A DNA stretch of 64,000 nt, from the NCBI GenBank assembly GCA_009602725.1, contig WELB01000370.1, positions 1 through 64,000 of the forward strand, given 5' to 3'. Made by a program: the position numbers and the translations under genes. Numbering within the stretch: the stretch's first letter is position 1; every line of letters begins with the position of its first letter. The notes below the pieces were generated by a model that had not been told where the DNA came from, searched no databases, and saw only the letters and a list, made by a program, of their open reading frames with translations. Source of the DNA: Spirogloea muscicola (taxonomy: Eukaryota > Streptophyta > Zygnematophyceae > Spirogloeales > Spirogloeaceae). Below, one piece after another: positions 1-64,000 of the stretch.

Positions 1-100
1 TTACTTAGCGCTTCCCCTGGCCCCCTTCTCGTACTCTGTCTGTTCATTCTTTTTCGGGCTGGTTGTTCCAGCCCCTATTCTCAATGGGCGAGCACTTTCT
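1..100 (+). repeat. LINE-derived hairpin module, cut by the window edge
   Basis: This is the 3' UTR end of the dominant repeat family. It has a CTTAGCGCTTCC lead, a GGCCCCCTTCTCG stretch, a hairpin at about 56-74 (GGGCTGG paired with CCAGCCC) and a CAATGGGCGAGC tail. The same string follows LINE tails at 6200-6400 and 46021-46300, which identifies its origin. Confidence 0.75.
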
Positions 101-101
101 T

Positions 102-435
102 CCTTTGTAGCTGCTCACCGCTCTTAGGCCCCTTCGAACCTTTGTGAATTCATTTTGGGCTGGCTTTTCGCAGCCCTTGCCCCCATTGGGAGTGCCACTT
201 CTTTCTTTCTTTCGCAGCCCTTGCCCCCATTGGGAGTACCACTTCTTCTATATTCGAACAAGAAGGCCCCTTTGTAGCTGCTCACCGCTCTTAGGCCCCT
301 CTGAACCTTCGTGAATTTTTTCTGGGCTGGCTTTTCGCAGCCCTTGCCCCCATTGGGAGTGCCACTTCTTTCTTTCTTTCGCAGCCCTTGCCCCCATTGG
401 GAGTACCACTTCTTCTATATTCGAACAAGAAGGCC
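102..435. repeat. Tandem pair of 167-bp units with hairpin modules
   Basis: Two head-to-tail units (102-268 and 269-435) are nearly identical. Each contains CTTTGTAGCTGCTCACCG, a GGGCTGG/CAGCCC hairpin, a GCCCCCATTGGGAG tail, and a second partial copy of that tail. The unit is a hairpin module of the second subfamily (TTGCCCCCATTGGG) duplicated locally. Confidence 0.8.
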
Positions 436-460
436 CCCCGTAACGCGACGCAGCGCGCCC

Positions 461-574
461 TGTGACGCCACCGTCACTCAGTGTAGATAGTTAGCCCAAT
501 CGGCTGTTAGCCAGACGTAACTGTGGAGACGACGGGCTAGCTTAAGGGGACACTTAGAGGGGCACGTGTCGGCA
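461..574 (+). repeat. 5' LTR of the short retroelement
   Basis: Starts TGTGACGCCACC and ends GTGTCGGCA. It shares long blocks, such as AGCCAGACGTAACTGT and GACGACGGGCTAGCTTA, with the repeat at 2320-2433. Confidence 0.7.
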
Positions 575-1179
575 CGGCCCGGCTGCGGCAAGGCTCCGGC
601 GGCATGCCATGCTCTGAGCAAGCTGGCCATGGCGGCCATGCCGGCTATGGCGGGCCTGGCGGGGCGGCCTCTGGGGGCTCCTGCCCCGGGCTCGCCCCTA
701 CAAGGCCTGCCCGGGCGCCCAGCCAGACAGTCTCGGCAGACGCAGCAGTACACCCTTGGCGTTGCCCCGCCTCCGGCCGCCTAACCCACGGTCGTCAGGC
801 CCGCGCTCGTTTCACTGGTGGAGACGCCGAGAACCTCGCGCGCGGGAAGGACGCCATCCGACAGAGCGGCTGAGGAAGAGCGCAGGGCGCCACCCCACGA
901 CCACGACGAGCGGCGGCGATGAGCGCTGGACTGCGTCACGCCACAAGGCTCCCCGACAGCGGCTCCTGACTCCGCGGCGAGGCCCTTCGAGTTCCGGCAG
1001 CAAGCGGACTAGGGTCAATATCTCGAGTGCGAGCATACAGGCTCTGGTGGCTCAGCAGCAGCAAGAGCAGATGTGGGCAACGAGAGCAGAAGACATGGCG
1101 GCCTTGGCCGCGCTGCAGCAGGCGAGACGGGCTGTGGCACAGCGGGATAGCGCCAAGAGCAGGGGACTGCTCTCAGGTT

Positions 1180-2050
1180 GGCGCGGGGAGGCTGCGTAGG
1201 TGAAGGGCGGCTCCCAGGAGGGCGCAGAGAGGCGCCGAGGGCGCAGAGAGGCGCCGTGAGCGCAGAGATGCGCTCGGAGGCTGTGCAGATGGAGGGCGGC
1301 TCCCAGGTGGGCGCGGCGAGGCGAGGCGCGCTGAGAAGGTTGCGAGGCGGCGCAAGGGGATCTACTCTTCCTTTGCTCCACCTGCACAGGTGGCGTGAGG
1401 GATATTCGAAGTACCCCCAAACACGACGGCTCGGCAGCAGCGACAAGAGGCAGCGTCTGCACAGCAGGTTGACCGTTGCTTGTATACTAGGGCCAGATGC
1501 CGAGGCAGTGAACAGACAGGACCATCACTGCTGCTATACATAAGTGCGGAGATGCCCAAGGCAGTGAGCAGGGCAGACAGCTACAACTGCAGGACTGTGG
1601 TGCGAGGATGCCAGTGGCAATGTGCGGAGAAGACCGCACCCATCAAGAGGCTGATGTACAAGGGTAAGCAGAGGTACCAGGCTGTGAACAGGCAAGACAG
1701 CCGCAGAGGACCGCCACGGCTGTTGTACACCAGAGTGCAGGATGCCCCAGGTGGTGAGCAGACAGGACACCACAGCTGATGTCCACAACAACAGCAGGCT
1801 GACCACAGTGGATGGATGCCAGTCACAGTCCCCGCGTTTTTTTCTGGGGGGGAGCATTAGGGGGAGTATGGAGACGAGCACCCGCAGGGGGCGAGGCGAC
1901 TTGCAGGGACGCCGGTGCGGAGGCGACCGCAGTGAGCCGCAGCAGTACCCAGCAGGGAGGTGAGCTACCACAGGTGGCGAGACGACCTGCAGGGACGGCG
2001 GTGCAAAGGCGAGCGCAGGGGAGCGCAGCGAGCCGGCGTGAGCCGAAGCA
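1180..2050. repeat. Degenerate tandem repeats inside the LTR element
   Basis: Three blocks are repetitive. At 1195-1360 short GGCGCAGAGAGGCGC-like units recur. At 1440-1800 a degenerate unit of about 80-100 bp recurs around the phrases GATGCC, AGGCAGTGAACAG and ACAGACAGGAC. At 1885-2045 a unit of about 90 bp recurs around CTGCAGGGACGGCGGTGC. Several reading frames stay open only because the DNA is GC-rich and repetitive; I see no credible protein. Confidence 0.5.
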
Positions 2051-2319
2051 GAACCCTGCAAGCTTTCAAAGCTTTGCTGTGGAGCTTGCAGGCAGCATCG
2101 AGTATGAGGGGCCCAGACCAGGAGGCATTGGGGTTTGCTCCTTGGCCAGGCGGGCCACTTCGCCTGCAACTCTTCGGCAAGCTTTGCTTTGGTTTGGCTT
2201 GGCTTGGCTTGGTTTGGCACTCTTCTCCTTGGTCAGGAAGGCTGCTTCCTGAAGTCCTGCATCGCGTGGAGCGCGTGGACGCCATGGAGCGCGGTGCGAG
2301 CTTCTCGAGGGGGGAGTGG

Positions 2320-2433
2320 TGTGACCGCTACCGTCACTTAGTGTAGATAATTAGCCTAACCGTCTGGTAGCCAGACGTAACTGTAGAGACGACGGGCTAG
2401 CTTAGCAGACACTTAGAGGGGCACGTGCCGACA
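2320..2433 (+). repeat. 3' LTR of the short retroelement
   Basis: Matches 461-574 and follows the purine-rich tract at about 2306-2319. It starts TGTGACC and ends CCGACA. Confidence 0.7.
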
Positions 2434-2434
2434 C

Positions 2435-2480
2435 GTGCCCCTCTAACAGATGATTAGGCTAACAATCTACACTAAGTGAC
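2435..2480 (-). repeat. Inverted LTR fragment abutting the 3' LTR
   Basis: The bases just after the 3' LTR are a shortened reverse complement of it. CACGTGCCCCTCTAA and GATTAGGCTAAC..ATCTACACTAAGTGAC mirror the start and end of the LTR with its middle missing. Together they form a near-palindrome centred near 2434. Confidence 0.65.
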
Positions 2481-2609
2481 AAGAGCCGTCGCAGCCCCCA
2501 AATGCGACAAGACGACAACGCAAAGCCGAGCGCCGCCGCGCCGCCGCGGCGTCCCCGGCCGCAATTTGCGGCCCCCCGCAACGGGCATTGTTACTTCGAT
2601 TTTGCGCCT

Positions 2610-2695
2610 TCCGGCCCTTTCGAACTTTGCATATTCCTCTGGGCTGGCCTCTCACAGCCATTGCCTTACATTGGAAGAGCTGTTTTTCTTGGCAG
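2610..2695 (+). repeat. Hairpin module, ACATTGGAAGAGCTG subfamily
   Basis: Contains CCCTTTCGAACTTTGC, then GGGCTGGCCTCTCACAGCC, then TTGCCTTACATTGGAAGAGC. The same subfamily occurs at 24060, 44430 and 60170, and reversed at 38520, 44850, 55170 and 57090. Confidence 0.7.
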
Positions 2696-3367
2696 CCGTG
2701 AGCCTCGGACGAGCCTGCTCGCCCGCTTGCATTGGCACTCGCGCCAGCAGCTCGCTGTCAGCACGCCTTCGCTGGCGCGACGACGGCAGCAGCAGCGCTT
2801 GTGCAGCTGCAGGGCAACGTCCAGCCTGATGGCGAACCCCGGTCCATTGTCACGTAACAAATGCTGGGTGTCAACATCGCGGCGTAGTTAGATCACAAAC
2901 CAGCAACAATGGTGTCGGCTGCACGCAGCTTGGTCATCTCTAACAGGATGACAGGGTGAGGGGGATGCCCTGCTCTCCCGACGCTTTATCGGCTGGCAAG
3001 CTGATCGGTCTGTGGCAGCATGCGACGTCACCGTCAACTTCTAGGTGTGCGGTTGTGGATCAGGTGCCAAGATCAGTACAGGATGAGGCAGCGGCTCTGA
3101 GGGCCTTGGGCTGATGTACACAGAAACCTCCGTGGGCGGCTCACACGTCTGGACGGATGGACTGTCGTCGAGCCACTGCCGCTCACAACCGAGGGTCAAG
3201 TCGTTGGTCTTTCTGCAGGCTACTGCCTTCCAGCGGGATTGCTAGCGAGCGCCACTTGCGGAGCACCAAGGTAGAGGGATATGGGAGTGATGATGGTGGC
3301 CAAAAGCAAGCAATGACAGGCAGCAGGTCATTGCCAGCCCTCGGAAAGCGGAGGGGTGGCAAGGTGG
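2696..3367. other. No recognisable feature
   Basis: I see no convincing coding signal or repeat here beyond short GC-rich open frames. The 3' UTR of the minus-strand gene at 3368-5937 probably extends into the right part. Confidence 0.4.
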
Positions 3368-5937
3368 TCACGACTCCATGACGCGCCGGAACATGCCAGA
3401 CTTGCACTCAGATGGTGACAAGAAGATGCACTTGCTGGGGCTGCCATCGGCCGCCAGTCGCACGCAAGAGACAAGTTCGAGCCCAAGGCGCTGCAGAGTT
3501 GTCACTGCCGCATCACGGAGAGCTACGCCCTCCGTGCCTAGCCACCTGCTCGCAAAGGAGACAAGGAGCTGGCACACCCGCGGCGGCGCGTCCCTTGCAC
3601 CCCACGCCTCGATCATGTCAAATTCCGCCCCCTCCACAGACAGCTTGAGCACGTCCACGCGGGCATGGCCAAGGCCAGCCATTGCCGCCGCCAGCGTCGT
3701 CACCTGAACAGCAACCTGCTCCGGCCCCAGCTCGTACGGTGCCGCAACAGCCGGCAATATTGTGAAGGTGCCCACCGGCTTTCCAGATTGCAACACTGCG
3801 CGCACGGTTGCGTGGCCGTTGTGCGCCCCCAGGCAGGCGTCGTGGATGACAACGTTGTCGGGCAGCAATTGCGCGCCAATGAACTCCTGAGAAGGGGCGC
3901 CAAGCGGCGTGGCACCGAAGGCGTGCACAGTGCAATTGTACCGCCCGGGAAATGTCGACTCCCAAGACAGGTCCTCACCGATGCCGCCCGAATACACGAC
4001 ACAGCTGTTGCCAAGGAACCCGTTGAGGAAGGCTGGCCACTGACCGGCGCCAGAGCCCATGATTGATGGGGCGCCCAGGCGGCCGTGAAGGCAGATCAGC
4101 GCCGGCGTCGGGCCATCGTAGGCTGCTGCGGAGCCCTGCAGGGCTGCCATCTCGGTGACGCACCTGCCATAGCCCCGCGAACCGACATCAAGGCGCGATG
4201 CGGCGGCCTCGGGGCCAGCCGCTGCATCGAAGATGGCCTCCCAGCCAGCTTCCCAGGGCCCACGTGGGTCGCACAATTCCACGCCGTCGCCGTGGTCAGC
4301 CCAATCGCCGTCCACGGCGCGCACCAGGGCTAGCGCCTCGTCGCCAACCGCCGCTGGTTTGCATGGCCGGCACTTGGCGCCATTCATGAAACCCCGGCTG
4401 CTCAGTGACACAACTTGCACGCCACGCGGCCAGCCATAGCCCCGCATGCTCAGCACGCAGAAGGGAAGGTCAACCTTTGCCACCGCCACGCCACGCACCT
4501 CCAGCTGCGCCCGAAGTGCTCTTTCCGAGTTTAGCCATTTGTAGCCAGCGCGCTGGATCTCGGGTAGCAGGCTCAACCGCGCCAGTGCAGCGCTGCTTGT
4601 GTTCATGTCTCCCATGCCAAAGCGGTCGTTGTAGCCGCCGTAGCTGCAGCCATGCGGCACGGTGTACTTGCGTGGATTGTACGCCGCCAACGAGTGTGGC
4701 GGTCCCGTCCAGAACGTGTCCACACGTGTACGCAGCACCCAGCTGTAGCTCACCCCGGCTGCTGCCTCGCGGTCGCTGATAAGCTTCAGGCAGCCTTCAA
4801 CGAGGTTGAAGTACTGCAGCAGGCCCTACGGAAGCGCAGCAGGCGGGCACCCAGGGACAGGGCGAGCAGTGCCAGATGAGCAGAATATATACAAGTAGAA
4901 TATACACACACCAACTCTTAAACCTCGACATGACACATAAACATGCTCGTCTCAGGTTCTTCATGGCATCGTACTTGCCTGACATGCACACAATAGCAGT
5001 CCGTGAAGACCTGTATGGATCTGAAAATTCTACAGCTCCTGAAATCGAAACGCTCAAGCGGAAATCTTGTGCCCCCAGGATAAGGGCTCACTGTATTCCA
5101 CCTGCAGGCCGTTCGGGGACCCTGATGCCATGAGCACACCCTTTGCAGCGTCGAGGTCCCCGATGGGCGTCTGCGCAAAGAAGCGCAGTGAGACGAGGTT
5201 TTGTGCGCCAAGCAGGGCAGTCATCTTGTGCGTGTTCTCATCCACCGGCACGTTGATGAGGACGTCAGCAGCCTCGAACGCACGTAGCACATGCTGCTTG
5301 ATGGTGGGTCCAGTGAGCTCAAACATGCGCGCCCCGCCCACAAGACAGATGGCCACCCTGTTGAACTGCAAGAGGGCGCGGAAGCTGAGGCTGTTGAGCT
5401 ACTTGGCTTTAGTAAGGAATTGGCCTCAGGTGAGGCGACTGGTCAAGCTGCGCAACTTGAACGAGCTGAGCGTGCCGCTCTGCCGTTCCGCTGCAGATGC
5501 TCCGAGCTGACACGCCGGCAGCACGCAGGCCTTTCGGCCATGCTATCATCAGGTGGTGGCAACGGCAGGATGCGCCGCCCACCTTGGCGCTGTGCACGGC
5601 GGAGGTGCGCTCCTCGTCCAACAGCGTGGGCTCGTGAGCCGGGGAAGGCGGCTCTGCGGCGTCACGCGCCGCCGCCGCCAGCGACGCCGCGCCGCTCGCC
5701 TGCGGGACGGGGCCTCCTTCTGCTCAGCATGAGCTGCTGCGCCCGAGATGGGATGAAGCTGGCAGGGTGGCTGGAAGTCGTCTGCGGCGGCACCTGCAAG
5801 CCGTCGCCGACGAGAAGGTAGGGCAGGCCGGTGGCGGCGGCGATGGCGACCAGCGCGGCGCAGGCCAGCAGGCGGGCGCACGCGGGGCCCCCCGTCGGCA
5901 GCCACAGCTGGGGCCCCGAGGCCGCCGCCGCCGCCAT
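3368..5937 (-). CDS. DUF7796-type / METTL24-like fusion, predicted type II membrane protein
   Basis: Three exons on the minus strand: 5937-5583, 5365-5102 and 4825-3368. They are separated by GT-AG introns of 217 and 276 bp. Exon 1 encodes an Ala-rich start and a membrane anchor at about residues 20-44 (ARLLACAALVAIAAATGLPY), the layout of Golgi type II enzymes. Exon 2 begins FNRVAICLVGGARMFELTG. Exon 3 joins in phase to give NGLQ/GLLQYFNLVEGC, then RVDTFW and VPHGCSYGGYNDRFGMG. I recall these as hallmarks of the plant and algal DUF7796 family, which is probably glycosyltransferase-like. The last 230 residues resemble the METTL24 methyltransferase domain (GGIGEDLSWE, VHAFGATP, DVLKLSVEGAEF). 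Exon 1 is 355 nt, so the membrane-anchor frame and the frame entering exon 2 differ by one base in a GGC-rich run near 5660-5740. This is either an assembly error or a real frameshift. The substrate is unknown. A single N lies upstream at 5990. Confidence is high for exons 2 and 3 and lower for exon 1. Confidence 0.8.
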
Positions 5938-6194
5938 CCTCCAGCGCGGCGCGGGCGTGCCCAATTGGGAGGCCCAGGACCTTGGCTGGNATGGCTGCTC
6001 AGTATCCACGTGTGAGCAACAGCAGATCAGAGTAACTCGGAGCAGGAGAAGCGGCACTTTGCCGAGACCCGGAAGCAGCAGCCATGGAAAGCTCAAGCTG
6101 AAACTCAGGTCCGGGTGAGGGCCAGGTCACAGTTGGTCGGGCGGTCGCGGCGAGGGGTACGTGTCGCGCGCAGTGTACTGGAACGCCCGGGGGG

Positions 6195-6400
6195 GCTACA
6201 ACAAGGGGACCCACTTCCAGGAGCCCAGCATCTCTGATCTGCGGCTGCTTAGCAGGGGTTACTGAGTGTCTCGTAGCAGCTTTGTTTCTGTTACTTAGCG
6301 CTTCCCCTGGCCCCCTTCTCGTACTCTGTTCATTCTTTTTCGGGCTGGTTGTTCCAGCCCCTCTTCTCAATGGGCGAGCACTTTCTTCTACAACCTTGCG
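6195..6400 (+). mobile_element. 5'-truncated LINE 3' end with hairpin
   Basis: The frame ends FQEPSISDLRLLSRGY with a stop at 6263-6265, the conserved C-terminus of this LINE family. It is followed by the 3' UTR (GTAGCAGCTTTGTTTCTG, CTTAGCGCTTCC) and a hairpin at about 6338-6358, ending CAATGGGCGAGCACTTTC. The same tail and UTR occur at 46100-46305. Confidence 0.7.
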
Positions 6401-6439
6401 TGCCCGGACGCGGGGTCCCCCGCCGCGGAGGCGCCACGC

Positions 6440-6520
6440 CTAGCCCCCCTTCTGTTCATTCCTTTTTTGGGGCTGGCTGTTCCAGCCCATATCCTCAACG
6501 GGCGAGCCCTTCTCCACATC
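6440..6520 (+). repeat. Hairpin module
   Basis: TTTGGGGCTGGCTGTTCCAGCCCATATCCTC followed by a GGGCGAGCCCTT tail; a second truncated 3' end directly after the previous one. Confidence 0.65.
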
Positions 6521-7530
6521 GGGCGCTGACCAGGAGGCCCTTTTTTGTCCCCGTTGAGGAGGAGGAGGCGCCGTTTGCCACATTCTGACGCTGACTAGGA
6601 CGCCTTTAAGCCCCGCCGAGAAAGGAACGGCGGCCGTTTGCCACGAGGTCGGGCGGAAGTCGGCCCTCCTCGGGCCCTCCTCCGTCCGTCCGTCCGTCCG
6701 TCCGTCCGTCCTGGTGGAAATTGGCCCTGAGGGCCTATTCACACCGGGACGAACGGGCGGACGCCTGGCGTCCGCCCCGTTGGGGGTTGGACGCGGCCAC
6801 GGAGGCGAGGCCGCCTGCCCGTGCGGAACGGGAAGAGGGGCGGGCGGACGGAACTGGGCGGCCCTCCTCGGGACGAGGGCCCGATTCCGTCCGCCCTCGT
6901 GGCAAACGGCGGCTAAACGTAGCAAACGGCGCCGTTTCCTCCTTGACGGGGGGCAAATGGCGTCCTAGTCATTGCCCAATGTGGCGCCTCCGTGGCGCGC
7001 GTCCGCGTCCGGGTCAAGGGCCGGGCGTTCCATATACCGCGCGACACGTACCCCACCGTCCGTCCGTCCGTCGTCCCGGGGTGAATTGGCCCCTTACACC
7101 GGGACGGACGGACGGACGCCTGGCGTCCGCCCTGTCAGAGGGGGTGGACGCGGCCACGGAGGTTGAGGCCACCTGCACGTGCGGAACGGGGGGCGGGGGG
7201 GGGGGAAAACGGAATTGGGCCCTCCTCAAGGCCAATTTTCACCAGGGAGGATTCACGGACGGACGGAGGGGTACGTGTCGCGCGGTTTATCGTAGTGTTC
7301 CCACGGCGGTCGGGGACGGGGTCGAGGTCGGGGTCATGCTGAGGTGTCGCGCGCTGAGTGGAGAAGACCCGTTTCACAGGAGGTCGCGCGCCGGTCATCC
7401 ACCCCTCCCCTCCACGCCAGCGCACGTAAAGTGATGACGCGGCCCACCGTTTGCCACTCTGGCCCCCCGTTTGACACCGTGGCTCGCCGTTTGCGGGCGG
7501 AGGGCGCGGATTTCGTACCGGGGTAGACCC
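6520..7530. repeat. GC-rich block with CGTC microsatellites, direct repeats and a palindrome
   Basis: A (CGTC)n run lies at about 6684-6712. A unit around ACGCCTGGCGTCCGCCC and GGACGCGGCCACGGAGG occurs at about 6720-6832 and again at 7083-7190. At 7057-7079 and 7099-7118 CGTCC runs face GGACG runs across a spacer of about 20 bp, giving a strong potential hairpin. The reading frames of over 200 codons here are low-complexity Arg/Pro/Gly translations, and I do not call a protein. Confidence 0.6.
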
Positions 7531-7972
7531 CCGGTATGAAATCCCCTTTTTTCCGGAGATGGCGGCGGAGCCAATCGACGGCTGCCACGCACACGCGCGC
7601 CCCCGCGCCAAAATGTGTGGATGCAAAGTTCGATGAGGAGGGAGGAGGGCGGAGGGAGGAGGGGCTCCTCGCCCGCCTGCCCTCTCTGCGCTCCCCCGCC
7701 TGTGCGCTCCCCCGACTGGCATCCCCCGCCTGGCCACCCTCCCCGGGCCGAGCTCCCCCGCGCAGCAAGAGGCGGGGAAGCCATGGCGATGCGCCTGCCT
7801 GCCTTGTTGGTGCTCGGGTGCAGGCGGGGACGACGACCTGGTCAGCTCGGGGTCATCTCCTCAACCCTCGCCCGAGAAAGGCGTTGCGCCGCCTCTGCCG
7901 GCGACCATCATCGCGCAAGGTCCTGCACAAGCTCCCATAATCTCTTCGGCACCGTCTCCGCTTGTGAATCTG
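7531..7972. other. GC-rich unannotated stretch
   Basis: Includes purine-rich GGAGGAGGGCGGAGGGAGGA and pyrimidine-rich CTCCCCCGCCTG repeats at about 7630-7740. No gene recognised. Confidence 0.4.
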
Positions 7973-8400
7973 CCGGTCCAGCCGCCTGCAAAATCCATCC
8001 AGCCACAAGTTGGCTCAGCAACGGACGGGCGGGCATGACTCGGCACGCCCGCAAAGCTTGCACATTGTCGACACAACGCGTGCAAACATACCTGGGAGAG
8101 CGACAGCGCTCTTTGCGGGAGTTCAGGAATCGGCGGTGCAACTGAAGGCCGGTCCAACCGCCTGCAAAACCATCCAGCCACAAGTTGGCTAAGCAACAGA
8201 CGGGCGGGCATGACTTGGCACGCTCGCAAAGCTTGCACACTGTCGACACAACGCGTGCAAACATACCTGGGAGAGCGGCAGTGCTCTTTGCTTGAGTTCA
8301 GGAATCGGCGGTGCAACTGAATGCCGGTCCAGCCGCCTGCAAAGTCCCTGCAGGCACAGGATGAGTCAGCAACTCATGGCGGGCTTGTTTGGCGGCGTGC
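7973..8400. repeat. 175/176-bp tandem array, about 2.3 copies
   Basis: Units start with CCGGTCCA at 7973, 8149 and 8324. Two full units (176 and 175 bp) are about 90% identical, and the third is cut off after about 75 bp. Each contains CCACAAGTTGGCT, CGACACAACGCGTGC and ACATACCTGGGAGAGCG. The one-base difference in unit length changes the frame between units, which argues against a protein repeat. Confidence 0.8.
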
Positions 8401-9274
8401 CCGCTATGCCCTCGGCGTACGCGGTGCAGCGCTTGTGGCAGCCACCCGCAGTTGCTGATTGCACCCCCATGCGAGCGCCAGCGTTGACGCACTGCCGCTG
8501 TTGTTCTCCTCGAAGCGCGAGCTTGCAGGTTGGAGGTTGCGTCGAAGAAGGCAGGTCGCAAGTGGCTGCGGAATCTTTGCAGCCGGCAGTGCTCGTGCAG
8601 CACACTCGCAGTGGCCTTGCGCTTGCGCGTCCGCGTGCCACCGCCGGCGGCGGCGCCAGAGCGGGCGCGCCCGCCCTGCCCGGTGCGCACATGGACTGAA
8701 GGGGGACTTCAGTACCCACGGCTGAGCACATACGTCCTTGATATACAATAAGGGTGCGGTGGAGCACCACCCCGCAAGCCAGTCAAGTAAGTTCAGCCGA
8801 AGGTGGCGAGGGCTGTGAAAGGCAGCCCTAAGGCTGCCACGAGCAAAGGTCGCTGTTGTGCCATATTGGTGCAATGCAGCAATATCCAAAATGCTTACGC
8901 CTGCATGCCCAGCCTTCGAAGCATAGAGCCCCAGTCATGGAGCAGTCAACCACATCTCTTGGGACAGGCAGGCTCCGAACCTGCCCAGCCAGGCACTGTC
9001 GGCGTGGGTGCCCCAGCGCGACAGCAGTGGCACCGACGGCAGGGCCAGCAGGGTGAGAGCCAGATAGCAATATTGCGGTCTCGCTAGCTCAGTAGTGTCG
9101 CATACGCCTTTTCGTCTCTCTGCCTGATCTTCACAGGCGTCCTCCTTGTACCGACTTGCTGGGCACGAATTATGCAGCGTTTCCACTCCGTATGGGCGAT
9201 CACCCCCGTCCAAACGCCAAAAATATGAAATGTGGCGCGGGGCCAGTCCTGCACATCTTCCCGCCGTCAGCACC
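8401..9274. other. No recognisable feature
   Basis: The left part is GC-rich. Open frames occur on both strands but none shows a known domain or splice-supported structure. Confidence 0.35.
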
Positions 9275-9942
9275 GTCGTGCTAATATGTCACCATTTTGA
9301 CTCTTAGTCAGCATCACGTGGTGGGAGCATGTCCCTGCTACCGGGCCGTATGCGGGTCCAACACCGCATCCGAGGGCATGGCCTGGTGCACCCAGGTGGC
9401 CCTCTTGGAAAGCGTGCTGCTTACTCAGGTGGCCAGTCCTTGTGGGTTCCCGTGGGTTCTCAGGTGGCCCCCTTGACGGGCTTTACTCGTGGCCCTCGAG
9501 CCTTGCTCAATGTGTTACCTAGGTTGATCTACCGAGAGGGTTAGGACTTGGTCAGCGCGAGGCTCGCGCATGGTCAATCATATGACGACAGCACATGGTC
9601 CACGTTCACTTGCTGGTCAAGCAGGCGATGGCTGAGAGGAATTTGAAAGCGCGTCCAAAGTGAGAAGTCTTTCTATTTTAAAGTGAGAGCAAAGTGAGAG
9701 GTCAGCCCAGGAAAAGAATGAACAAAGTGCTGCGATGGCCCGGCAACGGGACATTGAATCGGGACATTGAACCGGGACGGTGTTCCGGCTCATTTTTCCG
9801 AACGGCGGGAACCGGGGGGGTCTTTTCAAAAACTGCCCGAGGGGAGCTGCTTGGCGCGGCCAATCACTCTGCGCCACCGAGCGCAGCACTTATCTTCCCC
9901 AATCACCTTCACAGCGGCGCGGCCGAGGCAACCGGCACCTGC
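9275..9942 (+). repeat. 668-bp segment, copy 1 of an apparently identical pair
   Basis: By eye identical to 40586-41253 (constant offset 31311), from GTCGTGCTAATATGTC to AACCGGCACCTGC, after which the two sequences diverge at once. No terminal inverted repeats are seen. The right part carries CCAATCAC-type boxes in GC-rich DNA (about 9860-9905). This copy ends about 360 bp before the start codon of the gene at 10305. Confidence 0.85.
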
Positions 9943-9966
9943 GCGCGCGGGCGGCGCGCCCGCGCG

Positions 9967-10080
9967 CTGAAGCTTCGCGACGTTGACGGCAGCCTTGGCG
10001 AAGACACGCCATCGCTGCGCGCTCTGAAGCTTCGCGGCGGTGACGGCAGCCTTGGCGGAGAAACGCCATCGCTGCGCCCC
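9967..10080. repeat. Two 57-bp tandem units
   Basis: CTGAAGCTTCGCG begins each unit at 9967 and 10024. The unit length is divisible by three, and both strands stay open across it (plus strand DGSLGEDTPSLR then DGSLGGETPSLR). It lies in GC-rich DNA upstream of the gene at 10305 and is probably non-coding leader or promoter. Confidence 0.7.
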
Positions 10081-10304
10081 TCTGCCTCCGGCACCCGCCA
10101 GGTAGCCTGTTCTCGCCTTTCCCCTCTCCCGTAAGCCGCTTGGGCGATCGTGCTCCGCCTCCCTCCTGCGCCGCTTTGCTTTGCCCTCTGCACTCGGCGT
10201 GCAAGGCTCGCTGGCGGCGCCGGATCGATCGGATTTCTGACGGCTGCGCGACTCACAGTTTGCGCTCCGCACGATTGCCTCTGGCGGTTTGGGGAGGCCC
10301 TCGT

Positions 10305-11661
10305 ATGACGCCTGTCATCTCAGGGCAGCCACCCGAGTCCATGACAAGCAGTGTAGCTGACGCTCAACGCCCTCTTGATCGCGCTCCCGAAAAGCCAGTC
10401 ACAGTAAGTGAGGATGCAGATCTTGGACGGATGACGCCATATTAGCAACAAGCTCCAAATCTGAATTGCACCCGGAAGGGGTGGCAGTCGCATTCCAACA
10501 ATCCGCTACAGCCTTCATGTCTTTGCATGTTGTTGCTGGTTGCACGAGGTCATGGACACAGCGCTTGTGCTGTCCATGTTGAGGGACCCTACTTCTGTGA
10601 GTTCGTGTTACTGGTTTGCTTGTAGACAGCAACCTTGACAAATTCGATTATCTGCTTGTGCATGAAGCTGTACAGCACCGTCAAGGAGTCTGGGGAGAAG
10701 GTCCTGAAACACTGGCCTGGCAATCGCAAAGATTCGCAAGAAGCATTCCGAGAGCTTGTATTGGAGGCAACCAGATCTATTCTGCTCAATACAGTGGAGT
10801 TCTGCAAAACCAGTCAAGTTCCTTCCAGTGGAATCAAGATTGTGGTTGAGAACTTTGTGGCAGCTACTTACGATGCATACTATGCTTGCGGGAAGGTACG
10901 TATTAGTTGCTTTTCTGTACATATGCCAAGTCCTTCTGTGCTGCCACAGCTGGGATCGAAAGTGTATTACATACAGTCAGGCTTTCTTACTGCTCATTTG
11001 TCAGCAGTCTAGCTTCTCCACCTTCTAGATACATCAAGCAGAAGCTTGTCAAAGTCGTTGACGATTGACTTATAGTAGGTTAACTTCATTAAGCTAACAG
11101 TAGGTTGACTTTGTTGAGCTGATATTGTACTGATATTACATGCAGACACTTGCCTTGTCATGGGGCACGTCGCAAACTCTGAAAGCAGCACGAAATGACT
11201 ACGCTGTTCAACTCTTTCTAGCCCTTCGGGTTCTTGACGTTGAGGCTAAAGGTTATAATCAGTATCTCTTGCCTGAGCCCTTGCTCCATCAAGTGCAAAC
11301 CCCGTCTTGGTGAGTTGCAGGCTTGCCTTTAGAACGTACTTATCTGTATGTATGTCCAAGCTGTGATGCACAGCCTGGACCTCACTTCATATGGTGGGTC
11401 TTAGACGGATTTTAGATCTTTAGCCGGTTCATTACCAATGGACTGTATGTGTGCTTTGCCTATCACGCTGCCAATGGCTGTGTGTCCTCTCGCAGATGTC
11501 TAGGTCTTCCTCAAAGAGCCACTAACACGAGTTGGTCCAATCAACCACATCTAATCCTCTGATATTTCTTCAGCAGGCACATGCCCTTTTCTGGAGCAAT
11601 ATTTGTGGGCCTCCTCAGCATCTCAGTAGCACTTGCTGCTCTGTTCAATCGTCTCCAGTGA
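10305..11661 (+). CDS. Predicted C-tail-anchored protein of unknown function, 205 aa
   Basis: Four exons fit with matching phases: 10305-10403 (donor GTAAGT), 10626-10895 (donor GTACGT), 11146-11309 (donor GTGAGT) and 11577-11661 (stop TGA at 11659). The acceptors are TTGCTTGTAG, TTACATGCAG and TTCAGCAG; the last is a NAGNAG site that could add one residue. The body is helical with no family I recognise. Landmarks are KLYSTVKESGEKVLKHW, FRELVLEATRSILL, VVENFVAATYDAYYACGK and NDYAVQLFLALRVLDVEAK. The last exon encodes one hydrophobic segment, SGAIFVGLLSISVALAALF, and then NRLQ at the C-terminus. This is the classic layout of a tail-anchored protein inserted into ER, mitochondrial or plastid outer membranes. 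Recovering a hydrophobic terminus only after splicing supports the model. No homologue was checked. Confidence 0.6.
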
Positions 11662-13700
11662 CAATGACGCCTTGGCCTCACTAGTGGCGCTGAAGCCTAA
11701 TTCCTTTGTGCACAATAATTAGCTTGCACAAGGGGATCAATACTTTTCAGATATGATTGACTAGCATATTTGCCCACATCAGCTTCTATACAGTAGTCCT
11801 TGTACATGCATGAGCACCCTTTTGACCACTCTCGTAAGTGCACTTGCTCCCATGCAAGCCCGGTGGTTAGCTGTCTCAAATGCAGCTCTCTCATTTTCAA
11901 TGCAAAAGTCACAAAGCAATACAGACAACAACTTATCGTCTTGCCCTGGGTCACCTCAAAGTATGACACAGTTGAGTTGCAATCACAGCAGAAGGCTAGT
12001 AATACTGCGATTGGCAATGAAATAATTGGTTTGCTTGGACACTGAATTGTGCTCTTGTCAGAGGAGGCAGCGGGGACTAAGCATTGCAGTGGTCCACGTG
12101 TCCCTGACTACTCATTGCTTTAAGGTAGAAGCCACAGCATTAGCTCCTGTTGACTTCGGGCTCACTAGTATATGTGTACCTATCCTACCTACCTTGCTTG
12201 ATGGCTTGACCCTCTGATACTATATAGTGAAGGACCTCGGAAGGTGTCTACAGACCCTTCTTTCATGTTGGTCATGGACCGTCATGGATATGGCAATGTT
12301 AGCCTTATATGTGATGCTTTGCTGCCATCTCCACTTCAATTGATAATGAGAAGTGAAGCAGGCATTCTCGAAGGGGCCATGGAATGCAGCTGTAAGGGGG
12401 CGCACTCTCTCAGCTGCAGCTGTGAGTGACGAGCACTTGGGGATGAAGTAACAGGCACTAGGTAAGACGGGTTACAGATGCGCTCCTTGCTGGAATCTTC
12501 CTGGAATGGAGCCTGATGTTGCCTCAGCCTTTGTTGGGGATTGCTATCAGGAGCCGCGAGAAGTGTAATGTCTCATACTCCAGATTCAGCACTCAGCACT
12601 ACGGGATAGTAATGCTGACCGGTGAGCGTAGTATAGCTGACCACATTGCAGTCATGCAACAGCAACATCTCTCAGTAAATCAAACTGTATCATTTAGGTG
12701 CAGAGGACTTCTTCTCATTCCTTGTCAAGTATCACAGGTGCGGCCAATCTGCAAGACAGCATGTCTGGCCTCTGATTGCTCCTTGCAATATATAGGAGGG
12801 CGTGGTAATTAACGGTCTTGACAGCAAGCGAGCAATATAGATGCAAGCAGGAGATCTTGGAGTTGACACAGCCTGCAAGGATGTCACAATGTGAACGGAC
12901 GACTGTCATTGGGCACTTCAATGAGGTGAATTGCATCTTGCTTTGTGCATCTCTCAAGTCCACTTTTCATATTGAGTACTCATGGCAGCATCTCCTGCTG
13001 CAAGCCACAGAAACAACACTACTTCTTAAGTGAAAAGAATGAGGAATTATGGCTTCTGTGTGCAAGCTGGCGGGGTCGTTTGTGATACCTATTGAAGGCC
13101 ACTGTCTCACAGTAGGTACTAGATCACCTCTTCAGGCCTTCATGAGTGGAGAGAGTCAAGATTATCGTGAATAGACATGTATATAGTAAAGTCGTCCTCC
13201 AGCAGATAGATCGATCTCAACTTATTGAACGCATTTACAAGCTGATAATCTCTTGAGTGTGGAGGAAATTATGCTTGATCATGCTTGTCTCTTCCTGCCT
13301 TTACTTTCTTTCTGCCTGTGCTACTATACTGCGGTCAACCTTCCTCTGCCATTCTTTCAACACCTAAGCGAAGCGAGGATCACATTGAGCCTTATGCTAA
13401 TGTCCTAGATTGCTTGCTAAGATCACGCTTGCTACTGATGACGACCCAACACCTGCTCCACATGTACGCCTTCAGTTTACATGTCATGCAATACCTGTAG
13501 AAGATCAAACCGGCAGCCTCATTGATATGAGCTGCCGTGAGAACGAGCAAGCTGCACGGGGCCCATGGTCTCCTTGCTTAGTGAGGATTGACAAGCATGC
13601 AAAGATGATTTGTAGCATTCGGCCCCTTAAACACCCTTATATACAGCTAGGAGCTGAATGTGTCCTTTGCTAGCTTAGGTACTCGAGGATTTAAAGGGAC
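11662..13700. other. No firm gene; contains a degraded paralogous piece
   Basis: AT-richer DNA without a supported gene. At about 13090-13330 the sequence resembles 20780-21010 (GGCCACTGTCTCACAG, CAGGCCTTCATGAGTGG, CTTATTGAACGCATT, ATGCTTGATCATGCTTG), but its frame is broken. Confidence 0.4.
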
Positions 13701-13709
13701 AAACCACTC

Positions 13710-14640
13710 GCCACGAGGAAGCACTCCAGCACAGCGTAAGTCTTGCCCTGTGAAGCTGCCGCTAGGCAGCAGCTCCACCACCTGGGCACTAGCTGCAGGC
13801 TTGCCTCAAACGGGACGCCGCCATGGTCCCACGGCGAGCCGGCAATCGAGCTGCGTGGCAGCGGTCTTCAGCAGCAGGCAGCAGCAGGGTTGCACCTCTC
13901 CTAGAGCTTCACTAAGTCCCCGACCTCCGATTAGGTTTCTGCCTCACGATTCCGGTGCCTCTCCGTACCACCATCCCTCCAGGGTGCATGGGGGTTGCGC
14001 CCAGGCCCGCCCCCTAGGAGCGTACCTGACGAGGGCCACGGGCTGTCTTGACAGGCGCCGTGCCGTCGAGCACTGCCGACGCCGAGCATGCCGGGAGCAC
14101 GCGAGGCCATCCGGACCAGCCTGGACCAAACAGACTGGACGGACAACTGCATAGTGCCAGGGCGGCATGGACCGCCCTGCATGTCTCACTCCCACCGTCT
14201 GCGAGCATTAACCCATCTGCTTACGCTTACCTGATTGGCACATGACCGATTGGCCTGGCCAGGTTGTCCCGCGCGGGGGCCCCAGTGGCTCGGTGTTCAC
14301 TCTGGCTCCTCGTACAGGTCCGTCCTTCGGGGTGGGCCTGGGGGCGACCTCACAGACCCCTGGAGGGGGGTGGCACGGAGAAGCACTGGGAGTCTAGGGC
14401 AGAGACCGGACAGAGAGATCAATCGGTGAAGCCCAGAGAGAGAGGCGCAGCCCTGCTGCTGCCTGCTGCCGCAGCTCGTTGCCGGCAGGACGCTGCCGGC
14501 TCGCTGCGAGGCGTCCGTGGCTGGCCCTGGGTGGGCTAGCTGCTGGCTGGTGCCCAGGAGGTAAGGACGCTGCCTGACGGCTGGCGCGCTACAGGGCCAA
14601 GTCTTCCGCTGCGCTGACGCGCGAGTGCTTCGCGGTGTAG
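13710..14640. repeat. Long imperfect inverted repeat, arms about 340 bp
   Basis: The left arm (about 13710-14050) and right arm (about 14280-14640, reversed) share CAGCAGCAGGG, GCGCCTCTC, TTCTCCGTACCACC-like and CCCAGGCCCGCCCC-like blocks in mirrored order across a spacer of about 230 bp. Arm identity looks like 65-75%. A transcript could fold into a long hairpin. It sits directly upstream of the LINE piece at 14625. Confidence 0.55.
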
Positions 14641-15465
14641 GGGGTTGGCTCCTCAATCCCCTACAGCCGAACCCAACAAGGACAACTCAACCCTTACCTG
14701 GGGATGAGATCTCTTTGGCAGCTCAAATGCTTCGATGTGTTGCGGGAAGTGGACGTAATGCCTCCAACAATCTTCTCAGAGACGCTATGTATGGCTTGGT
14801 GCGCGAGGCAGGTTATCATGCGGCCATGGAGGTGACGGGCATCATGCCGGTGCTCCAGAAGCGTGGCAGGCCTTACGTCAGGCGTCTGGATGTGGGGGCC
14901 ACCCCCCGGAGTGGTGGGCCTCGTCTTCTCCTCGACGTCGTTCTCATGGACGCGTTCCAACCAGGGTCACCCACACCGATTGTGTCAAGTTGGGCGATAC
15001 ATCATGCGGAGAGGAAGAAGGAGAGGCTTTAAAATGACCACCCCCGGGGCGACCACTTCTTTCTGTGCGCCATGGACATATACGGCGGCTACGGAACGAA
15101 GTGATCTTCCCTCCTCCATCGCCTGGCACTGCATGTTGATGCCCGCCGACGTAGTCGGGCGGGTAGCTTAGGCCATTCTAGCGTCCCGCAAGCCATCGTT
15201 GCATGCTATAGAATGCGGCTATCACTGAGTCTGCAGCGCTCCCAGGCACTCGCGATTCACCAGCGTGCTGTTCGTACATTAGCCCAGGCTAGTGGCTTCC
15301 GTGGTGGTGGTTTGGCGCCTCAGTATAGCTTGTCAGATATGCATGTGCTCACTCGGGGATATTTAGTGTCCAGCTCGTTACCCAGTTAACAGGACGTTTG
15401 TAAGGCTAGAATTGGCCTCCCTTTCAACCTCATGCGCACCGCGCGCCTCCTCTCTCTTACGTGTG
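14625..15465 (+). mobile_element. Truncated LINE, C-terminal region and 3' end
   Basis: The reading frame contains AAQMLRC, NLLRDAMYGLVREAGY, RRLDVGATP, LLLDVVLMDAF and HHAERKKERL, collinear with the minus-strand copy at 55410-56177. It then passes a stop and at least one frame change. Near 15209 it resumes as MRLSLSLQRSQALAIHQRA and ends in YSLSDMHVLTRGY plus an eight-residue extension. The spacing D...D.V....AE..K resembles PD-(D/E)XK nuclease cores, such as the endonuclease-like domain at the C-terminus of some non-LTR retrotransposons; this is an inference from pattern. The copy is 5'-truncated and dead. Confidence 0.6.
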
Positions 15466-15654
15466 TGGCACTTTCCATTCTTTCCGCCCTCTGGTTGTTC
15501 TAATTTGCACTTGGTGACCAGAGGTTCTTGAGCGCCTCTTGCTGACGTCTTGGAGAATCGTATCCTGCTTCCTGCGCCATACGGCCGTCTCAGACCCTGT
15601 ACATTCCTATGGGCTGGCCTCTCGCATGCTGACATGCTGACATGCTGACCGTCC

Positions 15655-15835
15655 CGTGGTGGTGGTTTGTCTCCTAAGTATAGCTTGTCAGATACGCATG
15701 TACTCACTCGGGGATATCAGTGTCCACTTAGCCAGCTCGTTACCCAGTTAACAGGACATTTGTAAGGCTAGAATTGGCCTCCCTTTCAAATTTCATGTGC
15801 ACCGCGCACCTTCTCTCTTACCTGCGTGGGTAGAG
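15655..15835 (+). repeat. Second copy of the LINE tail, about 355 bp downstream
   Basis: Repeats GGTGGTGGTTTG, TATAGCTTGTCAGATA, ACTCACTCGGGGATAT and CAGCTCGTTACCCAGTTAAC from 15300-15465. Between the two copies lies a partial hairpin module (ATGGGCTGGCCTCTCGCATG) followed by CATGCTGA triplication. Confidence 0.7.
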
Positions 15836-16660
15836 GCGGATTGTTACACTGCACGAGGCTAAAGGCCATGTGATCCGGGTAAGGTCCAGGAACTTGCCCA
15901 CACGTATCTGAACACCGTGAAAGCATGAAAAGCACCGTTTGGCTCAAACAGACCGTGAGAATGTCACATGAGATGTCTGTTGGCTGTGAATTTATGCACA
16001 ATAAAGAGAATGAGAGGATATATCTCATAGCTTTTGGTATGCTGTCTACAACACCCATAACACTCTCGTAAGCACCACCCTGCCCCTGTTTTTGCAAGGA
16101 TGCCTAGCTTATGCTTCTTGACATGATGCTTCTCCACCTTTACCAGAATCTCAATAGCTTCGTTAGTGCGTTAGGGAAGAAGTACTTGGAAATCTTGTCA
16201 CTTGTGGCAGAGTCCCAACCTTTTGTGTGCATGCTGAAGTGTTGTGTATATTGTACGTGTGCATGCCATGTGGGTATCCGGTCATGGTGTATACATATGC
16301 TGCTGCACTTGGTTGGTGTATAGGCTTCAGCACTTGACCACATATGAATAGCACATCGTGTGGGGCTCCACCAGGCGGCAGCAAGACAACAATCATAGCA
16401 GAGCGCGACAGGACAACGGTCACTCGTCCTGCTGCTATGGTGCACCAAGGGAGCAGGCGACGCCATTTGAGCGCCAGAAGGTCAACAGTAATCGCGTGTA
16501 ACCCAAAGATGTGCATTTGTGAATACGCTAGCCTTGGACTTGCCTGGTCCGGCCCTGTGGGACTCTGTACAGGCCACTCACTCGGCCAGGGTTTGTCCTC
16601 TCTCCTCTCGCGGCTCTCTCAAAGACACTTGTCCGTCCTGTGAAGCTGGCCAAGTTCTGC
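15836..16660. other. No recognisable gene
   Basis: AT-richer sequence with short open frames on both strands only. No domain or splice-supported structure found. Confidence 0.35.
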
Positions 16661-17330
16661 CCTCTGTAAACGAGCGAAGAGAGAAGAAGCAGAGAGGAGA
16701 GAAGCAGCAGCTTCTTAATGTAAGGCAATGGCTGTGACGGGCAGCTTCCAGTAAAGGGCGGTGGCTGTCAGAGGCCAGCCCCGGGAAGAATTGGTCGAGG
16801 TCGAAACCGCCGGCGCCAAAACACCACACAGCTGTGCAAGAGTTGGAGCTTAGTAATCCATGTATAGAGAATGTGACAGGCCAGCCCAGAACGGGATTGA
16901 CAACGCTTTGAAGGGGCCGAGAAAGAGGAAGTGGCTCTCCCAATGGGGCAAGGGCTGTGAGAAGCCAGCCCAAAAAAAGAAGTGGAAGAGGAGAGGAGCA
17001 CCTGCTGGAAGCGTCGTTTCTTCCTGCTCACGCCCCTCTGAACCTTTGTGCATTCTTTTTGGGCTGGCTTTTCGCAGCCCTTGCCCCCATTGGGAGTGCC
17101 ACTTCTTTCACGCACGCCGGCTTTCCGGAGGTCGTCAGGCCTGGTCGGCCCCACGCGGTCGTCCCACGGTCGTCCCGACACGACTCCACGGCCGGCCCTT
17201 TTCAGACATTGTACATTCCACGTTCCCTTGAGCTGGCCTCTCACAGGCTGGCTTATGACAGCCCTTGCTCCGATTGGGGAGAGCCACTTCCTCTCAAGCC
17301 ACTCTCTTACAACTAGTGACTTACGTTGGA
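16661..17330. repeat. Cluster of hairpin modules in both orientations
   Basis: Reversed modules lie at about 16710-16800 and 16860-16980 (GGCAAGGGCTGTGAGAAGCCAGCCC). Forward modules lie at about 17035-17110 (GGGCTGGCTTTTCGCAGCCC) and 17210-17340. GGTCGTCCCACGGTCGTCCC at about 17155 recurs at about 23815, because the cluster leads into the segmental duplication. Confidence 0.7.
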
Positions 17331-18317
17331 AGAGCTGCTGCCAAAAGGCGGGCGGGCTCCGGCACGGCGAGAGGGCCTCCGCCAGCCCGCCGGCCGGCCG
17401 GGCCAGGCGGGTCCCTCCCGGCTCCTGCGCGCCTGCCGCCACAGCCGCTTGCCGTGCGGTCGTTGCCGCCACCGGAGTTGCTGGCTGAGCCTCCCGCGCT
17501 GTCACTGAGCAGGTTCAGCTCGATCGGGGCGGTCATGCGGTGTGTACCGACAAGGAGTCATGACCACCATTCGCTCAGTCCGGATGCAGGCGAGTCCCAC
17601 CAAGTCCGCTGACCCGCATGGAGCGAAGCGCGCGAGAGACTGGGCTTGCGAGAAGAGGCTATGAGAAGGAAAGAGAGAGGATTGACGCACATGGATGGCA
17701 CTCACATGCGCTGCCGCCAGCCGCTTCAGTCTCACAACAGTGTGAGTCACAACAGCGTGAGTCACACAACAAGTGGCAGTGAGGCGGATACGCAACTGGC
17801 TGCAAGAAATTGTCTCGGAGGCAAATCCCGAGGCGCTTCCCCGATACTAACGGCTTTTTGCCCATCCCCATCATGCATGTACCATGTACACATCTAATCT
17901 GGCCTGCACGGCGCCTCTGCCAGCATCCACGCTCCTCGTATCTGACGCAGCCCTTATTGACTTTCACAAGCTGGCCTCTTACGTGCATCTCCATGGCAGC
18001 TTCTGTCCTTGACTGCCGCCTCTGGTAATCGCGTGGCAACCCTCTTCCTGCTGCAACTAAGATCCGACTTGCAGTCGTAACTCGTGGAGTATGAGTGGCT
18101 TTTGCAATAGCCACACGCTTTGCAGAGATTGTGTCCACTTGCTATGGTCTCCTTGCAGACACCTGTCTATGCTTTCAGGCTGGCTCTCCTCAGCCACCGC
18201 CCTCTGCAATGGAGCACCTTTCCTCTCAAGGCTCGCATATTCTTATACACATCTCCTGCTTGTGGGTGGTGAGAAGAAGAAGGCCAGCCTCGCCAGCCTA
18301 TACTGCAGGTACACCAC

Positions 18318-18450
18318 CTGATTCAGCCGTGTCAGCACTAGCCCGCCTTCTGAAGCACCCACACATGTGCTGGTTGCGGTCGTAGCCGGATCTGCAAGCA
18401 CCGCCAGCAGCCTTGCCAGTTTCTTCACCTTCTGTATGAGGGCATCCAAC
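18318..18450 (-). CDS. Conserved 133-nt exon of unknown helical protein, copy A
   Basis: Bounded by an acceptor (CCTCTTCCTGGGACAG) and a donor (CAG/GTGGTG). The frame reads LDALIQKVKKLARLLAVLAD, then ATTATSTCVGAS and LTRLNQ. The same exon in copy B (25043-25175) has the same length, the same boundaries and an open frame, and many differences are conservative, which supports real coding. The function is unknown. Confidence 0.5.
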
Positions 18451-19373
18451 CTGTCCCAGGAAGAGGGCCGAACCTTCTGACTACCTGTCTCTTAACATCC
18501 ACAAACTGCAGGTGACTGCCAGCGGCGACACACATCCATCCTGCTCAGCACATGCTGCATTTGCCCAGCTTGCTCAAGACTTCTGCCAGTACTAAGCAGT
18601 TATGCTGCAGCAGTTTGTTGTCCAAGGAATCTCAAGACAAATGCTTACCTCCAGCACATGCTACGCCGTCCAGACCTGCAGCCCAACATACATATGCTCA
18701 CATGTGCTCACATTCAGATTCTTTCAGCTACTGTCAGCAGAGCAGACAGCTCGCACCTCTGTCATCACAGGTCTTAAGAGCAGCCCCTTAGGCTGAAAGG
18801 AGTCTGGCCAGAGACTGCTGGGTCTGCTGCTTCTGCTTTGAGAGTGTAGCGAGGTCCGAGCAGTTGCGTGGAGCGAACCCGTGGAGCAATCTGTATACAT
18901 AGTGTACAGGTGAGCATGCAACAAGACATGGACTTGACGATGTTCTTGTGCATAGCCAACCAGCATATGCTGGCCCCTGATGTTTTCCGATCCAGCTACA
19001 GCAACACCTACAATCTCACGGCACTGCAACTCACTGCATGTGTCGCACACAGAGAACAGCTTGCGGTGCCGGACCTATCGAAGGTAAGGCTGCTCGGTGA
19101 ATGGTGCGTAGACAGCAGCCTAGCACGTCCCACCACCTACCGAAGTGTTAAAAGAGCTGGTTGCCAGGTGCTTGTGAGTCTATGCAATGTCAAGGTCATC
19201 GTCTTTAGCATCATCTACTGATTGACAGTATCTCGCATGAGATTGACGGATGACGTTATGTAGGCTGGACATTGGAGGGTTGATGAACGACTGCTCGTTG
19301 TGCTGCTGTGTGGTAAGCAAAGCAATCTCTATCAATGACACATAGAATTTTGTCGGACTCAATGTAACTTTTC

Positions 19374-19813
19374 ATGTATTGCCTTGCGGGTCATTACAAT
19401 TTCTGGACCACAGTGCCCTTGAGTACTGTTGGAGATTGTGAAGGTACAGCTGGTACTTTGCGAGATTTCACAGCAGTAGAACTTATTTGACTTGCGAACA
19501 ACTGGCTCCACCTTGACTTGCAACAACAGAAGTGACTCAAGAACCTGCCTAAAGCAAGAAACAGCACAGTGAGCTCTACACTTTCTACTTTCTATGTATT
19601 GCCTTGCGGGTCATTACAATTTCTGGACCACAGTGCCCTTGAGTACTGTTGGAGATTGTGAAGGTACAGCTGGTACTTTGCGAGATTTCACAGCAGTAGA
19701 ACTTATTTGACTTGCGAACAACTGGCTCCACCTTGACTTGCAACAACAGAAGTGACTCAAGAACCTGCCTAAAGCAAGAAACAGCACAATGAGCTCTACA
19801 CTTTCTCCAGCGA
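19374..19813. repeat. Near-identical 220-bp tandem duplication
   Basis: Units 19374-19593 and 19594-19813 differ at about one visible position (CAGCACAGTGAG against CAGCACAATGAG), so the event is recent. The related copy B has a single unit near 26070-26300. On the minus strand each unit carries an acceptor-like CTTTAGGCAG and an open frame SLLLLQVKVEPVVRKS, so a putative exon was doubled. Confidence 0.85.
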
Positions 19814-20664
19814 TGTAGTCATGCACCACAGCTTCCATGACTCATTTCAATGTCACAAGGCGTGATAGCTGACGTGTCTTCCTGGTAGACGTTTTCAATG
19901 TCCTGGTCAGAACTTCAGTCTGAAGAAGCACAAGTCAGGAAAGGCATGCAGATCTCATCACCAACTGTCAGCATAACTGGCATCTAAGCTGGCCGAGGTG
20001 GTTTTGATGAACATGACCACCTTCTCATACCACGACAAGAGCAGGACTAGAGCAAGTGCTTCTCTTGCATGAATGCCTGTGTATTGAAGATCATGCATTC
20101 TGTGTGCCATTAGAACAGTCACCTATCACCTAGTGTTTTACCAATGTGAGTTGCCGCAGATTAGTCAAGACGGTGATTCACTTTGCCTGGGCTTCTTCTG
20201 GTTAGTTCGCACTTGTGCAAGTGGAGGTGCTTGAAGCTTCACAAGCAAGAGCAGCCACAAAACATGGCACTCTTGTCGTGGTCACTTGTTCAGGGGCGAT
20301 CGAGCCGTGGTTCACATCCTTGGCGGATCATGAAGTGACACAGCATCTACTGGAGCGTGAGCATCGAGCCACGCTTGACTACTGCATTGCAGTCCTCAGC
20401 ATTGGGGGCTACAAGTATTGGTCAGTGGTGTCGGATGCTAACCGGATTCCTCTGGTGATGTCACACACGCAGAGCGTTTGCAGCCTATGACATCGCCATA
20501 TGGATCTACAGAGTGTGATCCCATGCGAGGAGTGTGAGCTGCGCCTCTCTGCCGCTGCTGCTGGGGCGGTGCTGCAAGCGGCAGCAGCGAGCTGCTCGAC
20601 GCAGCGCTATCCAAGTCAAGGGCGGGCACCTTGCCTCCAGCTCCCCAAGGAGTGCAGCGAGTAA

Positions 20665-20765
20665 ACCCGCTACCCGGAGACTAGTTTCTCTGACCTGCGG
20701 CTGCTCTCTGGCCACCTGAGTCACTGTGCTCTTTAGCACTTTCTCTGGCCCCTTCGAACTTGTTA
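20665..20765 (+). mobile_element. LINE tail remnant
   Basis: TTCTCTGACCTGCGGCTGC encodes FSDLRLL, the family C-terminus, followed by a short 3' UTR piece (CACTTTCTCTGGCCCC, CTTCGAACTTG). The copy stops before the hairpin. Confidence 0.5.
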
Positions 20766-20869
20766 GTTCTTCGTAAGGCCACTATCTCACAGCAGGTGAT
20801 AGACTACACCCACCAGGCCTTCATAGTGGGGTGGAAATGGCAAGAATCACGTACTAAGCTGACATGGGA

Positions 20870-21076
20870 ATTTGAGGATCTTCTCAATCGAAGAAATACT
20901 TCGGCTTATTGCACGCATTCGCAAGCCACCTCCAGGACAACCCATGTCTGGGCGCCATGATGATATGGAGGAAGTCATTCTTTATCATGCTTGTCCCTCC
21001 CTGCCTGTGCTGATCTCCTATCTTCGTTCTTTCGCTCCGATGTTTCATCGTTTGCCTAAACATGGCGTGTATTGAG
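20870..21076 (+). other. Exon-like open frame, unknown
   Basis: The frame reads FSIEEILRLIARIRKPPPG, then MEEVILYHACPSLPVL and SYLRSF, ending at TGA near 21074. It looks coding, with balanced composition and helical character. A decayed relative lies at about 13090-13330. No family recognised and no full gene model possible. Confidence 0.35.
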
Positions 21077-21348
21077 CTTCACGCCACTGCCCTGGTTGGA
21101 CGTCTGCTGAATGACGAAAGTCTGCTGAATGACAAGACTGCAATGGACGAGTCTGTCACGCGCGAGGGCGTCGGTGCGAGATGGCGTCGATAGGTCTAGA
21201 AGAAGAGAAATGCCGACTTGCTAGTTTGGTGTACACACAAGCCAAACGAGAATATTGGCTACTTTGACCAGACTGTCATGAAAATCCATCTGCTAAGGAA
21301 CCATGCCAGACATCACAGCACCATGGACAAGTCAAGAACAGTCGAATT

Positions 21349-21530
21349 TTAATCTGTAGTTCCCTCCCCCCCAAGTGTCAGTCCTGGCACAGGTGGAGCA
21401 GTTAGGAAAGTATCTGAACAGGTCACACAGAACCAATCAGCCAGTGAAATAGAAGTCAGTGGTGGATCAAGGCAGTGTATATGGAAACCCCTATTGCAAA
21501 GAGAACATAAAAGCATTTGAACTGCCTGAT
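21349..21530 (-). CDS. PHD-finger C-terminal fragment running into the gap
   Basis: The minus-strand frame entering from the N gap reads MLLCSLCNRGFHIHCLDPP, then LTSISLADWFCVTCSD, and ends at a stop at 21349. C-x2-C, FHxHC, PPL and WFCxxC are the second half of a PHD zinc finger, a histone-tail reader fold. The upstream cysteines lie in the gap. It could belong to a chromatin protein or to a retroelement polyprotein, since some algal elements carry PHD fingers. The sequence here cannot decide. Confidence 0.55.
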
Positions 21531-21976
21531 NNNNNNNNNNNNNNNNNNNNNNNNNNNNNNNNNNNNNNNNNNNNNNNNNNNNNNNNNNNNNNNNNNNNNN
21601 NNNNNNNNNNNNNNNNNNNNNNNNNNNNNNNNNNNNNNNNNNNNNNNNNNNNNNNNNNNNNNNNNNNNNNNNNNNNNNNNNNNNNNNNNNNNNNNNNNNN
21701 NNNNNNNNNNNNNNNNNNNNNNNNNNNNNNNNNNNNNNNNNNNNNNNNNNNNNNNNNNNNNNNNNNNNNNNNNNNNNNNNNNNNNNNNNNNNNNNNNNNN
21801 NNNNNNNNNNNNNNNNNNNNNNNNNNNNNNNNNNNNNNNNNNNNNNNNNNNNNNNNNNNNNNNNNNNNNNNNNNNNNNNNNNNNNNNNNNNNNNNNNNNN
21901 NNNNNNNNNNNNNNNNNNNNNNNNNNNNNNNNNNNNNNNNNNNNNNNNNNNNNNNNNNNNNNNNNNNNNNNNNNNN
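21531..21976. other. Assembly gap (446 N)
   Basis: Unknown bases. Translations spanning it are meaningless. Confidence 0.99.
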
Positions 21977-22084
21977 CACCAATATTCAAAGGGGCCCAAA
22001 GGGCGCGCCTTTTGTGAATATTGTAAAGGGGCCGAAAGAGAAAGTCGGTGTCGCCGCGAGAGTCAGAGATGGGTGGAACCTCCA

Positions 22085-22205
22085 TTGTCAGCGTGAATCA
22101 CACACAAAAGTGTATGACCCAGCCTAGGAGCCACATAGGGAGAAAAGTGGTCCTTCATCCTCAGCGTGAATCACCCACCGAAGTGAATGAGTCAGCCTAG
22201 TAAGG
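22085..22205. repeat. Two short direct repeats
   Basis: TCAGCGTGAATCAC followed by AGTGTATGACCCAGCCTAG at about 22088-22128, and again at about 22160-22200 with differences; period about 70 bp. Confidence 0.6.
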
Positions 22206-23029
22206 CCACGTGTGAAGCCCAGTCAGCGGTCCTAGTCAGATCGACACAAATGAGCAGTCGACAGGATACGGCACGACAAGTCCTTTCATGAACGAGTCCG
22301 AAGCAGGATATTGCCCTCTGCGAAGTTGACACCTCGATTCTCGTCAGTGTAGTTGGATCCGTACCGGGATGGCTGTGAGCGCGTGCAAGCGTTAACACAT
22401 TGGCTACCACCCCTCGCCAGGCCTTCAAGAGCGGGCTTACATTGAGGCGTGTTTCGCTCTACACGACAGCAGCCATCATCATTCATCACGGGCTCGCCCG
22501 GTCTCCCCGCAGGTTGCAGATGACATCAATGACATGCCTGAGGCAGCAGGTTGGAAAGGGACACGAAGATCAAAAGCAGACTGGACAAGCTGTGCAATCA
22601 AATTCCTGGGCGCCCAGTAACTGCATTCGGGGCTTGAGCCCACGTACAAAAGCCCGAGGACAAAGCGGCCCGGGCATGCCTGTTGATTTTCAGCAGGCGG
22701 CAGCAGGAGCGGAGCCGCGACAGAGCCTGCGATCACACTCTTCCTGCCATGGTGCTGCGCCGCGCCCAAGGGAGCGGCAACGCCAGTCCAGCATCATGCA
22801 GGTAGTCAATAGTCGCAGTCCAGTGCAGTGGACCCTCGACAACGTGCATTCGTGGCTACACTTGCCTTGTACTTGCCTGCTCCGGCCCTCTGTCACTCAA
22901 AAGGGGCCACTCGCTTGGCTGAGGGTTTGTCCTTCTGGTTGCGGCTTCCTCGCAGACACTTCTCGCCGATCGCTCTTGAAGCTGGCCCTCAGTCGTCTGT
23001 AAACTTTACCCGGAAGCTTTGTGGAAGCG
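22206..23029. other. No recognisable gene
   Basis: A 200-codon plus-strand frame spans 22400-23002 but shows no domain, and its right end runs into LINE-tail sequence. I do not call it. Confidence 0.35.
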
Positions 23030-23310
23030 CTTTCTGGCCCCCTAGCCTCTCTGATTTGCGGCTGCTTAGCAGGGGTTACTGAGTGATTTGTAGCTGCTTT
23101 CTTTCTTTGTTTGCTTTGTCTTCTTAGCGCTTCCTCTGGCCCCCTTCTCGTACTTTGTTCATTCTTTTTTGGGCTGGCTTTTCCAGCCCCTATCCTCAAT
23201 GTGCGAGCCCTTCTTCTTTCTGGCCCCTTCAGACCTTGTCAATATCTTTCGGGCTGGCCGTTCACAGCCCTTGCCCCCTTTGGGAGAGCCACTTTCTTTC
23301 TGTGAAAGAG
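23030..23310 (+). mobile_element. LINE 3' end followed by a second hairpin module
   Basis: FWPPSLSDLRLLSRGY ends at 23080-23082, followed by the UTR with CTTAGCGCTTCCTCTGG and a hairpin at about 23170-23190. A second module lies directly downstream (GGGCTGGCCGTTCACAGCCC at about 23250-23270, then GGGAGAGCCACTTTC). Confidence 0.75.
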
Positions 23311-23319
23311 CGAAGAGAA

Positions 23320-23740
23320 GGAAAAAGCTCGTCCAGAAGGAGAAAAAGTTCTCCAAGTTGAGGGCGATTGCTGTGATTGGCCAGCCCAGATTAAGACTGA
23401 GCCAAAGGGAGAATGCGTGTATATTAAGAGATGGGGAGGCCATGTGTGGCCAAGTACAAAGGCAAGCACAAAGGGGGCGAGGGCTGTGAAAAGCCATCCC
23501 AGAACGGATGGACAAGGCGCAAAGGCTGACAGGCGCTTGCACCACACAGGCTCTGCACGTGACTTCTGATTGGGAGCTTAGTGACCGGGAGTCAGCAGCC
23601 GCAAATTGGAGTAATTGCAGCTGGAGAAAAAGAAGAAGTAAGTGAGAGGAAGGCGACGGCTTTGAAAGGCCAGCCCAAGAAGAACGGACAAGGCGATAAC
23701 TGTGAAAGGCCAGCCCAGGAAAACGAATGAAAGGGCTGAG
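23320..23740 (-). mobile_element. Reversed LINE 3' ends
   Basis: Read on the minus strand: the tail NYSNLRLLTPGH near 23580-23625 with UTR and hairpin modules at about 23480-23520 and 23340-23400, plus a further module at 23640-23730. They face the plus-strand copies at 23030-23310, giving a head-to-head arrangement. Confidence 0.65.
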
Positions 23741-24080
23741 AGAAAGGAGAGAGAAAGGAGCACCTGCTCATGCACGCCGTACTTCTGGAGGTCGTCAAGG
23801 CCGGGTCGTCCCTCGGCGGTCGTCCCACGGTCGTCCCGACAAGAATCTAAGGCCGGCCATTTCAGACCTTTGAACAGATTTTTGGGGCTGGGCTCTTACA
23901 CCCGTGCTCGCCTACGGGTACTCGGCTTTCCTTCCTTTACGTCGTCTCGTGTCTAGCTGTGTAGCTTTTCTGTTCGGCACCTTATTGACTCTTTAGATTC
24001 TGCCCATTACTTTTGAGCTGGCTTTGCCAGCCCCTCTTCTCTAATGGACGAGCAGATTCTCTCACAGCCATTGCCTTACG
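23740..24080. repeat. Left shoulder of segmental copy B with hairpin modules
   Basis: GGTCGTCCCACGGTCGTCCC matches 17155 in copy A. A module at about 24015-24085 (GAGCTGGCTTTGCCAGCCCC and CTCACAGCCATTGCC) leads into CTTACGTTGAAAGAGCTG. Confidence 0.6.
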
Positions 24081-27000
24081 TTGAAAGAGCTGCTTCCAAG
24101 AGGCGGGCGGGCTTCGGCACGGCGAGGCCGGCCGGCTGGGCCAGGCAGGTCCCTCCAGGCTCCTGCTGCGCCGGCACCGCCCCACAGCCGCTGGCCGTGC
24201 GGCCGTCGCCCGCGACCGGGGGTTGCTGGAGCTTCTCGCGCTGTTGCTGAGCAGTTTAAGCTCGATCGGGGCGGTCATGCGGCGTGTACCAACAAGGAGT
24301 CATGACCACCATTCGATCACTCCGGATGCAGGCGCGTCCCAAGAGGTCTGAGGACCGGCATGGAGCGAAGCGCACGAGAGATTGTGCTTGCGAGGGGAGG
24401 CTATGAAAATGGAATAAGGAGGATGGACGCACATGGATGGCACTCACATGCGCTGCCGCCACCTGCTTCAGTCTTACAACAGTGTGTCTTATAAGTGGCA
24501 GTGAGGCGGGTACGCAAATGGCTGCGAGAAGCAGCCAAGTGTCTCCGAAGCAATTCCTGAGGCAGATCCCCGATGCTGATAGCTTTCTGGCCCATCCCCA
24601 TCATGCATCTACCATGCACACATCTACTCTGGCCTGCACGGCCGTGAACCTCTAGCCTTCCCGCTCCTTGTATCTTACGCAGCCCTCTTGAGTTTCCCAA
24701 GCTGGCCTTCTGCGCGCTTATATGGCAGCTTCTGTCCTTGACTGCCGCCTCTGGGACTCGCGTGGCAATCCTCTTCCTGCTGCAACTGTTATTCAGACAC
24801 GACTCGTGAGGTATAAGTGGCTTATGCAATAGCCACACGCTATGCAGAGATTTGTGTCCACTTGTTATGGTCGCCTTGCAGACACATATTCATGCTTTCT
24901 GGCTGGCTCTCCTTAGCCACCGCCCTCTGCAAAGGAGCACCTTCTCTCTCAAGGCTCGCATGTGCCTATCACACCTTTCCTGCCATTTGGGTGGTGAGAA
25001 GGAAAAGCCAGCCTCGCCTCCCATATATTGCAGGTGCACCACCTGATTCAGCCGTCCCAGGACTGGCCCGCCTGCAGAAGCACCCAGACATGTGCTGATT
25101 GCGGTCGTAGCCAGATCTGCAAGCACCGCCAGCAGGCTTGCCAGTGCCTTCACCTTTTGTATAAGGGCATCCAGCCTGTCCTAGGAAGAGGGCCGAAACG
25201 TCTGGCTACCTGTCTCTTACACAAGCCACAAACTGCAGGTGACTGCCAGCGACGACACACATCCATCCTGCTCAGCACATGCTGCATCGCCCAGCTTGCT
25301 CAAGAAGTACTAAGCAGTTGTGCCGCAGCAACTTGTAATCAAGGAGTCTCAAGACAAATGCTTACCTCCCGCACATGCTACTCCATCCAGACCTGCAGCC
25401 CAACTTACATATTCTCACATTCAGGTTCTTCAACTACTGTGAGCAGAGCAGACAGCTCCCACCTCTGTCATCACAGGTCCAAAGGGCAGCCCCTTCGGCT
25501 GAAAGGAATCTGGCCAGAGACTGCTGGATTTGCTGCTTCTGCTTTGAAATTTGAGCGAGGTCTGAGCAGTTGCGTGGAGCGAAGCGTGGAGCAATCCCCA
25601 TAAACAGTGTGCAGGTGAGCATGCAACAATACGTGGACTTAACGATGTTCTTGTGCTTAGCCAGCCAGCATATGCTGGCCCAGGTGTTTTCCAATCTGGC
25701 TACAACATCACCGAAACCGTCACTGCACTGCAACTCACTGCATGTGTCGCACACAGATAGCAGCTCGCGGTGCTGGACCAACCGAAGGTAAGGCTGCTCG
25801 GTGCAAGGTGCGAAGGTAGCAGCCTAGCACATCCCACTACCTACCAATGTGCTTCATGGAGCTGGTTGCCAGGTAGTTGTGGCTCTATGCAATGTCAAGT
25901 TCATCTTGTAAGAATCAGCTACTGTTTGAAAATAAGATTGACGGACATCATTAGTGGTGGATATTGGAAGGGTGATGATGTATGCCTGTTCGTTGTGCTG
26001 CTGTATGGTAAGCAAAGCAATCCCTATCAAGAACACATCGACTGCTGTCAGACTAACTATAGCTCCTTGTGTATTGCTTTGCGGGTCATTGCATATCTGG
26101 GCTACAGTACCTTTTAGTACTGTTGGACTTTAAGATGGTACAGCTGGTTATTGGCGAGCTTTACAGCAGCCGCAGTCAATTGACTTGCGAACAACTGGCT
26201 CCACCTTGTCTTGCAGCAACAAGAGTGACCCAAGAGCAGTGATGATGCTGTCTGCTTCTCTAGGCCTAAGGTAAGAAGCAGAACAGTAAGCTCTACACTT
26301 TCTCTTGCGATGTAGTCATGCACCACAACTGATTTCAATGTCACAAGGCGTGCTATCTGACGTGTCTTCCTGGTAGACGTTTACAATGTTCTGGTCAGTT
26401 CTCTTGTCTGAAAGAGCTTATCATGCACAAGTCAGGGAAGGCATGCAAATCTCATCACCAACTCTCAGCCAAAATGGCATTCCAGCTGGCCAAGGTCGTT
26501 CCTGGTAAATATGACCACCTTCTCATACCACGATGAAGAGCAAGACTTCAAAAAGGTTAGTACTTTCGCAGAGAGCAAGTGCTTTCCTGCATAAATGCTT
26601 GTACTAATTGATTAAACATCATGCATTTGTGTGCCTTACAATCAGTGACCCTGTCATCTAGTGCTTTGCCAATGTGAGGTGCTGCAGAGTAGTCAAGATG
26701 AGGTGCTGCAGAGTAGTCAAGAAGGTGACTCACTTGCATAGGTTGCTTCTACGTGTTCGCAATTGTGTAATGAAAAATGGAGGTGCTTGAAGCTTCACAA
26801 GCAAGAGCAGCCACAAATGTGGTTCTCTTGTCGTTGTCGATAACAGGTGTGACCCAGCCGTGGTTCACATCCTTGGTGTATGATTGAGTGACACAGCATC
26901 TACTGAAGCGTGAACATCGAGCACGCTTGACTATTGCATTGTAGTTCTCAGCATCGGAGAGACATGTATCTGGTCAGTGTGTGCGTAAGTGAATTCCTAT

Positions 27001-27870
27001 GGTGGCGTTACACACGCAGAGGCTTTGCAGCCCATCACATCGCCATATGGACCTATGGAGCGTGATCTCGAGCGGGGAGTGGGAGCTGTGCCTCTCTGCC
27101 GCTGCTCCGCGGCGGCGCTGAGATTTTTGATGAACATGACCACATTCTCATACCACGATGAGGAGCAGGACTTCAGTAAGATTACTATTTTTCGTAGAGA
27201 GCAAGTGCATACTTGCTAGAAATGCAGGTTCTATTCTAATCTAGATCATGCATCGTGTGTGTCACTGGAATAGTGATCCTTCATCTCGTGCTTTGTCAAA
27301 GTGAGTTGCTGCAGATTAGTCAAGAAGGTGGTTCACTTTGCCTGGGCTATTTCTAAGAATGTTTGCGCTTGTTTAATAGTAAGTGTGCGGTGCTTGAAGC
27401 TTCACAAGCAAGAGCAGCCACAAGGTATCGTACTCTTGTCGTGGTCACTTATTCAGGTGTGATACAGCCGTGGTTTACATCCTTGCTTCATCATCAAGTG
27501 ACACGGCATCTACTGATGCGTGAGCATCGAGCCACGCTTGACTACTGCATTGCAGTCCCTCAGAATTGGGAATGACAAGTATATTGTCAGTGTGTCGGAT
27601 GCTAAATGGAGTCCTCTGGTGATGTTACGCACGCAGGGCCTTTGCAGCCCAGTACATCGCCATGGACCTATGGAGTGTGGTTCCGAGCGGGGCGTGTGAG
27701 CTGCGCCTCTCTGCCGCTACTGTCGCAGCGGCGCTGCATGCGGCAGCAGCGAGCTGCTCAACTCAGCACCATCCAAGACAAAGGCGGGCACCTTGCATCC
27801 AGCTCCTCGAGGAGGGCACCGAAGAGCTGGAGAAATGTGCGCTCCAATTTGAAGGTGAAGTCTTTCGCGG
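24080..27870 (-). repeat. Segmental duplication, copy B, with an internal partial third copy
   Basis: Collinear with 17330-20720. Conserved minus-strand pieces include the 133-nt exon (25043-25175), SDLAQISKQKQQIQQSLARF near 25550, and LLEELDARCPPLSWM near 27800. At 27120/27121 the sequence jumps back: 27121-27720 repeats 26505-27110, so the last 600 bp are duplicated in tandem. The single-unit counterpart of the 220-bp repeat of copy A lies at about 26070-26300 and has a stop in the frame that is open in copy A. Confidence 0.55.
25043..25175 (-). CDS. Conserved 133-nt exon of unknown helical protein, copy B
   Basis: Same acceptor (CTAGGACAG), donor (CAG/GTGGTG) and length as 18318-18450. 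The frame reads LDALIQKVKALASLLAVLAD, then ATTAISTCLGAS and LGRLNQ. Conservation of the frame and both splice sites is the main support for a gene in this duplication. Confidence 0.5.
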
Positions 27871-28250
27871 GTTAACCGTGCTCCCACAAGCTCCAGTTTG
27901 GAGGTCAACGGGCGGCCGGGCGAGGACCTTGGCCCAATCACGCGCATTCACCCCGCGCGCAGGGGTCAACGCACCACCGACAAGCTGGGCTGGCCGTGGG
28001 CCCGATGCCGGGCCGTGGGCCCGATGTGGACCGTGGGCCCTATATCGTCCAGGCAGCACTCTGCTCAATGCACCTGGCTGGCATTCACAGCGGCTCTTTC
28101 GAAAAATCAGTAGCCGCATTTTCTTTCAGCTCGTCGCGACGCGCTCCCGCGGCCATGGCCGCCGCCGGCTCGAGTTATTATCTCAGCTTCGCCGTCTACT
28201 CGGAGTGCAGGCTGCTGGAAGCGCTGTACGATTGTGAGCGCGGGGAGTGA
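27870..28250. repeat. GC-rich block with short GGGCCGTGGGCCCGATG repeats
   Basis: At about 27985-28050 the phrases GGCCGTGGGCCCGATG and GACCGTGGGCCCTATA recur. It flanks the 5' side of the minus-strand gene of copy B and may be its promoter region. Confidence 0.4.
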
Positions 28251-29400
28251 TTTAGGGCGACAGATCGGCCGCCCCGTCAGGGTCGAGGCACGATGCGAAA
28301 TAGGCGGCACCGACAACGGAAATGAGGACTTCCCCAATGAGCTGCCAGATGTCATGAAAGATGTGATGGCACGAGAGCGCCAAGTCGTGTCTGCGTGCAT
28401 TGACAGCTATGTGCCCTTCATGACCGTTACAGCTCCATGTGCTGTAGCTCAAGGGACGGAGTCACGGTTGTGACAGTAAACACTGGTCTCTTGTCGTCGT
28501 GCATCAGTTCAACTGGTCCATCAGATCCTTGTTAATGTTAGCTGCTTATGCCATGCGCTATGCATGTTGAGCAGGATGGGGGCCTGTTGAGGCACAAAAT
28601 TCTCTCTGCCGCACTAGGCAGGAACCATCAGGGCCACCTTATGAAGCCAATGTCGCAATTGACAAGGTCTATCAGGGTCAGAATCTTGGTCTGCTGAAGA
28701 AGGGTCATAATAGGCTCGGTGAAGCTTTATTCCTTTGTCAGATCAATCCACTCCCTACCTTCAAAAACAAGCGGTCTTATTGGTGCAGGTTCTTTACGCA
28801 TGCAAGATGTGGTAGCCTGCATCTTATTTTTCACATCAAGCAGCAGTTCCTAGTGTTTGTACAGTTGTAGATTTAGCGCAATACTTTATGCCACTTTACC
28901 GCTTAGTCACAAGTCAGCTGACACCATCAGCCAGGTTGCAAATGGAGCAGAAGCACTAGCCCATATGTAATTGTAATGCTGCAGCCATTGGATTCGGCTG
29001 CAGCAGATTGCACATGCCTGCACTTATGTCGACACCCAGTCATGTGGTCGTGTCAAGACTGCCGCCAGATCCGAGGAGGTGCGCTTGCTGCCACTCTATA
29101 CGATGCAAGTTGACGGTATGTCCTCTGGACAAGCATGGTCATCATTGCTGGTTTTCTAGCAGAAGACGTTCTCTTAGAGGGCAGTGGCTATGGTAAGCCA
29201 GCTAAGCTTCGAAAAGCGCTGTGCGTTGGCGGTCAAGGACAGCGCAGATGGAACCGGAGCTCGCTATGCTTCGTTAAGGTGGATCACCTTCGGGCCGGAG
29301 AAGATGTCACATGTGTGACCGCAAGATGCGCGGGTAGCCTGTCAAGTGGCCCGGCAGAAGCGGGGGAAGCGAGGCTGAGTGTGGATTTGACGCAACTTTG
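28251..29400. other. No recognisable gene
   Basis: Short open frames only. This is the spacer between copy B and the WRKY gene, and it probably contains distal regulatory DNA of the latter. Confidence 0.35.
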
Positions 29401-29465
29401 TTCAATATGTTCCTGGGCTGGCCAGTGACAGCCATAGCCCCGCCACCGATGAAGCCTTTCTTCTA
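29400..29465 (+). repeat. Hairpin module upstream of the WRKY promoter
   Basis: TTCAATATGTTCCTGGGCTGG, then CCAGTGACAGCCATAGCCCC and CTTTCTTC, in the usual order of the family. It lies about 350 bp upstream of the TATA box. Confidence 0.55.
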
Positions 29466-29783
29466 TTGTACGCAAGCGCCGCGTCTCGAGGCTGGGCTGC
29501 TGTTTGCGCAAAGAAGGAACTGGCAAATCCCGACGCGTATCGGAAGGAGGCCGGGAAGCGGGGCCGGGTATTGCGCACAGCACGGTGGCGGGAAGCGGAG
29601 ACCTCGAGCCAGCTCCACGTGGCGGCCAGCGGGCGGGGGCGTTGACCCCGGCGGCGGGCCCCGCCCGGCCCCGCCCACGGAGGCGGAGTCCAAGATACGC
29701 TGTAGCGGCGGTGGTGTGGCGGAGCCCGGCCGGCCGGACGAGCTCCGCCGCGGGCTGCCGCCGCCGCCGCGCCGCCGCGCCCC

Positions 29784-29790
29784 ATATAAG
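29784..29790 (+). promoter_or_regulatory. TATA box of the WRKY gene
   Basis: ATATAAG stands in an otherwise very GC-rich block, 161 bp before the start codon. A start of transcription near 29815 would give a leader of about 135 nt. Confidence 0.6.
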
Positions 29791-29950
29791 CGCCGCGGGC
29801 CCCCGTCTCGGAGCACAGTCCCGCATTGCCCACCTACCGCCGCGACGCCTCCTCAGCCCGCTCCCCCTCGCCGCGGAGGGCCCAGCCAAGCGAGCCATTG
29901 CTAAGCGCGCGCCCCCGCTTCTCCCAAAGCCCTTGCGCCGTCTCCTCCCA

Positions 29951-31889
29951 ATGGCGCGGCTGCCCCAAGGAAGCCCCGCCGGCGGCTCGGACCTCCACGC
30001 TCACGCTGCGCGCCGGCTCATGGAGGCCGCCTCCGCTCTCAGCCTCACCGTCGGCAACCTCGCGGCTCTCGCCGAGCTGCTGTGGCTCCAGAGGAGCTCT
30101 GCTTGCCAGCAGGAGATGTGCCACGACCTCGCTCAGCTGGCACCATGCGCAGCTGCAGCTAGGTACAGCTCTCCGCACTTGGGCGCAAGACTGCCCTTAG
30201 CAGTAGCAAGTCTTTTGTGAAGCCCTCCACACGGCTGCTTGAACATATCCGCCCATCTGCTCAGTTGCAGCCTGGAACCTTGCTGTGCTTAAGTGTGCTG
30301 CATTGTGCGATGAAGCTGCTTCAATGTCTGGCGCTCGCGGTTCCTTCAATTCTTCGTCCTCTTCTACTTGTTGCAGAACTTTCGAGGCATCAGCAGCCAC
30401 GAGTACAACAAGCACTGGGCAGAGGCAGCTGGCAGATCTCACGGAAACACTGCTGCAAGCCCAAGAGCAGTTACTGGAGTTCCATGTCCTTGCAGGCCAT
30501 CTGGAAGTTGCCAGTACACAAGCTTCTTCTCCCTCTCCCTCCCTTGATCGAGGGGGCCATCTGGGAGCATGCAGCAGCCAAGGACCTTCCTTCCTTGGCC
30601 CACATACGGAACCCCCGAGCCCAATGTCTGCGTCGACAACCTCCAGCAAGAAGAGCACGTCTCACCTCGCTGGATACTCAGCCCTGCTACGCCTGAAGGT
30701 GGAGGAGGATGTCAGCTTGCAAGCCAGTGCCGATAGGGCGACGGATGAATCACACTGCAACGAGGGAGCTGTTGTTCTCAACCAGTATGCTGACGAACGT
30801 GGCGGAGCCAAGCGGACCAGATGCTCCAATGGCGACAGGAGGGATGGCAGTCGCCAATCTCCAAGAAAGTGAGTGCTACATGCATTTGGGTGTGGTCAAT
30901 TGTATTGAGCATGAGCTTGCTCACGCACGAGAACTCTGAGCTCGTCAACATCGACACGACAAAACTGTCTCATTGCATCGACTTTGGACGTCATCTCAAA
31001 AAGAAGAGCTGGCACGGTGTGTGAGCGGCTAGCTGTGGCAACTTTCCAAACCACATGTGTACTAACACCTTCAACATTCAACTTTTGCAGACCAAAGGTG
31101 CCCACTAAGGAGATACACGTGATAGTCCAAGAGCCCTTTGACGAGAAGCACATCCCTGACGATGGTTGGAGTTGGCGCAAATACGGCAGGAAGCCCATCA
31201 AGAGCTCGCCAAATCCTCGCAATTACTTCCGCTGCAGCCTGGAGGACTCTGACCAGCCATGCCTGGCAAAGAAGAAAGTGGAGGTTTCTAAGGACGACAA
31301 GAATGTGTTTGTCGTCACCTATCTAGGCTATCATACCCACGCTGCCCCTCCAAAGCCAATCACGATCTCTCTCATCAGCCAGACTGGGGGCCCGCCCATT
31401 GACATCGGTCCAAGAGATCCTCATCCGCCACCCAGAGGAGGACCAAGCACTGCCGCACTTCCGCATACGAGAGCTCATCAGGTGTTGGGGCCTGCACCAG
31501 CAACTTCAAATGCATCAAGTGGTGTGCCCGTGGACCCATGGATCACATGTGAGCAGTACACACATAAGGCTGATGCAGATTGCAACATGAACATCGCAGC
31601 CATCTTCGAGGGACAGAATGCAGGCTATGCGGATGTCACTGCAGCGGGCTCAGGGGCGGAAGACATGGAGGACTACAGTTCTACACCAAGCTCCAGCAAG
31701 TCCTTAGAATTCTCCCCGGAGTCTGAGGCTGTCGAATCCTTCTTCAGCTGCCAGTCAGAAGCAGGTCCAGAGAAGGCACATGTCTTGCACTCGCAAGATC
31801 ACTGGCGTCTGCCTTACGAAGAAACAGCAGAACCAGGAAATGGCTTTGCGCTGCTAGGTCTCTTAGACTTCAGCGATATGTGGAGCTAA
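29951..31889 (+). CDS. WRKY transcription factor, single-domain variant, 500 aa
   Basis: Three exons: 29951-30162 (donor AG/GTACAG), 30377-30868 (acceptor TACTTGTTGCAG, donor AAA/GTGAGT) and 31091-31889 (acceptor ACTTTTGCAG). All phases match and the spliced frame is 1503 nt. WRKY proteins are plant transcription factors that bind W-box DNA in the nucleus. The domain spans about residues 255-322: W-S-WRKYGRK at 261-269, where the family norm is WRKYGQK; PIKSSPNPRNYFRC; then zinc ligands C283, C292, H316 and H318. The C-x8-C-x23-H-x-H spacing is close to group II/III finger spacings but identical to neither. The PIKSSPNPR segment resembles group IIe. The N-terminus has helical stretches (LMEAASALSLTVGNLAAL, DLTETLLQAQEQLLEFHVL) and no second WRKY domain. 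The C-terminus is acidic and Ser-rich, consistent with an activation region. The intron usually found inside this type of domain is absent. Confidence 0.9.
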
Positions 31890-32024
31890 CCTATGGTTCA
31901 AAAGGTCCAAGGATCATACGCACGGATGTTAGTGGCATACAGGGTGGTTTTTAGTATATATTCGCATTTGCATTCTAGCTTGGTGACTGGTAACAAGACT
32001 AGGCCTAGTGGAGTTTTGAGATGC

Positions 32025-32095
32025 CACCAATGGCCAGACTCTGCTTTGGAAGTAATCCAATGTCCAGACTCTGCTTTGGAAGTATTCCAACCCCA
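32025..32095. repeat. Short tandem repeat in the WRKY 3' flank
   Basis: CCAGACTCTGCTTTGGAAGT occurs twice, about 27 bp apart, each followed by a TCCAA element. It lies about 140 bp after the WRKY stop and so may be in the 3' UTR. Confidence 0.6.
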
Positions 32096-34831
32096 TTGAA
32101 TGATTACTTCCATGCAACGATGTGGCTGCACTTTCTGTGACATGTGCACACAGGCTTCCGCTTCCCTCCGCAAGGGCATTACTCTATTAGACCTTTTTCC
32201 TGAGGCACTTTGAAGCGCCTCAGAGATACTTTCAAATTGCCAACCCTGATATCCGTGACATGCACGTCCAACCTTCCACCTTTTCGTGCAGGTGATCGCA
32301 CTTCACCCTTTACAGCGTGTCAAAGTCATTCATCACATCTGACCTGTTCGGTCTGAGCTGCCTGATGCCACTCGATGACGAGTAGCAACTCCAGCAAGCT
32401 TGCATTATAATTCCCAAGATGTGACAAATTTGAGTACTAAGGCCTTCTTGTTGTGTACTCTGGTTGTAATCGAGAGATGCAAAAGCTACTAGCTGACATA
32501 GTTCTGCCAGCACATGATCCCGGTTGTGGCTGTGGAGTCTACTTCGAAGGACTGGTTGGGCCACTGCCAGATGTTACAGACAGCAGCACTTCAGGTGTAT
32601 ATTCCAGTGGAGTGGTCTAGACGACACTGTGCAGGAACGACGCCTTCATGGGTTTCATCAGCAAATTATCGATACAGCTTCCGGTGGCAGTACACAGGGT
32701 AGATGGTCGGTGTAGGGCCGTGAGTGTACGCCGGTGATGGCAGATACTTGATGCTTACTTATTACAGATCACAAATTGGTGTACTTGAGGCCGGAGGGCT
32801 AGGGAGGCTGTAATGGGGACAACGTGAGTGTGTGGGGGCGAGTGAGTTCCTCTTCCGCCGTCGGAAGCCTGTGGACTTCGTTGCTTGCTTAAAGTTTCAG
32901 CCAATACGTTGCCTTCCAACTTTTCTTGCGTAGCCGTGCTCTTGGGCGTTCAGATCTGCCCGTTTTTTATGTGGAGCTTTTCGGAAGCGGTATGGATCTA
33001 GCAAGGTTACCATTCTCCATGCGAGCGAGCAGGTGGTGACACTCAAATGATAGCCAGCATGGAAGAGCGCTTCTACCTTCATTGTGTGGTTCTCGGGGAA
33101 TAGCAGCCTGCTTCGCTGCATCACCACTGCTCAAGGCTTTTTACATGCTACGAGGCTCACGAAAAATGCATGGGCAGGAGCACGAGCTTCTCTCATCTTT
33201 GGCGTGTCTAATCTGGCCACCTCCTCTTCAGCTTCACAGCCTGTCTCACCAATGCAGCAGCCTCATCTGAGTCAACTCCTTCACTTCCTTCGACTCAGTC
33301 GCCAGTCTGATCTCCTGCCTCCGTGTGAGCCAAAAGCTTGATTTCCTGGGGCGCAGGCTGCTATTGTACGTCACCTACATTCTTAAGGCCTAAGGGGACA
33401 GGCGGAGTCGTCTGGACCTCCTTTTCGTCAAAGAAGTGCATCTTTGCTGCACACCATCCTCCTTTCCTCAAACAAGTACTGTTTACTTGCTCACCATACC
33501 ACAACAGATTGACTTTTGTTGTATTCCACTTGGATTGCGCATCTACCCACAAATGTCGAACACCCTAAGATGCGCAACAACGGTAGGCTTGTCTCGTGTC
33601 CAAAGATCATGTGGCCTCGTGCATTTTAATGCAATAGTGGAATATCTGCTCGTTCATCATGTTTGTCATGGCTTCAGCCCAGGATTCAGGTTGAGTGAAA
33701 AGATGGGAAAGTAGAGAGTAGCAGTCTTCATCACAGATATGTTCGACTTCTTGTGGCTACGATATATGGCGACGGTAGTACGCTGATATTTGCCTGTGTA
33801 TGCCTGTGCTAAGTTGTGGTGTGTGTGACGTTTGCCTGTGTATGCTCAATTTGTTGTCCACTTGGGTTGGTCGATGTGCTGTCTGACAACTCATCCTAGT
33901 TCCTCCAAGTCTTTTGCTTCACTTTGTGAAGCAGGCGAGCCAGCACATAGTTTAGCGTCAACTGCTCCCTAGCTTCATCGGGAAGGAGTCGTACAGAGCA
34001 CCGCATTCAGGTGGAAGCCCCGAGGATGGTGAGCACCTGATGCCTAGCTAGAACTGCCTCTTCAAATCTGTTCCGCAAATCTGTTGCCAAAGCCTTCACT
34101 GTTTCACAAAGTCCCTATACAGGCTCGTCTTCCTGAACTTCTATATTCGCCAGTCCCATGCTGAGATGGAACTCGCTGTCACTTCTACTGTTTGAGTGCA
34201 GATATTTATCTCGCTTGCGAGTGGCTTATTGATAATGCCGACCAGCTAGTCCTCAGATGGATTGACTACAATGGTCGTAGCTAGAGCGTTCTCCCCAGAG
34301 GTCGACTGACAAAGCCCTGAACTTGCTGACTTTCACAGCACCCCCATACGCCCCTATAGTAAAGCAGCGCTGTCGTCTTATATCTCCACATTGTCTAGTA
34401 TGCATGCATAATTTCTAAGAGCTCGCTGCACTTCTTGTTGCATCTCTCGATAAGCTCAGACAGCAGTCACCGCCGCTTCTTGAGTTCCCCAACCAGAAAT
34501 ACTCCGCTGCCGTTTTCACTTTCCAACGGACCAGCAGCTCGCCCTCGTCCAGGTGGTACAGACGCAGCTCCGCTTATGGGCGGAAGACAGATCGAAAGTT
34601 TACAAGCTCTGCTCGCACTCAGGATGGATAGCAGCAATAGCTAGGACATGCACGCAGATCCGCTCGCCCCATTTCGATATGAGTGCTTGACTTAGCATTG
34701 ATTGAGCCAAAAGTACTGGTGCACCCCATTGCACAGATAAGCACTTCTACTGAACCCTGGGCTGAGTCACAGCTCAGCTGGTTCACTATGTCACCATGTT
34801 CATGACTAATCTTGGTGGCTCAGCTCGCAAA
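32096..34831. other. No recognisable gene
   Basis: AT-richer DNA. Frames of 60-92 codons occur on both strands without domains or splice support. Confidence 0.35.
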
Positions 34832-36870
34832 TCAATTTGCTATGCATACAGGTAAAGGATCACCGCCATGAAACAGCCTTCTGTCCACCTGATTGTCTTT
34901 TGATACCCAATAATGCTTGTACGCCCAGTAACTTAATCCCATCACAGTTGTGGTTGTTATATCAATGCCATATCCTGGAAGTACACTAACAAGGCAGGAT
35001 CTGAATGCAAGCTTGGTTAATCCTGTGCCCAACAATTTCATAGTGACTGCTTTCGAGGCACCTCCAAAAGCGCCTGCAGCTGCAGACCACAATGCTCCCT
35101 TCACAAGAGTACGACAAGCAATTAATTTGCGGTCAGGTCAAGACATGTTGCTTGAGGAGTCCAGGTTTCCTCATCGCTACGTTCATTGATCTGTGGGACG
35201 AGCAGACTGATACGTACATCTGATCCAGATTACTACAGTTGTGTGTATGGGGACTGCAACCAAGGTAAGCAGTCTGAAGATTACCTCCAGTGCAACATGT
35301 TGAGGTTGCCACCCTACATTCATCACTTTCCCCATTGGTGCACCAGACTTGTCCATGTCACAAAGGATCCCCTTCAACTGGATGTAAGGCTGTCCATGCA
35401 AGTCAGTGCTGCCACACATTACAAAACGACCCATTCCTTCTGGCATCTCGATAATGTCTTTATCACAGGTGGAAACAATGACGTCGCGATGGTAAACCTC
35501 CTCCTCTAGCAGCACACCACTGTTGCGCATTGCCTTGACCTTCTCTATTGCATGCTTTGGTGTCCTGCAGCATATGACACACTGTTTCATTCATCTCTTC
35601 AATGTCTCATGGTCCAGCGTGACGAAGGGAAAGCGTCACTTAGGCTTGTATTGAAATGTCAGCCAGACTATATTGCTGCAAAGCGTGTCGTAGAGTTGAA
35701 TGGTTGAGATCGCATTCAGTGAGGTGGCAGTGTGCCACTCTTGAGATGTTGCAACTTACCTTGCCAAGTGACGCTCTTGCAATTCTTTAGTGAAGTCGTC
35801 GAAGCATATCAAGTATGCATCTTCAGTGGCAGGGATGTACACACCATGCTGATAATTTTTCAAAGCCTTGAGGAAACCGCCTGCTTTTGGATGTTCTATC
35901 AGCTGCTCGGAAAAGCAGGCTGGCCTCTTTCGTAGCAACCAAATGTCTAGAGTTCACAGCAATTGTTTTCAGACTCGGAGCTGTACTGGCCAGAGCTGCA
36001 GCGCCTGCAACAGTTGCTACAGCTGCAGCCTGAAGAGAAACATAGCAATTAGTCAAGAAGCACTCATAAAGCGGAGATAACAGTTCGTCCAAGGCTAGGA
36101 CCATGCAGATTGTGAGATTCATGATGTTCTTGTTGCTTCAAACAGCAGTTTGTGCCTTGTATGAGCACAGCCTGTGTGTCATTCAAGCTTGTCGATGATG
36201 CAGCAAGCAGCACTTAAGTCAACAAGCAAAAGCAGGCTTGCCAAACCAATGACCTGACAGCTTCGCATCAATGGTAGAACATTTTGTCCCACTGCCTTGC
36301 TTGTGGCAGTCAACGAGTGCAGTGCAGTTTGTGCAGTGGGCGTCAAGTTCTGGAGGAATTTCTGGACCGTATCCAGAGTCGAGGCTGCCTGGGGCGTGAT
36401 CTGGTTGACAGAATCTTCAACAGCACCTAGCATTGAAGATGCTTGGTTGAGCATCGTGCTAAGCCTTGGTCCAAGCTCTCCCACCAGTGATGCTGTTGTA
36501 TTGGCTAGTTTCCCTACGACATTGCTTGCATCGCCAGCCTTGGCGCAAGCAACCTGAGCCGAATATGTTGCTGCTTCTTCAGCATGAGTGGCTGCATAGG
36601 AAATGGCATTGGCCGCAACATTCACCTTTGCCGTTGTAGCCTTTTCTGCTTCCGCTGATTCGCCGACTCGAGCTGCACAGTGAATGAGCTCGTACGAGTA
36701 ATAGATGTGCATCAAGTTGCCTGGTAGCCAAAGGTGAAGGCAGTGTGATTGCAGATTGGTCAATTGACGAGGGCAACCTCTCTAAAGAAGCGAGCGGACA
36801 GCCTTACCAGCGGCCCATGAGGCTGTTCCGCTGAGCTTGTCAGCAGAGTCGGTGATAGGGTGATCGGTGA
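34832..36870 (-). pseudogene. Gene of unknown function with C-terminal membrane-like region; 5' end lost
   Basis: Five minus-strand exons: up to 36808, 36672-36254, 36029-35760, 35564-35285 and 35098-34832 (stop). The splice sites are GTAAGG, GTCATT, GTAAGT and GTAATC donors with TGTGCAG, CTCTTCAG, TGCTGCAG and TTGTGAAG acceptors. Exon 2 is helical and Ala/Thr-rich (ARVGESAEAEKATTAKVN, GELGPRLSTMLNQASSML). Exon 3 has ATVAGAAALASTA and GVYIPATEDAYLICFDDF. Exon 4 has RNSGVLLEEEVYHRDVIVST and GRFVMCGSTDLHGQPYIQL. Exon 5 has AFGGASKAVTMKLLGTGL and MGLSYWAYKHYW. I recognise no family. Relative to the paralogue at 53231-54453 the start codon region is missing (about 250 bp deleted) and exon 3 is two bases shorter, which breaks the frame. 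Exons 4 and 5 fit the unbroken frame. It is probably a pseudogene, or an allele with assembly errors. Confidence 0.5.
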
Positions 36871-37010
36871 TAAGGTGCGCCAGCCCTAGCCAGCTGAATA
36901 AGCAAACCAGTGGCAGTCGAGGGCGACGTGAAGGCCAGCCCTTCTGCACTACCTTCTCAGCTGCCTCCGTCCTGTGGCGGCACCCTCGCCAAGCCGAAGC
37001 CTCCAGCAAC
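36865..37010 (-). repeat. Block shared with 54665-54810, upstream of both paralogues
   Basis: GGCTGAATAAGCAAA, GGGCGACGTGAAGG and CTGTGGCGGCACCCTCGCC occur in the same order upstream of both minus-strand paralogues. It marks the ancestral 5' flank and sets the edges of the deletion in this copy. Confidence 0.65.
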
Positions 37011-37099
37011 TCCCCTCCTTGCTGCCCGTGAGGAAGGCGGCGCAGACCTTGTTCTGCACTCTTTCTACAGCCTCTAGGTGGGCCATCCTATCTGACTGA

Positions 37100-37140
37100 C
37101 GAGGGGGGGGTNTGGTGGGGGGGGGCGAGCGGGTGGTGGT
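37100..37140. other. G-rich run with a single N at 37112
   Basis: GAGGGGGGGGT, one N, then GGTGGGGGGGGG. A homopolymer-rich spot where the assembly is uncertain. A diverged relative lies at about 54820-54870. Confidence 0.7.
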
Positions 37141-37279
37141 GTTTAGGCGGCAGCGGTGGCGGTGCACCGCCGCCAGGCTCTGGCGGCTGCGCCACGACCA
37201 AGTGTGCACCCAGCTAGAAGTCCTGCGGACTTTCCGGGACTCAGCCAGCAATGGTCACAGCGTACTGGGCCTAGCGTGG

Positions 37280-39250
37280 GACAGGGCAACCTAAAAGAAA
37301 AAGCTCGTAAGGCAATGGCTGTGAGAGCCAACAACAAATCTTCCAATATGACGGCGGAGTTGTATTAAGAGGTGAAGGGCTTGTATGGCCAAGTTTTTAG
37401 GTGTGAAAGCCCAGCCCAAAAGAAAACACAAGGTCTGAAGGGCCGAAAGCCCAGTAGGATTTCAATACCCGCCATCGCCCTCTACTGAAATAGTCTTCTA
37501 GCTGTGTGGTGTCTCTTTTCCGGCACCTTTTAGACTCTTTGAACCTTGTCCATTCTTTCTGGGCTGGCCTTTCCCAGCCCTCTTCTCTCTTCGATTAGCA
37601 ACCTTTATGTTTTGACCCGTGGTTACTGAGCGGGTCTGCTGTAGATTGTGTAGGTCTTTAGATGTGCTTGCCTTGTACTTGGCCACTCGGCCTTCGTTTG
37701 TTTCAAATACACAAAATTCTTTTCTTTTCTATGGGCGAGCAATTTCTTACCCAGCCCCCACCCTCTCTAGGCGAGCAATTTCATTCATTCCAATTGAAGT
37801 TTGAACGAGGTCTGAAACAGAAAGCGCAGCCAGATTGACTGGTGGCTGGGAAAGGCCAGCCTGAAAGGGTCGAAAGGCGCAGGGGCACCCCCAATGAGGC
37901 AGTTGGAGAATTAGCAGCACGTGTAAGGAAGCACCTTGCTGAAAGACAGTGGCTCGTCCAAAAGAGGCGAGGGTTGTGAACAGCCAGCCGAGAAAGTGTG
38001 GACGAGGTCCCAGAGGCTAAATGGTGCTCAAACCTCACAGCTATGCAAGTGACTACAGCAACTGGGAGCTCTGACCCCTCGTCAGCAGCCGCAGGTCGGA
38101 GTGACTTGCAGCTGAAATGATGAAAGCGCGTCCAATTGACTGGTGGTTGTGAGAGGCCAGCTCGAAAGAATGGACAAGGGATTAAGGAGCCGGATGGCGC
38201 AGAGAGCAAGGTACTAAGTGCTAAGACGGCAGCATGGGAAGAAAAGAGCTGCTCACAGCCATCTCTTTACCGTGGAAGAGCTGTTTTCTTTAAGGGGAAG
38301 GGCTGCGGAAAGCCAGCCCACAAAACCCGAAGTCCAATCGAGCCGGAAATAACGTGGAGGACACTGAGGGTGCCTGCTCGGTGAACACCTGGTCAGCAGC
38401 CGTAAGGAAGAAACGGAGTTCCGGGGCAACCCCATTCCTGTAGAGGAGGCAGAAGTCAGGCCACGCCGAGCACGAACGGAGAAGAAGCCTTCTTGTTAGG
38501 AAAGAAGACTCAGCTTGTTCAAGGTGAGGCGATGGCTGTGAGAGGCCAGCGCAATTAGAGTCAACAAGGTCTAAAAAGGCTGGGAAACCGTAAATCGTGA
38601 GACTATTCTCCGTTACTTCTGCAGATGGACGCTCAATAAACCCAACTCGACAGGTGCAAGGAGGCGGAAAAGCCGTCACCCAGTCGGGGACGAGGGCTGT
38701 AATAAGCACAAACAATGAGCAAGATACACAGGAGCCGAAATACACAATGACCACTAAGGGTGCCTGCTAATGACCCCTTGTCAGCAGCCGCAAGTAGGGA
38801 ATGCGTGTGTATTAAGAGATGGGGAGGCCATGTGTGGCCAAGTACGAAGGTAAGCACATTGACAAATGTACGTCACCTGCTGGTAAGCTGACCCGCTCAG
38901 TAACCACGAGTCAGCACATAGAGGTCGCTAGCTGATGCTCGAATACCGGACAGTAGGGGGTGGGTCAGCAGCACAATTTGAATGCTTTTCAAAAGTGGCA
39001 GTGGCGAGGCCAGCCCAAAAACGAACGAATAAGGTTTGAAGGGGCCACAAAGCGCAAGTCGAAAGGAAAGGAGCATCTCCTTTGAAGGGGCTAGGGCTGT
39101 GAGAGGCCAGCTTGGGAAACGTGGACAATGTCTGGAACGAAGGAAAGCGCCAAATGAGACAGGTGAGCAAGTCTATCAAGAAAGGAAAGAGAGTGGCTCT
39201 TCAACGGGGTCGAGGGCTGTGAAATGAAATTGCTCGCCATTAGAGAAGAC
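37280..39250 (-). mobile_element. Cluster of LINE 3' ends and hairpin modules, mostly reversed
   Basis: At least eight modules are visible. Reversed ones lie near 37310, 37400, 37960, 38140, 38290, 38530, 39010 and 39100, and a forward one near 37555-37580. LINE C-terminal tails read on the minus strand near 38075-38100 (SCKSLRPAAADEG in one frame, SDLRLLTRG in another), 38780 and 38910. Most units consist of tail, 3' UTR and hairpin only. No intact LINE is present. Confidence 0.65.
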
Positions 39251-39589
39251 GAAATTTAATGCACCTCTTGTAGGAAAAAATCGTCAACGGAGGCTGGGCA
39301 TCCCCTTCGTCAGGTGCTTCTTGCTTGCAATGCGTATAGCAGTGCAAAGGTTGTAGAGTGTAGGTTTAGGATTTCATAAATGACTTAGAATAAGAATATA
39401 TATTCATGACATGTCTCAGACATAGCCACGTATCCTAGAGCATAGTCAAGTTATATTCCTCGCTGATGTTGAAGCCCTTGCTTGATCAACGCAAGTGACA
39501 CATCACGAACTGTCAAGCATGCCCGAGAAGCGTAGAAGGAGAAGCGGTAGAAGAAGCGCCTCTGTGCAGGCACCTTGTTGTGATAACTG

Positions 39590-40125
39590 ATCAAGTGCTG
39601 ACGCAACGCCACTTTAGGATGCTTCCACAAGTGTCATCTTTCCTTGTCGTCTCCTGCGCCTACGCTGTCTCGCACTACGACCTTTCCATCTTTCCCTGCC
39701 CGTGTAGGCAGATTTACAACCCACACTGCCGGGTGAGGTGCTTAGCCTCTCCAAGCATCTGTACAGCTCTCTTCCCACGGCATCAACGATTCGACTATGT
39801 ATCAGTATGACATCATTACACTATTCACATGGCGCACTGGTGCTGGCGAAGGTGGCTCAGGTGAGGCACGCTCCTTGACAAGCACCACCGGCTTGGGACA
39901 GCTCCGGCCCTAGGCCGGCGGCTGCCGTCCTGCCCGATGCAGAAAAAGGCATCTTGGGACAGCCAAGGCGTGGGCGCCTCTTGCATGACTCCTATGCGTC
40001 TGTTTCCGTTCAGAGCCGACATCACAGTACCCACTGATGAGTGACGCGGTGTCGGTCAGCAGCTACACCGTCGCGTCAGGCGGGGGCGAAGCTTGTGCGA
40101 AGATGGCAGTTAGCGCGTCAATTGC
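39590..40125 (-). repeat. Paralogous block 1, putative 5' exon of a minus-strand gene
   Basis: Collinear with 58998-59530. The best shared frame is on the minus strand, starting at ATG 40034: MGTVMSALNGNRR, then QEAPTPWLSQDAF, with GC-rich DNA upstream as for a promoter. Further on, ASPEPPSPAPVRHVNSV is also shared. A one-base difference separates the frames of the two copies after QDAF, so at least one is broken or an intron boundary lies there. No family recognised. Confidence 0.4.
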
Positions 40126-40585
40126 GGGAGCGCTACGCGCGTTCTGGGCCCGCCACATGGCGGCCCCACAGTAATGCTGCCGGCCAGGCTGTCGGCAGCC
40201 GGCTGAAAAACGCACGGCTGGCGGGCGGGAGGGGGAGGGAGGGCGAGCCGAAGAGCGACGTGAGGACGGCAGTCACTGCGCGGTGTTAGGGAATGCGTGT
40301 GTACTAAGACATGGGGAGGCCATGTGTTGCCAAGTACAAAGGTAAGCACATTGACAAATGTACGTCACCTGCTGCTAAGCTGACCAGGAAAAGAAAGAAA
40401 GCGGCTGCTGATATGAAAGAATCGGCTGTGAAATGCCAGCCAGATGCATACAGGTGTTCATGACGGAGCCAAAGGCTTGGCAGACAGGGCGCCCTCAATA
40501 CCCCCGTGTCAGCAGTAGGAAGTCAGATGAGCTGAGGGGAGGAAGTGCAACCCCGCTGCGCAAGCCAGAGGCTGCTGCAAGGGCN
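40126..40585. other. GC-rich to mixed DNA with a reversed module; N at 40585
   Basis: GAATGCGTGTGTACTAAG and GGGGAGGCCATGTG at about 40290 also occur at about 38800 and 23410. A reversed module piece lies at 40390-40445. A single N at 40585 directly precedes the 668-bp duplicate. Confidence 0.5.
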
Positions 40586-41253
40586 GTCGTGCTAATATGT
40601 CACCATTTTGACTCTTAGTCAGCATCACGTGGTGGGAGCATGTCCCTGCTACCGGGCCGTATGCGGGTCCAACACCGCATCCGAGGGCATGGCCTGGTGC
40701 ACCCAGGTGGCCCTCTTGGAAAGCGTGCTGCTTACTCAGGTGGCCAGTCCTTGTGGGTTCCCGTGGGTTCTCAGGTGGCCCCCTTGACGGGCTTTACTCG
40801 TGGCCCTCGAGCCTTGCTCAATGTGTTACCTAGGTTGATCTACCGAGAGGGTTAGGACTTGGTCAGCGCGAGGCTCGCGCATGGTCAATCATATGACGAC
40901 AGCACATGGTCCACGTTCACTTGCTGGTCAAGCAGGCGATGGCTGAGAGGAATTTGAAAGCGCGTCCAAAGTGAGAAGTCTTTCTATTTTAAAGTGAGAG
41001 CAAAGTGAGAGGTCAGCCCAGGAAAAGAATGAACAAAGTGCTGCGATGGCCCGGCAACGGGACATTGAATCGGGACATTGAACCGGGACGGTGTTCCGGC
41101 TCATTTTTCCGAACGGCGGGAACCGGGGGGGTCTTTTCAAAAACTGCCCGAGGGGAGCTGCTTGGCGCGGCCAATCACTCTGCGCCACCGAGCGCAGCAC
41201 TTATCTTCCCCAATCACCTTCACAGCGGCGCGGCCGAGGCAACCGGCACCTGC
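40586..41253 (+). repeat. 668-bp segment, copy 2 of an apparently identical pair
   Basis: By eye identical to 9275-9942. Its left edge abuts the N at 40585. Its right edge meets AGTGGCTCCCATGCCTGC, which belongs to the paralogous block that also starts near 60410. It lies 109 bp before an ATG at 41362, in the same orientation as copy 1 lies before the gene at 10305. Confidence 0.85.
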
Positions 41254-41259
41254 AGTGGC

Positions 41260-43200
41260 TCCCATGCCTGCATGCTCACAATGCAGTCCCCTGCTCGTGC
41301 GAGCGCCCGCGGCTGGCTCCGCGTCCGAGCTCGCCTCGCGTCGCTTTGCAGCACTACCGTCATGGCCAACTCAGCACTGGTGCACAGAAACAACGGCGTC
41401 CCGGTGTTCACGGTCATCTTAACCTGCGTGGTGAGTCGCATTCAGCCAGAATGCGACTCTCGTGAGCACTTCCGGGCATCATGCCAGTCAGCTGAATATG
41501 TGCTTTCCAAGATGTCAATCGTTGAGCGTGATCATACCTTCTTTCTGATATGCTTGGATGGATGCCTCGGACTGATGAGAAAGGAAAGGTGCACACATTT
41601 CAGCAGAGGACCACTGGTCAAGTGCAGAGGGTTGCTCAAGCGGTGAACGCCTGCAGTTCGAGTGTCGCTGTTGCACTCAGGCACCTCTGTCTGTTTTGTA
41701 GGCTGCGAAAGCTTCTGCATTGGGAAGGGGGACCGCCCAAATTGTTTGTGCCATTGGGATGCATCTCTATGGCTTCGTAGGATCGATACAAGCCCTCGGA
41801 AGGCGGACTGTCTCTCCCATGAGCATTTTCCAGGTGAGCTAGCGATGTCTAAGTAGACGCTAAGTGCTCCAAACAAAGTCCAATCAGTCGACTATTACCT
41901 CAAGTGCCATTCTGGGCCACTTTAAGCAATCTGAATATTGGACCGTTGGCTTCTGGATCTGAGCTCAGTGGCTTGTGCAGAAGGCACCGACTGAATTGGA
42001 CGTCACGGACTATCCGCCCGCGGATGATGAGAGAGGCTATCATGTATTTCAACTGGACAACCTCCTGTGTACATGGAAGCAATTGCAGAGCTGGCTTAAT
42101 GATGTATAGGTAGCAAATCTGTTTAGACTTCCAGCAAATTCTGGCTGCTAAGAGTGTCATCTGTTGATTGATATAAAATGCATGTGGGACTCTGTTTAAC
42201 GACATTTCAAAAGTAAGGAAATGGTCTCAGTGATAGACAAGACGCTGAGATGTCTTGTTCTTGTGTCTCACTACCTTCAGTGTCTGGCTTGGTCTGCCAG
42301 CCGCATGTCAAGGAGCCTTTAGCTGAAGTTGGTCAGGGCAACCATATGCCGCCTGCACTGCCGGCATCCTGAAGTTGGACAATGTCTGCAAGACGTGGGT
42401 ACGGACCCCCATGACTTGCTTGCTCAAATACTACAATTCCAACTCCCACCAGTAATACAAAAACCATATGCAAATCCAGTAAAGTACTCCTAGGCCTCCA
42501 ACGTATAAAATGGCGTCACATTGCACAAAAATGAAGCTCCTACAGAGAGCCTGATAGGAAGATTCATGTGTGTCACGAGGAAGACGAGTAACAGATGTGC
42601 ATAGTGTTTGAAGCTGGCTGCCCTTTGTCCTGTTGTGATGGACCTTTCCTATGATCCAAGCTTGATCAATATTATCACACATGTCATTACAGCAAAACGA
42701 AGGACCCACTGTCTAGATCTCTACTGAAGTGTCTGGCCTTCTTCTCCAGCAAGTGTGCGACAATGCGTCGGTGGCTATTTTATGCAAATCTGACATAAAT
42801 GCTGAGGTGGCTGCACAGGTGGATACATAAGGCGGACTTGCTGTGGGCTAGTTGCGTGCACGGTACCTTCGGCTCAGCTTCGGTAGGGAGAATACTGCAA
42901 TTGCCGTGGCAAGACGGCATCGGTGCATCACCCTGGTGCACGCGACGCTCGAAAGCGGCCCTAAAGCAAATAGAAGGTCCATATGCGAAAGTCAGGAGTT
43001 TTGACTCATATCATCGCCATGGCGAGTGTTGGTAGGCCATTTGTGGGGGTATGGACATCGGTCAAAATTCGTCCCGGGCGACACTGCGATGAGGGCGGGG
43101 CAGCCAAACGGCCAGACGGCCTGCCCCAACAAACAATGTATTCTTCGCCTGACCGACATTACATGGAGCGGAGGGCCGATGCTGAGACATCTGATCGTCA
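41260..43200. repeat. Paralogous block, copy 1 of three
   Basis: Collinear with 60405-62450 over nearly 2 kb at about 80% identity, and partly with 48720-50000. A short plus-strand exon is conserved: 41362-41430, MANSALVHRNNGVP then VILTCV, with a GTGAGT donor. Conserved minus-strand frames include LLPCTQEVVQLKYMIASLII (about 42100-42030), PLSSDPEANGPIFRLLKV (about 41960-41920) and TRLPRDTHESSYQALCRS (about 42600-42540). Both strands keep open frames, so the direction of the gene is undecided. No known domain. Confidence 0.4.
42953..42958. other. Empty site for the hairpin module inserted at 62112
   Basis: AAGCGG, within CGCTCGAAAGCGGCCCTAAAG, aligns to the AAGAGG that flanks the insertion in the paralogous block. 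There is one copy here and two there. Confidence 0.75.
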
Positions 43201-43778
43201 AGTTATTTCAAAACGTTCTCACGGACCAACTTGCCATACTTGTGCTTGTTCGTTACCCCAAAAGGCCATTCGCTACTCTTTTGCTGCCTTGCTTTCGCAA
43301 AAAATAGGATAGCTAGCTCGTCTACGGGGAAAGCAGTCTGATGAGAGGCCAACAGTGTCAAAATGAATCAGTATCGGTAAACAAGCACAAAAAGTATTTA
43401 CACAAAAATCCTATCTTAGGACTGATTATAGTAGTGTCTTCTGAACCTGAAGCTTCCTTCAATCACTAGGAAGATCTCACAACTCACTGAACACACCCTT
43501 GCTCACTAGAGTCTGCTGTGCAACTAAAGGGATGCGTACTGGCCGCATGACCAGTACAGATAGGCAAGTGGCAATGGCTCGTTGATCGTAGTGTCCAGGA
43601 ACTCATCGACGAGACGGCACAATCGAAGTCGCTAGCCGACCGGGCTAAGGTGACTCTTCGGACAAGCCTGCAGCTTATCTTGGTTCGTGTGGATGCCAGC
43701 ATACATGTAAGAGCATACACGCAAGCAGTAAGCATGCACGCAAGCAGTAGATGCAGTGCCCTCAATTCTGAGACGATG
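43201..43778. other. No recognisable gene
   Basis: Short frames only; no repeats of note. Confidence 0.3.
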
Positions 43779-43887
43779 GGAGTGTTACCTTACCAGCACC
43801 GTTGGCGCTGAGTGTTACCTTACCAGCACCGTTGGCGCAGTCCTACTATTCCTTAACAGCCGAACCCAACAAGGACAACTCAACCCT
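43779..43887. repeat. 31-bp tandem pair, then a 32-bp motif shared with 14663
   Basis: GTGTTACCTTACCAGCACCG occurs twice, 31 bp apart (about 43780 and 43811). It is followed at 43856-43887 by an exact 32-bp match to 14663-14694, starting ACAGCCGAACCCAACAAGG. Confidence 0.75.
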
Positions 43888-44039
43888 CACTGTGTGTGTG
43901 AGGGCAAGTTCTCACAGTGAGAGGTCAGCCTAAAAGCCATGAACAAGGCTGAACAGAGCCGGTAGTCTTTAACCAACCAAAATACTTTCCGTTTTCTGCG
44001 AATGGGACGCTCAATGATTTCTAGTCCACAAATGCATTT

Positions 44040-44320
44040 TGGAGTAAGAAGAGGACGAAATGTCCCGTCCTGTCGAGAGCCAGAGCCAGCTGCCAAGGCG
44101 CGACCTGCGCGCAAGTGTGGAAAGTCGGAGCCAACAGCCAAGGCGCGGCCTGCGAGCATGTGCACGGCAATCGCCAGAGCACGCTGCAGAGAAATGGCAA
44201 AGCGCGTACTGTGCAATTGAGTGAGCGACCCGGCAGCTTCAAAGCCGGGCTGCTCGCTCTGCTTCCCTTAACGGCAGGTCACAGCTCGCAGTGCAAGCTG
44301 CTGGAGCAGGTCGAGCCAGC
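44040..44320 (-). mobile_element. LINE C-terminal tail remnant, reversed
   Basis: The minus-strand frame has FAISLQRALAIAVHMLAGRAL and a second AGRALAAGSGSRQ, parallel to SLQRSMARALHLRAGRALA at 46040. Upstream, at 44320-44230, it matches the region before the tail at 46730-46850. A piece of the AGRAL segment is duplicated inside this copy. Confidence 0.5.
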
Positions 44321-44419
44321 AACTCTCCAGCAAAATCGTCGCCAGCAGGGTGATTTGCATACTCCGCTCCTTGGCACCTGCCGCTTGGCAGACTGCATAG
44401 CCTGCCTTCCTGCTTGTTC

Positions 44420-44500
44420 ATTTCTTGTACATTCCTTCGAGGCTGGCCTCTCATAGCCAGTGCAATACATTGGTAGAGCTGCTTCTTTTTGGAAAGGACT
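44420..44500 (+). repeat. Hairpin module, TTGGTAGAGCTGC subfamily
   Basis: TTGTACATTCC, then GGCTGGCCTCTCATAGCC and ACATTGGTAGAGCTGC. A reversed partner of the same subfamily lies at about 44830-44890. Confidence 0.65.
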
Positions 44501-44999
44501 TTCTTCTCCCTCTCCTCCGATGAGCTCGCCTCGCTGTTGCGCATCGAGCGGTCTGGCAGTGGGCCAGAGGACGCGCGGGCTTGCCCTTCGCCATCATTTT
44601 GCTACCGTTATGTCGCAATTCAGTCGAGCGCTCAGCTTGACCTATGCTCGAGCATGGACCCCCGACCTCGAGTCTGTTCACACCAGTAAAGCATGACTCA
44701 GCCTCAGACAGTTGCTTGTCAAGCCAGGTCAGTCATGGCGGAAGGGAGCCACCGACGGGATGGGGCGCAACAAAGCGCTGCCGTCCTCTTAGGGTCGAGC
44801 ACCGCTCGAGACGGCATTGGGTCAAGAGGAAACAGCTCTTCCTATGGGAGGCAATGGCTGTGAGAGGCGAGCCCAAAGGGATGTACGAATGCGCAAAGCG
44901 GCAGCGCACGGGCAGGACTTGCGTGTGTCGAAACAATGGAAGGCCTAAGTGGCCAAGTACGACGGCAAGCACATCTGATGACGTACATTACCCACTGCA

Positions 45000-45440
45000 C
45001 ATGACCCGCTCAATAATCACGGGTCAGCACAAGGTTGCTAGTCGATGCCTGAGAATTAGATGGCAAATTCCAAGCCCTTCTGCCACCAACTAGAGCTCGC
45101 CCAGCTCTGGTGCAAAGCATGAGCCCGAGCTCGCTGCAAACAGGCCGACACTCAATGACGCAAGAGCGACTGATTTGCAGCTGGCAAGCCCATCTCGGCT
45201 GGAAGCACATCTGCTTGTCGTGCATAGCCTAGATTGGCAATATTCTCGAGGAGAGTGTGGCATCGAGAACCTGTACAGCCAAAGATATTGACTGCAGCTG
45301 CCAGGAGCTAATCGCAGTGAGGTTAGTCGATGCAGTGCTGCAGCATTCTTTGCATTCATTTGTTTTGCGTTCTTTTGGGCTGACCAATCACAGCCAATCA
45401 TCGCCTTTTGCTCTGTACTGCCCACTGCGTGGCCTGAGTG
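45000..45440 (-). mobile_element. LINE C-terminal region, reversed, interrupted by a module
   Basis: Collinear with 55410-55790 (CTTCTGCCACCAACTAGAGC, AGCCTAGATTGGCAAT, AGTGCTGCAGC-type blocks). The frame is broken. A piece containing TTTTGGGCTGACCAATCACAGCC (about 45355-45412) is inserted where the related copy runs straight on to GCCCACTGCGTG. Confidence 0.6.
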
Positions 45441-45500
45441 GGCAGGGGTGGCGGAGGGCTCCCGCCACCTGGCGGAGGGCTCCCGCCACCTCACTGGGCC
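45440..45500. repeat. Short GC-rich tandem repeat
   Basis: GTGGCGGAGGGCTCCCGCCACC occurs in immediate repetition (about 45450-45490); each unit is itself nearly palindromic. Confidence 0.7.
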
Positions 45501-45514
45501 GGGGCCCTCGGGCC

Positions 45515-45800
45515 CCCCCCCCCCTCTTCTTGTACTCTGTTCATTCTTTTTTGGGCTGGCTGTTCCAGCCCATATTCTCAATGGGCGAGCCCTTCTTCGG
45601 GCGGAGAAGAGCCGTGGGGGGCACGGCTTCGTAGCTGCTCCAGGAGTAAGAGAAAAGAAAGGTGTGTGTGCTTTTGGTTTCTTAGCGCTTCCTCTTTAAA
45701 GAAAGGGCTCGCCCATTGAGGAGAGGGGCTGGACAAGCCAGCCCTAAAAAAGTAAACAAAGTACGAGTAGGGGGCCAGGGGGAGCGCTAAGCGCTGAAGT
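45515..45800. repeat. Facing pair of hairpin modules
   Basis: A forward module at about 45530-45600 (TTTTGGGCTGGCTGTTCCAGCC, CAATGGGCGAGCCC) is followed by a reversed one at about 45700-45790 (GGGCTCGCCCATTGAGG, CTGGACAAGCCAGCCC). Together they make a tail-to-tail inverted repeat of about 270 bp. Confidence 0.7.
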
Positions 45801-46020
45801 GCTAAGCGAAGGAGCACTGTTTCTCCGAGCTGCGGCTGCTTAGAACGGGCTACTGAGTATTTCGTAGCTACTTGCTTCCCTGTGTGATGTGGTTTCCCTG
45901 GCCCCTTCGAACTTGGTTCATTCTTTTCTCTGTGGTTTCGTCGTGTCTTCTTGTCTAGATGCCTAGCTGTGCGTTTCTTCTTCGCTCTTTGGCTTTGGAC
46001 TTTGTCCGTTCTTTCTGGAC

Positions 46021-46310
46021 TGGCTTTGCTATGCGCCTGGCCGTCTCGCTGCAGAGGTCCATGGCCCGGGCGCTGCACCTTCGTGCCGGCAGAGCCCTCG
46101 CTGCTGCCTCAGGCTCTGGCCAGGGGACCCACTTCCAGGAGCCCAGCATCTCTGATCTGCGGCTGCTTAGCAGGGGTTCCTGAGTGTCTCGTAGCAGCTT
46201 TGTTTCTGTTACTTAGCGCTTCCCCTGGCCCCCTTCTCGTACTCTGTTCATTCTTTTTCGGGCTGGTTGTTCCAGCCCCTATTCTCAATGAGCGAGCACT
46301 TTCTTTGCTA
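46021..46310 (+). mobile_element. 5'-truncated LINE 3' end
   Basis: The frame MRLAVSLQRSMARALHLRAG, then RALAAASGSGQGTHFQ and SISDLRLLSRGS, ends at a stop at 46181. The UTR with CTTAGCGCTTCC and a hairpin at about 46257-46277 follows. The last residue is S instead of the usual Y. This is the clearest example of the family terminus. Confidence 0.75.
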
Positions 46311-46650
46311 GCCCCCCCTTCTCTTGGGCGAGCACTTTCTTTCTCTGGGCTGGCCCGAGTCTATCGCATGCAATTGTCAATCTCCCTTCAGCGGTCCATG
46401 GCACACGCCTTGCATCTGCGTGCTGGCCGGGCTCTCGCTGCAGCCTCTGGCTTTCTGTTTTCCAGCAGCTAGTCTGTCGGACTTGGGGCTCCTCACTCGT
46501 AGTTATTGAGTGCTCATCATGCACCAGTTCTGAGAGCGCGTTTGACCCCTTCCCTTCGAAGTATGTCAATTGTTTTTGGGCTGGCTTTTCACAGCCCTTG
46601 CCCCCATTGGGAGTGCCACTTCTTTCTTAATAATGTAGAGAAAGAAGAAG
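46310..46650 (+). mobile_element. Second LINE 3' end, immediately downstream
   Basis: QLSISLQRSMAHALHLRAGRA lies near 46370 and SLSDLGLLTRSY at about 46472-46508, in another frame after a short break. The UTR and a CAGCCC hairpin (about 46575-46600) follow. Confidence 0.65.
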
Positions 46651-46689
46651 AGCTCGCCCATAGAGAAGAGGGGCTGGCAACCCAAAGAG

Positions 46690-47100
46690 TTTGTTCCACT
46701 GGCAGTCGACGTGCACGGAGCCTTTGACACTAAGTGGCTTGACTTGCTTCACCACCTTGCGCAGCGGGCAGCGGCCCGCCGTCGCGGGCAGCAGGGCGAG
46801 CAGCCCGGCTTCAATGTCGCCGGGTCCCTCGCTTAGGTCTTCCGCATGCGCTTGGCCGTCTCGCTGCAGAAGAAGGGCTCGCCTATTGAGGATAGGGGCT
46901 GGAAAACCAGCCCAAAAAAGAATGAACAAAGGACGAGAAGGGGGCCAGAGGAAGCGCTAAGAAAACAGCGGTCCCTTGCATTCGCAGTTCACTTGCGCGC
47001 CGGCCGTGCTTTGGCGGCGCCCTCCGGCTTCCGTCAGGGCGACGTCTTTCCACCGGCTAGCTACTCAGACTCGCATCTCCTGACTAGAGGTTACTGAGCG
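46690..47100 (+). mobile_element. Third LINE 3' end, split by a reversed module
   Basis: The frame KWLDLLHHLAQRAAARR and FRMRLAVSLQ stops being LINE at 46869 and resumes at 46966 as RSLAFAVHLRAGRALAAPSG, ending SYSDSHLLTRGY. The 96 bp between them (46870-46965) are a reversed hairpin module. Confidence 0.7.
46870..46965 (-). mobile_element. Hairpin module nested in a LINE tail
   Basis: AAGAAGGGCTCGCC, then GGGGCTGGAAAACCAGCCC and GAGGAAGCGCTAAGAAAA. Removing it restores CTGCAG/CGGTCC, which encodes LQRS as in the related copies. CAG on both sides is the only visible target duplication. Confidence 0.7.
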
Positions 47101-47660
47101 TCCTCTGACTGAAAGAAAGAAGAAAGAGCTCGCCCATTGAGGATAGGGGCTGGAACAGCCAGCCCAAAAAAGAATGAGCAGAGTACAAGAAGCCCAAGAA
47201 GAAGGGGGCCAGCGAAGCACTAAGGCGAAGCACTAAGAAAGAAGCAAACAAGAAGAAACAAACTAGAGGTTACTGAGCGTCCTCTGGCTGAAAGAAAGAA
47301 GAAAGGGCTCGCCCATTGAGGATAGGGGCTGGAAAAGCCAGCCCAAAATAGAATGAACAAAGAACGAGAAGGGGGCCAGAGGAAGCGCTAAGAAAACAAA
47401 GCACACAAAGAAAGAAAGCAGCTACAAATCACTCAGTAACCCCTGCTAAGCAGCCGCAAATCAGAGAGGCTAGGGTCCTGGAAGGTCCCCTGGCCAGAGC
47501 CAGAGGCAGCAGCAAGAGCCCTGCCGGCACGAAGGTGCAGCGCACGGGCCATCGACCGCTGCAGCGAGACGGCAAGGCGCATGCGAAACTCTGGCTGATG
47601 TCCTTTGGGCTGGCCTTTCCCAGCTCTCTCTCTGTCGGATCTGAGGCTCCTCACTCGTAC
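47100..47660 (-). mobile_element. Reversed LINE 3' ends with hairpins
   Basis: Modules lie at about 47125-47200 and 47300-47400. The longer copy runs from MRLAVSLQRSMARALHLRAG near 47580 to SLSDLRLLSRGY near 47430. ACTAGAGGTTACTGAGCGTC at about 47083 recurs at about 47262, so a stretch of about 180 bp was duplicated. Confidence 0.7.
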
Positions 47661-47699
47661 TTACTGAGTGATCCATCCTCCCCCTGTTTTACCATAGCA

Positions 47700-48075
47700 T
47701 CCTCAGGTCCCTTTGTAGCTGCTCACCGCTCTTAGGCCCCTCTGGACCTTTGTCAATTCTTTTTGGGCTGGCTTTTCGCAGCCCTTGCCCCCATTGGGAG
47801 TGCCACTTCATCTTCTTTCCCAGCCACCAGTCTATCTGGCTGCGCTTTCTTCTTCGAAAGAGAGAAGGCGCGCGGGGCGCATGAAATGGAAAAAGAGGCC
47901 AATCACAAGCCAATACATTGTTCAGGCAAAGTCGAGTGCAAACTAAACAAGGCTACATAATAAAAGAGAAAGAGAGGGGAAGAAGTGGCACCCCCAATGG
48001 GGGCAAGGGCTGCGAATAGCCAGCTCAAAAAGAATTTTTGACAAAGGTTCGGAGGGGCCTACGAGCGATTAGCAG
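47700..48075. repeat. Forward and reversed modules of the ATTGGGAGTGCC subfamily
   Basis: The forward copy at 47705-47815 matches the 167-bp unit at 102-435 (TTTGTAGCTGCTCACCGC). The reversed copy at 47980-48075 has AGTGGCACCCCCAATGGGGG. The pair is separated by about 170 bp. Confidence 0.7.
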
Positions 48076-48079
48076 CTAC

Positions 48080-48720
48080 GAAGGGGCCGGAGAGGGGAGG
48101 GCGCGCGCCCGGGCGGCCGTGACATGTCGTGGTGGCTGCCCATTGGGAGACAGTCGTGGTGGCTGCCCACTGGCGCGGGCGCCCAGGTTCTACCCTTGGT
48201 CAAGGGCCGGGGGCGGCGCTGGTTGAGGAGGGAGGGGCGGCGAGGGGCGGCGAGAGGCGCGGGAAGCGGATAGACGGCCGGCGGGGAGGGAGGCACGGAC
48301 CACCCGCGGAGCCAGGCGCCGGGCGGCGGCGGCAGCGGCTGGGGGCCCGCCGGGGATTGGGGTGGAGGGGGGGCGGGGGGCGGGGCGCCGGGCCAGCAAC
48401 GGGTCCGTCCGTCTGTTCCAGCCCATATCCTCAGTGGGCGAGCCCTTTCTTCCTGACGACAGCAGCCGCTTTCTCGCTCGCTCACTCCGTTGGGTGGCGA
48501 CGGTTGTGGAGCAGAGGCGTCGCTCAGAAAAGCTTACGCCGTAGCTCGGCGCCACAGCCCGCCGAACATCCCCCACCCCCCCGGCCGCGGCCGCCGCCAA
48601 GCGGCGGCACCCTCGCCGCGGCGGCGCCGACGTTGGCGCCGGCTCGCAGCCCAGCTCGGCTGCTCTCGGCCACCTCCACGAGCCGGTAGGCCGACGCACC
48701 ACTCGAGATTCGGGCCGAAT
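48080..48720. other. GC-rich block with one module; likely promoter DNA
   Basis: Very GC-rich. Contains TGGTGGCTGCCCA repeated twice at about 48130 and 48155, and a module piece at about 48415-48455 (CCAGCCCATATCCTC). Long open frames are composition artefacts. The right part leads into the paralogous block at 48720. Confidence 0.45.
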
Positions 48721-48793
48721 TCCATCAGATTCCAGGCTGCGCCTCCCGCTCCGTGCTCAAGCTCGCCTGGCGTCGTCTCGCAGCAGCACCGCG

Positions 48794-49115
48794 ATGGCCA
48801 TGCGTGCGGCGTCCCTGCCGGTGCCGTACAAAGCCAAGGATGGGCTCTCCGCGCTGTTGTCAAGCACCGTATTTTGGATGGTCAGAGGCAGACTGCGACT
48901 CACCTGAGCTCGGCCATGCCTTGGGCGCTCCAAGCCGGCGCTCAGTGTACTTCAGCCCCCCCCTCCGGAGAGCTGCTTCAATCTCTGCGCCTCGCCCACC
49001 GTCCCCTGCCGCCCACCCCCATTTTGTGGCCGCTCTCCAGGCATGCGAGTGCCTCGCAGTGGCGCCCTCACCGCCCGCGACGACGGCGGCCTTCACCTCC
49101 TTCATGAGCGGGTAG
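48794..49115 (+). CDS. Possible 53-aa small protein, copy 3 of the paralogous family
   Basis: Exon 48794-48880 (MAMRAASLPVPYKAKDGLSA, then LLSSTVFWM) is positionally equivalent to the MANS..VHRNNGVP exons at 41362 and 60515, also ends in phase 0, and its donor GTCAGA aligns with GTGAGT there. A plausible next exon (49041-49115, acceptor CGCTCTCCAG) gives ACECLAVAPSPPATTAAFTS and a stop. Alternatively the gene continues into the frames near 49347-49637. Function unknown. Confidence 0.3.
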
Positions 49116-49139
49116 ACTCACGCGCAACGTGCCCTGGAT

Positions 49140-50000
49140 CCTGCAACTCCATGCTGCACCATATCTCGTTCTCGTTCATGTCTCGCTGAAGCTCTCGCCC
49201 CGCGTTGCACGTCAAGCATCACGGTAACTCTTCCAGTGCCGCACAGCACCCAGGATGTGCTTGTCACGGAGCCGGCGAACATCTCCTTTTGGGAGGTTGG
49301 AGCCAGCATGCAACACTTGAGCACGTCTGTGCATTCATGAATTCGGATGGGTGGATCTATGGAGGACCATGTTCAGATCTTTAAGTGTGACCATGATTCC
49401 ACCGTGAATGCACTGCTGACAGCTTCAGGATCTTGGAGAAGGGGCACAGTGCCACAGCTGGGAGCACTTATCAAGAGCAGGAATTTTGTTGAAGCCTTGG
49501 AAGCCTGCATGCGAACTCCCTCCCCTTTCCGGGAGGGAGACCGTCCACATTGCAGCCGGTGTACTTGGGGCCCTCACAGCACTGCTACTAGCTCTTGGAT
49601 GGTGGATTGTCTATTCGAGATCCAGTGCTTCTCCTGAGGTGATCCTAGCAATCCAATCTTTGGGACGCTTTGTGATTAAAAGAACTATTCACTCCAGTCA
49701 GTCAGCTTTAGAATCGAAGAATAATTCTCTTCATACTGACACAGGATGGCGCTTCTGACCTCAAAGAAGGGCTCGTGACTTGGCAGGTAACAACTGTCTG
49801 ACTGCGTGGACATCGCATGGAAGACCTGGCTTTTGCCATAGACATAGGAGGCCATGATGTGCATCCACTGGAGAATACTCTGCTTGACTGGAAAGATCTG
49901 CAAAGCCGGTGACTATGAGCACGTGGACATTATTCAGAGCTACTTTGTCACATTCATAGATAGCACTAATTGCTAGGGATGTCATCTTATATCGATGCAC
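49140..50000. repeat. Paralogous block, copy 3, most diverged
   Basis: Shares CAGCTGGGAGCACTT-like and GAGGGAGACCGTCCAC-like stretches with 60720-60870. A plus-strand frame encodes a hydrophobic run, HIAAGVLGALTALLLALGWW (about 49545-49610), aligned with HVVGALGMHLYAFVG in copy 2. On the minus strand PVKQSILQWMHIMASYVYGK (about 49890) aligns with LPCTQEVVQLKYMIASLII of copy 1. Confidence 0.4.
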
Positions 50001-53000
50001 GTAGGTCGTACACCATCCCTCCTCCTGTGGATGTATTTTTGTCGAGAGGACGTTGAGGTGGTTAGTGAAGCTTAAGCTTCACTAGCTTCACTCCCTGGCA
50101 TGGTCTTTTACCAGCCGCACAATAAGGACCTCAATGTCAACGCTGGTCAGGATAGCACATACTCTGCCTGCACTGGCGCCGTCCTGAGATCTGACCTGCT
50201 AAGTCGTGGGGGTGGACCCTACTGACTCGCATGATTCGTTCATTATTATCACCCTTCACAATAAGCAAGTCATTGACCGCGAGTGTTCTACAAGTGCACG
50301 AAAGCGCACCTGCTTGTCACAAGTGATGAAGTGGCGTCACATTGCTGTCTACCAACTTCAACACACATGTAGCTTCACATGTGCTACGTAGAGGGTGGGC
50401 AACTGATATGCAAGGATGTGCTTGTCACGGTGCCAACAATCGTCTCATCCTTGGTTGTTGGAGCTGATTGTTGGAGCTAGACTGCAAGTCGCTTGAGCAC
50501 GTCTTTGCTTGCATCCCCTTGCATGCCAGTTAAGCTAGCTAGGTGGAGGCCAACATGATCAAGCAATGTATTGTGATCTTCGCTTTCTTTTGCAAGATGT
50601 ATTCAGTACTGCCAGAATTATGAAGAAGGGGCTCAACATTGCGACTGAGAGCAATTGTCGAGTGTAGAGTACACTCTAAGCCTTCACCACCTGCAAATTC
50701 AAGTATCACTAATACAACTCGTCTGCACTTGTTCTGCTTCTGCAGTCACTCCTGCCTGGGGGAAAACCGCCAACACTGCATGCTGTGTCCTTGCGATCCA
50801 CCCGTGTGCTTTCATGTATCGCTACTAGCTATCAGAAGCCAGACTATCCGATCCATATCATCGGTGCTTTTGGATGACCCTAGCAATTCTTGCCAAGCAC
50901 TCAGAGTGCTTGGCCAGACGCTTGTGACGGTCATGCTACCACCCTTGCCATCACTGTCACCACCACTCTTTTAGCTTGCTGCTAGACAGGCTCTACTGAG
51001 ACTGTCACCTGGCAGCTATCCAGGATACACTTCCCGTCTTTCTTAGACCCTCTGTTCTGCGCATTTGCCAGTGCTCCTTCCAACAGGGCCCTCTTTTGCA
51101 TAAGCCTGGCCTTGGGGGGGGGCCAGGCATCAGGAGCTCTTATTCTCTTGTCCTCACGTTTCCGCGCGCCTATTTAGCAGGGTGGCTCTTCACAGCTATG
51201 CCTTCTCGTGGAGGTCGCAAGCTCACCTAATACGCGATGCATTTGCGGAGCGGCTTACAGTGTCATGATGGTGGGTCAAATAGTACGAAGGGCAATTGGC
51301 AGGGGCGAGCTGCAAAAGACGTCCCCAACCTCTCCAACCCACCAGCTCCCTTCCCAGAACCTCGTGGCTTGTGAGAGCTGACAGGCATGTTGAGGTGAGA
51401 ACGAATGGCAAAGGCATAGGGCTGCATGATGGCCCTCACTTCTAATCACAATAAGGGGAGCTGAATGCAGCTCAAGTGACAATAGCTCCGGAGCCACACA
51501 TGTAACGAGCTAGAACCTCCCAATTACAGACGTGGCAGCCAATGCCCACAGAGCGTGTAAATGCAAGCGCATTGCCTGCAAGTGCTGTAAAGAGCAGGAC
51601 AAGTATCCCGAAATAGGACTATTCGTTTGAGGGGAAGGAGAGTGTATTAATTAATTATTATTAGACTATTCGTTTGATGGGTGTACAGACTCGGATACTC
51701 GCTGCATCAATATTGGCCACAGACAGCGACCTGCCGCTCACTGCGAGCCTAAGGGCCAGCACTTGCCATTATGGACGATGAAGCTCATGGCTGAGGAGTG
51801 TATCTAGCAGCGAAGGAGGGCGGTTTTGGGCATATTAGCTTCCTTTCAACATTTGCAGCACAGATCGCTCAGCCCTAATCTGGTGCAGACACATTGGCAG
51901 AGATGTTGATCTGGCAGCTCGTGATCATCCAAACAACCAAGAGGCAACTGTCACCACCAAGTAGTACCCCAAATAAACCTCCCATTGTGGGGGTCGTCTG
52001 CAGGCTGGAGTTTTATATGCACGCACCTGTGTTGGCACTAAAAATGTACTCTTCAGTGATGCTTAACAAACCCCCCCCCCACAATGAGTACATGCCAAAG
52101 ATGCTGTCTCACACAAGTCATAACGGCCATCATACTACTTCCAGCCACAAGAGCCTTGTGCACCAGGAACAAGACCGCAGCTGCCTACTAGAACTGCCCG
52201 CATATTCACTGCCATCTTGCTCAATGAAAGGAGGGCCTAGGCACAGCAGCACAACTGATCAATAAGCTACTTCTGGTACACGCAGGGCCTCCAAGAGTGG
52301 CAGGATGTAGTTACCGAATTACCAAGAGAAAAACATAGAGGGACTACATCTGACTCCACATGTCAACTATCACAGCCATTGGCAACTACTTGGAAGCTGC
52401 CTGGTTGCTGTCCTTGAGATGATGCTGCTGCAATACCCCATCCGCGTGCAAACACTTGTTGTGAAAGTACTGTAGCAGCTCAGTTCGGGCTCGGAAGAGG
52501 TAGTAGTGGCATGTCACTTGAAGGCGGATATGACCCAGCAGTTGTCAGTCACAAATCCTCAGTAGTGCGCAGCCATGGCTGTAAGAATCGAGATGAGTCT
52601 GTGGCCGGAGAAGCTGCCCAGCTGCCAAGGTAGACGGGCCTGCAAGCCTGGTCCCGACGGCGTCAATCCAAGCAGCCCGAGGCTGCTGGGGAGGATGTTG
52701 CAGATAGTAGGAGGCTGTGAGGTGAAGGGCCATGGGTGTTGCACAAGTTATTAGCTCCTTGTGGACTGCAGCAAGTTAGGTCTGGTTGAAGCTTATACTA
52801 GGTAGCTCCACAAAAAGATTACCTCAGTCAATCATTGGTCATAACTTCGTTAGAAGCCAGAACTGACATCCCTGAGGTCGTCGAAAAAGGCCCTCTGCGA
52901 GTACGTCAAGTCATGAATGTCAAGCACTGAGTGATGCAGCAATTACGAAAGGCATGGCTTCTGCAGGCCCTGGAGGCCTGATAGTCGAGCTCGTAGGAAA

Positions 53001-53177
53001 AGGCGGTACTGGCGATGCTCCTCCACCTCGGCCTGCACAAGCACACGGGCGTCCAGCGCCCGACAAGGATGGTGACCTGGTGCAGGGACTAGCACTACTC
53101 GGGTAGCAGGAGGCAGGCTAGCAAGGCCCATGCTAATCACGAGAAAGAATTGTACTGAAAGCACAGCAAGAATGGTT
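50001..53177. other. No recognisable gene
   Basis: At about 50410-50500 AAGGATGTGCTTGTCACGG and TTGAGCACGTCT repeat the block at 49250-49330. ATTCGTTTGAGGG/ATTCGTTTGATGG flank an AT-rich ATTAATTAATTATTATTAG near 51650. Otherwise only short frames without domains. Confidence 0.35.
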
Positions 53178-53230
53178 GGATCGCATTGTATTAGGTGGCA
53201 GTGTGCCATTCTTGAGATGTTGCTACTTAC

Positions 53231-54453
53231 CTTGCCAAGTGACGCTCTTGCATTTCTTTGGTGAAGTGGTTGCAGCACATCAAGTATACATCTTCAGTGG
53301 CAGGGATGAATACACCATGCTGAACATCCTTAAAAGCCTTGAAAAAACCGCCTGCTCTGTTGGGAACTCTATGAGCTGCTCGGAAGACCAGGCTGGCCTC
53401 TTTTGTAGCAACCATTCTTGTAGAATTCACAGCAATTGTTTTCAGACTATTAGCTGTACTAGCCAGAGCTGCAGCTCCTGCAACAGTTGCTACAGCTGCA
53501 GTCTGAAGAGAAACATAGCGATTAGTCAAGAAACACTGAAAAAGCAATCAGTCAAGAAACACTGATAAAGCGGATAGAAAAGTTCGTCCAAGGCTAGAAC
53601 CATACAATTTGTGAGATTTATGATGTTCCGTTGCTTCAAATAGCAGTTTGTGCTTGGTATGAGCTCAGCCTGTATGTTAGACCAAGCATGCCGATAATGC
53701 AGCGATCAGCACTTGAGTCAACTAGCAAAAGCAGGCTTGCCGGACTAATGACCTGACAGCTTTGCACCAAGGCTGAAATGTTTTGTCCCACTGCCTCGCT
53801 TGTGGCACTCAACGAGTGCAGTGCACTTTGTGCAGTGGGCGTCAAGTCCTGGACAGACTTTTGGAGCGTCTCCAGAGTCGAGGCTATCTGTGGTGTGATC
53901 TGGTTGACAGAATCTTGAACAGCACCAAAAGTTGACGATGCTTGATCAAATGTCGTACTAAGCCTCGGTCCAAGCTCTCCCACCTAGGACGCTGTCGTGT
54001 TGGCTAGTTTTTCTATGGCATTGCTTGCGTCGCCAGCCTTGGTGCAAGCAACCTGAGCCAAACATGCTGCTTCTTCAGCATGAGTGGCTGCACTGCTAAT
54101 GGCATTGGCCGCAACATTCATCTGTGCCATGGTAGCTTTTGCTGCTTCCACTGATTCCCCGACTCGAGCTGCACAAGAAGGGCAGCTCGTGTGAGTAATA
54201 GACGTGCTGCCAAGTTGATTAGGAGCCAAAGGTGGAGGCATTGCATATGCAAATTGATTTGTTGACTGGGCAACCTCTCTGAATGAAGAAAGCAGACAGC
54301 CTCACCAGCAGCCAATGAAGCTGTTCTGTTGAGTTTGTCAGCAGAGTCGATGATAGCTCTACCTACAGTCTGTGCTGTTCCATTGAGCTGGTCAGCAGAG
54401 TCGGTGATAGCTCTACCTACAGTCTCCGCTGGTCCGCTGAAGGGGTTGCCCAT
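53231..54453 (-). pseudogene. Paralogue of the unknown gene at 34832-36870; keeps the start, lacks the 3' exons
   Basis: Exons on the minus strand: 54453-54306 (ATG, donor GTGAGG), 54168-53753 and 53502-53231 (donor GTAAGT). The phases match and the splice sites align with the other copy. The N-terminus has an internal repeat of about 18 residues, ETVGRAITDSADQLNGTA then QTVGRAIIDSADKLNRTA. Exon 2 has an in-frame TAG after KLANTTAS, where the other copy continues with LVGELG. Exon 3 keeps the longer frame (GGFFKAFKDVQHGVFIPA, ERHLAR). Homology ends near 53178 and no counterpart of exons 4 and 5 is found. It is probably a pseudogene, and complements the other copy in showing the ancestral protein start. 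Confidence 0.55.
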
Positions 54454-54985
54454 TGGAAGCGTGCGCTAGGTACTCAGGATCCTCAGGCTATGAGAAGGCT
54501 CATCAGCCACACTTGGTCAGGCGCTCAGTGGAGGAGTCAGGCGCTCAGTGGAGGCCTCTCGAGAAGTCGTGAAGTAGGTGTGAGTTGAGGGCAACATCGA
54601 GGCGTCTGCTCGCCCCTTGCCTACCCGAGCTCCACACGTTCGCGGCACACACATATACTGCAATAGAAGGTGCGCTAAACCTAGACGGCTGAATAAGCAA
54701 AACAGTGGCACAAGGGCGACGTGAAGGTCAGCCCTTTTCTACTGCCTTCTCAGCTGCCTCCGTTCTGTGGCGGCACCCTCGCCAAGCTGAAGCCTCCAGC
54801 AACTTCCCTTACTGAATGGCGGTGGGTGGGCGGGTGATGGTGTTCGGCGGTGGCGGTGGCGGCACGCCGCCTGGCGACTGCGCCACGACCTGGTGGCGCA
54901 ACGACCCAGCGGGAAGTCCAGCGGACTTCAAGTATCCAGCAAGTGTTGGTCACGTCGCGGCGTACCGGGTGGGACAGGGCAGCCA
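54454..54985. repeat. 5' flank of the 53-kb paralogue, partly shared with 36865-37010
   Basis: GTCAGGCGCTCAGTGGAGG is duplicated at about 54517 and 54538. The shared block at 54665-54810 matches 36865-37010. The GC-rich piece at 54815-54870 is related to the G-rich run near 37110. Confidence 0.55.
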
Positions 54986-55400
54986 AAGAGAAACAGCTCG
55001 TGCATTGTGAGGCAATAGCTGTGAGAGCCAACCCAGTCGCTTTGAACAAGGTCGGAAAGGGCCGGAAAGCGCAGGGGCAACCCCCAATGAGGCCCCCCCA
55101 CTAGCAGATTACGGCTTATCGTGGCCCTTTCGACCCTTTGAGGTCCATTGTGAAGAAAGACTCTTCCAGTAGAGGACGATGGCTGTGAGTGGCCAGCCCA
55201 GAAAGCAGATAATTACCCCCTTTTCTTAATCTCTTAATACACTCTCCTCTTTTCGGCCCTTTAGGCATTGTTTATTGTTTCTGGGCTGGCCATTCACAGC
55301 CCCGCCCCCTTTGTAGAATTTCGTGTATTTGAAACAAACGAAGGCCAAAAGCCAAGTACAGAGGCAAGCACATCTAAAGACCTACATAATCTGCAGCAAA
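54985..55400. repeat. Hairpin modules, both orientations
   Basis: Reversed modules lie at about 54990-55070 (GGCAATAGCTGTGAGAGCC) and 55150-55205 (GACGATGGCTGTGAGTGGCC). A forward one lies at about 55250-55315 (TTTCTGGGCTGGCCATTCACAGCCCC). Confidence 0.65.
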
Positions 55401-55409
55401 GTGACCCGC

Positions 55410-56177
55410 TCAGTAACCACGGGTCAAAACATAAAGGTCGCTAATCGATGCCTGAATACTAGATGTCAGATACGAAGCCCTTCTGCCACCAACTAGAGCT
55501 CGGCCAGCTTTCTGGTGCAAGGCATTAGCCTGAGCACGCTGCAAACAGGCCGAAACACGTCGTCGCAAGAAAGACAGATATGCAGCTGGCAAGCCCAACT
55601 CAAACGGAAACACATCTGCACGACGTGTGTAGCCTAGATTGGCAATGTTTTGGAGGAGGGTGTGGAAACGAGGACCCAGACAACCAAAGACGTCGATTGC
55701 CGCTGGCAGGAGCTGATCGCATTGAGGGTAGTCGGAGTAATGCTGCAGCTTTCTTTGTTCTGCAACGCCCACTGCGTGACCAGCGATGTGTGTGGATGCT
55801 GGTCCCTTGTACGCCTCCGTTACAACAACTTCGACCAGGGCCCGTGGTCCTCCACCAGGTTGCACGCCCACAATGTCAAGTGTGCGGCGATAATGACGTC
55901 CCTGGGCGTCCGTGGTAATAGGCATGATATCGTTGACTTCCACGACTGCACGGTAGCCGGCGTCGCGCATCAAACCCGCCAGGGCATCGCGGAAGAGGTT
56001 GTGGATGCCCACCACTTCTGGCCCAGTGGGGCATCTTAGCATGTGAGTGGCGAGCTCAGCACCCTCTGCACGGAAGCCGCACTTGCACTGCCGCACCCCG
56101 ATCAGGCAGTTAGGTGGGAGGCCCCCTTTGGAGGAGCTCACTTCTCCTTTTATCATGCAGCCATTTGTAGTAGCCAC
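55410..56177 (-). mobile_element. LINE C-terminal open frame, longest copy (about 255 codons)
   Basis: An uninterrupted minus-strand frame, cut off at its 5' side near 56190. In order it contains a CCHC-like cluster (QCKCGFRAE, THMLRC), HNLFRDALAGLMRDAGY, RRTLDIVGV, ALVEVVVTEAY, GVAEQRKLQHYSDYP, IDVFGCLGPRFHTLLQNIA, a basic tail (FLRRRVSACLQRAQANAL) and the terminus SISDLYVLTRGY. Spacing of D, E.V and AE..K fits a PD-(D/E)XK-like nuclease core. C-terminal nucleases of this kind are known from some non-LTR retrotransposons. The assignment rests on pattern only. There is no reverse transcriptase in this copy. Confidence 0.65.
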
Positions 56178-56199
56178 TTGCGTGGCTGTGTGATTTTAT

Positions 56200-57250
56200 G
56201 CGAAGCGGCCCTTCGAGCCTTGTCCATCCCTTTTGGGCTGGCCTGTCACAGCTTTAGCCCCATCTTGGCAAGATAATCTGAGTACCACTGCTAATATTCC
56301 TCGTGGCCACTTTGCTCATGAACAGTGCTCAGAGGAAAGAAAGAAGGCGCGAGGAGCGCATGAAAAGAAAGGGAGGCCACTTAAGTCATAAAAACGTGGA
56401 GGCCATTAAGGGTGCCTGCTCAGTAACCGCCTACCCAGCATCCGCAAGTTGGAGAAGTAGCAGCACGTGAAAGGAAGCAGCTCGTCAAAAGAAAGTGGCT
56501 CGTCCAAGGGGGCAAGGGCTGTGAAAGGCCAGCCCAGAAGTGTGGACGAGGTCCGAATGGCTGAATGGTGCTCAATTCACAGCTATGCAACAGCAATTGG
56601 GAGCTCAAACCCCTCGTCAGCAGCCGCAGGTCGGAGTAACTTGCAGCTGGAAAGTGAGAGCTGCTCACAGCCATCTCCTTGGGTTGGAAGAGCTGTTTTT
56701 CAAGGGGGGAGTGCTGCGGAAAGCCAGCCCATAAAAGAATGAACAAAGTCCAACGGAGCCGGGAAAAACGTAGAGGAATTCTGATGGTGCCTGCTCAGTA
56801 ACCCCTAGTCAGCAGCCGCAAGTCAGGAAATGTAGCAGCAGGAAAGGAGTTGCGGCGTAAAGAGGAGAAAGGTAAGTAGTCGCTCTTCCGAAGGGGCCGA
56901 GGGCTGTGAAAGGCCAGCCCGGAAATAATGGACAAGGTCCAGAGAGCCAGAAGGCCCTAAGATCACACAGCTATGCAAGTGACTTCAGCGATTTGGGAGC
57001 TTAGTAACCCCGAGTCAGCAGCACAGGTCGGAGTAATTTGCAGCTGGAGAGAAGTCACTCAGGAAGGAATGGGAAATAGTTCTTTCAAAGTAAGGCAGTG
57101 GCTGTGAGAGGACAGCGCAATGGAGTGAACAAGGTCTGAAAGGGCTGGAGCGTGGACTTACATTCTGTGACTTCTCTGAATGGACGCTCGATATATTGAA
57201 GCCAGCAATTTGCAGATCGGAGTAATCAGAGGGTTGAAATGCGTCGCTCC
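56200..57250. mobile_element. Tandem LINE 3' ends, mostly reversed
   Basis: A forward module lies at 56205-56275. Reversed units of roughly 250 bp follow near 56400-56540, 56590-56760, 56790-56960 and 57000-57150. Each has a SDLRLLTRG-type tail read on the minus strand and a CTGTGA..GGCCAGCCC hairpin. The regular order of tail, UTR and hairpin makes the array look like head-to-tail copies of one short unit. Confidence 0.6.
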
Positions 57251-57865
57251 ACCTAGAGCCTGAGCGTCCATCCAAACAGGTGTAGCAGAGAGGTTGGTAC
57301 ACTCCGACCTCCTGGAAAGATTTTCAAGGGTAAGTCTAGGTCACGTACAATCGTCTGCCATAGCCACGCCTTTGCCGAGCGCAGAGCGAGGCGGCAGACG
57401 CTGCTTCTCTCATTGTTAAGACTCTCGGCGGGGTCCCTCCACTCTAGCACTTGGTCCGCCCCGTACTCTCTTTCGAGCTCGCACTCGAACGCCACTCCAT
57501 GTTGGGGCCACTGGCGCCACCTCGAGCTCGAGCCCGCGCCACGCTTGTCTGAGCTCGACGATGGCGGTCAGGGAGATAGTGCCGGCGGGAGGGAGGGGCC
57601 AGTGGAGAGGGAGGTCTTTTCCAATCTATGTCTGCGTCTCGGGCCGAGCGCCACCTCTTGCCCCTCTTCGATCGGCAATGCTTGCACGGAGCCCGCCATG
57701 CCCCCTATCCCTACTCGGGAGAGAGGAATGGCCTTGACAGTACTCACGTAATGAATATCCGCAGAGCAAAGCACTAATGAACCTCTCACAAGCTCTCACA
57801 AACCCCCAGCCCCTACCACGCATTGCAGCCCGGGCCATGGTGTGCAGCTGTCGTTCCGTGTCATA

Positions 57866-57959
57866 GGCTCCGGTAGAGTTGAGCAACCACATAGACAGCA
57901 TCACCAACATCGAAGAACAGCTGCCAAAAGGCTTCGACTCAGTTTGTGCCTTACGAAGG
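57866..57959 (+). CDS. Exon-like frame of an unknown protein
   Basis: Between an acceptor (CCGTGTCATAG) and a donor (GAAG/GTAAGA) the frame reads APVELSNHIDSITNIEEQLP and then KGFDSVCALR. Composition and boundaries look like a real internal exon ending in phase 2. A further frame at about 58035-58177 (LKLRQESWTDPESSFFVACS, LLRSTLNSSDC) looks coding but does not join in phase at its obvious acceptor, so the gene model is incomplete. Confidence 0.35.
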
Positions 57960-58179
57960 TAAGAACTGCAGCTCAGGACGCCTGCCTGATGTTGCAGCGA
58001 GCAGTGCTGTTTACCTCAGCCTTTCTTGCAACAGGATTAAAGCTGCGCCAGGAGTCCTGGACTGATCCAGAATCTAGCTTCTTTGTTGCCTGCTCTGATC
58101 TGCTCCGCTCTACCCTGAACTCTTCAGACTGTACGAAGAATGTCATCAATAGTATGCTTGCTCGGAGCTACGTCTGACA

Positions 58180-58997
58180 TTGTGCTACAGGCTTGGTTTT
58201 CTTCCTGATGGCCACGAGTATTGCCTATTTTACTTCAGCATTCACTGTCAAGCAACATCCAATGCAATATCTTAGAGGAAGGAAGCTTCAAAAGAGTAAG
58301 ACGACATGCGTCGTAGACTAGCTATGGACTTACGACTGTACTGTGACCTGAGCCTGACTGAACTCATGCGGGCTTGGAGCTTGTATTGAGCGGTACTGCT
58401 CGGCCTACTGTTTCCAGGACTCTCCGGCCAGGCTGGCCCTCAATCCCGCCTGTGTGTCGAACGGGTCGCGCCTTTTAATCTCAGGGTGCTGACCAATATC
58501 CCCGGCAGCCCGCCTGGTAAGGCGGCGAATTCCTCCATGCATCCATCAAATCGCCTTTTCCGCGGCATTGACATTCCGACTATGAGCCATCGCTTAAAGG
58601 GCTGTGCAGGCGGTACCCCTCCATCATCTCATCGACATTGCCCTGCCAAGCCGGACGTACTCCTTGAACTACTGCGCGGTGACAATTTCCCGAGCCCGTG
58701 TGTCAGCCGGTTTGCTGTAAGGAGGACAAGCAAACTACCAAGCCCAGGCGCGCAGTGAAGCATGAGAAGATCGAAAGGCCGAGGGATGGAGCCGCGACGG
58801 TCATTGATGAAGCTCAGATTGGATGAGGAATCACCATATGATTCCTGTAAAATCCTCCTCCTTACTTACCTTCTGAGCTTCCGATCATCCGCATCCCGCC
58901 TGCTTGGCAAACGGCCACCGACGGACTTCCGTCAACGATGGTCAATGGCGTGTGACTGCCACTAAGGTCCACCACCGAAGGTCTTACTGATGATTTG
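58180..58997. other. No recognisable gene
   Basis: A 90-codon plus-strand frame at 58486-58758 has no domain. The exon at 57866 may continue into this region. Confidence 0.3.
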
Positions 58998-59530
58998 CTG
59001 ACGCAACACCACTATAAGACGCGTCAACAGGTATCATCTTCACTTGTCGTCTCCTGCGCGACGCTGTCTCGTACTACAGTCTGTCCATCTTTTCCTGCTC
59101 GAGGAAGCAGATCTACTGCTCCAGACTGCCTGGTGAGGTGCCTAGCTTCTCCAAGCATCTGTATAGCTGCCTTTCTTCGGCATCGACGTTTCGACTATGT
59201 CAAGTCGACTATGTCAACTATGTCTACACTGTTCACATGGCGCACTGGTGCTTGCGGCGGCGGCTCAGGTGACGCTTCATGACAAGCACCACCGGCTTGG
59301 GACACCCTAGGCCGGCCGCTGCCGTCACGAGCAATGCGGAAAAGGCATCTTGGTGCCGCCAAATCGTGGGTGTCTCTTGAGCGCCTCCCATGCGTCTGTT
59401 TCCGTTCAGAGCCGACGGCACAATACCCACTGAATGGTGGAGCGGTGGCCGTTGGCAGCCACCGTCGCCGACGAGGCCCCCTGCCGGAGCGGAGCTTAGG
59501 CGAAGGAGACAGTTGGCGCGTCCGACGATA
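58998..59530 (-). repeat. Paralogous block 2, putative 5' exon of a minus-strand gene
   Basis: Partner of 39590-40125. Starts at ATG 59430 with MGIVPSALNGNRRMGGAQET, then IWRHQDAF; ASPEPPPQAPVRHVNSV is conserved downstream in a shifted frame. A short CGACTATGTCAA repeat occurs at about 59190-59225. Confidence 0.4.
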
Positions 59531-59935
59531 GCGCTCGCAGGTGCGCCACGTGGCGGTCCTAAGGGTCGGACTGCCGGCTGGCTCTGTCGGCGGCGGGCGG
59601 CGGCGCACGGGCGGGCGGGAGAGGGGGGGAGGGGAGGGAGGGCGGCCGAAAAGCGACGCGAGGAAGGTAGTCAAGGTGCGCTAGTAGGGGAGGGAGAGAG
59701 GGGCGCCCCCTACCGACGCCGTCGTCAAGTGTCGGCTGCACCTTTCCGGCGAAGCCTCCCGGCCCCGGGCGTCGGAGGCACGCGGCGGGCTCTGAAAGGG
59801 CTGAAGCTGAAACGTCGTGGAGCCGGAGTGGGCGGGCGCACCGCCCGTAGAAGCGGTCGGACTTGGCTCCACACGCGGCAGGAGGAGAGAGGGTGGGCCA
59901 GCCGCGGCCGGGGGGGTCGGCGAGGCTCACTTGAT
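59531..59935. other. GC-rich unannotated stretch
   Basis: GGCGGGCGGCGG and GGGAGGGGAGGGAGGG runs. Open frames of up to 190 codons are composition artefacts. Probably the promoter side of the minus-strand block to the left. Confidence 0.4.
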
Positions 59936-60105
59936 AAAAAGAAGAAAGGGCTCGCCCAATGAGGATAGATGCTGGACAAGCCAGCCCAAAAAAGAATGAA
60001 CAAAGAACGAGAAGGGGGCCAGAGGAAGCCAGAGGAAGCGCTAAGAAAGCAAAGCACACAAAGAAAGAAAGCCGCTACAAATCACTCAGTAACCCCTGCT
60101 AAAAA
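59936..60105 (-). mobile_element. Reversed LINE 3' UTR with hairpin
   Basis: AAGGGCTCGCCC, GCTGGACAAGCCAGCCC, GGAAGCGCTAAG and GCTACAAATCACTCAGTAACC, identical in order to 47300-47450. The tail is cut right after the stop and first codons (CCCTGCTA). Confidence 0.7.
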
Positions 60106-60164
60106 GGCTCCAACACCTCCGTGCGTGCAACTCCTCTCCCCCTTAGAGAAGAAGGGCCCTTGGC

Positions 60165-60225
60165 CTCGGCCCTTGTGGCTGGCCCTCTCAGCCCATTGCC
60201 TTGCTGCGGAGAGCTGCTTCCGTTC
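60165..60225 (+). repeat. Hairpin module, GGAGAGCTGCTTCC subfamily
   Basis: GTGGCTGGCCCTCTCAGCCCATTGCC followed by GGAGAGCTGCTTCC. Confidence 0.6.
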
Positions 60226-60404
60226 CCATATTCCCAATCTCGAGTGCTGCTTCCGCTCGCTCAGTTGCGCCCCCCGCCTGCAGCCGCTGCCCGGCGGCGC
60301 GCCCCTCCCGGCACGCGGATCCCCCCCGGCGCGGCGTCCAACGAAGCCGGGTCACTACTCGCCAGCGTCTTCTCCGAGCCCACGAAAGCCGGTAGACGGA
60401 CGCG

Positions 60405-62450
60405 CCACTGGCTCCCATGCCTGCACGTTCACAATGCAGGCCCCTGCTCGTGCGAGCGCCCGCTGCTGACTCCGCGCCCGAGCTCGCCCCGCGTCGTCTT
60501 GCAGCACTACTTCCATGGCCAACTCACCCTTGGTGCACAGAAACAACGGCGTCCCGGAAGTGGCGGTCATCTTGACCTGGGTGGTGAGTCGCATTCAGCC
60601 AGATTGCCACTCCCGTGAGCACCTGTGCATCAACTGCATTCGTGCCAGTCAGCAATTCTATGGATTCCAAGCTGTCATGCAGGGATGAATGCCTCAGAAC
60701 GATAACAAAGGCAAGGCGCACACTTTCTCAGCTGGGTCCACTGGTCAAGTGCAGAGGGTCGCTCAACTTTCTACGCCTGCAGATTGAGTTTCGCTGAAGT
60801 CCTCGGCAGCTCTGTTTGTTTTGTAGGCTGCAAAGGCTACTGCATTGAGAAGGGAGACCGCCCACGTTGTTGGTGCCCTTGGAATGCACCTCTATGCCTT
60901 CGTAGGATCGATACAAGCCCTCGAATGGTGGACTGCCTGTTCCATTACCACTTTTCTCAAGGTGAGCTAGCGATCGGTCAAGTCTAGGTAGACGCTTAGT
61001 GCTCCAGAAAAGATCAGTCGACTGTACCTTCTAAGTGCAGTTCTGACCACTCTTAAAATCTGAAATGTTGGACCGTTGGCCTCTGGACATGAGCTCAGTG
61101 GCTTGTGCAGAAGGCACCAACTGCAGTATTGGATGTCACGGACAATCTGCCCACGGACGAAGAAGGAGGCTATTGTGACTTTCAGTTGGATAACCTCCTG
61201 CATACATGGAAGCAACTGCAAAGCTGGCTGAGTAATGCATAGGTGGAAGATTTGTCAGATTTCTAGCAACTACTGGCAGAATGTCATTCTTTGATTGATA
61301 TAGGATTCCTGTGGGACGGTGTTTTGCGACACTTCTAAAGCAAAAATTTCAGTCGTAGACAAGAGCCTGAGGTGCCTATTCCTGTGCTTTACTAGCTTCA
61401 TGTTCTGGCTTGGTCTACCAGCCTAAAGGACCTTATAGCTGAAGTTGGTGAGGGCAACCATAAGCCGCCTGCACTGCCAGCGTCCTGAACTTAAATCTTA
61501 GTATGACGTGGGTACGGACCCCCATGACTTGCATGCCCAGCTTCAACAACATCGACTCCCACAGTAAGACGGAATGACCATATGCAATGTACATATGAAG
61601 AAACACTCCTGCGCCTCCAACGGTTGAATTGGCGTCACAGCGCACGCATTTCAAGCTCCTACAGAGAGGCTGAGAGGAAGCTTCATGTGTGTCACAAAGA
61701 AGACGAGTAACAGATGTGCAGAGTGTTCAGATATATTTGCCGTTCGTCCTGTTGTGTTGGACCCTTCTTGAGGTCCAAGGCTTGATCATTGTTGTCACAG
61801 AAGTCATTACGCAAAAGGAAGGACCGGTTGTCCAAATCTCTACCGAAGTATCTGGCCCTGTGCTCCAGCAAGCCTCTCTGTCGTGCGGTATCGCGTCGGT
61901 GGCTCATCTTTGTCATATGAATATGACAAGGATGCAGAGGTGGCTGCACAAGTAGATTTGAAGGCTGACTCATAGTTGGGTCGTCTGATGTAAAGAGAGT
62001 TGCGAGCACGATACCTTCAGCTTAGCTTCGGTGTGGAGAATACTTTATCAGCAGTGGCAAAAACGGCATCGGCGCATCGACCCACGCTGGTGCACGCGGC
62101 GCTTTAAGAGGAAGAAAGAGCTCCCCCATTGAGGATAGGGGCTGGAACAGCTAGCCCAAAAAAGAACGGACAAAGTACGAGAAGGGAGCCAGGGGAAGCG
62201 CTAAGAAAAACAAGCACAAGAAGAGGCCCCTGAAGCAAACCGAGGGTCCGTTTGCGCAATTCAGGAGTTCTGACTCAAATCGTCGCCATAGCGGGTATCG
62301 GTCGGCCATCTGTGAGGATATGGATATTGGTGGAAATGCAGGTCCCGGGCGACACAGGCCATGCGGACGGAGGGAGCCAAATGGCCAGACGGCCTGCCCT
62401 GACAAACAGTGTGAGTCGTCGCCGGACCGAGGGTAAAGGAAGAGACATCG
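60405..62450. repeat. Paralogous block, copy 2 of three
   Basis: Partner of 41260-43200. Plus-strand exon 60515-60583 (MANSPLVHRNNGVP, then VILTWV, donor GTGAGT) is equivalent to 41362-41430. Minus-strand frames conserved with copy 1 include LLPCMQEVIQLKVTIASFFV (about 61220-61160) and LLEHRARYFGRDLDNRSFLL (about 61875-61815). It carries a hairpin module at 62112-62220 that copy 1 lacks. Gene direction and function are undecided. Confidence 0.4.
62112..62220 (-). mobile_element. 109-bp hairpin-module insertion with target duplication
   Basis: A reversed module (GAGCTCCCCCATTGAGG, GGAACAGCTAGCCC, GAAGCGCTAAG, ending near CAAGCACAAG) is flanked by AAGAGG at 62106-62111 and 62221-62226. The paralogous block reads through with one AAGCGG at 42953-42958, which is the empty site. 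This shows that the shortest modules moved as such. Confidence 0.8.
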
Positions 62451-64000
62451 ATTTCAGTCCTTGTCCGTCCTGGCATGCTTCCTAGCTTACACGAGCAGGA
62501 GCTTGCGATAGATGACGATACAGTACGCAAGTTCTGTTCAATTTAACTTACTGATCTGTATAGTTACATTAATGAATATGTATCTCTAAACGGTTGGATG
62601 GACAATCCTTCGAATCAGATCTGACCATGTGCTTTCCCTGAGCGTGTCTGTAGTCTGGACGGCAGCCATACTGGTCGGCTGGCTACCTGAACAAAGGCTG
62701 TGACCGGGCTGCTTGCTGAGCCCTTGAGCGAACACCCGGGCCTTGCTCAGGGCCAATTGTCTGCAATCTCGAGCTCAAGGCCCGTGCTCTCAATCATGCT
62801 TGCTCCTCAAGTCTCCTGCTGCGCCCCTCCGACTGCCCCACAATCAACGAGATATCGCACCTTGTGGTAGCCAAGTTCTACATTGTGCCCAACAAGCTCG
62901 TAATGCTGCTGCCCGACCCTTGCTGCCACAATGCGTAACGTGGAACGCTCTGCCTAATCCGGTGTGATCCGACTGCCATCTCATGGTAGGACAAATGTCG
63001 ATCCTCCATGCGTGGCACGCCAACAAGGCTTCTTAAGTTCAGTTCGCCCTGCAGCCATGCTGCGCTACTGGGGCGCTAGCAAGACAACAACGCACCCCGC
63101 TAATTTTGTCAGTGATGCGCGACTTGTTCATCTGCAGCAGCCACATGTCAGCAGGTCTGTGAAGAACCAGTGTGGGTAAAAGTTACTTATGTGGGGCCAG
63201 CTACAAGTACACAGAGAAATTCAACGTTGGAGGCAAGTGATGGTGAGCAGATTGCAACAATCTAGACAAGGCCTTGATTGGCTACCAGCACTAGGCTTCC
63301 CTTTGCTTGTGTAGGATCAAAGCAAGCCTGGAGAGCACAATGTAGGATCAATTACACAAATATACGTCATCATTCAGGTAGGCTGTATTACGCTAGAACA
63401 CCGACGGCGAGGAGGTAATAAGAAGTAATAGCAAGCCATGACCAAACGAACGAGAATAGCAAGGACTTCTGATAACGAGTGTGATGATCAGCACCCACCC
63501 ACATTCCCTGACAAGTGCTAAAAAGGTACTTCGTCATAGATTGCTGCATCTGCAAGCTTCGTCCCTATCCCTAAACCCATCGGCACCTGCTCGCGCTGAA
63601 GTAAACAAAAGCTACATCAGATCGGTGCAGGACATAGTAAACACGAGAAGACACGAGCACGCGATACTCTTAAGTGCCATCCCAGTTGCCTGAGCACTTG
63701 CGCATGAGGATGACCAGTCCAGTGCCCCTCTGTAGCTCTGCCTTACAAGCCTTCCAAGTCATCCCATGTCTTACTAAGCAGTTTCGGCTTGGGCTTCACC
63801 ACGTAGTCAGCTTCGACACAGGTATAGTCATCTGCTGATGAGTATATGTGAAAATTACATAGTCAGGCAAGCTGCTTCGGCTTGAACCTTGTGGAAACTC
63901 ACCGTAGAAGCTAGCAGAGCAGATCTATCTTTACGAGATCTATTCCTATGCCGAAGGCCACGTTGGGCAGAACATCCAGTGCACTAGTGCCTGTGAAGAA
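62451..64000. other. No recognisable gene
   Basis: Mixed-composition DNA. Frames of 60-89 codons occur without domains. I see no hairpin modules in this last part. Confidence 0.35.

Follow-up and report, generated by a model that had tools for sequence, protein, structure and literature searches.

Extremely 5′-truncated insertions of an R2-like, probably RLE-type LINE with a hairpin tail in Spirogloea muscicola

The 109-bp module within the 64,000-nucleotide stretch of Spirogloea muscicola DNA analysed here (the window) was confirmed to be the 3′ end of a LINE, and neither a SINE nor a passive repeat. We consider it highly likely that this LINE is autonomous, that it is most likely of the single-ORF type with a restriction-like endonuclease (RLE), and that it is inserted by target-primed reverse transcription with frequent early stop. 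According to the mechanism we propose, the LINE protein would recognize the hairpin tail of its own RNA, the LINE endonuclease would nick dispersed sites, and the nicked strand would prime reverse transcription from the tail; synthesis would often end within ~100 nt and so leave fragments such as the focal module. A LINE source was one of two offered by the original prediction, and it is borne out by a parent carrying the module as its 3′UTR, together with a sharp 3′ boundary, varying 5′ ends and target duplications above chance. The new points are the parent LINE, which is R2-like and probably of the RLE type, the count of tails and the extreme early stopping.

The focal insertion and other copies in the window

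The module was described beforehand as reversed and lying between two AAGAGG words, and exactly 109 bp separate these two words (Table 1). The collinear paralogous block, said to lack the module and to have a single AAGCGG, was found as described. The paralogous blocks align from 60406-62103 with 41253-42949 and from 62228-62430 with 42959-43156, and when the insert and one duplicate were removed the focal locus aligned end to end with its paralogue at a score of 108, versus 23 with the insert kept; the join giving the score of 108 is one base off on each side, with one element base kept and one flank base dropped. The proposed 6-bp target duplication held only in part. The AAGAGG pair is present, but four of its six bases (TCTT in the sense of the element) also match the parent LINE (...TTTCTTCTTGTGC) adjoining the truncation point, and because these four bases could belong to the element the duplication at the focal locus is 2-6 bp. 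Moreover, AAGAGG is a common word, with 51 occurrences in the window against 39.6 expected; therefore the focal pair alone is weak, and the claim of duplication rests on the statistics of 70 copies given below. A genome search with the focal locus gave at least 41 matches including itself, most of the others being 95-97% identical over about positions 30-145 of the query (40 of the 2,547 first-look candidates were scored; the assembly is 153 Mb).

Table 1. Features of the LINE copies and of the focal target site, in positions of the window
Position	Strand	Feature	Evidence
62112-62220	-	Extremely 5′-truncated LINE copy, 109 bp, 3′UTR tail, subfamily ending GAGCTCTTTCTT	Similarity and parent 3′UTRs
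62106-62111	.	Target duplication, copy 1, AAGAGG	Sequence, empty-site alignment, word count
62221-62226	.	Target duplication, copy 2, AAGAGG; 4 of 6 bases could equally be element	Sequence, parent alignment
42953-42958	.	Unoccupied target site of the paralogous block, with AAGCGG once	Block alignment
62139-62157	-	Tail hairpin remnant GGGCUAG-CUGUU-CCAGCCC; family form GGGCUGG, 5′ arm altered in the focal copy	
46870-46965	-	Second truncated copy, 96 bp, CTG on both sides; empty-site relatives L041, L082 and others in part	Block alignment
47299-47471	-	Copy that includes the stop codon and the C-terminal end of the coding sequence	
23044-23212	+	Copy running beyond the stop codon (..SLSDLRLLSRGY, stop)	
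6227-6387	+	GAGCACTTTCTT subfamily copy	
46145-46305	+	GAGCACTTTCTT subfamily copy	
59942-60102	-	Truncated copy	
55410-56177	-	Family A LINE, open C-terminal part, 255 aa, CCHC and RLE-like region, ending SDLYVLTRGY, stop	

More than 35 modules had been predicted in the window. A profile built on the final 64 nt of the tail found 38 in round one and 55 by round three, with nothing on the reversed sequence; the same profile matched 339 times in all the DNA sampled, part of which had been chosen for carrying the tail, again with no match on the reversed sequence. The 96-bp copy is absent from the relatives of its host block, the whole junction being ungapped in L041 and L082 and mostly so in others. 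Rfam families gave no match in the window at gathering thresholds.

A run of 446 N at 21531-21976, either an assembly gap or withheld sequence, splits the window and adds spurious open frames to the list of ORFs. The segments 9275-9942 and 40586-41253 (668 bp) are 100% identical at a distance of 31 kb, whereas identity between neighbouring paralogous blocks is about 75-80%.

Number, boundaries and target duplications of the copies in the genome

The 22-mer CCCCTATCCTCAATGGGCGAGC occurs exactly 2,780 times in the genome, and a 32-place tail pattern occurs 10,517 times at three or fewer mismatches; both reversed controls gave 0. Boundaries were determined in the first 70 of 100 places listed among the 2,780 exact-tail places, and none was dropped. 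With the tail counted as 9 nt, the copies were 36-587 nt long (median 110.5), 34 of the 70 being no longer than 100 nt and 53 no longer than 200 nt; the upper lengths are bounded, since the references of most subfamilies were 600 nt long and 40 of the 70 copies had some 700 nt of sequence upstream, and N runs in the assembly may have depleted the sample of long copies. The 5′ ends vary continuously over this whole range, the fullest 5-nt bin holding 5 of the 70 copies. At the other end the boundary is sharp: conservation falls from 97-99% at +2/+3 to 76% at +8 and approaches background by +11, the information of the tail falls from ~1 bit at +8 to ~0.1 at +11, and the complete NCTTTCTT is present in 41 of the 70 copies. 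The modules were also said to have no poly(A), and indeed A5 was found within 20 nt past the tail in none of the 70.

Target duplications were likewise expected in other copies if the modules are mobile. The longest exact match between the 5′ and 3′ flanks reached at least 7, 8, 9 and 10 bp in 31, 23, 15 and 8 of the 70 copies, whereas 4,830 mismatched pairs gave expectations of 4.2, 1.3, 0.35 and 0.16. The remaining 39 copies are without a duplication of 7 bp or more, which may reflect decay, deletions or duplications that were short from the start. No common insertion target was seen by eye in the flanks of the 70 copies, and the duplications vary from copy to copy. Taken together, the sharp 3′ end, the continuous 5′ ends and the duplications are as expected of target-primed reverse transcription that leaves 5′-truncated copies.

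Within the 31 copies with duplications of at least 7 bp (L039-L117), the duplication starts with CT in 15, against a CT background of 8%, and 29 have either C or T as the first base. This may reflect a target preference, annealing of the tail, or a bias of the CT-rich tail, for which there was no control.

These boundaries bear directly on two other explanations of the modules. Passive spread, in which modules without mobility of their own would have been multiplied by segmental duplication or by hairpin repeats recombining with each other, would suit the paralogous blocks and the many repeats of the window, but it is contradicted by two empty sites (42953-42958 and the relatives of the block around 46870-46965) at copies flanked by duplications, the sharpness of 3′ ends beside variable 5′ ends, and duplications far over chance in the 70 copies; we find it barely credible. 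The second alternative, also raised by the original prediction, is a SINE with its own promoter and a fixed 5′ head that borrowed the LINE tail, the short copies then being SINE copies. Many copies are indeed SINE-sized (median 110 nt), and the tail is common to several families, as in the SINE/LINE pairs described in PMC3747384. However, there is no fixed 5′ boundary, since the 5′ ends run continuously from 36 to 587 nt with at most 5 of the 70 copies in any 5-nt bin, and the longer copies run collinearly into LINE coding sequence; as a weaker point, ARAGORN found no tRNA in the window. A SINE head was therefore rejected, and a SINE origin of the modules appears very improbable.

The parent LINE and its type

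Longer tail copies extend collinearly beyond a stop codon and enter a coding frame whose last residues before the stop are variants of SISDLRLLSRGY, which leads to the parent element, here family B. Three copies fetched whole (L069, L070 and L071) have ~3.9 kb in common at 99.9% identity, ending in the module; of two more long copies, L072/L120 and L073/L121, only the ends were sampled. The longest sampled copy, L069 (~4.1 kb), has a 1299-aa ORF starting at GCCATGG, followed by a 122-nt 3′UTR that is the module: after the stop codon it carries the hairpin GGGCUGG/CCAGCCC and then the end GGGCGAGCNCUUUCUU, without poly(A). L069 and L072 have a 5′ start in common, which suggests that they may be full length, and L073, L071 and L070 begin further in; the large open-frame values of some copies are partly inflated by runs of N.

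A second family, A, was represented by L118, which has the same architecture as family B and a 5′ start in common with L122. At least seven copies with a 1267-aa frame were present among the matches listed for family A (L118 being the one read), with 15,550 first-look candidates for its C-terminus. Its 3′ end differs in L118, L119, L122 and the window copy, reading TTGGCCACACATGGCC...AATATACACG in L118. Neither family showed a credible ribozyme at its 5′ end, where two weak Rfam matches were obtained for each, far under the gathering scores.

The family B protein has N-terminal C2H2-like motifs, a reverse transcriptase (RT), and a C-terminal CCHC with an RLE-like motif. The RT matched Pfam RVT_1 at 7.5e-16 in family B and 1e-18 in family A. 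The N-terminal motifs of family B gave Pfam matches under the cut-off (E 0.08-0.34), and the N-terminus of family A matched zf-C2HC_2 at 4e-4, with 20.5 bits against a cut-off of 27. In a PDB search R2 proteins came first for family B alone (6.1e-7), and the profile of both families gave R2 at 2.8e-13 versus L1 ORF2 at 0.0019, while with family A alone group II-type RTs were slightly ahead of R2 (2.9e-4 vs 7.2e-4); closeness to R2 is thus judged against PDB sequences only. The proteins of the two families are 44% identical, and the residues of the C-terminal CCHC and of R-x-D-x14-D...K (with the downstream K/Y) are invariant between them. From its motifs only, we read this C-terminal region as a putative restriction-like endonuclease; no Pfam model matched it in family A, family B or the window ORF, and the single-sequence AlphaFold model of the C-terminal ORF of the window was unusable (pLDDT 34.1). 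Presumably, C-terminal regions like those of families A and B also occur in unnamed animal RT proteins. Judged by these sequence comparisons, the parent LINE is R2-like and probably of the RLE type.

The type assignment has to be weighed against Dualen/RandI, which combines an AP endonuclease with an RLE, and whose AP endonuclease could have been missed through 5′ truncation or divergence from the Pfam model. Dualen is reported from all the core-Reinhardtinia species examined in PMC8226300, and a diverged LINE endonuclease could escape the Exo_endo_phos model. Against this, neither family matched Exo_endo_phos at E values up to 1, which speaks against Dualen/RandI only if the sampled 5′ starts are complete; the starts are paired in both families (L069/L072 in B, L118/L122 in A) and, if true, leave no room for an AP endonuclease; and the whole genome gave only 10 Exo_endo_phos matches (27 candidates) versus 150 RVT_1 matches among 985 candidates, the latter from retroelements of any type. 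A Dualen/RandI parent is accordingly improbable.

The hairpin tail and comparison with known LINEs

The modules were described beforehand as sharing a GGGCTGG/CCAGCCC stem-loop and a conserved tail. At least five tail families (B, D, E, F and G, with one listed copy each for E, F and G) follow a stop like that of SDLxLLxRxY, and they have in common roughly TTGTCCATTCTTT-GGGCTGG-loop-CAGCC. When folded as single strands, two subfamilies of B gave z values of -4.5 and -3.0 and family E gave -4.1; much weaker values were obtained for the focal copy (-0.9), family D (-0.65) and family G (-0.7). A candidate outer helix, GUUCAUU/AAUGGGC in family B, was seen in the folds of three tails.

We then counted pairs in 59 tails, namely 58 of 71 kept rows and the focal copy, 13 kept rows having been dropped by eye. 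The commonest pair was kept in 46-57 of the 59 rows for the middle five pairs of the stem, and in 29 and 15 of the 59 for the end pairs. In the same 59 tails the named pairs were 70.8% paired, against at most 54.3% when the register was slid. Compensatory changes in the stem, which the original prediction would have expected, were no more frequent than in shuffles: seven pairs had double changes versus 6.2 in shuffles, 211 of 500 shuffles being at least as high. The covariation score was 0.096 versus 0.087, with 33 of 500 shuffles as high, and RNAalifold predicted 0 pairs on the tail alignment. A scan of column pairs in 54 dereplicated tails (from 202 rows with eight or fewer gaps, of the 339 matches) placed no helix among its top pairs. 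Structural constraint is therefore not demonstrated, because the double changes are about as frequent as in shuffles and the covariation score is only slightly above them; many rows of the alignment look decayed, which weakens the covariation test in either direction.

The folding results also bear on a variant explanation of the short copies, namely that the LINE protein inserted, in trans, stable RNA fragments from the 3′ tail of its transcript. This would fit the 34 of 70 copies no longer than 100 nt, near the length of the 3′UTR, as well as the three of six folded tails that are more stable than shuffles. However, such fragments lead one to expect a preferred 5′ end, of which there is none, and part of the 5′ arm of the hairpin is missing in 6 of the 70 copies, whereas a template fragment bound through its hairpin should retain that arm. 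We regard insertion of fragments in trans as unlikely, and keep to early stopping on the LINE transcript.

PMC4176376 places R2 with the stringent-type LINEs, which depend on a 3′ tail of their own, and reports a 3′UTR requirement for R2Bm and R2Dm. R2 is also the element with a solved target-primed insertion complex (PMC10499050). As described in PMC5678591, the one ORF of RLE LINEs consists of N-terminal fingers, RT, CCHC and RLE, and site specificity is usual, though not universal, among them (PMC5678591, PMC4640811). R2, NeSL, Dong/R4, CRE and Utopia are alike in layout to the present element, with a single ORF, N-terminal zinc-finger-like motifs, and a CCHC and RLE-like C-terminus, and R2 proteins are nearest to the RT in the PDB profile search. 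In contrast to the R2 group, the element inserts at dispersed sites instead of one specific site, and the CCHC spacing in family B is CX1CX12HX3C, versus CX2-3CX7-8HX4C given for RLE LINEs in PMC5678591.

With the stringent UnaL2, ZfL2-1 and ZfL2-2, the likeness lies in a conserved 3′ hairpin with a fixed tail, the lack of poly(A), and 5′ truncation. Copies of UnaL2 are 5′-truncated. The original comparison with UnaL2 thus stands for the conserved tail with its sharp end and without poly(A), but not for the protein, which is closest to R2 among PDB sequences and probably of the RLE type, with no AP endonuclease found. Unlike UnaL2, with its TGTAA repeats (PMC3747384), the element has no tandem repeat in the tail. 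By analogy with these three LINEs we infer that the RT may recognize the stem-loop of the tail.

In the green lineage, the 2013 table in PMC3747384 gives L1, RandI and RTEX as the LINE families of green algae, and for relatives of Chlamydomonas PMC8226300 describes L1 and Dualen among others. L1/Zepp, RandI/Dualen and RTEX come from the same host lineage as the present element, and tails of RandI are also shared with SINEs (PMC3747384). The green-algal LINEs of the 2013 table end in simple repeats, apart from 5 of 15 L1 families entered with none (PMC3747384), whereas family B ends in CTTTCTT, and by domain scan the families described here are without AP endonuclease. The open-access literature searched yielded no account of a green-algal RLE-only LINE, which is weak evidence for novelty.

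These comparisons allow a broader proposal, which we hold tentatively and judge to be slightly less probable than its opposite: that there is a green-lineage superfamily of RLE-only R2-like LINEs that lost site specificity, has a common hairpin tail in five or more divergent families, and took the place of most AP-endonuclease LINEs in its host, and whose RT often stops within ~100 nt, so that over 10,000 early-stop insertions, down to copies of ~36 nt without the 5′ arm of the hairpin, form a natural library. If a dispersed, high-copy relative of R2 does exist here, thousands of natural insertions would give access to its endonuclease preference and truncation behaviour. The short tails, moreover, account for an abundant hairpin repeat that is easily taken for a SINE, a MITE or a regulatory RNA.

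Some minor observations concern other genes of the window and genome. In the ORF at 3368-4753 on the reverse strand, a DUF7796 domain (4.6e-72) precedes a weak match to FkbM methyltransferase (4e-4, under the cut-off). RuBisCO small-subunit matches lie at four places in the genome, each split over two pieces, and with the WRKY matches they make a green-lineage host very probable. A WRKY transcription-factor gene is present at 30984-31889 on the forward strand; 14 control genomes, a set that does not probe other eukaryotes, gave no WRKY match, and this genome gave 25, five of them on one contig (C21).
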